Shown: one piece after another, positions 1 to 50,586 of the stretch
How the letters are laid out: each line of letters begins with the position of its first letter
How positions within the stretch are numbered: position 1 is the first letter of the stretch
Source of the DNA: an uncultured Pelagibacteraceae bacterium
GTDB taxonomy: Bacteria > Pseudomonadota > Alphaproteobacteria > Pelagibacterales > Pelagibacteraceae
DNA length: 50,586 bases
Assembly: GCA_902587435.1 (NCBI GenBank)
Contig: CACILF010000007.1
Location: 1 to 50,586, forward strand
Reading direction: 5' to 3'
The notes under the pieces: model-generated
Databases searched by the model: none
What the model was told of the DNA's origin: nothing
What the model saw: only the letters and a program-made list of their open reading frames with translations
Made by a program: the position numbers and the translations under genes

Positions 1-2
1 TT

Positions 3-203
3 ATAGCATCACTTTTTAATAAAAAAGAAACTTACCTTGGACTTAATAAGTTCATGATTTTAACTAAATTAACAAAAAAAAAAATTATTGCTTTAGGTGG
101 TATAAATAGCAGAAATTTAAAAAAAATAAATTTATTAAATATTTATGGTTATTCAGGTATAAATTTATTCAGCACAAAAAAAAACGGCCCCACAAAAAAT
201 TGA
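3..203 (+). CDS. ThiE/TenI-like thiamine phosphate synthase family protein, C-terminal fragment (5' end outside window)
   Basis: An open frame enters from the left edge and stops at TGA 201-203, giving about 66 residues. The segment IIALGGINSRN followed by a Gly-Tyr-Ser-Gly-Ile stretch resembles the end of the TIM-barrel TMP synthase/TenI fold, where a strand ending in ALGGI precedes the phosphate-binding loop. ThiE joins the thiazole and pyrimidine halves of thiamine; TenI relatives are aminases or isomerases. The last codons lie inside the terminator hairpin of the convergent porin gene, so the C-terminal tail (about NGPTKN) is partly dictated by that structure. The match rests on a short piece, so the family is likely but the exact enzyme is unsure. 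Confidence 0.55.
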   Translation: MASLFNKKETYLGLNKFMILTKLTKKKIIALGGINSRNLKKINLLNIYGYSGINLFSTKKNGPTKN

Positions 204-213
204 GGGGCCGTTT
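182..213 (-). terminator. Rho-independent terminator of the porin gene
   Basis: Arms AAACGGCCCC (182-191) and GGGGCCGTTT (204-213) pair perfectly over 10 bp around a 12-nt loop. Read on the minus strand the hairpin runs straight into a run of eight T residues (complement of the A run just left of the stem), so it is a textbook intrinsic terminator for the leftward porin gene. On the plus strand the following TTTAAATTTT is a weaker T tract, so it may also stop the ThiE-like gene, whose TGA lies in the loop. Confidence 0.9.
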
Positions 214-234
214 AAATTTTCTAAAATAACTATA

Positions 235-1155
235 TTAGAACGCTATTGATAAAGTTATACCTTTACCTTCATCATCAGAAGCTGAAACACCGTTACCATT
301 CTCAGTTTTACCAGCGTAAGCTGCAACACTCATAGAACCCATAGTGTAAGATACACCAAATCCAGAGTTTGTCTCATTTTCAGGTTTACCAGTAATATCA
401 ACTTTTTGGTGAGCGTATGATACTGTCAAGTCGTCGTTAACTGCAAAAGAAACACCCATGTGAGTAGCATCTTCGTCAGCAGCACCTTCTCCACCAATAT
501 CAACTTCAGTTACCATGTATGCTAAAGTAGCACCAGCTACAGAGTATTTAACACCTAGCACAGTTTCGTCTTGTCCACCGTTTGCTTGACCAGGGTTAAC
601 TTCACCTTGTCCATAAACTAGTGTCATATTGTCGATACCTGTATACTGAACACCAAAAGTTCTGTCAGTACCTGCACCTTTTTGCATTTCAGCAGAAACT
701 TTTACATCTCCAACAGAAATATTGTAACCTAAGTTACCAGCTGCATCAGCACCATCAGCAACACCATAAGCAACAGCTGAGTCAGTCATTGACATAACAG
801 GTGTATCAGCAGCAGGAACAATGTCATTCACCATGTGAATACCATCGCCAGTTACAGAAGCGCCTGAGAATGTTAGCTTACCGCTATCACCCATGTCTAA
901 TGTTAATTTATAGTCATCGTATGTACCACCATCTAACTCGTATGATACACCTGCAGTCCAACCTTGATCTGTTTCACCTGAACCAGAAAAAGTTACACTG
1001 TCTCCCATACTCATAGGTTGACCTGATTCATCAGAGTCACTAGAGTCGTAAGACCAAGACCAAGAACCCGAAACACCTAATTCACCAGCTGATACTGAAG
1101 TAGCAACTAGAGAACCTGCTAGGGCTGTTAGGCCGTATTTAGTCAGTTTGTTCAT
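235..1155 (-). CDS. Outer-membrane porin (16-stranded-type beta barrel), general diffusion channel
   Basis: This 306-residue protein starts with a Sec signal peptide (Lys-rich start, hydrophobic stretch, cleavage probably after SVSA at about residue 23). The rest alternates Gly/Ser/Thr/Asp-rich strands with aromatic residues and ends in a terminal Phe (LSIAF), the classic signal for insertion by the Bam complex. It fits the Gram-negative porin family (Porin_4-like). It probably forms the main pore for small nutrients. A strong ribosome-binding site (AGGAG, complement of 1161-1165) precedes the ATG, unusual in this window, and the DNA is visibly richer in G+C and C-ending codons than its neighbours. 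Both point to high expression. Family call is firm; substrate selectivity cannot be read. Confidence 0.85.
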   Translation of the reverse strand: MNKLTKYGLTALAGSLVATSVSAGELGVSGSWSWSYDSSDSDESGQPMSMGDSVTFSGSGETDQGWTAGVSYELDGGTYDDYKLTLDMGDSGKLTFSGASVTGDGIHMVNDIVPAADTPVMSMTDSAVAYGVADGADAAGNLGYNISVGDVKVSAEMQKGAGTDRTFGVQYTGIDNMTLVYGQGEVNPGQANGGQDETVLGVKYSVAGATLAYMVTEVDIGGEGAADEDATHMGVSFAVNDDLTVSYAHQKVDITGKPENETNSGFGVSYTMGSMSVAAYAGKTENGNGVSASDDEGKGITLSIAF

Positions 1156-1181
1156 ATTTTCTCCTATTTATTTTATAATTA

Positions 1182-1187
1182 ATTATA
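1182..1187 (-). promoter_or_regulatory. Likely -10 element of the porin promoter
   Basis: Read on the minus strand, this is a perfect TATAAT, 26 bp upstream of the porin start codon, with the AGGAG ribosome-binding site between. The matching -35 region (about 1205-1210, TTTTTG at 17-bp spacing) is poor, so activation by another factor is possible. The rest of the 218-bp gap to the divergent lipoprotein gene is AT-rich and shows no other feature I can name. Confidence 0.5.
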
Positions 1188-1373
1188 AACAGCGTAATTT
1201 TTACCAAAAACATTTATGGTTTGTTTAAAAATCTCATTGGATTCTAAACAAATTATAGATATGTTGCATAAATACATCATTAAATTTTCCCTTTAAAATG
1301 TAGCTTTTTTTGGTATTTTTATCTAAATTAAGTGTAATCATGAAGCATATTTAGATATAACTCTTTAAAATCA

Positions 1374-1949
1374 ATGAATCAATTATCCCATTTTTATAAA
1401 ATTCTTACTTTTTTCGTGTTTCTATTGACCCTTAGTTCATGTGAAGCTTTAAAATATAAAAAAACTAAAGCAGGTGAGGTTCCAATTAATGCAGATGACA
1501 GGGTAGCTAAAAATATAGAGGAAGGAAGAGGTTTTAGATTGTTTGATAATGAAAAAAACAAAGGTGGCACCTTTGATTTTGCTAGTTCAAACGAATTATG
1601 GAGAGCTACTTTAGATACAATAGATTTTATGCCTTTAGTCTCTGCAAATTATAGTGGGGGAATAATTATAACAGATTGGTATAATGATGGAAAATCGTCA
1701 GGACAATCAGTTAAAATCTCTGTAAGGTTTTTAACTAATGAAGTTAGAGCAGATGCTCTTGATATTAAAGTTTTTACAAAAAATTGTGAAACAACAATTG
1801 ACTGTAAAGTTAGTGAAAATAAAGGAACTTTAGTAACACAATTAACAAAAAGTATACTAAAAAAAGCAGCAATTTATGAAAAAGAGTATAGAGCTAAAAA
1901 TAAAAAAAAATACGAGTATAGTAAGGGTGGGGATAGACCCAAAGAGTAA
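1374..1949 (+). CDS. DUF3576 family lipoprotein
   Basis: The 191-residue product has a hydrophobic N-terminus ending in a lipobox (LSSC, Cys at about residue 23), so it is probably lipidated and anchored to a membrane. The mature part has no catalytic motif I recognise; it matches my knowledge of DUF3576, an alphaproteobacterial family encoded next to leuS. It contains two Cys about six residues apart (KNCETTIDCK) that could form a disulfide in the periplasm, and a basic, disordered-looking C-terminal tail. It lies 27 bp upstream of leuS on the same strand and heads the leuS-lptE-holA cluster, a conserved arrangement. A link to envelope assembly through lptE is inference only. Confidence 0.75.
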   Translation: MNQLSHFYKILTFFVFLLTLSSCEALKYKKTKAGEVPINADDRVAKNIEEGRGFRLFDNEKNKGGTFDFASSNELWRATLDTIDFMPLVSANYSGGIIITDWYNDGKSSGQSVKISVRFLTNEVRADALDIKVFTKNCETTIDCKVSENKGTLVTQLTKSILKKAAIYEKEYRAKNKKKYEYSKGGDRPKE

Positions 1950-1976
1950 AAATAATTAACCTTTTTTAATTTCAAA

Positions 1977-4514
1977 GTGGAAAGATACAATTTTAAAGTT
2001 GTTGAAGAAAAATGGCAAGACTATTGGACTAAAAATAAAAGTTTTAAGTCAACATTAAATAAATCAAAAAAAAAATTTTATTGTCTTGAAATGTTTCCAT
2101 ATCCTTCTGGTAAAATTCACATGGGACATGTTAGAAACTATACTATTGGGGATGTCTTATCTAGATACAAGTCAATGCTTGGCTTTAATGTTTTACATCC
2201 TATGGGTTGGGATTCATTTGGTATGCCTGCAGAAAATGCAGCGAAAGAAAACAAATTAGATCCTAAAATTTGGACAGAAAAAAATATTTCTGTAATGAAA
2301 ACCCAATTAAAAAAATTAGGTTTATCAATCGATTGGGAAAGAGAAATTTCAACTTGCTCTGAAGAATATTATAAACACCAGCAACTTTTTTTTCTAGAAC
2401 TATACGATAAAGGCTTGGTTTATAAAAAAGAAAACTATGTCAATTGGGATCCTATTGATGAGACTGTGCTTGCAAATGAACAAGTTATTGATGGAAAAGG
2501 TTGGAGATCAGGTGCAGTAGTTGAAAGAAAAAAACTAAACCAATGGTTTTTTAATATATCAAAATTTTCAGATGAACTTTTAAAGGGTTTGGACGAACTT
2601 AAATTTTGGCCCAATAAAGTAAAGATAATGCAAAAAAACTGGATAGGAAAATCTTTTGGTTGTGAAGTTAACTTTAAAGTTGAAGGAGATTTACCAATTA
2701 AAACTATTAAATGCTTTACTACTAGGCCCGATACTTTATTTGGTTTTTCTTTTTTAGCAGTTTCAGTAGATCATCCAATATCAGAACATTTTAAAGAAAA
2801 TCCAGAATTTATTAGATTTAAAAAAGAATGTTCTAAAACTGGAACGACTGAAGAATCAATTGCCCAAGGTGAAAAAATTGGTTTTAACACTAATGTTATG
2901 GCAGTTAATCCACTTAATGAAAAACAAAAAGTACCTATTTACTTTGCTAACTTTGTATTGATGGATTATGGATTTGGTGCAGTGTTTGGTTGTCCAGCAC
3001 ACGATCAAAGGGATTTGGATTTTGCGTTAAAATATAATTTGCCAGTGAAAACTGTGGTAAAACCATTAAATGAAGATGATACATACCAAGTAAAAAAAGA
3101 AGCATATACTGGTATAGGAGAAATAATAAACTCAGATTTTTTAAATGGACTTAAAGTTCCTGAAGAGTCAGTAATCAAAACAATTGAAATACTTGAAGAA
3201 AAAAAACTTGGAAATAAAAAAATTAATTTTAGATTAAAAGATTGGGGGGTGTCTAGACAAAGATATTGGGGTTGTCCAATACCAGTGGCTTATAATGAAA
3301 ATGGGGATGTAATAAAAATTCCAAATGATCAACTGCCAGTTAGACTTCCTGAAAATATTAATCTAAAAGAAAAAGGAAACCCTCTTGATAAAGTAAAATC
3401 TTGGAAACATATTAAAATTAATGGAAAAGATTGTTTTAGAGAAACTGATACACTAGACACATTTGTAGACTCATCATGGTACTTTTTAAGGTTTTGTTCT
3501 CCAAATAGTAAAGATTATGGATATAACATAGATGAAATAAATTACTGGATGCCTGTTGACCAGTATATTGGTGGAGTTGAACATGCCATATTACACTTGT
3601 TATATTCAAGGTTTTTTATGAGAGCACTAAACTATAAAAATGATCAATTCAAAATTACTGAGCCATTTGAAGGTTTATTTACACAAGGAATGGTTTGCCA
3701 CGAAACATACAAAGATGAGAATAATAATTGGCTTAGTCCTGAAGAAGTAGAAAGTGAAGATGGAAAAAATTTTTATATTAAAAATTATCCAGATAAAAAA
3801 GCTATTGTTGGATCATCTGAGTCAATGTCTAAATCAAAAAAAAATACCATTGATCCTGAGTATATAATCAATAATTTTGGTGCAGATGCGGTAAGACTTT
3901 TCATACTATCAGATAGTCCTCCAGAAAAAGATGTTCAATGGTCTGAGCAAGGGATGGTTGCCTCTTATAAATTTATGCAAAAACTATGGGTTTTGCATAA
4001 AAAGTTTAAAGACAAGATTAAAGAAGATACGACTAGTGAGGATAATGAAATTGAAATATTTATAAATCAAATGATTGAAAAAATTAATTATAATTTAGAA
4101 AAATTTCACTACAATGTAATTATTGCTAATTTATATGAATCTTACAATTTTTTTACACAAAAATTAAATCAAAATATAAGTAAAAAAAATTTATTAGATA
4201 GTTATACTAAGTTTTTATCGATAATTTCACCAGTACTTCCACATTTTACATCAGAATGCTTGGCAGACCTCAAATTAAATCCTTTTCAAAAATGGCCAGA
4301 AGTTGATAAAAATTTAATTAAAAATGATACTGTTGAATATGTAATTCAAATAAATGGAAAAAAAAGAGCTATTCTAAAATATATGAAAGATATTAACCAA
4401 GAAGAACTAATGAAAGAAATTATTAATAATCAAGAAACAAAAAAAATTATTGAAAATAAAAAAATAATTAAATGTTTTTTTGTTAAAAACAGATTAATAA
4501 ACATCTTAATTTAA
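1977..4514 (+). CDS. leuS: Leucyl-tRNA synthetase
   Basis: This 845-residue class Ia synthetase charges tRNA-Leu with leucine in the cytoplasm. The ATP-binding HIGH motif appears as HMGH at residues 48-51 after PYPSG. The CP1 editing domain follows, with the TTRPDTLFG segment, and then the [15 protein letters not shown] region that resumes the catalytic core. The KMSKS loop reads SMSKS at residues 616-620, so its first Lys is Ser. The anticodon-binding helical domain and a short C-terminal domain complete the usual length. The start is GTG; the very next codons match the family N-terminus and no better ATG lies upstream. Its stop overlaps the lptE start by one base (TAATG), implying coupled translation. 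Confidence 0.97.
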
Positions 4515-4972
4515 TGATTAAAAAAAATTTAATAAAACTTCTACTATTATTATTTTTTATATCTGGATGTGGTTACAGTCCAATTTTTTCAAGTAAAAAT
4601 TCCAACTTTTCAATTGATGAATTAAGTTTCAGTGGAGATACCAAATTAAATAAAATAATAGATGGCAAATTAAATAATTACAAAGGATCATCCGGCACTA
4701 AAAAGTTTTCATTAAAAATGGAAACTTTTTTAAATAAAGAAATTGCATCAAAAGACACCAAAGGAAATCCTAAAACTTATAGAATAAGTTTAAAATCAAA
4801 CATATCAACTAAAGATTTGAACAATAATATCAAAAAAAAATCATTTTTTAAATCTGTTGATTACAATAATAGAAGTAACAAATCAGAATTGAAAAAGTAC
4901 GAAAATGAAACTTCAAAAAACCTTGCGGAAAAAATATCTGAAGAAATAATAATTTATTTACAATCAATTTAA
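4514..4972 (+). CDS. lptE: LPS-assembly lipoprotein LptE
   Basis: The 152-residue product has a signal sequence with lipobox ISGC followed by GYSPIF, the pattern seen at the start of LptE proteins (CGY/F-x-P). LptE plugs the LptD barrel in the outer membrane and helps deliver lipopolysaccharide to the cell surface. The body is short and lysine/asparagine-rich, with weak conservation as usual for the family. Its place between leuS and holA is the standard location of lptE in proteobacteria, which supports the call strongly. It overlaps leuS by one base and ends 9 bp before holA, so all three are probably co-transcribed. Confidence 0.85.
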   Translation: MIKKNLIKLLLLLFFISGCGYSPIFSSKNSNFSIDELSFSGDTKLNKIIDGKLNNYKGSSGTKKFSLKMETFLNKEIASKDTKGNPKTYRISLKSNISTKDLNNNIKKKSFFKSVDYNNRSNKSELKKYENETSKNLAEKISEEIIIYLQSI

Positions 4973-4981
4973 ATTTTAAAT

Positions 4982-5965
4982 ATGATAATTAAAAGTTATG
5001 AACATCAAAAAATTAAAAAAATAAAAAACAATATTTTCCTTTTATATGGTGAAAATGAGGGCTATAAAAGTCAAGTAATTAAAGACATTTTCATTAAAAA
5101 TTATAAAGGGAATATAGAGCGTTTTGATGAAAATGAAATATTAAATAACTTTGAAAGTTTTATATCAAGCTTAATTAATAAATCTTTTTTTGATGAATCA
5201 AAATTAATTTTAGTCTCAAGAGTTAGTGAAAAAATAATTAAATTAATTGATGAATTAATAGATAGAAAAATAAATGATATTATAATTGTATTAAATTCTG
5301 GAAGTTTAGAAAAAAAATCAAAATTAAGATCTATATTTGAAAAGGATAAGAATTTAATTTGTGTACCATTTTATAAAGATGATAATAGAACTCTTATACA
5401 ACTAGCAAATAATTTTTTTAAAAATAATAAAATATCAATATCTCAAGAAATAGTTAATTTAATAGTAGAACGTAGTAGCGGTGATAGAATTAATTTAAAT
5501 AATGAATTAAATAAAATTTCTCTTTTTTTATTAAATAAGGAAAAAATTAATATTGATGATGTTATTAAATTAACCAATTTATCTGAAAATTATAGTATAT
5601 CAGAACTTGCGGATAATTGCTTATCTAAGAATGTAAAAAAAATAAATAAAATTTTTAATGAAAATGTTTTTACTGTTGATGATTGTATTTTAATTGTAAG
5701 AACTTTGCTTTTAAAATCTAAAAGACTTTTAGAAATTAAAAAAATTAATAATTCAAATAATAATTTAGAGCAAGTAATTTCAAATTATAAACCTCCAATA
5801 TTTTGGAAAGATAAAGAAATTGTAAAAAATCAAGCTTCTAAATGGAGTCTTAAAGATACAGAAAAATTAATTTATAAAATACATGATGTTGAATTGATCG
5901 TTAAAAAAAATTATTATAGTTCTTTAAATATTATTTCTGATTTTATTCTTAATACGGCAAAATAA
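4982..5965 (+). CDS. holA: DNA polymerase III subunit delta (clamp loader)
   Basis: The 327-residue protein matches the delta subunit that opens the beta clamp during loading. The N-terminal LLYGENEGYKSQVIKDI segment corresponds to the degenerate, non-hydrolysing P-loop region of the family. The Ser-Phe-Phe-Asp-Glu segment near residue 70 resembles the clamp-binding SLF element. Length and domain layout are typical, although sequence is divergent and rich in Lys, Asn and Ile. Its TAA abuts the parB stop codon on the other strand with no spacer, so transcripts from the two sides meet here without a visible terminator. Confidence 0.85.
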   Translation: MIIKSYEHQKIKKIKNNIFLLYGENEGYKSQVIKDIFIKNYKGNIERFDENEILNNFESFISSLINKSFFDESKLILVSRVSEKIIKLIDELIDRKINDIIIVLNSGSLEKKSKLRSIFEKDKNLICVPFYKDDNRTLIQLANNFFKNNKISISQEIVNLIVERSSGDRINLNNELNKISLFLLNKEKINIDDVIKLTNLSENYSISELADNCLSKNVKKINKIFNENVFTVDDCILIVRTLLLKSKRLLEIKKINNSNNNLEQVISNYKPPIFWKDKEIVKNQASKWSLKDTEKLIYKIHDVELIVKKNYYSSLNIISDFILNTAK

Positions 5966-6817
5966 TTAATAATTTGCTTTTATGACCATTATCAATCTAT
6001 TTAGCTGATCTAAATCTTTATATTCAAAAGTTACTTGCCCAGAGTTATTTTTCTTATTCCTAATAAACACTTTAATTCCGATTTTTTCTTCTATACTATT
6101 TTCTAGACTTGAAAGGTTCGGATTTTTGATTATCTTATTTTTACCTTTATAACTTTTTAACGATCTAACTAAGTTCTCTACCTGCCTTACTGATAGCTTT
6201 TTTTCTACAATTTTCTTTGCTAAAAAATGTGAGTTATCAAGCCCAACAAGCACTTTAGCATGTCCTTGGGAAATTTTATTTTCTTTGACTAACAAAATAA
6301 CTTCATCGGGCAGTGATAGTAATCTTAAGCAATTTGAAACATGCGCTCTGCTCTTTCCTATAAACTTTGATACTTTATCTTGATCGTAGTTAAACTCATC
6401 GATTAATCTTTTATAACCATTAGCTTCTTCTATTGGATTTAAATCGCTCCTTTGAACATTTTCAACAATTGCAAACTCTAATGATTTTAAATTATCCGCT
6501 TCAATTTCAAAAACCGGAACTTCATGAAGCCCCGCATTTTGAGCTGCTTGCCATCTTCTCTCTCCGGCAATTATTTCAAATTTATCACTTTGATTAGAAG
6601 ATTTTCTAACTATTATTGGCTGTATAATCCCTCTTTCTCTAATAGAATTTGTAAGTTCATCCATTTTTTCTTTATCAAAATTTTTTCTTGGCTGAAATTT
6701 GTTTCTGATAATTGAACTTATTGATATTTTATTTTTTATAGGCTTTGAATCTGCATCACCAATTAATGAAGATAATCCTCTACCTAATCCTTTTTTAGTT
6801 TTAAATGGATTCATCAT
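5966..6817 (-). CDS. parB: Chromosome-partitioning protein ParB
   Basis: The 283-residue CTP-dependent clamp binds parS and spreads along DNA to segregate origins. It begins with the family signature KKGLGRGLSSLIG, the segment that stimulates ParA. The CTP-binding domain shows AGERRWQAA (around residue 85) and ENVQRSDLNPIEEA. The helix-turn-helix (KVSKFIGKSRAHVSNCLRLLSLP) follows, then a linker and the C-terminal dimer domain. The first ATG of a doubled ATGATG overlaps the parA stop by four bases. Two parS sites lie 1.4-1.7 kb upstream in rsmG and mnmG. Confidence 0.96.
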   Translation of the reverse strand: MMNPFKTKKGLGRGLSSLIGDADSKPIKNKISISSIIRNKFQPRKNFDKEKMDELTNSIRERGIIQPIIVRKSSNQSDKFEIIAGERRWQAAQNAGLHEVPVFEIEADNLKSLEFAIVENVQRSDLNPIEEANGYKRLIDEFNYDQDKVSKFIGKSRAHVSNCLRLLSLPDEVILLVKENKISQGHAKVLVGLDNSHFLAKKIVEKKLSVRQVENLVRSLKSYKGKNKIIKNPNLSSLENSIEEKIGIKVFIRNKKNNSGQVTFEYKDLDQLNRLIMVIKANY

Positions 6818-7614
6818 GCGGCACTCTCCACTGGTTTATCTTGATCTAAAAATTCATCTGTGAATGTAAAATATGATTTACTACCTGGGCAAGCTTTATC
6901 GTAAAGTAGAACCGGGACCCCATGGGATGGGGCTTCTGACAGTCTTACATTTCTAGGCACTACTGTTTGATAAACTTTTTCTTTGAAATAATTTCTAGCT
7001 TCTTGTTCTACTTCGCCAGATAATTTATTTCTCTTATCATACATAGTGAGAAGGATACCGCGTATGCTTAAAGATGGGTTTAAGTTAGATTTGATCCTCT
7101 CTATTGTCTTCATCAATTGAGTAAGACCTTCTAAAGCAAAAAATTCTGTCTGTAGAGGGACTACGAGTTCATCTGAGGCAACTAATGCCATAATTGTTAG
7201 AAGGCTTAGTGATGGAGGGCAGTCAATGAGGATATAATCATATGATGGTCCAGAATCATTTAAAATAGAGGCTAATTCGTCTTTCAATTTAAAGGCTCTT
7301 CTACCATCTCCGGCGGTCTCTACCTCTAGGCCTGACAAATCAACATTTGAAGTTATCAAATTTAGATTATCAAACTTAGTTGATTGAACAACTTCTGAAA
7401 TTCTTTTATTCCCGTTAAGCACACTATAAATTGTTAGTTCAGAGTTTTCTGTATTGGATAATCCGAGTCCTGTTGTAGCATTTCCTTGTGGGTCAAGATC
7501 GATTACTAATATTTTTTTTCCTCTCATAGTTAAACCCGAAGCTAAATTTATTACTGTAGTAGTTTTCCCTACTCCACCTTTTTGATTAATTACTGAAATA
7601 ATTTTTTTATCCAT
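6814..7614 (-). CDS. parA: Chromosome-partitioning ATPase ParA (Soj)
   Basis: This 266-residue ATPase forms nucleoid-bound gradients that pull ParB-parS complexes apart. The deviant Walker A motif KGGVGKTTT is at residues 10-18, with signature Lys 10 and catalytic-loop Lys 15. The switch segment LDPQGNATTGLG follows, and Walker B reads YDYILIDCPPSLS. It has no N-terminal DNA-binding extension, so it is the chromosomal Soj type rather than a plasmid type Ia. It overlaps rsmG by 8 bases and parB by 4, so rsmG-parA-parB are translated as one unit. Confidence 0.97.
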   Translation of the reverse strand: MDKKIISVINQKGGVGKTTTVINLASGLTMRGKKILVIDLDPQGNATTGLGLSNTENSELTIYSVLNGNKRISEVVQSTKFDNLNLITSNVDLSGLEVETAGDGRRAFKLKDELASILNDSGPSYDYILIDCPPSLSLLTIMALVASDELVVPLQTEFFALEGLTQLMKTIERIKSNLNPSLSIRGILLTMYDKRNKLSGEVEQEARNYFKEKVYQTVVPRNVRLSEAPSHGVPVLLYDKACPGSKSYFTFTDEFLDQDKPVESAA

Positions 7615-8251
7615 TTTTTTTTTGTAGATTTGAAATCTTTACTACTAGTGACTGATCACTTGTTAAACTTTTTTTTTCTTCATAATCAAATTTCCATTTC
7701 TTTGATGACTCCTTTAGGATTTCTTTTCCACTTTTTCCTAAAAATAAAATTATGTATTTAAATTTTTTAAAATTCTTTGAAGCTATTTCAAAAATTACAG
7801 ACAGAGGTTTGAATGCTCTTGAAATTATAATGTCTGTTCGTAAATTCTTTTGCTCAAAAATATTTTTTTGTTTAATTTCAGTATTTAATTTAAATTTTTT
7901 TGAAATCTCTTTTAAGAATTTGCTCTTATGATAGCTTTTTTCATATAATATTACCTTAAATTCTCGTTTTTTAGGTTTCATCAAAATTGCCAAAACTATG
8001 CCAGGTAGTCCAGCACCTGACCCTAAATCAGTGCATATTTTAATATCATTTTTATCAATAAAATCAATTATTTGCGCGCTATCAAGAATATGTCTTGTAT
8101 TTATTGAATTTTCTGAGCTTGAACTTATTAGATTTATCTCTTTATTTTTTTTTATAATTGATAAACTATATTTATTAAGTTCATCCAATGTTTCACGTGA
8201 AACATTTTGAATTCTAAGTTTTGAGTTTTTTATAAAATCCGAATCAATCAA
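7607..8251 (-). CDS. rsmG: 16S rRNA (guanine527-N7)-methyltransferase RsmG (GidB)
   Basis: The 214-residue methyltransferase uses S-adenosylmethionine to modify G527 in the 530 loop of 16S rRNA. The SAM-binding motif reads [15 protein letters not shown], and the preceding [16 protein letters not shown] stretch is the usual RsmG signature. The N-terminal codons for [11 protein letters not shown] contain a perfect parS site, so this part of the protein is constrained by both translation and ParB binding. It overlaps mnmG by 4 bases (ATGA) upstream and parA by 8 downstream. Confidence 0.95.
8189..8204. other. parS: parS centromere site 1 (perfect palindrome)
   Basis: The sequence TGTTTCACGTGAAACA is a perfect 16-bp palindrome and identical to the well-known bacterial parS consensus bound by ParB. 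It lies within the first codons of rsmG, where it encodes the NVSRET peptide. parB itself is in the same gene cluster about 1.4 kb away. Binding is inference from consensus identity. Confidence 0.95.
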
Positions 8252-10119
8252 GCTATATGCTTAATAGACTTTCTTTTTAGATGAGACAACAAAATATATA
8301 CAGCAGCAGGGGTAATTCCATCTATTCTTAGAGCTTGACCCATAGTTTTTGGCCTTATTTTCTTAAATTTGGATTTAACCTCATTAGATAGGCCTGAAAA
8401 GATATCATAATTGATATTTTCTGGAATAATAAGGTTTTCATCCCTTTTAAAGGCTAAAATATCTGCATTTTGCTTCTTTAAATATCCCCTATAATGAGAA
8501 TTTATCTCCAACTGTTCATCAATTTCACGTGAAACATATGTAATTTCAGGCCAAATTTCACGTATTTTGGACATGTCTACTGATTTTTGGCTTAATATTT
8601 GAATAGCATTTCTTTTAATTCCATCCTTTGCGATATTTACTCCGAATTTAGACACTTTCGATGGAGAAATTTTTAATTTGTCCATTTTATTATGAATTTT
8701 TTTAAGTTGCGAGTGCTTCTCTAAGTATAATTCTTTTCTTTGATCATGCACTAGACCTATATCTATTCCTTTTTGAGTAAGCCTGGTATCAGCATTGTCA
8801 GATCTTAAGGATAGTCTATATTCGGCTCTGGAAGTAAACATTCTATATGGTTCTGCAACTCCTTTGGTAACAAGATCATCTATCATTACCCCTATATAGG
8901 CCTCAGATCTATCTAGAATAAATGGCTCACTTCCTTTTAAAGAAAGGGCTGAGTTAATTCCAGCAACAAGTCCTTGAGCAGCTGCTTCTTCATATCCTGT
9001 GGTTCCATTGATTTGACCTGCTAGATATAAGTTTTTAATTTTTTTAGTCTCTAAAGTTAAAAATAGTTCTCTAGGATCAACAAAATCATACTCAATAGCA
9101 TATCCGGGCCTTAGTATTTTAACATTCTCTAAACCATTGATTTTGCTACATATTTCTTGTTGAACTTCAGCTGGAAGCGATGTAGATATACCATTTGGAT
9201 AAACTGTATGATCGTTTATGCCTTCTGGTTCTAGAAAAATTTGATGTCTTTGCTTTTCTGCAAACTTAACAATTTTATCCTCTATTGATGGGCAATACCT
9301 TGGGCCAACTCCTTGGATGCTTCCTGAATACATGGCACTTCTTTTTATGTTCTTTGAAATAATTTTATGAACTGCCTCGTTTGTATAAGTCATCCGACAT
9401 GAAATTTGCTCATTTAAATTTTTTTTTGTTAAGAAAGAAAAAAAATAAGGATCATCATCTGCGAACTGTTCCTCTAAATTATTAAAATTAATTGTTCTAG
9501 AATCAAGTCTTGGAGGTGTGCCTGTCTTAAGTCTTCCAATTTTAAAATTAAGTTTTTTTAATTGTTCACTCAATCCTGTGGTTGGTTTTTCATTATACCG
9601 ACCAGCTGGAGTTTGTTTTTCACCTACATGTATCAAACCATTTAAAAAAGTGCCAGTTGTTAGTATTAGCCTTGATGTTTTAATTTTTTTTCCTGACTGT
9701 GTTATAAATCCTTTTATACTGTTTTTATCAAATAGAAACTCAATTACAGAATCTGAAAAAACGCTTAAATTACAGTAGTTTAAAAGTTTTTCCTGCATAT
9801 ATTTTTTATAAAGGTATCTATCGCTTTGCGTTCTAGGTCCTCTAACTGCTGGTCCTCTACTTCTATTTAGTAATCTAAATTGAATGCCAGATTTATCTGC
9901 TACATCGCCCATCACTCCATCTAATGCATCTATTTCTCTAACTAGGTGTCCTTTGCCTAATCCACCAATTGCTGGATTACAAGACATCTCACCTATTGTT
10001 TCAATTTTATTTGTGAACAATGCAGTATTAACACCTAATCTTGCTGAGGCTGAGGCTGCTTCACAACCTGCGTGCCCTCCTCCTATAATAACAACATCAA
10101 ATGTTAAATCATTTTTCAT
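8248..10119 (-). CDS. mnmG: tRNA uridine-34 5-carboxymethylaminomethyl modification enzyme MnmG (GidA)
   Basis: This 623-residue FAD protein works with MnmE to install the cmnm5 group on wobble uridine 34 of certain tRNAs. The dinucleotide-binding motif [10 protein letters not shown] is at residues 12-21. The family signatures [28 protein letters not shown] and the [19 protein letters not shown] stretch are all present, and length is standard. It leads a four-gene overlapping series with rsmG, parA and parB. A second parS-like site lies within its coding sequence near the 3' end. A possible -10 (TTATAAG, about 8 nt before the ATG) would give almost no 5' leader. Confidence 0.97.
8521..8536. 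other. parS: parS-like site 2 (14 of 16 match)
   Basis: AATTTCACGTGAAACA keeps the full 12-bp core palindrome TTTCACGTGAAA of parS and differs from consensus only in the two outermost left bases. It sits inside mnmG, 332 bp from the perfect site, and encodes part of VSREIDEQ. Multiple parS sites near the origin are normal. A further half-site lies 18 bp downstream (about 8554-8563), too degenerate to call. Confidence 0.82.
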
Positions 10120-10256
10120 AAGTTAAACTTATAACTCAATTAAATATTTACAAGATCATAGAAAAATTATTGAAAAAAAATTATAAAATGACTAAAAAAC
10201 CTTATTTATCAGGGGATAAAGCTTAATAATGTTCAAATATCCGCATAAAACGAGCA

Positions 10257-11588
10257 TTATTTTCCTATACAAAAATCGTTGAAAATACTGCCTAAAATCT
10301 CCTCTACATCCACTTTGCCAACAATTATTCCTAAATGTCTAGTTGCTAGTCTTAAGTCTTCAGCTGCTTTATCAAAATCTTCTATGTTATTTTTATTTTC
10401 AAAATTTTCTAAATTTTGAACACACGCTTTTAGATATTGTCTATGTCTTTCTCTTGTAATTAAAATGTCATCTGAGGTAATGAATTTATTTTTTAATTTT
10501 ATTTTAATTGCAGAAATTAACTCTTCAACATTTTTTTCGTTTTTTAAAGAAATTAAAATAGGACTTAATTTTTTTAAATTTGGACTCAAATTCCGAACTC
10601 CTAAATCAGATTTATTTAAAACAAAAATAGCTTTTTCATTAACCAGATCGTTCAAAAACCCAGTAAAATCAACACTTTTAGGTTCTATCATTACAATGTT
10701 TAAATCAGCTTTCTCTGCACTTTTTAATGCAAGTTTGATACCTTTTTTTTCTATTTCATCTTTAGACTCTCTTATTCCAGCAGTATCAGAGATTATTACT
10801 GGTAAGCCATCTATATTTAGGTGAGTTTCAATTACATCTCTTGTAGTTCCAGCAATTTCAGAAACTATTGCAACATCTCTTTTTGAAAGATAATTTAATA
10901 AAGATGATTTGCCAGCGTTAGTTGGACCAACTATAGCAATCTTAAACCCTTCTCTAATTCTTTCTCCAACTCTTTGATCATTTAATAATTTCTTAATTTC
11001 TTCTTTTATTTTTTTTGATGAGTTTTTGATATCCTTTAGAATATCATCTGGAAGATTTTCTTCTGGAAAATCTATTTTGGCTTCAACATTGGATAAAATT
11101 TTTAATAATTTTTCTCTCCATCCATTAAATTTTTCAGAGCTTTTTCCAGACATAATTTTAATTGCTTGTTGTCTTTGGATTTCTGTTTCTGAAGAAATTA
11201 AATCAGCAATACTTTCTGCTTTAAGAAGATTTATTTTTCCATTTTGAAAAGCAATCTTAGTAAATTCACCAGGCTCTGCAATTCTGCAATTTTTAACTTT
11301 TGAAATTGAGTTATGTACAGCGTCAATTACCGATCGGCTACCATGAACATGGAATTCCGCCATATCTTCCCCTGTATAGCTCTCTGGGCCGGGAAACCAT
11401 ATAATTATAGCCTCGTCTATCAGCTCATTACTATTGATTTTATTGAGTTTTCGAAGGGAAGCCATTCTGGGTGTAGGAATTTGTTCTTTTGTCATTTCTT
11501 CTATTACTATTTTAGTTTCAGGGCCGGATATTCTAATCACAGCTATTCCCGAAATGCCAGGACCCGAAGATAATGCATAAATAGTCAT
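10257..11588 (-). CDS. mnmE: tRNA modification GTPase MnmE (TrmE)
   Basis: The 443-residue GTPase partners MnmG in wobble-uridine modification. The N-terminal folate-binding domain contains SGPGISGIAVIRISGP and the PGEFTKIAFQNGKINL motif. The G domain shows the P-loop GPTNAGKSS, the switch GTTRD, the G3 motif DTAGI and the G4 motif NKSD. The helical domain resumes and ends in CIGK at the extreme C-terminus, the CxGK motif whose Cys is needed for activity. It is separated from mnmG by a 137-bp gap containing an inverted repeat (TTTATC-AGGG-GATAAA, 10205-10220) of unknown role. Confidence 0.97.
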   Translation of the reverse strand: MTIYALSSGPGISGIAVIRISGPETKIVIEEMTKEQIPTPRMASLRKLNKINSNELIDEAIIIWFPGPESYTGEDMAEFHVHGSRSVIDAVHNSISKVKNCRIAEPGEFTKIAFQNGKINLLKAESIADLISSETEIQRQQAIKIMSGKSSEKFNGWREKLLKILSNVEAKIDFPEENLPDDILKDIKNSSKKIKEEIKKLLNDQRVGERIREGFKIAIVGPTNAGKSSLLNYLSKRDVAIVSEIAGTTRDVIETHLNIDGLPVIISDTAGIRESKDEIEKKGIKLALKSAEKADLNIVMIEPKSVDFTGFLNDLVNEKAIFVLNKSDLGVRNLSPNLKKLSPILISLKNEKNVEELISAIKIKLKNKFITSDDILITRERHRQYLKACVQNLENFENKNNIEDFDKAAEDLRLATRHLGIIVGKVDVEEILGSIFNDFCIGK

Positions 11589-11624
11589 CGGGATAGTATA
11601 GCTAAATTTAAATTTTAAGGAATA

Positions 11625-13178
11625 TTATTTATAATCTAATTGTTTAAAGTATTTTTCTAAACTTTGAGTGTAGTGCTTGTTAGAATTGATAGATGTTTTG
11701 TATATTGGTTTTCTTGCTTGATATGCACTAACTGTTTTAATTATTGTTTTTTTACTTTGATGATGTTTTAAGCAATTTTTGTCCCAATCAAGTTCACAGA
11801 AATTTAAAAGTTTTCTAATCTCTGTCTCATTATTATTTACAATATTTTCATAATCAACTTCATATATAAAATCTCTATATATTTTTTTCCAAAATTTCAT
11901 GAGATCATTATATAAATTAAAATATTTTATAATCTCTGAAGGATCATATGTCCAATCCATATCTTTTGATGCAAAATTATTTTTGTAATTAGATAAAAAA
12001 GTATCTTTTAAATTTCTTTGACTATGGATTACTTTCGCATTTTTGAAGAATAATTTTATAAAACCTATCCAAATAAAATTTTGTGGTCCTTTATCTATTA
12101 TAACTGCAGAATTATTATTTAAATTGTTTAAATAACCAAAATATTTATCACTTATTTCATTATTATTTGAAAATTGTAATTCATTAATTTTTTGTGAAAG
12201 CAATTTATTTTCTTGAACAAAATTTGTATTGATTATTTGCCTTAAAAAGTCAAGTTCCCCAGCTCCAAAAACTTCCTGGTGAGCAGATAAAATTTGCTCT
12301 AACAATGTTGTTCCTGAACGAGGCAATCCTACTATAAAAATAATTTTTTTTGAATTATTTTCTTTCTTAATTTCATTTAGATCTAGTTTTTGAAAATAAT
12401 TCTTTATACTTTTAAATAACTTTTCATCAGATTTAAAATTATAATTTACCAATTCTTTTCTTTTTTTATTAGCCAATTCAAAGTATTTTATTGATAATTC
12501 ATAATTTTTCTGGTCGTCGTAAGCTTTTCCAATAGCAAATTCCAAATCAGATTTTTGTTTTTTTTGGAATTTATGATTCTTATTTAAATTAACCATTAAA
12601 GATAGGTTTGAGTTATTCTCATTATAATCATTTACTTTACTAATTGAAATATGAGCTGGTACAAAGTCAGGTTTGACTTTTAAAATATTATTAAAAATAT
12701 TATTAGCTTTACTAAATTCGCCCATGCTTTGGTAAACTGAGCCTAAATTTAGCCAAATATTTAAATCATTTTTTATAAGTTTAAGTGCATTTTCGTAAAG
12801 GTTAATTGAGTTTTTAAAGTCCAATAAAATATTTTTTAGCCGAGCATAGTTAACGAGTGCCGGAGTATTTTTGGGATCAAAATCTAGTATTTTTTTAAAA
12901 ATATCTTCAGCTTCTTTGTATCTACATAGAGAAATTAGGGAATTTGCTAGATTATTTTTATGTCCTGGGTTTTGTGGTTCAAGATTTATAGCTTTATTAA
13001 AATAAATAATTGAAGTTTCTATATTATTTAATCTTTGATGGGCTAACCCACATATATTATATAAATATCCTTTATCTTTGTTTTTTTTTAATAGTTTTTC
13101 TCCATCAGAAATTACTTTACTAAATTTTCCTAATTTTAATTCTTTTAAAAGTTGATCAACTTTTTTTTTTAAACTCAT
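11625..13178 (-). CDS. TPR-repeat sulfotransferase family protein
   Basis: The 517-residue product has about seven tetratricopeptide repeats in its first 250 residues (segments such as ALVNYARLKN and IWLNLGSVYQSMGEFSKA). A sulfotransferase domain follows. The PAPS 5'-phosphosulfate loop reads GLPRSGTTLLEQILSAH near residue 285, and the 3'-phosphate segment has RNLKDTFLSNY. No signal peptide or membrane segment is visible. It would transfer sulfate from PAPS to an unknown acceptor, perhaps a peptide or surface molecule docked by the TPRs. It interrupts the otherwise conserved mnmE-rho neighbourhood. A paralogue lies at 33734-35293 with the same layout and a shared RKPIYK C-terminal motif. Confidence 0.8.
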   Translation of the reverse strand: MSLKKKVDQLLKELKLGKFSKVISDGEKLLKKNKDKGYLYNICGLAHQRLNNIETSIIYFNKAINLEPQNPGHKNNLANSLISLCRYKEAEDIFKKILDFDPKNTPALVNYARLKNILLDFKNSINLYENALKLIKNDLNIWLNLGSVYQSMGEFSKANNIFNNILKVKPDFVPAHISISKVNDYNENNSNLSLMVNLNKNHKFQKKQKSDLEFAIGKAYDDQKNYELSIKYFELANKKRKELVNYNFKSDEKLFKSIKNYFQKLDLNEIKKENNSKKIIFIVGLPRSGTTLLEQILSAHQEVFGAGELDFLRQIINTNFVQENKLLSQKINELQFSNNNEISDKYFGYLNNLNNNSAVIIDKGPQNFIWIGFIKLFFKNAKVIHSQRNLKDTFLSNYKNNFASKDMDWTYDPSEIIKYFNLYNDLMKFWKKIYRDFIYEVDYENIVNNNETEIRKLLNFCELDWDKNCLKHHQSKKTIIKTVSAYQARKPIYKTSINSNKHYTQSLEKYFKQLDYK

Positions 13179-13228
13179 AATAAATTTTTAGATTAATTTA
13201 ATTAATTTAAAAACAAATTATTGAATAA

Positions 13229-14500
13229 TTATACTGGTTTATTCATAGAATTGAAGAATTCTGCATTATTCTTAGTATTTTTTAATTTCGAATTAATAAA
13301 TTCGATAGCATCCATTGGTCCCATGGGAGCAATAATTCTTCTTAAAATATTCATTTTTTGTAAATCATTATTATCAAAAAGTAATTCTTCTCTCCTTGTT
13401 CCAGACTTAGTAATATCGATAGCAGGAAATATTCTTTTTTCTGATATTTTTCTATCTAAAATTGTTTCACTGTTACCAGTACCTTTAAATTCTTCAAAAA
13501 TTACTTCATCCATTCTGCTACCAGTATCTATTAATGCCGTTGCTATAATTGTTAATGAACCACCTTCTTCTATGTTTCTTGCGGCACCAAAAAATCTTTT
13601 TGGTCTTTGAAGAGCGTTAGCATCGACACCTCCGGTTAATACTTTTCCTGAACTCGGAACCACTGCATTATAAGCTCTTCCAAGCCTAGTTATGGAATCT
13701 AATAATATAACAACATCTTTTTTATGTTCAGTAAGTCTTTTGGCTTTTTCTATAACCATTTCTGCTACGGCTACGTGTCTTTGTGCTGGTTCATCAAAAG
13801 TTGAACTTATAACTTCTCCATTAACTGTTCTTTGCATGTCGGTAACTTCTTCTGGCCTTTCATCAATTAATAAAACCATTAGATAACATTCTGGGTGATT
13901 TGCTGTTATTGAATTAGCAATACTTTGAAGTATCATTGTTTTTCCTGCCTTAGGAGGAGAAATTATTAAGGATCTTTGACCTTTCCCAATTGGGCTTACT
14001 AAATCAATTAATCTTGCTGTTAAATCTGGCTTTTTTTCTACTTTATTACTTTCAACTTCCAAAGTTATTTGTTTGTTTGGATATAATGGAGTTAGATTGT
14101 CAAAAGCAATTTTATGTTTTGACTTTTCTGGTGGCTCAAAATTAATTTTATTTACCTGCAATAGCGCAAAATATCTTTCACCGTCTTTTGGTGCTCTAAT
14201 GGGCCCTTCGACAGTATCTCCTGTTCTTAGACCAAACTTTCTAATTTGATTAGGGCTAATGTAAATATCATCAGCTCCTGGCAGATAGTTTGATTCCATA
14301 GCTCTCAAAAAACCAAAACCATCTTGTAGAAGTTGTAGAACTCCTCCTCCGGTAATTTCTTCTCCTTTTTCTGCAAGTTTTTTTAATATTGCAAAATATA
14401 TTTCTTGTCTTTTAAGTGTGCTGGCATTTTCGATGCCAAGCTTCTCGGCTTCTTCGATTAACTGTTCTGAGCTTTTCTTTTTTAGTTCTTGTATATTCAT
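13229..14500 (-). CDS. rho: Transcription termination factor Rho
   Basis: The 423-residue hexameric RNA helicase ends transcription at unstructured C-rich sites. The N-terminal helical domain is followed by the cold-shock-like RNA-binding fold with [23 protein letters not shown]. The motor carries a Walker A motif (PPKAGKT), Walker B ([16 protein letters not shown]), the Q-loop region and the R-loop segment. Length is standard and there are no insertions. On the coding strand a run of six C residues lies 8 nt before the ATG (complement of 14508-14513), a striking feature in such AT-rich DNA that may relate to autogenous control. Confidence 0.97.
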
Positions 14501-14566
14501 AATATTAGGGGGGCTTTTTTGATGTTAGATGAATTTAATATATATATTATTTTCTAAATTACAACC

Positions 14567-15001
14567 CTAGATTGGCTTAAAAATCACAATAAAGATAATA
14601 AAAATTAATATAATCGTGGGAACTTCATTGATAATTCTAAAGAATTTAGATGTTTTTGTATTAGTTTTTAATTTAAAAGATTTCAAACATATTCCTAAAT
14701 ATTCATGATAGATAGTAAGAAGCACAACTAGGCCCAACTTTATATACATCCACAATTGTGAAAAAATATCTATACCACTTATGTAAATTAATATTATTCC
14801 AAAAAGCCAGCTTAAAATCATTGCTGGTCTCATAATGTAAAAATAAAGACGTTTTTCCATAACCTCAAATATCTCTGTAGTTTCGTTTTTTTCTGAGTTT
14901 TCAACATGATAAACAAAAATTCTTGGCAGATATAATAATCCTGCCATCCATGAAATAACTGCAATTAGATGAAAAGATTTAAAAAGTAAGTAGTAATTCA
15001 T
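14567..15001 (-). CDS. hemJ: Protoporphyrinogen IX oxidase HemJ
   Basis: The protein of about 144 residues has four hydrophobic segments and starts with the FKSFHLIAVISWMAGLLYLPRIFVYH signature of the HemJ (UPF0093) family, whose conserved His and Lys bind haem. It oxidises protoporphyrinogen IX to protoporphyrin IX in the inner membrane, the step before ferrochelatase. I chose the ATG at 15001; an in-frame TTG one codon earlier would also work but is weaker. It follows hemH by three bases in a hemE-hemH-hemJ operon, which agrees with the function. Confidence 0.9.
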   Translation of the reverse strand: MNYYLLFKSFHLIAVISWMAGLLYLPRIFVYHVENSEKNETTEIFEVMEKRLYFYIMRPAMILSWLFGIILIYISGIDIFSQLWMYIKLGLVVLLTIYHEYLGICLKSFKLKTNTKTSKFFRIINEVPTIILIFIIFIVIFKPI

Positions 15002-15004
15002 CAA

Positions 15005-15994
15005 TTAAATATTTTTTTGAATTAAGTTTTTTAGTAAATTTATATGGTCATCATTATCATTTAGACATGGTATCATGTCGAAATTCTCACCCCCTGAATC
15101 CATAAAGCTTTTTTTGCCCTGTATTAATATTTCTTCTAATGTTTCAACACAATCAGAGGAAAAACCTGGGCATATCGTGAGGATATTTTTTTTTCCTTCC
15201 TTTGGTAAGTTTTCTAAAGTTTTATCTGTGTATGGTTGAAGCCACTCTTGTGGACCAAATCTAGATTGAAAGGTTGTTTTAATTTCAATGGATTTAAATT
15301 TTTCTGAAACTAATCTTGTGGTTTTGTGACAATAGCAATGATATGGATCTCCCTTATCAAAGTACTTTTTTGGTATTCCGTGGTAGGAAGCTAAAATTAA
15401 ATCTGGTTTCCAATTTATATTTTTTATTTTAACATTTATTGAATTTACTAAAGCATCAACATATAATGGATCTGACTCATAGTGTGGAATAATTTTTAAA
15501 GATGGCTGCCACCTCATATTCATTAAAGTTCGATATACTTCATCACAAACAGTTGCTGTAGTTGCGGCAGCATATTGAGGATAAAGAGGTAAAATTACAA
15601 GATTTTCACAGCCTTCTTCATTTAATTTTTTTATTTTACTTTTTATACTTGGGTTTCCATACCTCATAGCAAAATCTATAATTAGATTTTCATTTGAAAA
15701 AGATTTTGATAATTTTTCAGCCTGCTTTTTAGTGTAATACAGTAATGGAGATATATTTTCTTCTTTCCTCCATATCTCTTTATAAGCCTTGGCGCTTTTT
15801 GATGGTCGAAAATTGAGAATAAAAAGATTAAGTATTACTTGCCATATCATTGGATTTACTTCTATTACTCTTCTGTCTGATAGAAACTCTTTTAAATATC
15901 TTCTAACATCTAACCAACTAGTAGAGTCGGGGGTTCCTAAATTAATTATTAAAACTCCAGTCTTCCCGTATTTTATCTGAGGGTGTTTTTCCAT
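15005..15994 (-). CDS. hemH: Ferrochelatase
   Basis: The 329-residue enzyme inserts ferrous iron into protoporphyrin IX to make haem. It shows the N-terminal GVLIINLGTPDS motif, the active-site SYHGIP segment with its conserved His, and the CPGFSSDCVETLEE signature with the conserved Glu pair. Length fits the short bacterial form. Its start codon overlaps the hemE stop by one base (TAATG), so it is translated in series with hemE and hemJ. Confidence 0.97.
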   Translation of the reverse strand: MEKHPQIKYGKTGVLIINLGTPDSTSWLDVRRYLKEFLSDRRVIEVNPMIWQVILNLFILNFRPSKSAKAYKEIWRKEENISPLLYYTKKQAEKLSKSFSNENLIIDFAMRYGNPSIKSKIKKLNEEGCENLVILPLYPQYAAATTATVCDEVYRTLMNMRWQPSLKIIPHYESDPLYVDALVNSINVKIKNINWKPDLILASYHGIPKKYFDKGDPYHCYCHKTTRLVSEKFKSIEIKTTFQSRFGPQEWLQPYTDKTLENLPKEGKKNILTICPGFSSDCVETLEEILIQGKKSFMDSGGENFDMIPCLNDNDDHINLLKNLIQKNI

Positions 15995-16995
15995 TATTTA
16001 AAATCTCTAACTGTTTTTACTAGTTGTTCTACCATTTCAATTTTCGTTTCTGGTAAAATACCATGCCCAAGATTAAAAACGTAAGGGTGATCCTTAAAAA
16101 TTTGAAGATATTTTATTACTTCTATATTCAAGTTTTCCTTATCGGTTAATAGTACTTTTGGATCTAAGCCTCCTTGTATTGGTATTTGTATTTCATTAAC
16201 TATCTTTTTAGGATCAACATTATAATCAATATTAACCATATCGGGTTTAACAAACTCACAAAAATTTTTATAATCTTTTATTCCTCTAGGAAAGCAAATA
16301 ACAGGTACATCTAGTTTCCTAGCATGGTTTACAAGATTAAAGGTTGGTTCATAAATAAATTTGGAAATGTTGTCTTCTAATAATCCTGCCCAGCTGTCAA
16401 AAATTTGTATAATAGTTGCGCCCGCTTTTATTTGATTTTCAATATGAATTTTAAGGAATTTCTCAGTTAAAGATAATAATTTTTTTATAAATAATTTGTC
16501 ATTAAAAATTTCTTTAGAGAGAGATTTTTTTGGTGACATTTTATTAACCATATAAACTAAAATTGTCCACGGTGCTCCTACAAAACCAATTATATCTTTA
16601 TTTTTACATAAAGAATTGGAAGATATATTTGATATAGATTTATAAATAGGATCTAATTTTTTACTAAATTCATCTTCATTTATATTTGATATCAAATCTA
16701 AATCTAATTTACCTAATTTAGGTCCTAGGCCTTTTTCAAATTTCACTTCTTGGCCCAAACCATAAGGCAACATTAAAATATCGGAAAAAATTATTGCTGC
16801 ATCAAAATTAAATCTTTTAATTGGTTGTAATGTTATTTCAGATGATAAATTTTCATTTAAACATAGTTTTATAAAATCTGGATTTTTTGATCTAATTTCC
16901 CTAAATTCCGGCAAGTACCTTCCAGCTTGTCTCATTATCCAAATGGGATTTAATTTATGATTTTTATTAATTATGCAGTCTTGGATTGGAGTCAT
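15994..16995 (-). CDS. hemE: Uroporphyrinogen decarboxylase
   Basis: The 333-residue enzyme removes four carboxyl groups from uroporphyrinogen III to give coproporphyrinogen III. The family N-terminal signature PIWIMRQAGRYLPEFREIR carries the substrate-binding Arg residues, the Phe-Ser-Asp segment carries the catalytic Asp, and a C-terminal FNLGHGILPET is present. It is the first gene of the hemE-hemH-hemJ operon and is transcribed away from the adjacent AT-rich gap. In many Alphaproteobacteria hemE marks one side of oriC. Confidence 0.97.
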   Translation of the reverse strand: MTPIQDCIINKNHKLNPIWIMRQAGRYLPEFREIRSKNPDFIKLCLNENLSSEITLQPIKRFNFDAAIIFSDILMLPYGLGQEVKFEKGLGPKLGKLDLDLISNINEDEFSKKLDPIYKSISNISSNSLCKNKDIIGFVGAPWTILVYMVNKMSPKKSLSKEIFNDKLFIKKLLSLTEKFLKIHIENQIKAGATIIQIFDSWAGLLEDNISKFIYEPTFNLVNHARKLDVPVICFPRGIKDYKNFCEFVKPDMVNIDYNVDPKKIVNEIQIPIQGGLDPKVLLTDKENLNIEVIKYLQIFKDHPYVFNLGHGILPETKIEMVEQLVKTVRDFK

Positions 16996-17280
16996 ATAAT
17001 AATTATATATATAGTCTTTAGTATTAATTTTATATCCTGTTAATATAAGGTATTATTAATTCTTAACATTTTACCCACTAAATACTAACAGATAAAAATA
17101 ATAGAAAATTAAGACAAATAGCCTCTATTTTATAAGTTTTAGATTAAATAAATAATTGTGTATATTAATTATTAAGGTGTTTATTTATGTTAATAATTTA
17201 AAAGTTATTCAAAAAAAAAGATAAATAAAATATTTATTAATTTTTAACTTATTTATTAATTTATTATAAACACTTTATAC
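16996..17280. other. oriC: Putative chromosomal replication origin (oriC)
   Basis: No gene fits this 285-bp stretch. By hand count it is about 14% G+C, falling to about 9% in the right-hand 120 bp. Its neighbours hemE and ppsR, and the onward order maf-aroE-coaE-dnaQ-secB, are those that flank oriC in many Alphaproteobacteria. Genes diverge from it on both sides. Three sites match the DnaA box TTATCCACA at 7 of 9 positions: TTACCCACT (17071-17079), TGTGTATAT (17157-17165, reverse orientation) and TTATAAACA (17264-17272). A duplicated 13-mer resembles an unwinding element. Divergent hemE and ppsR promoters must also lie here. The origin call is inference from context plus composition; no perfect DnaA box is present. 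Confidence 0.72.
17231..17262. repeat. Tandem AT-only 13-mer pair, possible DNA-unwinding element
   Basis: TATTTATTAATTT occurs exactly at 17231-17243 and again at 17250-17262, offset by 19 bp. Each copy is free of G and C, and they sit at the ppsR side of the putative origin. Repeated AT-rich 13-mers next to DnaA sites are the typical form of a bacterial unwinding element. Chance repetition is easier in such skewed DNA, so the functional reading is tentative. Confidence 0.6.
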
Positions 17281-18102
17281 ATGAGTATTATACACGATAT
17301 CTATCTAATTTCGGACTCTACCGGGGAAACTATCGACAGGATATTTTTAGCATTAAAAGCCCAGTTTTCAAATATTGATTATAACCATCATCAGTTTTCT
17401 TTTACAAGAACTGAAAATCAAATTTTAAAAATTTTAGAATTAGCAAAAAAACAAAAAGAACCAATAATCCTATACACAATTGTAGATGATAAACTTGCAA
17501 AACATTTAGAAGAGAGCTCTAAGAAATTAAACATCCCGTGTTTTAGTGTTCTTGGAGATCTAATATCGAATTTTTCAAAAATTTTAAATCAAAGCGCCTC
17601 CCACATACCTAGCGGACAACACACCTTCGAAGAAAATTCTAAAAGAATAGAAGCTATTCAATTTACAATGACACATGATGATGGAAAAATGATTAAAGAT
17701 TTAGAAAAAGCAGATATTATTTTGCTTGGGGTTAGTAGATCAGGAAAAACGCCAACATCTATATATCTTGCAAATAGGGGTTATAAAACTTCAAACATAC
17801 CGATAATTAATGAAAACTCAATACCCGAAGTTCTAAAAAAAAATCCAAAATTAATATGTGTAGTAGGTCTAACAGTTGAACCTAAAAGATTAATTGATGT
17901 TAGAAAAAATAGAATGAACGCATTAAAAGAAGAACATGGTACGGATTATACAAATATTGATAAAATAGAAACTGAAATTAAAAAAGCGAAAGAAACTTTC
18001 AAAAAATATCAATGGCCAGTTATTGATGTCACTAGAAAATCAGTAGAGGAAACCGCAGCTTCAATTATAAAAATATATGAAATAAAAAATCAAAATGCAT
18101 AA
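17281..18102 (+). CDS. ppsR: PEP synthase/pyruvate phosphate dikinase regulatory protein (DUF299 kinase-pyrophosphorylase)
   Basis: The 273-residue protein matches the DUF299 family, which switches PEP synthase or pyruvate phosphate dikinase on and off by ADP-dependent phosphorylation and phosphate-dependent dephosphorylation. The N-terminal LISDSTGET motif and the P-loop-like GVSRSGKTPTSIYLANRGYK with the following NIPII are diagnostic. Its target enzyme is not in the window, so PpsR versus PDRP cannot be settled. It is the first gene right of the putative origin and overlaps maf by 8 bases. Confidence 0.92.
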   Translation: MSIIHDIYLISDSTGETIDRIFLALKAQFSNIDYNHHQFSFTRTENQILKILELAKKQKEPIILYTIVDDKLAKHLEESSKKLNIPCFSVLGDLISNFSKILNQSASHIPSGQHTFEENSKRIEAIQFTMTHDDGKMIKDLEKADIILLGVSRSGKTPTSIYLANRGYKTSNIPIINENSIPEVLKKNPKLICVVGLTVEPKRLIDVRKNRMNALKEEHGTDYTNIDKIETEIKKAKETFKKYQWPVIDVTRKSVEETAASIIKIYEIKNQNA

Positions 18103-18679
18103 AATTATTCTCGCATCCAGTAGCAAAGTTAGAAAAAAAATTTTAGATCAAAATGGAATTGAATGTAAAGTTTTCCCATCAAATGTAGATGAGGATTTAG
18201 CAAAAAAAAGTTTAATGAAAGAAAATGCTAGTCCAGAAATGATATCTAAAAACTTAGCAGAACTAAAGGCCAATAAAATAAGTTTAAAGTTTAATAATGA
18301 AATTGTGCTTGGAGCAGACAGCGTTATAGACATAAATAGTGAACTAATTTCAAAGCCAAAAAGTAGGGAAGAAGCATTTCAAATATTAAAAAAACTTAAT
18401 AGCAAAACTCATTATTTAATAAGTTCTATTTGTATATCAAAAAACGGTTCTATGATTTGGAATTACACAGATAAAGCAACTTTAACAATGAAAAATTTGA
18501 CAGTTAAAGAACTTAAAGAATATTTGTCAAAAATTACTGATGAAGCACTATATGCTTACAATGTCTATCAAATAGAGGGTGAGGGCAGATCTTTATTTTC
18601 AAAAATAGAGGGTGATGAAAATACCATTATGGGCCTTCCTATTAACAAAATTAAGGAATACTTAAGCAATTTATCATGA
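18095..18679 (+). CDS. maf: Maf-family nucleotide pyrophosphatase
   Basis: The 194-residue protein has the Maf fold signatures: an N-terminal ILASSSKVRKKIL (usually SASPRR), the catalytic VLGADSVID with its Asp, the KPKSREEA segment and a C-terminal YQIEGEGRSLFSKIEGD. Maf proteins hydrolyse modified or non-canonical nucleoside triphosphates and were first linked to septum inhibition. The change of Pro-Arg-Arg to Lys-Val-Arg in the first motif is mild and keeps basic residues. It overlaps ppsR by 8 bases and aroE by 4. Confidence 0.93.
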   Translation: MHKIILASSSKVRKKILDQNGIECKVFPSNVDEDLAKKSLMKENASPEMISKNLAELKANKISLKFNNEIVLGADSVIDINSELISKPKSREEAFQILKKLNSKTHYLISSICISKNGSMIWNYTDKATLTMKNLTVKELKEYLSKITDEALYAYNVYQIEGEGRSLFSKIEGDENTIMGLPINKIKEYLSNLS

Positions 18680-19464
18680 AAAAATATTTAGTTATAGGAA
18701 ATCCTATTGAACACTCATTGTCACCAAAACTTCACAACCATTGGTTAAAAGAAAATAATATTGAAGCTATCTATGATAAAAAAAAGCTTAATGAGAGTGA
18801 ATTAAAAAGTATCATTTCTGAAGTTAAAGAGGAAAAAATAAATGGTATTAATGTTACAGTACCATTTAAAAAAGCAATTATTCCGTTTTTAGACGAATTA
18901 AGCCCTGAAGCAAAAGAAACGCAATCGGTTAACACAATTTATCTACAAAATGGAAATATAATTGGTCACAACACAGATATAGCTGGGTTTGAATTGGCAA
19001 TTAAGTATGCCAAATTTGATCTTAATAATAAAAAAATTTTTATATTAGGTGCTGGGGGTGTGGCTCCCTCAATAATTTATGCTCTTAGAAAAATGAAAGT
19101 TTCAAAAATTTCACTTACCAACAGAACTAAAGAAAAAGCAGAAAGCTTAAAAAATTTATTTAAAGATCTTGAAATAGTTGAGTGGGGCGAAAGAATAGAT
19201 TTTGATATGATTATAAATGCAACAAGTATTGGTTTAAAAAATGAAGATGGTCTAAATTTTGATTATTCTGCGAATGGTCCTGATAAATATTTTTATGATG
19301 TTATTTATAATCCAAAAGAAACTCTTTTTTTAAAAAGAGCAAAATTATTTGGCAATAAAACAGAAAATGGAAAAATGATGTTTATATATCAAGCTCATCA
19401 ATCATTTACTATTTGGAATAAAGTAATGCCAAAACTAGATGACGAAACAATAAAATTAATTTAA
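18676..19464 (+). CDS. aroE: Shikimate dehydrogenase (NADP+)
   Basis: The 262-residue enzyme reduces 3-dehydroshikimate in aromatic amino acid synthesis. The substrate-binding motif GNPIEHSLSPKLHN, catalytic Lys in NVTVPFKKAI and conserved NTD in GHNTDIAGF are all present. The nucleotide-binding loop reads GAGGVAPSIIYAL, and the NRT segment after it suits NADP. It shares a 4-base overlap with maf and its stop directly abuts the coaE start. Confidence 0.96.
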   Translation: MKKYLVIGNPIEHSLSPKLHNHWLKENNIEAIYDKKKLNESELKSIISEVKEEKINGINVTVPFKKAIIPFLDELSPEAKETQSVNTIYLQNGNIIGHNTDIAGFELAIKYAKFDLNNKKIFILGAGGVAPSIIYALRKMKVSKISLTNRTKEKAESLKNLFKDLEIVEWGERIDFDMIINATSIGLKNEDGLNFDYSANGPDKYFYDVIYNPKETLFLKRAKLFGNKTENGKMMFIYQAHQSFTIWNKVMPKLDDETIKLI

Positions 19465-20040
19465 ATGATAAAAATTGGCATTTTAGGAGATATTGGGTCT
19501 GGGAAGACATTTGTAGCAAATCAATTTGGATATCCTGTATTTAATGCAGATATAGAAGTATCCAAAATATATAAAAATAATAAAAATTGTTTTAAGATAT
19601 TAAAAAAAAATTTTCCAAACGATGTACTTTCTTTTCCAATAAATAAAAAAGAAATTTCTAAATTAATACTATCAAACAAAAAAAATTTAAAAAAAATAAA
19701 TAAAATAGTGCACCCTATTGTGCGTGTTGAAATGAATAAATTTATTAATAAAAATAAAAAAAAGAAAATGATTGTTTTGGATATTCCTTTGCTTTTAGAA
19801 AATAAAATAAAAAATGAAGATTTTATTCTTATCTATGTAGATGCAAAAAGAAAACAGATTATTAAAAATTTTAAAAAAAGAAAAAACTTTAATTTAAAAA
19901 TAATTAAATTATTAAAAAAATTTCAATTATCGCTAGATTATAAAAAGAAAGTAGCAAATTTCATTATTAAAAATAATTTTAAAATGAAGCCAGTTAAAAA
20001 AAGTGTTAAGTTAATAAAAACCAAAATTTTATATAAATGA
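19465..20040 (+). CDS. coaE: Dephospho-CoA kinase
   Basis: The 191-residue kinase phosphorylates dephospho-CoA in the last step of coenzyme A synthesis. The P-loop reads GDIGSGKT, followed by VFNADIEVSKIY (usual DAD/NADI), HPIVRVEM and the DIPLLLEN segment typical of CoaE. The C-terminal half is exceptionally Lys/Asn/Ile-rich, so conservation fades, but the QLSLDYKKKVANFIIKNN stretch still matches the family's adenine-side motif. The position between aroE and dnaQ is the standard one. It overlaps dnaQ by 4 bases. Confidence 0.92.
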   Translation: MIKIGILGDIGSGKTFVANQFGYPVFNADIEVSKIYKNNKNCFKILKKNFPNDVLSFPINKKEISKLILSNKKNLKKINKIVHPIVRVEMNKFINKNKKKKMIVLDIPLLLENKIKNEDFILIYVDAKRKQIIKNFKKRKNFNLKIIKLLKKFQLSLDYKKKVANFIIKNNFKMKPVKKSVKLIKTKILYK

Positions 20041-20708
20041 AAGAAGTAGTTTTAGATACAGAAACCACAGGCCTATCAGTAAAAGATGGACATAGAATTG
20101 TTGAGATAGGGTGTATTGAGTTAGATAATTTAATTCCTAATTCAAATAATTTTCACTGTTATTTAAATCCTGAAAGAAAAGTTTCTGAAAAAGCATTAGA
20201 AGTTCATGGATACACAGATAAGTTTTTGGCAGATAAAAAAAAATTTGGAGAAATAGCTGATGAGTTTCTTTTATTTATAAAAGATAAAAGATTGATTATA
20301 CACAATGCAGAATTTGATATTTCTCATTTGAATAATGAACTTCAAATAGCTGGAAAAGAAAAAATAGATATAAAAAATGTAATTGATACATTGGATATAG
20401 CTAGAGATAAATTTCCAGGATCTCAAATTAGTTTAGATGCTCTGTGTAAAAGATTTAGAATAGATAACTCAAAAAGAAAAAAACATACCGCATTAATTGA
20501 CTGTGAATTATTAACAAAAGTTTATATAAATTTAATTGATCAAAAAGAACCTTCGTTAAACTTTTTTTCTGGGGATGTAGACAATACAGATATTAAATTT
20601 GAAATTGCAAATAATTATTCAAAAAAAATAATCAAACCTTCCGAAGAAGAAGTAAAGTTACATAAAAATTTTCTAAAAAATTTTCTTAAAAAAAATTATT
20701 TTAGTTAA
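20037..20708 (+). CDS. dnaQ: DNA polymerase III subunit epsilon (3'-5' proofreading exonuclease)
   Basis: The 223-residue protein has the DEDDh exonuclease motifs in order: DTETTGL (Exo I, residues 7-13), HNAEFDISHLN (Exo II) and the HTALIDCELL segment (Exo III) with its catalytic His. It proofreads for the replicative polymerase. A PSLNFF peptide after the exonuclease domain could serve as a beta-clamp contact, followed by a basic tail that may bind the alpha subunit; both are inference. It ends the origin-proximal operon and overlaps the convergent secB by 8 bases. Confidence 0.94.
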   Translation: MKEVVLDTETTGLSVKDGHRIVEIGCIELDNLIPNSNNFHCYLNPERKVSEKALEVHGYTDKFLADKKKFGEIADEFLLFIKDKRLIIHNAEFDISHLNNELQIAGKEKIDIKNVIDTLDIARDKFPGSQISLDALCKRFRIDNSKRKKHTALIDCELLTKVYINLIDQKEPSLNFFSGDVDNTDIKFEIANNYSKKIIKPSEEEVKLHKNFLKNFLKKNYFS

Positions 20709-21123
20709 GTCTTTGATTGTATAATTTTTCAAAATCTACTTTTTTTCCAAATTTAATACCTGGGAATCCTGAGTTACTTAATAAATTTATAAAAATTTTT
20801 TCTAGATTAGGGTAAATTTCTTTTTGAACGTCACACAAAATTATTTTTTCAATTATTTTTCGATCTTTAATTTGTTCATCTATTTTTACTATTGAAGCAT
20901 AAGTTATTTCAAAATAAGATTTATTTTTCGTTTTCCCTTTATCTGTATAAGAAAGTTTCGTATCAATCTCGATCATTCTATTTTTTATTGGTTTAGTTTT
21001 TATATCAATATCTAAATTATAATTCTTTAAATATTCTTTTACATAAAAATAAGTTTCCACATCTGGCGTTTCTGAAGACATATCTTTTACAAATTGAGAA
21101 ATTATTTTAAATTGTTTTGACAT
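20701..21123 (-). CDS. secB: Protein-export chaperone SecB
   Basis: The 140-residue protein fits SecB, a tetrameric chaperone that keeps precursors unfolded and hands them to SecA. Visible family features are the N-terminal FKIISQFVKDMSSETPD segment, the acidic-aromatic strands in the middle, and the C-terminal SGFPGIKFGKKVDFEKLY, where the NGFPPL-like motif is modified. It is shorter and more divergent than the E. coli protein (about 155 residues). Location next to dnaQ supports it. It follows fxsA by 2 bases and overlaps dnaQ tail to tail. Confidence 0.9.
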   Translation of the reverse strand: MSKQFKIISQFVKDMSSETPDVETYFYVKEYLKNYNLDIDIKTKPIKNRMIEIDTKLSYTDKGKTKNKSYFEITYASIVKIDEQIKDRKIIEKIILCDVQKEIYPNLEKIFINLLSNSGFPGIKFGKKVDFEKLYNQRLN

Positions 21124-21125
21124 TT

Positions 21126-21530
21126 TTAATTTTTATCATCTATATCTTCGTATTCACCTTCAATAAAGTTTTTTTTGTTTTTATAATTTTTTTTTGAAAT
21201 TTTTTTAAAAAATATTTTACGCGTCCAAGGAAAAATAATTAAAAGTCCAATAATATCCGTTAGAAATCCAGGTAGAATCATTAAAAAAGCAGCAAAAGCC
21301 AAGGCAGCACCAGAAATTATTTCATAAATTGGAACTTCATTTTGTACAACTTGTTTCATAGCTGATTTTAAAGTATTTAAACCTTCATATTTTGCATAAT
21401 AAAGTCCTATTATTGCAGTAATGAAAATAAGTGAAATTGTGTTAAAAGCTCCGATCTGAGACCCAATCTTAATAAAAAGATAAATTTCAATGACTGGTAC
21501 TAATAAAATAAGGAATATTAATGAGTTCAT
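21126..21530 (-). CDS. fxsA: FxsA family membrane protein
   Basis: The 134-residue product has about three hydrophobic segments: an N-terminal one (LIFLILLVPVIEIYLFIKIG), one starting NTISLIFITAIIGLYYAKYEG, and a strong pair around AALAFAAFLMILPGFLTDIIGLLIIFPWTR. The EIYLFIKIG and LPGFLTDIIGLLLL motifs are diagnostic for FxsA, an inner-membrane protein that in E. coli relieves phage T7 exclusion by F plasmid when overproduced; its normal role is unknown. The hydrophilic C-terminal tail is Lys- then Asp/Glu-rich. It pairs with secB in an operon and diverges from timA. Confidence 0.9.
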   Translation of the reverse strand: MNSLIFLILLVPVIEIYLFIKIGSQIGAFNTISLIFITAIIGLYYAKYEGLNTLKSAMKQVVQNEVPIYEIISGAALAFAAFLMILPGFLTDIIGLLIIFPWTRKIFFKKISKKNYKNKKNFIEGEYEDIDDKN

Positions 21531-21553
21531 TTGTCTTTAATCTAATTTGTCAG

Positions 21554-21582
21554 TTGAAATTAAGCAACATAGTAAATATTAT
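21554..21582 (+). promoter_or_regulatory. Sigma-70-type promoter of timA
   Basis: TTGAAA (21554-21559) and TATTAT (21577-21582) are separated by exactly 17 bp, each one base from consensus. The expected start site about 7 nt downstream coincides with the ATG at 21589, so the transcript would have no 5' leader. This also argues against the longer TTG-initiated reading frame that would run through the promoter. Confidence 0.7.
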
Positions 21583-21588
21583 TCACTT

Positions 21589-22179
21589 ATGAATTATAGT
21601 TTTGAATACATTGATATAATACTTTTAGCAATGATTGCTGGCTTTATTTTCCTTAGATTAAGAGGAATTTTAGGAAAAAAAACTGGGCATGAAGAGAATA
21701 TGGGAACTACTTTTCCTCATGATTTTTCAACAAAAAAACAAGAAACTCAAAAAATAGATGAAAATAATTTTGATGAAAAAGCCAAAGCTGATTTTTTAAA
21801 AGGTGCAAAAATTGCCTATGAATCCATAATTACAAGTTTTTCATCAGGCGAACTAAAAAAAATAAAAAGTCTACTAGATAAAAAAGTTTTTAATGAATTT
21901 ACCGAAGCTATTTCTGAAAGAAGAAAAAAAGGCTTAACATCCGAGACAACTTTTATTGGTATAAATTCAGCTGATATAAAAAATTATAGTCAAATAAATA
22001 ATATGTTTGAAGTCACAGTTGATTTTGTAAGTGAAATAATATCCTGTGTACAAGACAAAGATAAGAAGTTAGTTTCAGGGGATCCAAAAAAAGTTAAAAA
22101 AGTTTATGATACGTGGAAGTTTTCTCGAGATATTAAATCTTTAAGTCCAAATTGGTTATTAATTGATACTCAAGCATAA
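21589..22179 (+). CDS. Tim44-like domain protein (TimA type)
   Basis: The protein of about 196 residues opens with a membrane anchor (YIDIILLAMIAGFIFLRLRGILGKKTG), the standard start of alphaproteobacterial Tim44-domain proteins. After a polar linker comes the Tim44 fold (roughly residues 65-196), beginning FLKGAKIAYESIITSFSSGELKKIKSLL and ending WKFSRDIKSLSPNWLLIDTQA. Related proteins are inner-membrane factors linked to protein translocation or respiratory-complex assembly. I use the ATG at 21589 because it matches homologous N-termini and fits the promoter; an in-frame TTG at 21547 adds 14 unlikely residues. smr follows with no spacer. Confidence 0.88.
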   Translation: MNYSFEYIDIILLAMIAGFIFLRLRGILGKKTGHEENMGTTFPHDFSTKKQETQKIDENNFDEKAKADFLKGAKIAYESIITSFSSGELKKIKSLLDKKVFNEFTEAISERRKKGLTSETTFIGINSADIKNYSQINNMFEVTVDFVSEIISCVQDKDKKLVSGDPKKVKKVYDTWKFSRDIKSLSPNWLLIDTQA

Positions 22180-22596
22180 TTGACAAAAAAAATTTCAGAT
22201 CAAGATAAAGAAGATTGGAAAAGATTCATAGAAAGTGACGAAAAATTAAAAAATAAAGATATAAATATTAATAAAATTGAAGAGATTCCAAAAAAAAGAT
22301 CAATCGATCTTCATGGTTATACTTTAGAAAATGCAAACATAGCTATTAGTGATTTTATTATAAAATGTTTTCTAGAAGGAATAACAAGCATTCAAGTTAT
22401 TACGGGCAAAGGTTCAAGATCTAAAAACAAAGAAGATCCTTATTTGTCAAAGGATTTAAGTATTTTAAAATATTCTGTTCCTAATTATATAAAAAATAAT
22501 TCTGAGCTTATGAAAAAAGTTAAAGAATTAGATTTTGATTCTGTAAATGATACAAGTCAAGGAACATTTAATATTTTTTTAAAAAAAATAAAATAA
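22180..22596 (+). CDS. Smr domain protein
   Basis: The 138-residue protein carries a C-terminal Smr (MutS-related) domain with the signatures IDLHGYTLENA (HGxT) and VITGKGSRSK (GxGxxS). Such stand-alone proteins are probably nucleases or RNA/DNA-binding factors; in E. coli the SmrA/SmrB family acts on DNA or on collided ribosomes. The start is TTG, placed directly after the timA stop; no ATG exists in frame before the domain. A Lys/Glu-rich N-terminal 40 residues looks disordered. It overlaps the next gene by one base. Confidence 0.85.
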   Translation: MTKKISDQDKEDWKRFIESDEKLKNKDININKIEEIPKKRSIDLHGYTLENANIAISDFIIKCFLEGITSIQVITGKGSRSKNKEDPYLSKDLSILKYSVPNYIKNNSELMKKVKELDFDSVNDTSQGTFNIFLKKIK

Positions 22597-23393
22597 TGGA
22601 TATTTCAAAAATAAATAAAGCTGCAGAAGTTTTATACAATGCAAGGATAAATTTAAAAAAAATTGAAAAACTACCTGAAGACTGCACTCCCCAAAGTTTA
22701 AAAGAAGCTTATAAAATACAAGATGAGTTGGTTAATAAATATCTTAAAGCTGATAATAATAATTCATTAATTGGGAAAAAAATAGGCTGCACAAATAAAG
22801 CCGCGCAAGTTCAATTAAATATTAATGAGTCTTTTTTTGGAAATATGTTTTCAAAAAATATATCAAAATCTAAGTGCACAATTAATTCAGAAAACTATTT
22901 TAGCCCCTTTGTTGAACCAGAATTTTCATTTTTAATTAAAGATGAAATAGATATTTCAAAAGCACCTTATAAGCCCGAGATCATTTGTGAATTTATATTT
23001 GCTGTTTTGCCATCAATAGAATTAGTTGACTCAAGATTCAAGGATTGGACAGTTGTAGGAGTTAAAAATTTAATTGCTGATAATGCTGTTCATGCTCATT
23101 GGATCTATGGAGAAGAAATGAGTAATTTAAATTCTATTAACTTTAATAATCATTCAGTTGATCTTTTAATTAATGGAAAATTAATAGATAAAGGAAACTC
23201 AAATAATGTTATGGGTAATCCGATTAACTCTTTAACATGGTTAATTAATAACCTGGCTTTATCAGGAAAATCATTGCCAAAAAATTCTTATATAAGTACG
23301 GGAACTTGCACTCCAGCTATTCCTATTAAAAAAGGAGATGAAGTAATGGCGGATTTTGGAAAACTTGGAAATGTTAGCTTTATTTACAAATAA
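22596..23393 (+). CDS. 2-keto-4-pentenoate hydratase/fumarylacetoacetase-like family protein
   Basis: The 265-residue protein has the hydratase fold: GKKIGCTNKAAQ, the metal-binding PFVEPEFSFLI with its Glu pair, PSIELVDSRF, NLIADNAVHAHWIYG and the C-terminal ISTGTCTPAIPIKKGDEVMADFGKLG. Members hydrate 2-hydroxy-dienoates or decarboxylate 4-oxalocrotonate; the exact substrate is unknown here and no other aromatic-catabolism gene is nearby. It sits at the end of the timA-smr unit, where a lytic transglycosylase gene (mltA) or other genes often occur in related bacteria, so it may be a lineage-specific insertion. Confidence 0.82.
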   Translation: MDISKINKAAEVLYNARINLKKIEKLPEDCTPQSLKEAYKIQDELVNKYLKADNNNSLIGKKIGCTNKAAQVQLNINESFFGNMFSKNISKSKCTINSENYFSPFVEPEFSFLIKDEIDISKAPYKPEIICEFIFAVLPSIELVDSRFKDWTVVGVKNLIADNAVHAHWIYGEEMSNLNSINFNNHSVDLLINGKLIDKGNSNNVMGNPINSLTWLINNLALSGKSLPKNSYISTGTCTPAIPIKKGDEVMADFGKLGNVSFIYK

Positions 23394-23396
23394 ATT

Positions 23397-24761
23397 TTAG
23401 AGAATAAATTTGGATAAATCAGTATCTTTAACTATATCGCCCAAATTATTTTTAACATAATTTGCGTCGATATTTATTTTTTCTCCACTTCTATCTGTTG
23501 CAGTAAAACTAATCTCATCTAAAACTCTTTCGATTATTGTATGTAATCTTCTTGCCCCAATATTTTCAACTTTTGAGTTTACTTCATAAGCTAAATTTGC
23601 AATCATATCGATGCCGTCGTCTGAAAATTCTAAATCAACGTTTTCAGTTTTCAATAAAGCCTTGTATTGTTTTATTAAACTATTGTCTGGTTCTTTGAGT
23701 ATTCTTTTAAAATCTTCACTATTCAAAGCATCTAACTCAACTCTAATTGGTAATCTACCTTGTAGTTCTGGAAGTAAATCTGATGGTTTTGCTAATTGAA
23801 AGGCACCTGACGCGATGAATAAAATATGATCTGTTTTAACCGTTCCATATTTAGTACTAACAGTTGTTCCCTCTATAAGAGGTAGCAAATCTCTTTGAAC
23901 ACCTTCTCGTGATACATCTCCACCAACACGGTCAGTTCTAGCTGAAATTTTATCTATTTCATCTAAAAATACTATTCCGTTATTCTCTGTAGAATCTTTT
24001 GCTGCTTTTACTATTTTATCTTGTTCAATTAATTTATCGGATTCTTCATTAATTAAAATTTCATGGGACTCTTTCACTGACATTTTTTTCTTTTTAGATT
24101 TTCCTCCCATTGATTTTCCCAACATTTCTGAAATATTAATCATTCCAACGTTTGCACCAGGCATTCCAGGAATCTCAAACTGGGGCATTTGACCTGCTTC
24201 ATTAATATCTATTTCAATTTCATTATTGTCTAAATCTCCACTTCTTAATCTTTTTCTAAAACTTTCTCTCGTAGCAACAGTTGCTTTATTTCCAACTAAA
24301 GCATCTAAAACCCTTTCTTCTGCTAGTTTTTGTGCTTTTGCATGTACTTCTTTTCTTTTTTTTACTTTTTCCATAGCAATAGCTATTTCTAAAAGATCTC
24401 TGATTATTTGTTCAACATCTCTTCCAACATAACCAACCTCAGTAAATCTTGTTGCTTCAACTTTAACAAAAGGTGCCTCAGCTAATTTTGAAAGTCTTCT
24501 AGATATTTCTGTTTTTCCAACTCCAGTAGGACCCATCATTAAAATATTTTTTGGCAAAACCTCATCTTTCATTTCACCTGTTAAAGCTTGCCTTCTCCAT
24601 CTGTTTCTAAGAGCAATTGCTACAGCTCTTTTTGCATTTTTCTGTCCAACTACAAATCTATCTAGCTCAGAGACAATTTCTCTTGGAGATAGAGAATTTA
24701 AAATTTCTTTTTTATCTGATTTTTCTTTAGGCACCAAAGGTGTTACGTTTGAATTTTCCAT
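23397..24761 (-). CDS. hslU: ATP-dependent protease ATPase subunit HslU
   Basis: The 454-residue AAA+ unfoldase feeds substrates to HslV. It shows the N-terminal [33 protein letters not shown] region split by family motifs, Walker [10 protein letters not shown], the pore-loop-bearing VGYVGRDVE, an I-domain insertion, Walker [12 protein letters not shown] and the sensor 2 region [18 protein letters not shown]. The C-terminal tail that docks into HslV is present (DLSKFIL). The start overlaps the hslV stop by one base. Confidence 0.97.
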
Positions 24762-25276
24762 TATATTTTTTCTATTTTAATATTATCATTAGTAAATACA
24801 CAAATTTCAGAAGCGACTTTAATTGCTTTTTTTGCAACTTCCTCCGCAGATAGATCAGTATCCATTAAAACTTTTGCTGAAGCTAATGCATAATTTCCTC
24901 CAGAACCGATTCCTATTACGTTACCTTCTGGCTCAAGAACGTCACCAGTTCCAGAAATTATAAAGCTTTTTTCTTTATCTCCAACAGCCATTAAGGCTTC
25001 CAATCTTCTTAAATATTTGTCAGTTCTCCAATCTTTAGCCAATTCAACAGCTGCTCTTGCAAGATTTCCTGCATGTTTTTCTAATTTAGACTCTAACCGT
25101 TCAAATAAAGTTAAGGCATCTGCTGTAGACCCAGCAAAACCTGCAATCACATTTCTTTTCTCAATTTTTCTTACTTTATTTGCGGTGCTTTTGATAACAG
25201 TATTTCCCATACTTACTTGTCCATCGCTAGCAACCACTACTTCATTGTTTTTTCTTACTAATACTATTGTTGTCAT
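24761..25276 (-). CDS. hslV: ATP-dependent protease peptidase subunit HslV
   Basis: The 171-residue threonine protease forms the proteolytic double ring of the HslUV complex. Translation begins MTTIVLVR, so only the initiator Met need be removed to expose catalytic Thr 2; there is no propeptide. The [15 protein letters not shown] motif has Ser where many members have Gly. Lys 35-region KVRKI and [12 protein letters not shown] are typical. It precedes hslU in an operon. The proposed heat-shock promoter lies directly against the start codon, leaving practically no leader. Confidence 0.97.
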
Positions 25277-25283
25277 ACCTTAT

Positions 25284-25311
25284 AAATGGATACTAAATTC
25301 AATAGTTCAAG
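25284..25311 (-). promoter_or_regulatory. Heat-shock sigma-32-like promoter of hslVU
   Basis: On the minus strand, CTTGAA (complement of 25306-25311) is followed after 14 bp by ATCCATTT (complement of 25284-25291). This matches the sigma-32 pattern CTTGAA-N13/15-CCCCATNT with 6 of 8 bases in the -10. hslVU is a classic heat-shock operon, so the match makes biological sense. Start of transcription would fall within a few bases of the hslV ATG (25276). Confidence 0.65.
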
Positions 25312-25327
25312 CCCAGGTCTAGTATTA

Positions 25328-25356
25328 TTGCCATAATTCAATAATAGATATATACC
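25328..25356 (+). promoter_or_regulatory. Likely promoter of the histidine operon
   Basis: TTGCCA (25328-25333) and TATACC (25351-25356) are spaced by 17 bp, with 5 of 6 and 4 of 6 consensus matches. The predicted start is about 5 nt before the hisB ATG at 25368. No leader peptide with His codons, attenuator hairpin or T-box can fit in this short space. Confidence 0.5.
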
Positions 25357-25367
25357 CTTTTTAAATT

Positions 25368-25958
25368 ATGAAGCGAAAAGCAAAAATAAGTAGGAAGACC
25401 AAAGAAACTAGTATCAGCGTTGATTTAAATATTGATGGCAAGGGCAAGTACAAAGTTGATACAGGTATAGGATTTTTAAATCATATGCTTGAGCAATTAT
25501 CAAAGCATTCTTCTATGGATATGAATATAAAAGCTAAGGGAGATACTCATATTGACTTACATCACACTACAGAAGATACAGGGATAGCTATTGGTGAATG
25601 TTTGAAAAAAGCTTCAAAGAAATTTATAGGAATTAAAAGATATGCTCATGCAATGATACCAATGGATGAAACATTAACACGAGTAGCAATTGATGTTTCA
25701 AACAGACCTTATTTAATTTGGAAAGTTAAGCTTAAAGTGGAAAAACTTGGTGAAATGGATACAGAACTATTCAAAGAATGGTTTCAAGCATTTTCACAAG
25801 CTGCAGGAATTACTTTACACATTGAAAATATCTATGGTGATAACAGCCACCACATAATTGAGTCTTGCTTTAAAGGTTTAGCAAGATCATTGAGAGTTGC
25901 GTTAGAGATGGATCCAAGAAATAAAAATACAATTCCTTCCACAAAAGGTTCTTTATAA
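25368..25958 (+). CDS. hisB: Imidazoleglycerol-phosphate dehydratase
   Basis: The 196-residue enzyme dehydrates imidazoleglycerol phosphate in histidine synthesis. The metal-binding repeats are visible: [33 protein letters not shown] and the C-terminal [19 protein letters not shown], giving the His-rich di-manganese site. It is the monofunctional form, with no fused phosphatase domain as in enteric bacteria. It heads a rightward cluster with hisH, hisA, hisF and hisE; hisG, hisD, hisC and hisI are not in the window. Confidence 0.96.
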
Positions 25959-25963
25959 ATTTA

Positions 25964-26590
25964 ATGAATGTCACAATTGTTGACTATAACTCGGGCAATA
26001 TTAGCTCTGTAATAAACTCCTTTAAAGAAGTTGCTAAAGACAAAGTAAATATCGAGGTAACCTCAGACTTAAATAAGATCAAATCTAGCGATAAATTGGT
26101 TTTACCAGGCCAGGGTTCGTTTAAGAGTTGTGTTGATGCTTTAAATAATATCAATGGTTTAGTAGATACTTTAAATGAATTTGCAATTACAAACAAAAAA
26201 CCACTTCTTGGAATTTGTGTAGGTTTACAAATGTTTGCAGATATTGGTTATGAAGAAACAGACACAAAAGGTTTGGGTTGGATATCGGGAGAGGTATCAA
26301 AAATAGATAATCAAAATGGAAAATATAAACTTCCTCACATTGGCTGGAATCAGATAAATATTATTAAAGAGAGTAAGATTTTTAAAAATATAGAAAATAA
26401 TTCTCATATGTATTTTGTACATAGTTATGAATTTATTCCAAAAGATAAAAATGTAATTTCTGCAACAACAGATTATTCATCAAATATTGTTTGTTCTATT
26501 GAAAAGGAAAATATATTTGGAACTCAATTTCACCCTGAAAAAAGTGATAAAATAGGACTTAAAATAATTAATAATTTTATAAATTTATAA
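25964..26590 (+). CDS. hisH: Imidazole glycerol phosphate synthase glutamine amidotransferase subunit
   Basis: The 208-residue class I glutaminase supplies ammonia to HisF. The oxyanion loop PGQGSF is followed by the nucleophile motif GICVGLQMF with Cys 85 and the FHPEKS segment with the catalytic His and Glu near the C-terminus. Length and order match the family. It begins 5 bp after hisB. A 40-bp spacer separates it from hisA and contains a purine-rich AAGGAAG stretch. Confidence 0.96.
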   Translation: MNVTIVDYNSGNISSVINSFKEVAKDKVNIEVTSDLNKIKSSDKLVLPGQGSFKSCVDALNNINGLVDTLNEFAITNKKPLLGICVGLQMFADIGYEETDTKGLGWISGEVSKIDNQNGKYKLPHIGWNQINIIKESKIFKNIENNSHMYFVHSYEFIPKDKNVISATTDYSSNIVCSIEKENIFGTQFHPEKSDKIGLKIINNFINL

Positions 26591-26630
26591 GAACAGGAAA
26601 AAAAAAGGAAGACGTCATAAAAAATTTAAA

Positions 26631-27350
26631 ATGAAAATTTTTCCAGCAATAGATATTAAAGATAAAAAATGTGTGAGATTAGTCAAAGGAGATTTTGATA
26701 ATAAAACTGAATATGATATGTCTCCAGTCGAACAAGCTAGCAAATATAAAGATCATGGATTTAAAAATTTACATATTGTTGATTTAGATGGAGCTTTAAA
26801 AGGTGAAACAGTAAATCTAGATATTATTAAAGAAATAGTGAGTAAATTTGATCTTAAAATAGAAATAGGTGGTGGAATTAGAAATTTTGAGAGTATTCAA
26901 AAATATATTGATGTTGGAGTTGAAAAAGTCATTTTAGGAAGTGCCGCAATAAAAGATAAAAATTTTTTGAAAGAAGCATGTGAAAAATTTTCAAATAAAA
27001 TTGCTTTAGGCCTAGATGCTAAAAATGGATATTTGTCTGTATCTGGATGGAAGGAAAATTCTAATAAATTAACTTTAGATTATTTAGAAGAGGTAAATGA
27101 TTTTGGTGCTAGTAGATTAATTTATACTGATATAAATCGTGATGGGACTAAACACAGTCCAAACTTTCTGGAAACAGAAAAAGTTGCAGATAAATCAAAT
27201 TGTCCAGTGATTATATCTGGTGGAGTTTCTTCAATTGAAGATATTAAAAAGGCAAAGAGTTTAAAAAATATTGAAGGTATAATAGTTGGCAAAGCAATTT
27301 ATGATGGTGATATAAAATTAGAAGAACTTGTGAAAGAAATAGATGCTTAA
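26631..27350 (+). CDS. hisA: Phosphoribosylformimino-AICAR phosphate isomerase
   Basis: The 239-residue TIM barrel performs an Amadori rearrangement of ProFAR. Catalytic Asp 8 lies in [14 protein letters not shown] and the second Asp in TDINRDGT; phosphate-binding loops are IGGGIRN and SGGVSS. Half-barrel symmetry with HisF is evident in the paired VDLDGA and TDINRDG segments. It overlaps hisF by 8 bases, an arrangement that suggests translational coupling of the two homologous barrels. Confidence 0.97.
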
Positions 27351-28098
27351 AAATAGAATAATACCGTGTTTGGATGTTAAAAATGGTCGAGTAGTTAAAG
27401 GTATTAATTTTGTTGATTTAAAAGATGCTGGTGATCCAGTCGAACAAGCTAAAATTTATAGTGATGGTGGTGCAGACGAAATATGTTTTTTAGATATTAC
27501 TGCTTCAAATGAAAATAGAGATACAATTTATGATGTAGTTGAAAAAACATCTAAGAAATGCTTTGTACCTTTAACTGTGGGTGGAGGCGTTAGAAGTGTT
27601 GAAGATATTAATAAATTGTTAAACTGTGGAGCAGACAAAGTTTCTATAAATACAGCTGCAGTACAAAACTCTAAAGTTGTGGTTGAAAGTTCAAAAAAAT
27701 TTGGATCACAATGTATTGTTGTTGCAATAGATGCCAAAAAAAATGGAGAGAAATGGGAAATCTTTACTCATGGTGGAAGAAATAATACAGGCATTGATGC
27801 ATTAGAATTTGCAGAAAAAATGGAAGACAGTGGAGCTGGAGAATTATTAGTAACATCAATGGATAGAGATGGAACTCAGGTTGGTTATGATATTGATTTA
27901 ATGTCTAAGATCTCATTTAAAGTAAATATTCCAGTAATCGCATCAGGAGGAGTGGGTAATTTAGATCACTTAGTTGATGGAATAAAACTTGGGAACGCTA
28001 GTGCAGTTTTAGCTGCATCTATATTCCACTATGGCAAATATTCTGTTAAAGAGGCGAAAGAATATTTGAACTCAAAAGGAATTCCAGTTAGGATTTAG
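27343..28098 (+). CDS. hisF: Imidazole glycerol phosphate synthase cyclase subunit
   Basis: The 251-residue barrel joins ammonia from HisH to PRFAR and releases imidazoleglycerol phosphate and AICAR. The catalytic Asp pair is in [14 protein letters not shown] (Asp 11) and [13 protein letters not shown]; the loops VGGGVRS and ASGGVGN bind phosphate. The AICAR by-product feeds PurH, whose gene lies about 8 kb downstream on the other strand. Confidence 0.97.
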
Positions 28099-28099
28099 C

Positions 28100-28372
28100 A
28101 TGCTAGATACATTAGAAAGCTTGTTTAAACTTGCACGAGATAGAAAAAACAATCCTGTAGATGGTTCCTATACTAATAAACTTTTAAGCGATAAATCTTT
28201 AAGTAAAGAAAAAGTTTTAGAAGAAATAAATGAATTAATTGAATCTGTAGAGAAAAATTCAAACAAAATCCATGAAGCTGCTGATGTATTTTATCATCTA
28301 ATAATGTATCTTGAGTCAAATGAAATTAGAATTGAAGATGTAATGGAAGAATTAAACAAAAGGAAAAAATGA
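28100..28372 (+). CDS. hisE: Phosphoribosyl-ATP pyrophosphatase
   Basis: The 90-residue all-alpha enzyme removes pyrophosphate from phosphoribosyl-ATP. The MazG-like metal-binding residues appear in EKVLEEINELIE and HEAADVFYHLIMYL, and the N-terminal LFKLARDRKNNPVDGSYTNKLL is typical. It is a stand-alone HisE, not fused to HisI. It starts one base after hisF and overlaps the HIT gene by 4 bases. Confidence 0.94.
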   Translation: MLDTLESLFKLARDRKNNPVDGSYTNKLLSDKSLSKEKVLEEINELIESVEKNSNKIHEAADVFYHLIMYLESNEIRIEDVMEELNKRKK

Positions 28373-28734
28373 GTTACGATAATAATAATATATTTGCTAA
28401 AATTCTTAGAAATGAAATACCTTGTGAAAAAATTTATGAAGATGAGTATGTGTTATCTTTTTATGATGTAAATCCTCAAAAAAAAATTCACGCACTTGTA
28501 ATTCCCAAGGGAAAATATGTCAATTTAGATGACTTTACCTCAAAAGCAACTTCTGATGAAATAGTAGGACTTATTAAAGGTATTAATATTATTGCTAAAA
28601 AACTGAATATTTCTTCAGATATAGGAAAAGGTTACAGAACAATAGCAAATGTGAGTGAGCATGGAGGACAAGAGGTTCCACACTTACATTTTCATATATT
28701 TGGAGGTGAAAAAGTTGGGAAAATTGTCGAGTGA
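28369..28734 (+). CDS. HIT-family (HINT-like) nucleotide hydrolase
   Basis: The 121-residue protein contains the histidine triad VPHLHFHIFGG near its C-terminus and the N-terminal NIFAKILRNEIPCEKIYEDE typical of HINT proteins, which hydrolyse adenosine phosphoramidates or aminoacyl-adenylates. A HINT gene after hisE is common in Alphaproteobacteria, but the link to histidine synthesis is unclear. It overlaps both neighbours by 4 bases. Confidence 0.93.
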   Translation: MSYDNNNIFAKILRNEIPCEKIYEDEYVLSFYDVNPQKKIHALVIPKGKYVNLDDFTSKATSDEIVGLIKGINIIAKKLNISSDIGKGYRTIANVSEHGGQEVPHLHFHIFGGEKVGKIVE

Positions 28735-29234
28735 ATAATCAAGTAAAAAGAAATTATCTTGAAATTAGATCTATAGACGAATTAGTAACAAAAAATAAAC
28801 CATTAAATGATTTATATTTAGAAAAAGTTAATCCACCTGATTTTCAATTAAATAAATTTTTTTATAAAGAAATTGGAAAAAAACATAGATGGACAGATAG
28901 ATTGATATGGACAGATAAGTCTTGGACAAATTATTTGGATACCCTAGGTGTAAGCACATTTGTCCTAAAAAATAATGAGGATTATATTGGATATTTTGAA
29001 AGTATATTTAATAAAGATAAATTAGACTGTGAAATTGCTTATTTTGGAATATTGGAAGAGTATATTGGAAAACAATTTGGAGCATATTTATTGTCAGAAG
29101 CTATCAAAACTTCATTTAATTTTGGAGCAAAAAGAATATGGGTACATACATGCTCTTTAGATCATAAGAATGCCTTAAAAAATTATTTATCTAGAGGAAT
29201 GAAAATTTTTAAATCTGAAACTTTAAACTTATGA
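28731..29234 (+). CDS. GNAT-family N-acetyltransferase
   Basis: The 167-residue protein shows the acetyl-CoA-binding stretch of GNAT enzymes: a YFGILEEYIGKQFGAYLLSEAIKTSF segment (motif A, G-K-x-x-G-A pattern) and a following RIWVHTCSLDHKNALKNYLSRGMKIFK (motif B). The acceptor is unknown. It starts at GTG inside GTGA, overlapping the HIT stop by 4 bases, which marks it as the last gene of the his transcript. It ends 4 bp before lolA on the other strand. Confidence 0.82.
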   Translation: MNNQVKRNYLEIRSIDELVTKNKPLNDLYLEKVNPPDFQLNKFFYKEIGKKHRWTDRLIWTDKSWTNYLDTLGVSTFVLKNNEDYIGYFESIFNKDKLDCEIAYFGILEEYIGKQFGAYLLSEAIKTSFNFGAKRIWVHTCSLDHKNALKNYLSRGMKIFKSETLNL

Positions 29235-29238
29235 TAAG

Positions 29239-29796
29239 TTAGTCTGGCTGCGGTAATTTAAATATTTTATTATTAATATTTGAGTTTTTCTTTGCATTAA
29301 AAATATATGTAACAACTAAATTTTGATATATATCTTCTGTCTGCCAACCAATTAAATCGTAAGAGTTTTTATCAAAAAAGATATTAATTATATTATCGTT
29401 ATTTTTCATACTAAATAAATAGTATTTTTCATTAATAAATTCTGCTTTTAATTTTTTTATTTTTTGTATTAATAGCTCTTTATCTAAAATTAATCCTAAA
29501 GGGGTTTGTTCTAAGGGATATGTAAAATATCCTTTACTAGCTTGGTTTTTAATTACTAGAGAATTTCCATTTGATACAATTAATTTCTTTTTTAAATTAT
29601 TATATTTACAATTAATTTTCTTTGGATATTGAATTATGCAATTACCCTCTTCTGTTTTTTCATTTATTATTTGTTTAAAATTAAAACTAATATTATTTAT
29701 TTTTTTAAAATTATTAATAATTTTATTTTCTACTGACGCATAAGAATAACCATTAAAACTAAATAAAAAAAAAAATAAAAATATTTTTTTTATCAT
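29239..29796 (-). CDS. lolA: Outer-membrane lipoprotein carrier protein LolA
   Basis: The 185-residue product has a signal peptide (hydrophobic start, cleavage near SYA at about residue 20) and then an unclosed beta-barrel-like sequence with FNFKQIINEKTEEGNCIIQYPKKINCKY, the region that matches LolA. It ferries lipoproteins through the periplasm to the outer membrane. A Cys pair is visible in the first strands. Sequence is divergent, but the location directly downstream of ftsK, as in most proteobacteria, supports it. It overlaps ftsK by 4 bases. Confidence 0.87.
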   Translation of the reverse strand: MIKKIFLFFFLFSFNGYSYASVENKIINNFKKINNISFNFKQIINEKTEEGNCIIQYPKKINCKYNNLKKKLIVSNGNSLVIKNQASKGYFTYPLEQTPLGLILDKELLIQKIKKLKAEFINEKYYLFSMKNNDNIINIFFDKNSYDLIGWQTEDIYQNLVVTYIFNAKKNSNINNKIFKLPQPD

Positions 29797-31919
29797 TTTA
29801 AAACTTCTCTTTTACCTACATGGTTAGCTTTGCTAACTTCGCCATTGGCCTCCATCATATCAATGATTCTAGCTGCTCTGTTATAGCCAATTTGTAACTT
29901 TCTTTGCAAAAAAGAAGTAGATGCTTTCCCTTCTGATTTTATTATTTCCAAGGCACTATTGTATAGTTCATCTTTATTATCATTATCTAAAAGGTTAGTC
30001 CCAACTTCTTTTTCATCAGCAAAGTTTAATATTTCATCTACATAATCTGGTTCTGCTTGTGATCTTAAAAAATTATTTATTTTTTCGATTTCATTCTCAG
30101 AAACATAAGGAGCATGAATTCTAACTATTTTATTTGCAGAAGACATATAAAGCATATCACCTTTGCCCAAAAGTTGTTCAGCACCCTGTTCTCCCAGAAT
30201 TGTTCTACTATCTATCTTTGATGTAACTTGAAAAGATATTCTAGTCGGAAAATTAGCTTTTATTGTTCCAGTTATAACATCAACACTTGGTCTTTGAGTC
30301 GCCATTATTATATGAATTCCTGCTGCTCTTGCCATTTGTGATAATTTTTGGATATATCCTTCAATTTCCTTTCCTGCGACAAGCATAAGGTCAGACATTT
30401 CATCTACAATTACAACTATATAAGGCATAGGAAGTTTATGTTTAGAATTATATCCATCTATATTTCTCACACCTTCCCTAGTCATTAATCTGTATCTACT
30501 TTCCATTTCTTTAACCACCCAACCTAGAACTGAAGCAGCTCTTTTTGCTTCTGTAATTACAGGGCATAATAAATGTGGTATGCCTTCGTATGGAGATAAT
30601 TCTAGTTTCTTAGGATCAATAAGAATAAATTTGCATTTTTCAGATTTGTGCTTGTATAGTAATGATAAAATTATTGTATTAATACAAACCGATTTTCCTG
30701 AACCAGTTGTTCCAGCAATTAGCAAGTGAGGCATAGAAGTTAAATCTCCAACTATTGGAATACCCGATATACTTTTGCCAAGTGCTATAGGAAGTTTAAT
30801 TTCTTTTTTTAAAAAATTTGTACTTGAAATAATTTCACTTAAATAAACATTTTCTCTTGAAGTATTAGGAAGTTCAATACCAATAGTATTGCTTCCAGGA
30901 ATAGTTGCAATTCTTGCTGACTCAGAACTTGTATTTCTTGCAATGTCCTCTGATAAATTGATAATTTTAGAAACTTTTATTCCCGCAGCAGGCTCAAATT
31001 CATTTAGAGTAACAACTGGACCACGACTAACTTTTTTTATATTTCCTTCAACACCAAAATCTAAAAGTATTTTCTCTAGAGTTTTTTCATCTATTTTATC
31101 TTCTGATAAACTTTTATCACGTTCTGCTTTGGTTGGTTTTTTTAAAAAATCAATAGAAGGTAATTTAAATTTATATTTAAGTTTATTTTCAGAATGTTTT
31201 TTATTAAATGGCAAATCCTCCTGTATTAATTTTTCACTATCTTCCGAAACTGTTTGAATAATATCTTGGGTATCATCAAATTTTTCTAATTTATCTTCAT
31301 TGTTTTTTTTAATCTTAACAAACAAAGATATAAAAATTTTTTTTAAAAATGAAATACTAAAATTTATACTTGCTTGAAATAAAAAAATAATAAATATTAA
31401 TAAAATATAATAGGATACATTTTTATTTATATTTATTAAATTTGACAAAAAGGTATTTTGTAAAAAATTTCCAACAAATCCCCCATTGCCATTTATTGAA
31501 AGCCAAAAAGAGTCTGGATAAAAAGTATTAAAAAATAGTGATCCAAAAATACTATAGGCTATTAAATAAAAAGTATTTTCAATAATAACCAAAAATTTTT
31601 TATTTTTAATAAGATTTATTCCTGTAAAAAATATTGTGAAAGATATAAAAAATGCAATTAAACCAACTGATTGGAAAAATAAATCTGAAGCATAACTTCC
31701 TTTAAAACCTAATAAATTTTTTACATTTGTATTTTCTGTGAATATAAAATTTGGATCCTCGGGTGAATAACTAAATAAGGCAAGAAAAAGCAAAATTCCT
31801 ATAATTATAAAAAAAATACCTATAATCTCGGCTACTCTTTTTATAGTAAAACCAAGGGTTTTTTTGCTTATGTTTTTTATATCCATTTTTAAAAAATCTA
31901 ATTTGTAACTTTGTATCAT
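29793..31919 (-). CDS. ftsK: DNA translocase FtsK
   Basis: The 708-residue protein anchors at the septum and pumps chromosome termini apart. Four or so membrane segments occupy the first 190 residues, then a short linker (much shorter than in E. coli), then the motor with Walker A GTTGSGKS and Walker B VVIVDEMSDLM. The gamma winged helix (SALEIIKSEGKASTSFLQRKLQIGYNRAARIIDMME, split by turns) recognises polar KOPS sites. An internal Met at residue 12 (31886) is an alternative start; no ribosome-binding site favours either. Confidence 0.96.
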   Translation of the reverse strand: MIQSYKLDFLKMDIKNISKKTLGFTIKRVAEIIGIFFIIIGILLFLALFSYSPEDPNFIFTENTNVKNLLGFKGSYASDLFFQSVGLIAFFISFTIFFTGINLIKNKKFLVIIENTFYLIAYSIFGSLFFNTFYPDSFWLSINGNGGFVGNFLQNTFLSNLININKNVSYYILLIFIIFLFQASINFSISFLKKIFISLFVKIKKNNEDKLEKFDDTQDIIQTVSEDSEKLIQEDLPFNKKHSENKLKYKFKLPSIDFLKKPTKAERDKSLSEDKIDEKTLEKILLDFGVEGNIKKVSRGPVVTLNEFEPAAGIKVSKIINLSEDIARNTSSESARIATIPGSNTIGIELPNTSRENVYLSEIISSTNFLKKEIKLPIALGKSISGIPIVGDLTSMPHLLIAGTTGSGKSVCINTIILSLLYKHKSEKCKFILIDPKKLELSPYEGIPHLLCPVITEAKRAASVLGWVVKEMESRYRLMTREGVRNIDGYNSKHKLPMPYIVVIVDEMSDLMLVAGKEIEGYIQKLSQMARAAGIHIIMATQRPSVDVITGTIKANFPTRISFQVTSKIDSRTILGEQGAEQLLGKGDMLYMSSANKIVRIHAPYVSENEIEKINNFLRSQAEPDYVDEILNFADEKEVGTNLLDNDNKDELYNSALEIIKSEGKASTSFLQRKLQIGYNRAARIIDMMEANGEVSKANHVGKREVLK

Positions 31920-31951
31920 TTAATATTTATTGTTAAAATTAAATTTTAATT

Positions 31952-33055
31952 ATGAACGTATGCTTAATAGGTAATGGTATATCAACTTTAATACTAGCTA
32001 ATGTTTTGGCTAATAGGAAAATTAAAGTATCAATATATGAAGAACCTAAAAAAAAACAAAAATCGATTTCCAGAACTTTAGGCATATCAAGAAATAATTT
32101 TAATTATTTAATTAAAGAAAAAATCAATATTAACAAAAAGTCTTGGCCTATTAATAAAATTAAAATTTTTAATGAAATAGAAAAAGGTAATGAGATACTT
32201 AATTTTGGATCGAAGAATGATAAAATTTTTTACATTATAAAGCATACAGATTTAATTAAATTTTTGTACACTAATATAAAAAAAAATAAGTATATAAAGC
32301 AAAATAAAATAAAAAATCCTTCCTTTTTTAATTCTATCCTTAAAGAAAAAGATAATTATGATTTAATTATTAATTTCAATGAAAAAAATAAAATATCTAA
32401 AAAATTATTTTTTAAAAGAAATGAAAAAGATTATAAAAGTTTGGCATTTACTTCATTAATTGAACATAAAGTATGTAAAAATAATACTGCGCATCAAATA
32501 TTTACTAAATTTGGACCTTTAGCATTTTTACCATGTTCAAATAGTAAAACTTCAATTGTGTATTCAGTATTAGATCAGAATAATGTTATAAAAGATACCA
32601 GAGTTAAAGAATTAATTTTAAATTATAATAGAAAATACAAAATTAATTCTTTTTCAAAACTTGAAAAATTTAAATTAAAAAGCTCAATATTAAAAAATTA
32701 TTATCATAAAAAAATTTTATGCTTTGGTGATAACTTACATAAGATACATCCTTTGGCAGGCCAAGGTCTTAATATGACAATTAGAGATATAAAAGTATTA
32801 TTGAATTTAATAGATTTAAGAATTAATCTTGGGTTACCCATAGATAATTCGGTTTTGGTAGAATTCCAAAACAAAACTAAACACTATAATTATATTTTTT
32901 CCAATGCTATAGATTTTATTCATGAGTTTTTTAAATTTGATAATAATTTTGGTAATTTATATTCAAAAAAATTATTTAATCTTTTAGAAAGCAATAGTCT
33001 ATTTAAAAAATATTCAACAAAATTTGCAGATAAAGGAATTTTTTTTAATTATTGA
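31952..33055 (+). CDS. UbiH/UbiF-like FAD-dependent aromatic hydroxylase
   Basis: The 367-residue protein has a degenerate N-terminal dinucleotide fold (GNGISTLILANVLA, the third Gly replaced) and a clear C-terminal FAD motif, CFGDNLHKIHPLAGQGLNM, which is the GD-x-x-H-x-x-x-P-x-x-GQG-x-N signature of UbiH-type hydroxylases of ubiquinone synthesis. The middle is very divergent and Lys/Asn-rich. A role in ubiquinone ring hydroxylation is likely but the position hydroxylated cannot be told. It overlaps the convergent Lon-N gene by 7 bases. Confidence 0.72.
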   Translation: MNVCLIGNGISTLILANVLANRKIKVSIYEEPKKKQKSISRTLGISRNNFNYLIKEKININKKSWPINKIKIFNEIEKGNEILNFGSKNDKIFYIIKHTDLIKFLYTNIKKNKYIKQNKIKNPSFFNSILKEKDNYDLIINFNEKNKISKKLFFKRNEKDYKSLAFTSLIEHKVCKNNTAHQIFTKFGPLAFLPCSNSKTSIVYSVLDQNNVIKDTRVKELILNYNRKYKINSFSKLEKFKLKSSILKNYYHKKILCFGDNLHKIHPLAGQGLNMTIRDIKVLLNLIDLRINLGLPIDNSVLVEFQNKTKHYNYIFSNAIDFIHEFFKFDNNFGNLYSKKLFNLLESNSLFKKYSTKFADKGIFFNY

Positions 33056-33693
33056 AGAGTTTTATTGCTAAAATTATCAACAGTATAAGTTGTCAAAATT
33101 TCTTCTAATTTTTTCTTTCTTTCATTTAGATTAATTGTTTCCAGGAGAACTTGCTTCTCTTCTAAAGAGAACGGAGACGCCATTGCAAGAGTATTAATTG
33201 TTTGATCTAAGCTTTGTTTCTCAAGATCTTTCCAATTAATTATATAACCTTGCTTGATAAATAATGATTTTAATTCTTTAAATATAAGTTCAAGATCTGA
33301 AAATTTTATTTCTTCTTTATTCTCTTCAAGATCATAATGAAAATCATCAAAACTTATAGAACATTCTCTGTACAGTTTATCATTTTTTAATTCTTCAATT
33401 ATTTTAAAGCGACTAATTCCAGCTAAAACAATTAAGTATTTTCCATCATTTGTTTCGTTAAAACTTGTAATTTTACCTGCGCAACCAATATTATAAAGCA
33501 AAGGTATATTCTGATTAGATTTTTTTGGTTGTACCATGCCTATTATTCTGTTGCTTTTCATTGCATCATCAACCATATCAATATATCTAGGTTCAAAAAT
33601 ATTAAGAGGTACAGTTGTTCTTGGAAAAATTATAAAATTAGATAATGGAAAAACTGGTATTTTGTTTGGTAAATGATCAATTTTTTTTTTCAT
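33049..33693 (-). CDS. Lon N-terminal (LON) substrate-binding domain protein
   Basis: The 214-residue protein consists of the LON domain alone: IPVFPLSNFIIFPRTTVPLNIFEPRYIDMVDDAM opens it (in pieces matching the PUA-like fold), followed by IGMVQP, YNIGCAGKITSFNETNDGKYLIVLAGISRFKI and a helical C-terminal part. No ATPase or protease domain follows, so it is the COG2802 type, common in Alphaproteobacteria and of unknown function, probably binding peptides. A paralogous full Lon is not in the window. Confidence 0.88.
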   Translation of the reverse strand: MKKKIDHLPNKIPVFPLSNFIIFPRTTVPLNIFEPRYIDMVDDAMKSNRIIGMVQPKKSNQNIPLLYNIGCAGKITSFNETNDGKYLIVLAGISRFKIIEELKNDKLYRECSISFDDFHYDLEENKEEIKFSDLELIFKELKSLFIKQGYIINWKDLEKQSLDQTINTLAMASPFSLEEKQVLLETINLNERKKKLEEILTTYTVDNFSNKTLQ

Positions 33694-33733
33694 AAATTTT
33701 TATTAAATTATTATCTGATAATATACTATTAAA

Positions 33734-35293
33734 ATGAATAAAAATTTAGAATTAATTAAATCAGAAATAAATAATCTAAATATTTTATCTGAAATGAATA
33801 ATATTGATGAAATAATTAAAAGATCATCAATATTAATAAAAAAATACCCAAAAATTCAAATTTTTTATAATTTTCTAGGATCTTCATTGGAAAAAAAAAA
33901 TCAAATTTATGATGCAGAAATTATTTATACTAAATCCTTAGAATTAGATCCAAAAAATAGTTTTGCATTAATTAATCTTGGAAGAATATCAAGAATAATA
34001 AATGATTTACAAAGATCTGAAGAATTATTGAAAAAAGCGATAGATATAGAGCCAGAAAATTTATTTGCACAACTATACTATGGAGAACTTAAAATTGATC
34101 AAAATAGCTTTAAAGAAGCAATTTTTATTTTTGAGAAAATTTACAAAAAAAATAAAGACTTTCAAAATATAATTATGAGATTAGCAAATACATATTCTGT
34201 AATTGGTGAATTTAAAAAAGCTGAGGAATATTTATCTTTAGCTTCAAAAAAGAATCCAAAATTATTTGCTGCAGACTACAGACTAAGCAATATTATTAAT
34301 TATTCTGAAAGAAAAGATCATCAAAAATTAATTTTAGAAAAAATAAAAAATAAAGAATTTGATAAACTTAATAAGCATCCTTTATTTTTTGCAATGGCAA
34401 AATCTTATGAAGATCAAAAAGATTATGAAAAAGCTTTTAAATATATAGAATTAGCTAATAAAGAAAGAAACAAATTGGTTATTGGAAATCCTTTAAGATA
34501 TGAGGAGTTCTTCTTAGATAAAAACAAAGAGATATTTTCAAATATAAGCTTTAAAGAAAATATAAATAATAATTTTTATAAGAAAAAGTTAATATTTATT
34601 GTTGGACTTCCAAGATCTGGAACTACACTATTGCATCAAATTTTATCAGCTCATTCAGAAACTTATGGAGTTGGGGAATCTATAGTTTTAAATGTATTTT
34701 TTTTTAAAAATTTAGTTAAAGATGAATTTTTAAAAAATTTGAAGAAAGAAAATAAAATTAATTTAGAAATTTTAAAAGAAATTTCTTTAAAACTAGGGAA
34801 AAATTACGATTATTTTGATTCAGATAAAATAAAAATTGATAAAGCTCCTTCCAATTTTTTTTGGATTGGTTTTATTTCTTTTCTTTTTCCAGATTCAAAA
34901 ATTATCCATATAAAAAGAAATATCAAAGATAATTGTTTATCAATTTATAAAAATTTATTTGGTGGAAATAGAACTGAGTGGACTTATGATATAGATAATA
35001 TTCAAAAATATTTAAAAATATATAGAGAAATGATGGATTTTTGGAAGAGTAAATTTGATAAAAAAATCTATGAAATTAATTATGAAGATTTGGTTAAAAA
35101 TCAAGAAATAGAAATTAGAAATTTATTAAATTTTTGTAATTTACAATTTGAGCAAAAGTGTCTTGAGCATCATAAAAGTAAAAATCCAATTAAAACTGTT
35201 AGTATAAATCAAAGTAGAAAACCAATTTATAAAGATTCCATAGAATCAAATCTTAAATATAAAAATTTTAATAATCTTTTTAAAGATATTTAA
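33734..35293 (+). CDS. TPR-repeat sulfotransferase family protein (second copy)
   Basis: The 519-residue product has the same architecture as the gene at 11625-13178: TPR repeats through about residue 250 (for example SFALINLGRISRIINDLQRSEELLKKAI), then a sulfotransferase domain with the PAPS loop GLPRSGTTLLHQILSAHSE near residue 290 and a 3'-phosphate segment RNIKDNCLSIYK. Shared features include WTYD, LLNFC, LEHHKSK and RKPIYK. The copies are clearly diverged in sequence, so this is an old duplication or two separate gains. The acceptor is unknown. It is followed by a tRNA promoter. Confidence 0.8.
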   Translation: MNKNLELIKSEINNLNILSEMNNIDEIIKRSSILIKKYPKIQIFYNFLGSSLEKKNQIYDAEIIYTKSLELDPKNSFALINLGRISRIINDLQRSEELLKKAIDIEPENLFAQLYYGELKIDQNSFKEAIFIFEKIYKKNKDFQNIIMRLANTYSVIGEFKKAEEYLSLASKKNPKLFAADYRLSNIINYSERKDHQKLILEKIKNKEFDKLNKHPLFFAMAKSYEDQKDYEKAFKYIELANKERNKLVIGNPLRYEEFFLDKNKEIFSNISFKENINNNFYKKKLIFIVGLPRSGTTLLHQILSAHSETYGVGESIVLNVFFFKNLVKDEFLKNLKKENKINLEILKEISLKLGKNYDYFDSDKIKIDKAPSNFFWIGFISFLFPDSKIIHIKRNIKDNCLSIYKNLFGGNRTEWTYDIDNIQKYLKIYREMMDFWKSKFDKKIYEINYEDLVKNQEIEIRNLLNFCNLQFEQKCLEHHKSKNPIKTVSINQSRKPIYKDSIESNLKYKNFNNLFKDI

Positions 35294-35306
35294 TTTTATC
35301 TATTGC

Positions 35307-35335
35307 TTGCAATAAAAAAAATCGCTATCTATAAT
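35307..35335 (+). promoter_or_regulatory. Promoter of the tRNA-Gly gene
   Basis: TTGCAA (35307-35312) and a perfect TATAAT (35330-35335) are spaced by 17 bp. Transcription should begin near 35342, about 7 nt before the mature tRNA. This is the clearest sigma-70 promoter in the window. Confidence 0.8.
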
Positions 35336-35348
35336 AACTTTTAAATAA

Positions 35349-35423
35349 GCGGGTATAGCTCAGTGGTAGAGCGTCTCGTTGCCAACGAGAAGGTCGTGGG
35401 TTCAAGTCCCATTGCCCGCTCCA
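35349..35423 (+). tRNA. tRNA-Gly (anticodon GCC)
   Basis: The sequence folds as a complete cloverleaf. The acceptor stem GCGGGTA (35349-35355) pairs with TGCCCGC (35413-35419) with one G-T wobble, the D arm contains AGCTCAGTGGTAGAGC, the anticodon stem TCTCG/CGAGA encloses loop TTGCCAA with GCC at 35381-35383, and the T loop reads GGTTCAAGTCC. The 3' CCA is encoded (35421-35423). It reads GGC and GGT codons. Confidence 0.98.
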
Positions 35424-35440
35424 ATTAAATAAGGACAAGA

Positions 35441-35785
35441 ATGAGTGATTTAGCAGATAAGAAATGTATTCCTTGCGAAGGAGGTATTCCAAGTTTTGAT
35501 TTAGGTGAAATTCATAAGTATTTAAAAAAAGTTGATGGCTGGGATGTAAAGTCCGATGATGACAAAACTTATTATCTTATTAAGGAATTTAAGTTTAATA
35601 ATTTTTTAGAAAGTCAAAGTTTTATAAATAAAGTAGGAGACATTGCTGAAATAGAAGGTCATCACCCAGATATTTGGTTTGGATGGGGGTATGCTAAAAT
35701 CAAAATATTTACACATGCAATAAATGGTCTTCACGAAAGTGACTTTATACTTGCTGCAAAAATTGATAAAATTTCTAATGTTTGA
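35441..35785 (+). CDS. Pterin-4a-carbinolamine dehydratase family protein
   Basis: The 114-residue protein begins with the CIPCEGG segment seen in bacterial members and has the conserved EGHHPDIWFGWGYAKIKIFTHAINGLHESDF stretch holding the pterin-binding His pair and the last helix. The enzyme recycles 4a-hydroxy-tetrahydropterin; no phenylalanine hydroxylase gene is in the window, so a broader pterin role is possible. A good AAGGA ribosome-binding site lies 5 nt before the ATG. It may be co-transcribed with the tRNA-Gly gene just upstream, and it overlaps purH tail to tail by 11 bases. Confidence 0.9.
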   Translation: MSDLADKKCIPCEGGIPSFDLGEIHKYLKKVDGWDVKSDDDKTYYLIKEFKFNNFLESQSFINKVGDIAEIEGHHPDIWFGWGYAKIKIFTHAINGLHESDFILAAKIDKISNV

Positions 35786-37316
35786 AATGTCTAGTTTTAG
35801 AAAAAACTAATACTGTATTTGTTTTATTTGCAAATTTAATTATCTCTTTATCTCTAATCGAACCTGATGGTTGAATAATAGCCGATACTCCAGATTGAAC
35901 TAATTTTTCTATACCATCCACAAATGGAAAAAAGGCATCCGAAGCTGCTATGATTTCATCTCCTCTTTTTTCATTAAAAAATTTATTCATTTTATTTATT
36001 GCTATTTCACAGCTATCCAATCTACTTGGTTGACCAGATCCAATTCCAATTGTTGAATCTTTATTTGCAATAACAATTGCATTAGATTTTACAAATCTAC
36101 AAACATTAAATGCAAATATTAAATTTTTTAAAGTTTTAAAACTAGGTTTAATTTTAGAAACTACTTTAAAGTTTGACTTTGAAAAAGAAAATGTATCTGC
36201 ATTTTGTAATAGGAAAAAATTGAAATATGAAGATATATTATTTAAATCAGTATTTTCTAGTTTGCTTGAATCAATAATTCTTAAGTTTTTTTTTCTTTTT
36301 AATATTTTTAAGGCATTATTTTCAATTCCTTTACAAATAACTACTTCTAAATATGTTTTTTTTAACTCTAATGCTAAATTATTTTTAATTTTAAAATTAC
36401 ATGCAACGATTCCTCCAAATGCACTTATTGGATCACATGCAAGTGCTTGCTTATAACTTTCCAGTTTATTTTTATTTATTGAGACTCCACATGGATTAGC
36501 ATGCTTAATTATAGTTGTACCAATATTTTTGGGTAATGATTTAGAGATTAAAAGTGCTGAAAATATATCATGATAATTGTTATAACTTAATTTTTTACCA
36601 CTAAGTTGTTTGATGTTTAAATCTTGTTTTAATGAATAAATAGCTGCTTCTTGATGAGGGTTTTCTCCATATCTTAAATTTTCAATAAGATTGCCAAAAA
36701 TTATTTTTTTTTTAGGAAATGATTTTTTAGATTTAGAAATAAAATAATTTGATATTACTGAGTCATAATAAGCAGTTTCAGTAAATGCTATTTCAGACAT
36801 TTTTTGTCTAAAATCTAAAGAAGTTTTACATTTGTTTGAATTTAATTCTTCTATTAAATTAGCATACTGTTCAGTGCTAGTAATTACAGTGACATCATTG
36901 AAATTTTTAGCAGCAGCTCGAACCATTGTGGGTCCTCCAATATCAATATTTTCAATTATATTTTTATGATTATTTTTATTTTCTAAAATTTTTTCAAAAG
37001 GATAAAAATTTACAATAACAAGATCAATTTCTTGAAAATTATTTTTTTTTAAGTCTCTTGTATGAGATTTTTTTTTTCTTATACTCAAAATTCCAGCATG
37101 AATTTTGGGATGTAGAGTCTTGACTCTTCCATCTAATATTTCTTTTGAACCAGTATATTTTGATGCTTCTATGCAATTATAGCCCAGTTTTTTTATTTCT
37201 TTAAAAGTCCCTCCTGAGCTAATAATTTGGATTTTATGTTTATATAGATTTTTTAAAAGTAAGTTCAATTTTTTTTTATCGTGAACTGAAATTAATGCTG
37301 TTTTAATTTTTTTCAT
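35775..37316 (-). CDS. purH: Bifunctional AICAR transformylase/IMP cyclohydrolase
   Basis: The 513-residue enzyme catalyses the last two steps of purine synthesis. The N-terminal IMP cyclohydrolase domain shows ALISVHDKK, ISSGGTFKEI and GRVKTLHPKIHAGIL. The C-terminal transformylase domain has LRYGENPHQ and KHANPCGVSI, which holds the catalytic Lys-His, and ends with GDEIIAASDAFFPFVDGIE. Length is standard. It overlaps the upstream heparinase-like gene by one base, an arrangement seen in many Alphaproteobacteria. Confidence 0.97.
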   Translation of the reverse strand: MKKIKTALISVHDKKKLNLLLKNLYKHKIQIISSGGTFKEIKKLGYNCIEASKYTGSKEILDGRVKTLHPKIHAGILSIRKKKSHTRDLKKNNFQEIDLVIVNFYPFEKILENKNNHKNIIENIDIGGPTMVRAAAKNFNDVTVITSTEQYANLIEELNSNKCKTSLDFRQKMSEIAFTETAYYDSVISNYFISKSKKSFPKKKIIFGNLIENLRYGENPHQEAAIYSLKQDLNIKQLSGKKLSYNNYHDIFSALLISKSLPKNIGTTIIKHANPCGVSINKNKLESYKQALACDPISAFGGIVACNFKIKNNLALELKKTYLEVVICKGIENNALKILKRKKNLRIIDSSKLENTDLNNISSYFNFFLLQNADTFSFSKSNFKVVSKIKPSFKTLKNLIFAFNVCRFVKSNAIVIANKDSTIGIGSGQPSRLDSCEIAINKMNKFFNEKRGDEIIAASDAFFPFVDGIEKLVQSGVSAIIQPSGSIRDKEIIKFANKTNTVLVFSKTRHFKH

Positions 37317-38944
37317 TAAACTTTAATTATTTCCCATATAATTTCCTGATTTTCATTTTGAGTTAATCCCGAAATAAATATATTTTGATTTTCAAGAAAA
37401 GAGTTTTTTTTACCGAAATATAAACCAGTTTCAACATCAATTTTATGATCTTTACATAAAAATTTCCATCCAGAATTTTCTAATTCAATGAGAATTGATT
37501 TACCGTCTTGGGTTTTTGTTATTTTAACTCCAGGTTCAAAATGAAATCGAATTTCAAAATTTGAACTTTTAAACTTTTTATTCTTAATTAAATTATCTTT
37601 TCCAATAAATTTATTTTTTTCTACGAAAAATTCTATTTCTCTTTGATGAATTACTCCATATTTTCTTAAGTAACCATCGTGAGATCCTGAGATATTCCAA
37701 TATTTTTTTTCAGATACAATATTTTTTTTTATAACTTTTATCTCTTCATCAACTTTGAAAATACCATCAGTATCTTTTTTCATTTTACATGAAGATCTGT
37801 TATCTAAAACAAGAGTAGAATGTGTTGCAGTTGATTTAGAGATGGAATTAAGTTGATGTTTATAATTTTGGAAATAACCACAATTAGAAATTAATTTACA
37901 ATTATTAAAAAAAATTTCAAAAGATAAAGCCCCAGACTGATAATCACTACTAAATTTTTTTTGAGGAGAAGATCCTAGATCAACTGAAAGAATAACATTT
38001 TTGTTTTTTAAAATAACATATCCTCCATTTTCATTACCTTCATTTTTAAATTTGTAGTTGTGAAAATTTAAATATTTATCAAAATCAGCATTTGAATCTA
38101 TATGGTTTCCGTTAAATAATAAGTTCTGATTAGTATTCTGCCAGATAAAGTTATAATTTTGTCCTGAGAAAAAAATTATTTCATTCAAATATTCTGGAAT
38201 TTCATTTTGAGATTCTTTGAGCCATTCTCTTATTAAAATAAAATATTTTAAATAAAATGTAAGTTGCCTGAAGTTTCTTGATTTTGGAAAATTTTGTACA
38301 TCAAAAGAAGAGTTTATAATTTGTTTTAAAAGATTTAGTCCATAATCTAAGTATTTTTCATCTTTATACGAAAGTCCTGATAGTATAATTGAAGCACAAC
38401 CAATCATTTTATCATTTACCCATTTAGATCTATTTATTTCATTAATTAAATGGTTAACCTGTTTTTTTATATTGCTATTAAATTTCTCTTTATAAATTTC
38501 ATCACTATCATCATAACTTAGTTTTGAATTTGATATCCAAGCTATGACTCTTTTTGATAAAGTATCTATTTCCCAACTTTTAAAATTATATTTCTGGTTA
38601 TTATCAATCCAATTTAAAATAATTGATTGAGTAATTTTTTTTGAAGATTTTAAATCAATTGTAAATAACCAAAAAAAACTATGAAGTTTTTTATAATCAA
38701 TTTCTTTTATCTTTTCGTCGCTCCAAACAGAATTTAAGTAAAAATTTTCAATATTATTTTTTTTTTTGTCGTATTTTATCAAGCAATCAAGCAGATTTGG
38801 ACTAGGTTTGTATTCGATAAGTTTATCATCAATTCTAGATATTTTCTTATTATAAATTCTAGAACTCAAATAAACTTTTCTTATTTGATTTGATGAGTAA
38901 TTAAAAAATTCACTAATAAAATTCAAAGAATTTTTTAAAATCAT
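37316..38944 (-). CDS. Heparinase II/III-like family protein
   Basis: The 542-residue protein has an N-terminal alpha-helical toroid-like half with several Trp-rich motifs (SWEIDTLSKRVIAWI, HSFFWLFTIDL) and a C-terminal beta-rich half that includes GGYVILKNKNVILSVDLGSS and ATHSTLVLDNRSS, matching the heparinase II/III C-terminal domain. No signal peptide is visible, so a cytoplasmic or unusual location is implied. The substrate is unknown; members next to purH are widespread in Alphaproteobacteria and may act on an endogenous uronic-acid polymer. It follows rpe by 4 bp. Confidence 0.82.
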   Translation of the reverse strand: MILKNSLNFISEFFNYSSNQIRKVYLSSRIYNKKISRIDDKLIEYKPSPNLLDCLIKYDKKKNNIENFYLNSVWSDEKIKEIDYKKLHSFFWLFTIDLKSSKKITQSIILNWIDNNQKYNFKSWEIDTLSKRVIAWISNSKLSYDDSDEIYKEKFNSNIKKQVNHLINEINRSKWVNDKMIGCASIILSGLSYKDEKYLDYGLNLLKQIINSSFDVQNFPKSRNFRQLTFYLKYFILIREWLKESQNEIPEYLNEIIFFSGQNYNFIWQNTNQNLLFNGNHIDSNADFDKYLNFHNYKFKNEGNENGGYVILKNKNVILSVDLGSSPQKKFSSDYQSGALSFEIFFNNCKLISNCGYFQNYKHQLNSISKSTATHSTLVLDNRSSCKMKKDTDGIFKVDEEIKVIKKNIVSEKKYWNISGSHDGYLRKYGVIHQREIEFFVEKNKFIGKDNLIKNKKFKSSNFEIRFHFEPGVKITKTQDGKSILIELENSGWKFLCKDHKIDVETGLYFGKKNSFLENQNIFISGLTQNENQEIIWEIIKV

Positions 38945-38948
38945 TTAT

Positions 38949-39608
38949 TTATTCTAATTTCAGAGAATCAATATTCTTTTTTATATTGCCATTATTTTCT
39001 TTAAAAATAGTTGTTCCCGAAACTAAAATATTAGCCCCTGCCTCAATTACTATTTTACTATTTTCAAAATTAATACCACCATCAACTTCAATATCGAAAT
39101 TGAGCTTTTTTTCATCTCTAATTTTCTTTAAATTTTTAATTTTTTCTACAACTTCGGGCATAAATTTTTGACCACCAAATCCTGGAAAAACACTCATGAT
39201 TAAAACTAGATCTATTTTATCTAAGATATTTTCAATAATATTTAATTTAGTATCCGGATTTAAAGAAACTCCAACTTTTTTATTTAGCTTTCTAATATGA
39301 TCAATTGAATCTATTAAATTATCTGTTGCCTCTGGGTGTATTGTAATTATATCAGCTCCTGCTTTTGAATAATCTTCAATATATTTATGTACTGGAGATA
39401 TCATCAAATGAACATCAAAAGGTAGCTTTGTACAATTACGTAATCTTTTAATTACAGGCGGACCAATTGTAAGATTGGGAACAAAATGACCATCCATAAC
39501 ATCTACATGAATCATATCGGCCCCACCTTCTTCCAATCTTTTTATTTCATTTCCTAACTGACTGAAATCAGCCGATAGAATTGATGGTGAAATTTGTATT
39601 TTTTTCAT
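38949..39608 (-). CDS. rpe: Ribulose-phosphate 3-epimerase
   Basis: The 219-residue TIM barrel interconverts ribulose 5-phosphate and xylulose 5-phosphate. Catalytic and metal-binding residues are visible in ISPSILSADFSQLG, IHVDVMDGHFVPNLTIGPPV, FDVHLMI, LIMSVFPGFGGQKF and EVDGGINFEN. It heads the rpe-heparinase-purH leftward series. Confidence 0.97.
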   Translation of the reverse strand: MKKIQISPSILSADFSQLGNEIKRLEEGGADMIHVDVMDGHFVPNLTIGPPVIKRLRNCTKLPFDVHLMISPVHKYIEDYSKAGADIITIHPEATDNLIDSIDHIRKLNKKVGVSLNPDTKLNIIENILDKIDLVLIMSVFPGFGGQKFMPEVVEKIKNLKKIRDEKKLNFDIEVDGGINFENSKIVIEAGANILVSGTTIFKENNGNIKKNIDSLKLE

Positions 39609-39636
39609 TGATAGCTAGATTTACTAGTATCAATTT

Positions 39637-39993
39637 TTAAAATTTAATTGAATTAAAAAATTGATAAATTTGTCTTGAAATTTCACTTTCTAAAGGAAAA
39701 GACAACATGCCCATTACAGAATAACCCAAAATCCATGGCATTAAGTAAAATCTTATCATAAAGAAAAACCAAGCCACATATAAAGGTACTAAAGGCTGTA
39801 TTATAAATGAAGGGGTTATGGGTTTAAAAATATAAATTAATGGATTAGTGAATTTAACAAACACTCTCATAAAAAAAAAATGAGAGTCTTCTCTTTGAAA
39901 AATGTTCATCGCAACTCTTCCAATCAAGGTCCACATGATTATTCCAAGAATATAATCAATTATATAGACTAGAGGATGAAAATTAGCAGACAT
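39637..39993 (-). CDS. Small YggT-like integral membrane protein
   Basis: The 118-residue protein has two to three hydrophobic helices. The central FTNPLIYIFKPITPSFIIQPLVPLYVAW (read in parts) resembles the YggT family core, in which a DP-ll-P-Rr-i-P segment leads into a second hydrophobic pair. Function is unknown. A typical YggT is encoded elsewhere in the window (49182-49475). It stands alone between rpe and the symporter terminator. Confidence 0.5.
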   Translation of the reverse strand: MSANFHPLVYIIDYILGIIMWTLIGRVAMNIFQREDSHFFFMRVFVKFTNPLIYIFKPITPSFIIQPLVPLYVAWFFFMIRFYLMPWILGYSVMGMLSFPLESEISRQIYQFFNSIKF

Positions 39994-40026
39994 TGTGAAA
40001 TTTATATTTTAAAAAGTTAGAAATTA

Positions 40027-40052
40027 AAAGGGGCGAAATTAATCGCCCCTTT
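40027..40052 (-). terminator. Terminator of the symporter operon
   Basis: AAAGGGGCGA (40027-40036) and TCGCCCCTTT (40043-40052) form a perfect 10-bp stem with a 6-nt AATTAA loop, 10 bp beyond the symporter stop codon. On the minus strand it is followed by TTTAATTTCT, a moderate T tract. It is one of only two strong intrinsic terminators seen; both follow genes that appear highly expressed. Confidence 0.85.
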
Positions 40053-40062
40053 AAAAGATTAT

Positions 40063-41880
40063 TTAGTGTTTGCCAAGGATCGATTTACCAGCTGGTACTC
40101 GAACCTCATCAACCATTTTTTGCGTAGCAGCATCAGGCTCTGAAGTAATTAAACTTACCACAACCATAGATACTAAGCTGACAGCTGAACCGAAGATACC
40201 AAAGGTTAACTGTGTAATACCTAAGAATCCACTTCCACCATTTCGTACCCAAATTAGGTAACCCATACCAGAAGCAAGACCTAAAGCCATACCAGCTATA
40301 GCACCTTCTCTGTTAGCTCTCTTCCACCATACACCAAGTACAAGTGGGAAGAATAATCCAGACATCGCAAAGTCAAAAGCCCAAATTACTGAACCCAAGA
40401 TACCTTGGATCTCCATTGCTGCAATAGTTGCTCCAGCAAAACCAATTACTACAAGTAATACCCTTGCAACAACTAGTCTTTTTGCAGTTTCTGCTTTTGG
40501 ATCAATGATCTTGTAGTACAAGTCATGAGACAAAGCATTTGCAATCGCTAGAATTAAACCATCGGCTGTTGACATGGCAGCTGCCATACCTCCAGCAGCA
40601 ACTAGACCTGAGATTACATATGGTAATCCAGCAATTTCCGGAGTTGCTAGAACAACGGCTTTACCACCCATGAAAAACTCATTTAATTCAAGAGTTCCAT
40701 TTCCGTTAAAGTCGCTTACAAACATTAAGTTTGCTTGGTTCCAGTTTTGATACCAATCTATCGCTTGAACTTCACTTATCGATTTACCAATAATTCCAGT
40801 CGCTAAGTTAGGATCTATCAATGACAATTTAGATAGTGTCGCTAACATTGGAGCAGAAGAATAAAGTAGGAAGATAAAGAATAAAGACCAACCTACTGAT
40901 TTTCTAGCTGCTTTTACACTTGGAGTAGTAAAATATCTCATCATCACGTGAGGCAATGAAGCTGTTCCCATCATCATCGCTAGTGCTAATGAAATAAATG
41001 CCCAAGGTGTAGCGTTAACCGCTGAGTGAGCTTTAGTTATACCTGCTAAACCTTTTGGTACAGTTGCTAAATCAGCTGCAGAGTTTGTTACTGTTCCTAA
41101 ACCAAATTGGGCTTCAAGATCAGCAATTCTCGCAACTTCATCAGCCAACATAAAGTGTGGGAAGAAACCCGCACCCATTTTGTTACTGATCCAAAATACT
41201 GGAAGCAAGTAAGCTATTATCAGTACAATATATTGTGCAACCTGTGTCCAAGTTACCCCTCTCATACCACCTAACATTGAACATAGTAATATACTTACTA
41301 ATCCAACATAAACCGCGTATTGGAATGGGATATCTAAAGCAACAGATGCAATAGTACCTGTAGCGTTAATTTGTGCAGTTACATATGTAAATGAAGCAAC
41401 AGTTAAGACCACTACTGCTAGAAATCTACTTAAATTACCACCGTATCTTGTACCAATAAAATCTGGAACTGTGTAACAGCCAAATTTTCTTAGGTATGGT
41501 GCTAATAAAGATGCAACTAATACGTATCCACCAGTCCAACCTACAAGTAGTGCCATATAACCGTAACCTTTAAAGTAAATACCACCTGCCATTGCAACGA
41601 ACGATGCACCAGACATCCAGTCTGCGGCAGTCGCCATTCCATTGAACACGGTCGGTACTTGTCTTCCAGCTACGTAATAAGCATCAGCTTGTGCTGTACG
41701 TGATAGATAACCAATTATAGCGTAGATGGCTACAGTAAAAGCAACGAATGCAATTCCTATTGCTTTTGCTGACATACCCATCTGTTCGCCAATTGCCATA
41801 ATGATTATGAAAGCTAAAAATCCACCTGTGTAGATTCCATAAACTTTAGGCAAATTATCTATAAAATTACCTTTAATCAT
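40063..41880 (-). CDS. Sodium:solute symporter large subunit (VC_2705/ActP-like, probable acetate or carboxylate uptake)
   Basis: The 605-residue protein has about 13 membrane segments and the SSS-family signatures: GRQVPTVFNGMATAADWMSGASFVAMAG and the conserved Gly-rich GLVAAGGMAAAMSTADGLILAIANALSHD segment. Together with the DUF4212 subunit it fits the two-component Na+/solute type. Residues 390-401 in a loop read DFNGNGTLELNE, an exact EF-hand calcium-loop pattern (see findings). Coding DNA is richer in G+C than its surroundings, like the porin, suggesting strong expression. Nearness to acs favours acetate or another short carboxylate, but substrate is inference. Confidence 0.85.
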   Translation of the reverse strand: MIKGNFIDNLPKVYGIYTGGFLAFIIIMAIGEQMGMSAKAIGIAFVAFTVAIYAIIGYLSRTAQADAYYVAGRQVPTVFNGMATAADWMSGASFVAMAGGIYFKGYGYMALLVGWTGGYVLVASLLAPYLRKFGCYTVPDFIGTRYGGNLSRFLAVVVLTVASFTYVTAQINATGTIASVALDIPFQYAVYVGLVSILLCSMLGGMRGVTWTQVAQYIVLIIAYLLPVFWISNKMGAGFFPHFMLADEVARIADLEAQFGLGTVTNSAADLATVPKGLAGITKAHSAVNATPWAFISLALAMMMGTASLPHVMMRYFTTPSVKAARKSVGWSLFFIFLLYSSAPMLATLSKLSLIDPNLATGIIGKSISEVQAIDWYQNWNQANLMFVSDFNGNGTLELNEFFMGGKAVVLATPEIAGLPYVISGLVAAGGMAAAMSTADGLILAIANALSHDLYYKIIDPKAETAKRLVVARVLLVVIGFAGATIAAMEIQGILGSVIWAFDFAMSGLFFPLVLGVWWKRANREGAIAGMALGLASGMGYLIWVRNGGSGFLGITQLTFGIFGSAVSLVSMVVVSLITSEPDAATQKMVDEVRVPAGKSILGKH

Positions 41881-42140
41881 TAATCATCTCCTTTTTCACT
41901 GAAGCCGAACTCTTCATCGATTTTTTCTTGTCTGTTCGCAAACCAGAAAATTAGGATTACAAAAATTCCAAGAGACCCCTGACAAGTAAACCAATATGTC
42001 AGTGGATAACCGAAGGGTCCACCAACGGACTCCATTTCAGCGCCAAAAAGGAAGATGCCAATTGAGAATACAAACCAAATTGCTAATGTAACCATTAACA
42101 ATCCTCTGGTTTTTTCCCAGTGTTGTGCTTGTTTTGACAT
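41880..42140 (-). CDS. Sodium:solute symporter small subunit (DUF4212)
   Basis: The 86-residue protein has two membrane helices (LLMVTLAIWFVFSIGIFLFGAEM and LTYWFTCQGSLGIFVILIFWF, given here in full only to about 20 residues each by position 14-36 and 49-70) and an acidic C-terminal tail. This is the DUF4212 family, always next to a VC_2705-type symporter. A strong ribosome-binding site, AGAGGAG, lies before the ATG. It overlaps the large-subunit gene by one base (TAATG), consistent with fixed stoichiometry. Confidence 0.88.
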   Translation of the reverse strand: MSKQAQHWEKTRGLLMVTLAIWFVFSIGIFLFGAEMESVGGPFGYPLTYWFTCQGSLGIFVILIFWFANRQEKIDEEFGFSEKGDD

Positions 42141-42265
42141 TTTTATCTCTCCTCTTTTAGTTATAACTGGCGGAAACCATAACCATTATGAAAGAGATTT
42201 AAAGTATTAAAATTGTTAATATTAGTGGAGTTTTTAGGGTATAAATTAAACAAATAGCTATTTTT

Positions 42266-42889
42266 ATGGCAAAATACAAATTAACTTGGAAAGATCTTAC
42301 TTGGAAAGATTTTAAGATTTATCTTTTTTCACTTTTTAAAGCCTTCATACCAAAGACAAAAATAAGTAATTTAGATGAGTTAGAGGATTTCATACAATCC
42401 AAATCAGCCTGGGTTACCCAAGTTACACTTTATGGCTATTTAAAAACTAGAATGGGAACAAGATATGTTCTTCATTTTGAAAATGATGAGTTTATGGCAT
42501 CTGTAAATTTAGCTAAGTGGAATATTTATGCCGTTGCTATTCAAGATCTGACATTTTTTACATTTTCTTATTTAAATAATAATTTGAATTATCAAGATGT
42601 TGATAAAGCTAAAGAAATTTTTTTAAAAATTCTAGATGATGAAACTACGAATAAAATGCCACTAGATATTATTGAGGAAGCAAAAAATAATTTTAATGAA
42701 AGATTACAAAACATTAATTGGAAAACTTATTATAATGACCTTCCATTTAATCCTAGTGCACTATCATTATACAAATGGGCTCCTATAGCTGATGAATTAA
42801 AAGAGCTTGATCGTAAGATTGTTTTAAACTCAGTAATTTTAAAGTGGGATATTGTTAAAAAAGAATTTAACGAAAGAATAAAGTTCTAA
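42266..42889 (+). CDS. Conserved-looking protein of unknown function
   Basis: I do not recognise this 207-residue protein. It has no signal peptide or membrane helix. The N-terminus has a small internal duplication (LTWKD twice in residues 5-14). The middle is aromatic and beta-like ([22 protein letters not shown]) and the second half helical and charged, with a [12 protein letters not shown] segment. It diverges from the symporter operon by 125 bp and converges with acs, overlapping it by 4 bases. Being between two acetate-use genes it may belong to the same process, but that is guilt by position only. Confidence 0.7.
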
Positions 42890-44913
42890 GTATTTTTCCT
42901 ATTATCAACTAGACTTTTAACTACGCTTGGATCGGCTAAAGTTGTTGTATCTCCAAGTTGTTCATGTTCATTAGCAGCTATCTTTCTTAAAATTCTTCTC
43001 ATTATTTTTCCAGATCTTGTTTTTGGTAGTCCAGGTGCAAACTGAATAAAATCAGGAGTAGCAATCACACCAATTTGTTTTCTTACCCATAGTTTTAATT
43101 CTCTTTCCAAATCTCCACTAGGCTCTTCTCCTACATTTAAAGTTACATAACAATATAATCCATTTCCTTTTATATCATGAGGACATCCAACTACTGCAGC
43201 TTCTGCAACTTTTGAATGAGCAACAAAGGCACTCTCTACTTCTGCAGTTCCTAAATTATGTCCTGACACAATAATAACATCATCCACTCTTCCAGTTATC
43301 CAATAGTAACCATCTTTATCTCTTTTACACCCGTCTCCAGTAAAATATTTTCCATCGAACTGAGAAAAATATGTTTCTATAAATCTGGGGTGATCTCCAT
43401 ACACTGATCTCATTTGACCTGGCCAAGATTGAGCTATACATAACCTTCCTTGTGCCTCTCCTTTTAGAACTTTGCCATCTTTATCAACTATTTCTGGCTT
43501 GATTCCGTAAAAAGGTTTTGTTGCAGACCCAGGTTTTAAATCTATTGCTCCAGTTTGTGGACTAATTAATATTCCACCTGTTTCAGTTTGCCACCAAGTA
43601 TCAACAATAGGGCATCTGGAGTCTCCCACAGTCTTAAAATACCATTGCCAGGCTTCAGGATTTATTGGTTCACCAACAGTTCCAAGTAATTTAAGACTTT
43701 TTCTTGATGTTTTCTTTACAGGAGCATCTCCTTCTCTCATCATTGCTCTTATTGCAGTTGGAGCGGTATAAAAAATATTTACCTTATGCTTATCTACTAT
43801 TTGCCACCATCTGGACCAGTCTGGATAATTTGGAATACCTTCAGACATAATTGTTGTTGCTCCATTTGAAAGAGGTCCATAAATAATATAACTGTGGCCT
43901 GTGACCCAGCCAATATCAGCAGTGCACCAATATATATCCTTTGGTTTATAATTAAAAATATACTGATGAGTCATTGAAGCATAAACCATATAACCACCAG
44001 TCGTGTGCAAAACTCCTTTTGGCTTTCCTGTAGATCCAGAAGTATATAAAATAAATAATGGATCTTCTGCATTCATTTCTTCAGGTTCACAACTTTTCGA
44101 AGCTTTTTTGGTAATATCGTGATACCAAACATCTCTACTCTCATCCCAATTAATTCTGTTTCCAGTTCGTTTTACCACAATACACTTCTTAACATTTGGA
44201 CAATTCAAAAGAGCTTCATCAACTTTCACTTTTAAGTCTATAATTTTTCCGCCTCTCACACCTTCATCGGCAGTAATAACGTAGTCAGATTTACAATCAT
44301 TAATTCTCCCAGATATACTATCAGCTGAAAAGCCTCCAAAAATAATTGAATGAACCGCTCCTATTCTAGCACATGCTAGCATTGTATATGCCAACTCAGG
44401 TATCATTGTTAAATAAATTGTAACTCTATCTCCTTTTTTTACACCTATTTCTTTTAAACCATTTGCTGCTTTTGAAACTTCTTGATGTAATTGTTTGTAG
44501 CTAATTTTTTTTTGAACTTTTGGATCATCCCCAACCCATATTATTGCAGTTTTATCTTTATTTCTCTTTAAATGACGATCAATACAATTATAAGAAGCAT
44601 TTAAAGTTCCATCGTAAAACCATTTAATATGAACATCTGTCTTACTATATTTATAATCTTTAATTTTTGTATATGGTTTGATCCAAGTAATTCTCTTACC
44701 TTCTTTTCTCCAAAAATTATCGTTGTTTTTTAATGATTCTGAATATTTCTTTTGGTATCCTGATTTGTTTACTGTGGCCTTTTTTATCCAATCACTTTTT
44801 GTTTTATAAATTAATTCGGAATTTTTACTTTTTTCAAATTTATTTTTTTTAAATCTTTTTTTTCTTTTAATTTTTTTTCTTTTAATTTTTTTTCTTTTTT
44901 TCTTTTTTGGCAT
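42886..44913 (-). CDS. acs: Acetyl-CoA synthetase (AMP-forming) with polybasic N-terminal extension
   Basis: The 675-residue enzyme makes acetyl-CoA from acetate, ATP and CoA through an acetyl-adenylate. Adenylation motifs are clear: [48 protein letters not shown] and the C-terminal [11 protein letters not shown] whose Lys 636 is the residue that other bacteria acetylate to switch the enzyme off. Normal Acs homology starts at about residue 31. Before it lies a tail in which 19 of the first 26 residues are Lys or Arg. No alternative ATG, GTG or TTG removes it. It is the last gene of a tsaD-EVE-acs leftward series. Confidence 0.95.
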
Positions 44914-44919
44914 AAAGAT

Positions 44920-45342
44920 TTATTTTTTATTAATACTACTCATCTTCAAAATAATTTTCCAGCTTTTAGTATCTATTGGCATCACCGATAATCTACTTTG
45001 TTTTATAAGAGATAAGTTGCTGAGATTAGGATTTTTTTTAATATTTTGCAAAGAAACTGGCTTATTTAAAGCTTTTTTAAATCTAACCTGCACAGCTACA
45101 AATTTTTTTTCTATATCTGTTGGATCTATAAAAGCTGTTTTTATAATCTCAACTATACCCACAATTTCTTTTCCAATATTTGAATGATAAAAAAAACAAA
45201 GATCACCCTTAGACATTTTTTTTAAATTATTTGCAGCTTGATAATTTCTGACCCCATCCCAAGTTGCTCCTTTTAAGCCAGATTTTTTTTGATTATAAAT
45301 AGACCAAACATTTGGTTCAGATTTTAATAACCAGTACTTCAT
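44920..45342 (-). CDS. EVE domain protein
   Basis: The 140-residue protein is a single EVE domain (PUA-like fold), with the start MKYWLLKSEPNVWSI, WDGVRNYQAANNLKKMSKGDLCFFYHS and GIVEIIKTAFIDPT (shown in parts) matching the family. EVE domains are thought to bind modified bases in RNA or DNA. In Alphaproteobacteria it is commonly encoded beside tsaD and hemC, as here. Its start overlaps the tsaD stop by one base. Confidence 0.93.
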   Translation of the reverse strand: MKYWLLKSEPNVWSIYNQKKSGLKGATWDGVRNYQAANNLKKMSKGDLCFFYHSNIGKEIVGIVEIIKTAFIDPTDIEKKFVAVQVRFKKALNKPVSLQNIKKNPNLSNLSLIKQSRLSVMPIDTKSWKIILKMSSINKK

Positions 45343-46415
45343 TAAATTTTTACACCAGCCCCTTTTAAAAATACAGCTTTTTCATCTAGCTGCCATCTTG
45401 GTTTTGCAGGGAAATCTAAATTATCAAATTGATTTTTTTTAAATTTTTCCATCCCAACCATTGCAATCATTGCAGCGTTATCTCCACATAAGTTAATAGG
45501 AGGAAATATTGGATCAAAATTTTGTTCATTACAAAGTTTTGTTAAAACTTTTCTTATTTTTTTATTTGCTGCAACACCACCAGCAACAACAAATTTTTTT
45601 CTCTTATCTCCACTGACATTTTTAAATTCTTCAAATGCAACCTTGCTCTTTTTGTATAATATTTCTTCGATTGTGTTTTGAAAAGAAGCAGCAAGATCGT
45701 ATTTATCTTTTTCATTTTTTATATTTTTTGTAATTCTAAGAATAGCTGTTTTCAGTCCTGCAAAAGACAAGTTGCATCCACCTTTATTAATTATTGGTTT
45801 TGGTAAATCAAATTTTTTAGGATCACCTTTTTCAGCTAAAATTTCTATTTGAGGACCACCAGGAAACTCTATACCAAGCATTTTTGCAGTTTTATCAAAA
45901 GCTTCACCAACCGCATCATCAATAGTTGTTCCAAGTCTCTTATATTTTCCAAGTCCATTAACACTTAAATATTGACTATGTCCTCCAGAAATTAAAAGTA
46001 GAAGATAAGGATAATTTATTTTTGAATTTAATTTAGGACTTAGAGCATGTCCCTCTAAATGATTAACTGCAATAAATGGTTTTTTTAAAGATGCTGAAAT
46101 AGCTTTACCAAAATTAAGTCCAATTGATAAACAAACTACTAATCCAGGACCAGCAGTTGCAGCAATAGCATCCACATCATTTAAACTTAATCCACTTTCA
46201 TCTAGTGCTTTTTTTGCAATTAAATCAATTTTTTCTATATGTGCTCTTGCAGCAAGTTCGGGGACCACGCCCCCAAATTCTTTATGAATATCTACCTGGC
46301 TAGAAACTATATTAGATAAAATTTCCGGCTCACCTTTGTTATTTTCCCTGATTAAAGCCACTGCAGTTTCGTCACAACTGGACTCTATTCCAAGAATTAC
46401 AGGTTTTTTTGACAT
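45342..46415 (-). CDS. tsaD: tRNA N6-adenosine threonylcarbamoyltransferase TsaD
   Basis: The 357-residue ASKHA-fold enzyme transfers threonylcarbamoyl to A37 of tRNAs that read ANN codons. The N-terminal GIESSCDETAVAL, metal-binding HLEGHALSP (two His), LLISGGHSQ and the C-terminal GGVAANKKIR with NLCGDNAAM are all present. Length is standard. It diverges from hemC across 58 bp. Confidence 0.97.
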   Translation of the reverse strand: MSKKPVILGIESSCDETAVALIRENNKGEPEILSNIVSSQVDIHKEFGGVVPELAARAHIEKIDLIAKKALDESGLSLNDVDAIAATAGPGLVVCLSIGLNFGKAISASLKKPFIAVNHLEGHALSPKLNSKINYPYLLLLISGGHSQYLSVNGLGKYKRLGTTIDDAVGEAFDKTAKMLGIEFPGGPQIEILAEKGDPKKFDLPKPIINKGGCNLSFAGLKTAILRITKNIKNEKDKYDLAASFQNTIEEILYKKSKVAFEEFKNVSGDKRKKFVVAGGVAANKKIRKVLTKLCNEQNFDPIFPPINLCGDNAAMIAMVGMEKFKKNQFDNLDFPAKPRWQLDEKAVFLKGAGVKI

Positions 46416-46473
46416 AAATTAGTTTTTATTACTTTCAAATTCTAAATATAAAGATGGAATATAAATTAATTTA

Positions 46474-47397
46474 ATGAAAAGCAAAAAAATTATTATTGGA
46501 TCAAGAGGCAGCAAATTAGCATTAATATATGCTGAAAAAGCAAAAGAAAAAATTTTAGAATTATCTAAAGAATTTAATGTAGAAGGTATTGAAATAAAAA
46601 AAATAAAAACAGAAGGGGATTTAAATCAAAAAGATAGACTTTCTGAAATAGGAGGCAAAGGACTTTTTTCAAAAAAAATTGAAAAAGAATTATTAGAAAA
46701 TAAAATTGATATTGCCGTACATGCTTTAAAAGATATGCCCTCAGATGAAACTGAAGGATTACTAACAAGTTGTTTTTTAGAAAGAAATGATCCTAGGGAA
46801 GTATTAATTTCTAAAAATAAAATAAAATTTAAATATTTAAATCAAAATTCAATAATAGGAACTTCTTCTTTTAGAAGAGAATTTCAGTTAAAAAATAAAA
46901 GAAGTGATTTAAATTATAAATTAATTAGAGGCAATGTTGATACTAGAATTAATAAGTTAAATCAAAATTTGTATGATGCAGTAATATTATCTTGTGCTGG
47001 CATTAATTCTTTAAATTTAGACGAACACATTTCTGAGGTTTTTTCCATTGATGAAATTATCCCAAGTGCTGGACAAGGAGTTATAGCATTGCAATGTAAA
47101 AGCGATGATGAATATATAAAAAATGTTTTAAAAAAAATAAATGATAAAAAAACTTTTAATAGTGCTCAAGCAGAAAGAAATGTTCTTAAAGTTTTAGAGG
47201 GAGATTGTGAAACAGCAGTGGGTGCAATTTCACAAATAAATAATGAGAATATTACACTTGAGGCGGAACTTTTTTCTTTGGATGGAAAAGAAAGATTTTA
47301 TTGTAAATCTACTAAAGATATAAAGTATGCAGCAGAACTAGGTATTGAAGTTGGTGAAAATTTAAAAAAACAATCTAAAGGAAGTTATAAAAAATAG
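46474..47397 (+). CDS. hemC: Hydroxymethylbilane synthase (porphobilinogen deaminase)
   Basis: The 307-residue enzyme polymerises four porphobilinogens. Visible motifs are GSRGSKLALIYA, the active-site DMPSDE with its catalytic Asp, GTSSFRRE, RGNVDTRI and LEGDCETAVGA with Cys 245, the attachment point of the dipyrromethane cofactor. It begins a hemC-hemD pair; the remaining haem genes of the window lie 30 kb away near the putative origin. Confidence 0.97.
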   Translation: MKSKKIIIGSRGSKLALIYAEKAKEKILELSKEFNVEGIEIKKIKTEGDLNQKDRLSEIGGKGLFSKKIEKELLENKIDIAVHALKDMPSDETEGLLTSCFLERNDPREVLISKNKIKFKYLNQNSIIGTSSFRREFQLKNKRSDLNYKLIRGNVDTRINKLNQNLYDAVILSCAGINSLNLDEHISEVFSIDEIIPSAGQGVIALQCKSDDEYIKNVLKKINDKKTFNSAQAERNVLKVLEGDCETAVGAISQINNENITLEAELFSLDGKERFYCKSTKDIKYAAELGIEVGENLKKQSKGSYKK

Positions 47398-47398
47398 T

Positions 47399-48097
47399 AT
47401 GCATATTTTATTTACAAGGCCCTTGGAAGACTGTGAGGAATTAATATTAAAATTTACCAAACTTGGACATAAAGTTTCGCATATGCCAGTTATTCAAATT
47501 GAAAAAGTTGAATATGAAAAAATAAATTTTTTAGATTACAAAGCAATAATTTTTACAAGTGCCAATGCATTAAAATTTTTAGATACAAAACTAATCGATA
47601 AAAAAATTATCTGTTTTTGTGTTGGAAATGCAACAGAGAAAAAAGCACTTGGTTTTGGATTTCAAAATGTAATATCAGCTGAAGGTAATGTGAAAAATTT
47701 AGAAGAATTAATAATACAAAATTTTAATTCTTCTTCTGGAAAAATGCTTTATGTGAGTGGAGAAATTATTTCAAATGATCTTGATAAAAATTTAGTATCA
47801 CTAGGGTATAATGTGAAAAGAGTTATTAATTACACTTCAAAACCTAATCAACAATTAGATGAAAATTTTATAGAAAAATTAAGATTAAACAGGCCTGATA
47901 TTGTTTACATTTATTCTGAAAATAGTGCTTTAAGCTTTCTAAAACTAATAAATAATTACAAATTAAATGATTTTTGGATGAATACCAATTTAATGAGTAT
48001 TAGCGAAAAATCGTCGTCGGTATTAAATAAAATTAAGTGGAAAAAAATTTTTATTTTTAGTCCTGGAGAAGAGGAATTTCTGCTATATAAAATTTAA
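47399..48097 (+). CDS. hemD: Uroporphyrinogen-III synthase
   Basis: The 232-residue protein fits HemD, which closes hydroxymethylbilane with inversion of ring D. Sequence is typically weakly conserved; visible family traits are the N-terminal ILFTRPLEDCEELI, IIFTSANALKFL, CVGNATEKKALGFGF and the DIVYIYSENSALSFLKL segment of the second domain. Position right after hemC (1 bp apart) makes the call secure. mscS follows 2 bp later. Confidence 0.9.
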   Translation: MHILFTRPLEDCEELILKFTKLGHKVSHMPVIQIEKVEYEKINFLDYKAIIFTSANALKFLDTKLIDKKIICFCVGNATEKKALGFGFQNVISAEGNVKNLEELIIQNFNSSSGKMLYVSGEIISNDLDKNLVSLGYNVKRVINYTSKPNQQLDENFIEKLRLNRPDIVYIYSENSALSFLKLINNYKLNDFWMNTNLMSISEKSSSVLNKIKWKKIFIFSPGEEEFLLYKI

Positions 48098-48099
48098 AA

Positions 48100-49185
48100 A
48101 TGGAATTATTTATCAATTTTAAATCACTTTTTCTTTCTGTTTGGGAAAGAGGAATTCTAGGTGTAGATATTCTTGAAATATTAATTGGCGTTGGAATATT
48201 TTTTCTATTTTTAATATTTAGAGGAATTATCAGCAAAGTTATTATTAAAAGATTAGAAAATATAGCAAAGAAAACCACAAATAAATTTGATGACTCTTTT
48301 GTTTCTGCAATGGAAGGGCCAGCTAGGTTTTTACCAATAGTTATCGGTTTTTTTATTGCAAGTTATTATATGTCTTTTTCTGAAGAGAGTAGAGAAATTG
48401 TAGATACAATTAATAGAACTTTAATAACCATTTTTATTTTTTGGGTTATGCATCAAATTATAGAACCAGTTTCTTACGTATTAAGTGGTTTAAATAAAAT
48501 TTTAACAAGAGAACTTATTGGTTGGATTATTAAGTCATTAAAAGTATTAATTTTTATTTTAGGTATAGCTGCAGTTCTTGAATTATGGGGGATAAAAATT
48601 GGACCAATTATTGCAGGCTTAGGTTTATTTGGTGTTGCTGTTGCGCTGGGTGCACAAGATTTATTTAAAAATTTAATTTCAGGAATATTGGTATTAGTCG
48701 AAAAAAGATTTAAAATTGGAGATTGGATTTTAGTCGAAGGAATAATCGAAGGAATTGTAGAAAAAATAGGATTTAGATCAACCGTTATAAGAAAATTTGA
48801 TAAATCAATTGCAATAATACCAAATTTTCAATTTGCAGAAAATGCTGTAATAAATGTAAGTCAAACAACTAATTGGATTATTAGTTGGATAATTAATTTA
48901 CAATATGATTCAACAGTTGACCAACTCAAAACAATTAGAAATGAAATTGAAGATTATATAAAAAAAAACGAAGATTATAAACCTGAGCTTGGATATGCAG
49001 TTAGGGTTGATAAGTTTGCAGACAGTTCAATTGATATGTATATACGTTGTTTTACAAAAACAGATGATTGGGACGAATGGTTAGCTGTTAAAGAAAGATT
49101 AGCAATTCAAATTAAACAAATTGTTGAAAAAAATAGAGCTTCATTTGCATTTCCTAGTCAGTCTATTTATGTTGAGAAAAAATGA
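48100..49185 (+). CDS. MscS-family mechanosensitive ion channel
   Basis: The 361-residue protein has about four to five membrane segments and the MscS pore helix GLGLFGVAVALGAQDLFKNLISG, given here as residues around 170-192. The beta domain follows (FKIGDWILVEGIIEGIVEKIGFRST in outline) and a C-terminal alpha/beta domain. Such channels release solutes at hypo-osmotic shock. It overlaps yggT by 4 bases and follows hemD by 2, so it is transcribed with the haem genes. Confidence 0.93.
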   Translation: MELFINFKSLFLSVWERGILGVDILEILIGVGIFFLFLIFRGIISKVIIKRLENIAKKTTNKFDDSFVSAMEGPARFLPIVIGFFIASYYMSFSEESREIVDTINRTLITIFIFWVMHQIIEPVSYVLSGLNKILTRELIGWIIKSLKVLIFILGIAAVLELWGIKIGPIIAGLGLFGVAVALGAQDLFKNLISGILVLVEKRFKIGDWILVEGIIEGIVEKIGFRSTVIRKFDKSIAIIPNFQFAENAVINVSQTTNWIISWIINLQYDSTVDQLKTIRNEIEDYIKKNEDYKPELGYAVRVDKFADSSIDMYIRCFTKTDDWDEWLAVKERLAIQIKQIVEKNRASFAFPSQSIYVEKK

Positions 49186-49475
49186 TTGCTATTTTTTATT
49201 TAGTTTTGCAAATTTTAAAGATTTACACCTATGTTGTAATTGCAAATGTAGTTATAAGCTGGTTGATTGCATTTAACGTTTTAAATACATCAAATAGATT
49301 TGTTTACTCAATACTAGAATTTACCTACCGTTTAACAGATCCTATTTTGAACAGAATTAGAAGATTTTTACCAAACTTAGGTGCTTTTGATATTTCACCA
49401 ATTATACTTCTTTTGTTGATCTGGTTTATAGAAATGTGTATGAAACTTTACGTAGCACCAATAATATTTAATTAA
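49182..49475 (+). CDS. yggT: YggT family membrane protein
   Basis: The 97-residue protein has the two paired hydrophobic helices of the family with the linking segment TDPILNRIRRFLPNLGAFDISPI. YggT proteins are small integral membrane proteins of uncertain role, sometimes linked to osmotic shock or division. It overlaps mscS by 4 bases and precedes folD by 3, which suggests, without proving, a membrane-stress link with MscS. Confidence 0.92.
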   Translation: MIAIFYLVLQILKIYTYVVIANVVISWLIAFNVLNTSNRFVYSILEFTYRLTDPILNRIRRFLPNLGAFDISPIILLLLIWFIEMCMKLYVAPIIFN

Positions 49476-49478
49476 TTC

Positions 49479-50321
49479 ATGATATTAATAGACGGAAAAA
49501 AAGCAGCAGCAGAACTAAGAGAAGAATTAAAAGTAGAAGTTTCTGAATTAAAATCTAAATATAATAAAGTTCCCGGGTTAACAGTAATCCTTGTTGGTGA
49601 GGATGCGCCAAGTCAAATTTATGTAAGAAACAAAGAAAAGTCAGCAAAAGAGGTTGGTTTAAAATCAGAAGTAATCAAATATCCAGATACAGTTGAGGAA
49701 AAAACAGTTTTAAATAAAATTGAGGATCTTAATAAAGATGAAAGTGTATCAGGTATTTTAGTTCAATTACCCTTACCAAGACATATAAATAAGCAAAAAG
49801 TTATTGAAACAATTTTACCATCCAAAGACGTAGACGGATTTCACCCTATGAATGTTGGAAATTTGTCTTCAGGCTATGAAAGTTCAATTCCATGTACTCC
49901 TCTTGGATGTTATTTAATGATAAAAAAAATTGAACCAAATTTAAGCGGAAAAAAAGCAGTTGTTGTTGGAAGATCAAATTTAAATGGAAAGCCAATGACA
50001 CAACTTCTTTTAAAAGAAAATTGTACAGTTACAATTACTCATTCAAAAACAAAAGATTTAAAAGGTGAATGCTTAAAAGGTGATATTATAGTTGCTGCAG
50101 TTGGAATACCCGAACTTGTAAAAGGAGACTGGGTTAAAAAAGACGCAATAGTTATTGATGTTGGAATAAATAAAACAGAAAAAGGAATAGTAGGCGATGT
50201 CGCATTTCAAGAAGTTTCAAAAGTTGCAAAAGCTTTAACACCTGTTCCTGGTGGTGTTGGACCAATGACAATAGCATGTCTTCTTAAAAATACCATTGAG
50301 TGCTTCAAAAGATCTAATTAA
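49479..50321 (+). CDS. folD: Bifunctional methylenetetrahydrofolate dehydrogenase/cyclohydrolase
   Basis: The 280-residue enzyme oxidises methylene-THF to methenyl-THF and hydrolyses it to 10-formyl-THF, a donor for PurH. Catalytic Lys lies in YVRNKEKSAKEVG, followed by GILVQLPLPRHIN, PSKDVDGFHPMNVG, the dinucleotide loop VVGRSNLNGKP and the C-terminal TPVPGGVGPMT. Serine-glycine one-carbon metabolism is central to SAR11-like cells, so this is expected core content. Confidence 0.97.
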   Translation: MILIDGKKAAAELREELKVEVSELKSKYNKVPGLTVILVGEDAPSQIYVRNKEKSAKEVGLKSEVIKYPDTVEEKTVLNKIEDLNKDESVSGILVQLPLPRHINKQKVIETILPSKDVDGFHPMNVGNLSSGYESSIPCTPLGCYLMIKKIEPNLSGKKAVVVGRSNLNGKPMTQLLLKENCTVTITHSKTKDLKGECLKGDIIVAAVGIPELVKGDWVKKDAIVIDVGINKTEKGIVGDVAFQEVSKVAKALTPVPGGVGPMTIACLLKNTIECFKRSN

Positions 50322-50351
50322 TTTTTAAATAATATAACCTATAACTTTCTA

Positions 50352-50586
50352 ATGAAGTTATTTTTTATATTGGGAAATCAACTATTTCCAATTCAGCATT
50401 TAAATAGTTTTAAAAATGATCATATTTTTTTTATGGCCGAAGATTATCAATTGTGTACTTATGAAAAGCATCACAAATTAAAAATTTTATTATTTTTATC
50501 GGCAATGAGATCCTATTCAGATCATTTGAAAAAAAATAAGTTCAAAGTTGAATATAGTAAAATTGACTCAAAAGATTTTAAAAAAA
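50352..50586 (+). CDS. Cryptochrome/photolyase-related protein (FeS-BCP type), N-terminal fragment (3' end outside window)
   Basis: The frame opens at ATG 50352 and runs off the right edge after 78 codons. LFFILGNQL near the start, then FFMAEDYQLCTYEKHHKLKILLFLSAMRSY, resembles the N-terminal domain of the deoxyribodipyrimidine photolyase-related family, which includes (6-4) photolyases with an iron-sulfur cluster and an antenna ribolumazine. Cluster Cys residues would lie beyond the window. It begins 30 bp after folD. DNA repair by light would suit a surface-ocean cell. Confidence 0.8.
   Translation, partial: MKLFFILGNQLFPIQHLNSFKNDHIFFMAEDYQLCTYEKHHKLKILLFLSAMRSYSDHLKKNKFKVEYSKIDSKDFKK

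Follow-up and report, generated by a model that had tools for sequence, protein, structure and literature searches.

Where does replication begin on a SAR11 chromosome? Pelagibacteraceae (SAR11) are the most abundant bacteria in the sea. Their growth in the ocean has been estimated from origin-to-terminus read coverage, and the coverage of SAR11 metagenomes is reported to be V-shaped, with one origin and one terminus but with no origin placed in the excerpts of that source (PMC9589681). Our literature search, which covered excerpts of papers, found no description of a SAR11 oriC sequence. We analyzed a stretch of 50,586 nucleotides (the window) from a genome of 955,973 bases in 45 contigs that is 71% complete; by ppsR, its nearest named relatives are Pelagibacteraceae (83 to 86% identity, 8 records). 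A preliminary description of the window had proposed the gap between hemE and ppsR, at positions 16996 to 17280, as a candidate chromosome origin. Conservation of DnaA boxes in 53 loci and, in part, the skew of related genomes support that proposal. Judged from sequence comparison, the gap is very probably the oriC of this SAR11 chromosome, a shortened and AT-drifted form of the hemE/COG1806 origin of Alphaproteobacteria.

The gap spans 285 bp and has 13.7% G+C, against 27.7% for the window overall, so its AT content exceeds the genome average. It is the lowest-GC stretch of its length in all 50,586 bases, tied only by stretches starting at 16992 to 16998, and the longest of the eight gaps of at least 60 bp that separate main open reading frames (ORFs). 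None of the listed ORFs of at least 80 amino acids overlaps it. We propose the whole gap, assigned to neither strand, as oriC on the basis of this low G+C, its constant length, and the box cluster in relatives. The main ORFs point away from the gap on both sides, leftward over 16995 to 5966 and rightward over 17281 to 20708. The left boundary gene is hemE (15994 to 16995, minus strand; PF01208, E = 1.3e-78), and the right one is ppsR (DUF299/COG1806; 17281 to 18102, plus strand; PF03618, E = 4.7e-87), followed on the plus strand by maf-aroE-coaE-dnaQ (18095 to 20708; ORF list and Pfam). Leftward from the gap, the order is hemE, ferrochelatase, UPF0093, a TPR-sulfotransferase gene, rho, mnmE, mnmG, parA, and parB. 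A Pfam scan of the flanking ORFs other than that at 7607 to 8251 identified URO-D (hemE), ferrochelatase, UPF0093, Rho, MnmE, GidA/MnmG, ParA, and ParB to the left of the gap; to its right, the scan identified Kinase-PPPase (ppsR), Maf, AroE, CoaE, and a DnaQ-like exonuclease. The partitioning genes parB and parA occupy 5966 to 7614 on the minus strand (Pfam), and two parS sites lie nearby on the plus strand, a perfect 16-mer at 8189 to 8204 (8.8 kb from the gap) and a 14/16 match at 8521 to 8536 (8.5 kb). The preliminary description had reported a gene-free gap of about 14% G+C, the divergence of the genes, their names from hemE through dnaQ, and parAB with two parS sites, and all of these were borne out. 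A third parS-like site (14/16) at 970 to 985 was absent from it; none of 100 shuffles reached three sites in the window. The TPR-sulfotransferase gene, at 11625 to 13178, lies between mnmE and rho.

Is such a site known elsewhere in the class? Of the 29 class loci read (from 29 of the 78 genomes with ppsR, among 114 searched), 27 had hemE next to ppsR in divergent orientation, in agreement with the earlier view of this gene order as the oriC neighborhood of Alphaproteobacteria. An origin between hemE and COG1806 has been demonstrated by experiment in Caulobacter, with predictions for Rickettsia and relatives, and predicted origins without CtrA sites are also reported; this source does not mention Pelagibacter (PMC1914354). 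The Cori of Caulobacter crescentus, between hemE and CC0001/COG1806, shares with the gap both boundary genes, an AT content above that of the genome, and DnaA boxes. However, it is 404 bp long rather than 285 bp, and it carries five CtrA sites and one IHF site, none of which was found by consensus in the gap (PMC1914354, in excerpt). The Rickettsia origins, which are in silico predictions, likewise have the same boundary genes and are 81.5 to 82.8% AT, but they measure 383 to 396 bp, compared with 285 bp and 86% AT here (PMC1914354, Table 1). By eye, many of the 27 class gaps outside the family contain runs of TAG, TTG, or TGG followed by CCTGTG. A class-wide profile built from 21 of these 27 gaps failed to pick the gap in the window and in the relatives G012, G143, and G037; the G-rich triplets of the class score poorly in AT-rich DNA. 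The resemblance to the class therefore rests on position and on reading by eye. The kind of origin site is already known, and the box spelling and the short length are a lineage variant of it.

Is the gap conserved within the family? We placed hemE and ppsR in 53 of 55 family loci, the window included; L037 and L058 were dropped because they had no usable gap, and L006, a copy of the window, had been excluded beforehand. With gap ends extrapolated from tblastn alignments, the length was 261 to 288 bp in all 53 loci, while hemE identity ranged from 90% down to 49%. Their G+C content ranged from 12.2 to 22.3%, the window being the fourth lowest. Within the clade of the window (8 sequences), invariant columns made up 0.78 of the seven candidate boxes described below and 0.60 of the rest of the gap, as plain proportions.

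Scanned with the Escherichia coli DnaA-box consensus, the gap gave a best match of 7/9 and no site with one mismatch or fewer, just as the preliminary description had reported. Matches of at least 7/9 in the window were barely above chance (258 versus 220 ± 15 in shuffles, with 3 of 100 shuffles reaching 258), and boxes called by that consensus alone therefore carry little weight. We then looked for the spelling used by the family. The top 9-mer of an unsupervised count over the 53 gaps was TTATTAACA, found in 44 of them versus 3.2 expected from dinucleotide shuffles; TTATTCACA (17) and TTATCAACA (14) were also among the top five. The pattern TTATNMACA, picked after the alignment was inspected, occurred 131 times versus 8.6 ± 2.9 in shuffles, with at least one copy per gap; these shuffle statistics ignore relatedness among the loci. 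One-letter variants showed TTAT, A7, C8, and A9 to be fixed, position 5 to be loose, and position 6 to be A or C, hardly G or T. By its letters, TTATTAACA is a relative of the DnaA box.

A family box matrix was built from the other 45 sequences, with the clade of the window left out, and it revealed a cluster of lineage-consensus DnaA boxes in the gap. Four sites reached at least 7 bits versus 0.54 expected (0 of 300 shuffles reached four), and seven reached at least 4 bits versus 2.1 expected (P = 0.003); over the whole clade, 37 sites were found versus 4.9 expected. Here, too, the shuffles take no account of relatedness. Candidate box 1 (ATATTAACA; 17038 to 17046, minus strand, 8.2 bits) holds an R1-like position adjoining a run of triplets, in what we take to be the orientation of E. 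coli R1. Its CCTGT context is conserved in the clade of the window, and nearly conserved in the other family of the order. Candidate box 2 (TTCTTAACA; 17060 to 17068, 8.8 bits) and the weak candidates box 3 (TTACCCACT; 17071 to 17079, 4.8 bits) and box 4 (ATACTAACA; 17082 to 17090, 4.2 bits) follow on the plus strand. Candidate box 5 (ATATACACA; 17157 to 17165, 6.0 bits) and candidate box 6, an exact family consensus (TTATTAACA; 17188 to 17196, 12.0 bits), are on the minus strand, and candidate box 7 (TTATAAACA; 17264 to 17272, plus strand, 9.4 bits) ends 8 bp before ppsR. The alignment among relatives that had been suggested as a check on the candidate boxes thus came out in their favor across the 53 loci. 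The accompanying view that this would be an unusually degenerate origin fared less well: the sites follow the family consensus, mostly TTATTAACA, and they look lineage-specific rather than degenerate, their family-specific spelling having made them appear broken by the standard consensus. The same spelling could be the reason that SAR11 would go unrecognized in searches for TTATCCACA-like boxes.

How specific to the gap is this cluster? In G012, a single-contig genome from the genus of the window, the gap was the sole cluster of three TTATNMACA in 963,202 of 1,343,202 bases scanned. In G143, a single-contig genome from another genus of the family, four copies beside ppsR, one of them over its start codon, formed the sole three- or four-box cluster in the 300 kb scanned. 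The gap of G174 held two copies, the sole pair in 190 kb; the gap of G016 likewise held two copies, and the 160 kb scanned there contained one other such pair. The gap of G037, from the other family of the order, held none, and 12 of 20 gaps in that family were without any TTWTNMACA. In the genome of the window itself, TTATTMACA showed no genome-wide enrichment (66 copies, compared with 70 of the reversed pattern); one copy lies in the gap.

Does the gap also offer a place for DnaA to open the duplex? Beside box 1, at 17019 to 17033 on the plus strand, are five DnaA-trio-like triplets (TAG, TAT, TAA, TTT, and TAT), four of which are TAN, with A in the middle. In the family alignment, this position has the strongest 3-periodicity of T among 313 overlapping windows, flanking codons included: the fraction of T was 0.92 in phase versus 0.28 and 0.39 off phase, which exceeds that of the flanking codons. 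TAN accounted for 0.55 of in-phase triplets versus 0.09 and 0.13 in the other phases (52 of 53 gaps). In the other family of the order, T keeps the same phase (0.83 versus 0.21 and 0.47; 20 gaps), but TAN makes up just 0.35, and many triplets are TTG or TTT. In-phase triplets adjoining a DnaA box resemble the bacterial basal unwinding system of DnaA box and DnaA-trios as described in excerpts of PMC8287927 and PMC6669920, although that system has a run of TAG where the gap has the mixed run above, and the box beside the triplets here is three mismatches from TTATCCACA. Whether a run of at least three NAN lies within 16 bp of a box (TAG, TAT, and TAA at 17019 to 17027, 10 bp from box 1) depends on acceptance of the lineage box, because the published rule allows two mismatches to TTATCCACA for a sole box; three NAN in a row also arise easily in AT-rich DNA.

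From these features we infer DnaA binding, the end that opens, helicase loading, and fork departure, as follows. DnaA would bind TTATYMACA-type boxes arrayed across the gap, and DnaA on box 1 would load a filament onto the triplets. The filament would open the AT-rich hemE-side end (16996 to 17033), where the helicase would enter, and two forks would depart, leftward through hemE-rho-parAB and rightward through ppsR-dnaQ. The proposed unwinding element is the AT-rich stretch on the hemE side (16996 to 17018, neither strand), selected from a stability scan together with the triplets. Windows starting at 16994 to 16995 rank within the six least stable of the 50.6 kb at window lengths of 30 and 50 bp. 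However, the least stable 50-bp (starting at 17220) and 100-bp (17179) windows of all are on the ppsR side of the gap; the proposed opening site is more stable than this end, which counts against the opening model. It was the triplets that led us to favor the hemE-side end.

Has the initiator changed along with its boxes? The FGG that precedes the recognition helix was missing in all 25 family DnaAs read (24 with F[SA]N and one with FTG). It was retained in 12 of 12 DnaAs from the other family of the order and in 28 of 30 from the class, the 30 being the best scoring of 110 genomes and thus biased towards consensus. One tentative reading, which we consider possible but rather doubtful, is that the initiator-origin code of Pelagibacteraceae has been altered, with the FGG turn lost, recognition at position 6 relaxed, TTATTAACA as the standard box, and the system partly insulated from the canonical box. 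The locus would be a natural case of initiator and sites perhaps drifting together under AT pressure. On balance, we find it plausible that the gap is the origin but that its boxes owe their spelling only to AT mutation pressure acting on weak sites, with the specificity of DnaA unchanged. Contact residues were placed by a match to 1j1v (residues 373 to 460 to chain 1 to 88, assumed ungapped), whose numbering we take to start at 374. The six base-contacting residues named in the excerpts of PMC7561715 are intact in the family DnaA. In TTWTN[x]ACA, position 6 was C in 22 and A in 7 sites of the class, and A in 120 and C in 36 sites of the family, where the background GC/AT ratio is about 0.2 rather than about 1.0; corrected for background, the enrichment of C6 at least equals that of A6 (34-fold versus 18-fold). 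The shift from C to A at position 6 may thus come partly, perhaps wholly, from base composition. Against unchanged specificity, C8 and TTAT stay fixed although the AT pressure on them is the same as on position 6, where A is accepted, and the FGG is missing from all 25 family DnaAs read yet kept in 12 of 12 from the other family. We do not claim a changed initiator specificity as fact, given the C6 enrichment and the intact contact residues.

Could the gap simply be a promoter region shared by the divergent hemE and ppsR, its 9-mers ordinary regulator sites and its AT-richness the drift of a spacer? The genes do diverge from the gap, and promoter-like matches do exist there, though at chance level (4 in 16900 to 17400 versus 4.7 expected); promoters and terminators showed no excess over shuffles. 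Natural exchanges of the neighboring genes speak against this explanation. In G143, rho rather than hemE faces ppsR across the gap (C1, about 141.3 to 141.7 kb), and the sole hemE match is at 718 kb, about 577 kb away, yet the box cluster and the skew switch remain beside ppsR. No credible ppsR turned up in 24 genomes from the other family of the order (G037 to G060; one match at E = 7.5e-4), yet a gap of 262 to 275 bp between hemE and maf, with in-phase triplets, was present in 20 of 20 loci read. The gap persists after the move of hemE and after the loss of ppsR, and neither neighbor alone therefore explains its conservation. Moreover, the 9-mer is a relative of the DnaA box with triplets adjoining, and G143 and G012 show a strand switch near the gap that would be unexpected for a promoter. 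We consider the shared-promoter explanation very unlikely. In the one locus of the other family that was read gene by gene, maf-aroE-coaE-dnaQ stay beside the gap.

Does strand composition also point to the gap as the origin? The genome of the window is incomplete and fragmented, and we therefore examined skew in five relatives instead. Over the stretches read, the raw cumulative GC minima were located at +28.6 (G012), -18.6 (G143), -17.6 (G174), -34.1 (G016), and -38.5 kb (G037) from the gap, that is, less than 40 kb away in all five and nearer than dnaA at 64 to 73 kb. Since SAR11 skew follows gene direction, we fitted third-position skew with gene strand as a covariate (200 permutations). 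In G143, a gain of 22.6 placed the best switch at +2 kb (gap, 21.5; dnaA, 8.2; 0/200 permutations); in G012, a gain of 16.4 placed it at +10 kb (gap, 14.1; dnaA, 4.4; 0/200), with a wide bootstrap interval (1,185 to 1,335 kb). In G174, the fit was significant (0/200) but of opposite sign at the gap, with its best position at -46 kb and gains of 9.2 at the gap and 0.0 at dnaA. The fit for G016 was of opposite sign and not significant (150/200; best at -2 kb, 5.7 at the gap versus 2.6 at dnaA), as was that for G037 (43/200), whose best position lay on the maf side at a distance of 56 kb, closer to dnaA than to the gap. The skew fit thus favors the gap over dnaA in four of five relatives, sharply in G143 only. 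The cumulative-skew check suggested in the preliminary description therefore came out mixed: the raw minima in all five relatives and the switches in two of them agree with the gap, whereas three of the strand-controlled fits were opposite in sign or insignificant. For the same reasons we rejected skew as sole proof of the origin. As a proxy, it would support in part the initiation of replication at the gap in vivo. Comparison of sequences shows where the gap lies, that its boxes are conserved, and that its triplets are periodic; in two single-contig relatives, it also shows a strand switch near the gap.

An origin near dnaA, 64 to 73 kb off, as in many bacteria, is very improbable: one SAR11 paper does start its alignments at DnaA (PMC12421898, in excerpt), 4 of 60 G012 bootstrap replicates fall at or below 1,205 kb and reach the distance of dnaA, and G037 has a gain of 4.0 at dnaA versus 3.8 at the gap, neither significant, but the gains in the other four relatives, two of them from fits of opposite sign and one of these insignificant, are lower at dnaA, and G012 has no three-box cluster in the 12.5 kb around dnaA. 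An origin placed for the family, at 64 to 73 kb from dnaA in the relatives examined, would provide coverage-based growth estimates with a fixed anchor and with a marker usable on fragmented genomes.

In G012 and G016, dnaA is 64 to 66 kb away on the hemE side; in G143 and G174, it is about 73 kb away on the ppsR side. Inversions containing the gap have swapped flanks between lineages (G174, G143, and G037 versus G012, within 110 kb). Their midpoints, by eye, are about 5 kb either side of the gap, and we set aside origin-symmetric inversion as an argument; the G174-G012 inversion spans just about -5 to +15 kb, so its symmetry proves little. In the genome of the window, dnaA was not found, which incompleteness can explain: DnaA domain IV was present in 46 of 61 genomes of the relatives search, and among the 18 with completeness of at least 90% and contamination of at most 5%, it was present in 17.

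Finally, we searched the gap for other sites. CtrA sites (TTAA-N7-TTAA) were absent from the gap of the window, and across the 53 family gaps they numbered 31 versus 15.3 in shuffles, a twofold excess. The IHF consensus, which we take to be WATCARNNNNTTR, had 0 matches in the gap of the window and 8 versus 4.5 in the 53 gaps, and it is a weak discriminator in AT-rich DNA. No Rfam family reached its gathering score in 16800 to 17500, and nothing similar to the DNA of 16980 to 17300 was found among phage records. The block TTAAGACAAATAGCCTCT at 17109 to 17126 is nearly invariant in the clade of the window (8 sequences); it matched none of the DnaA, CtrA, and IHF consensus sequences applied here, and we did not notice it in the other gaps of the family. 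GANTC, the CcrM site, numbered zero in the gap of the window and was rare in the 53 family gaps, with 3 copies versus 8.2 ± 2.9 in shuffles; a CcrM homolog has been reported in SAR11 (PMC3973325, in excerpt).
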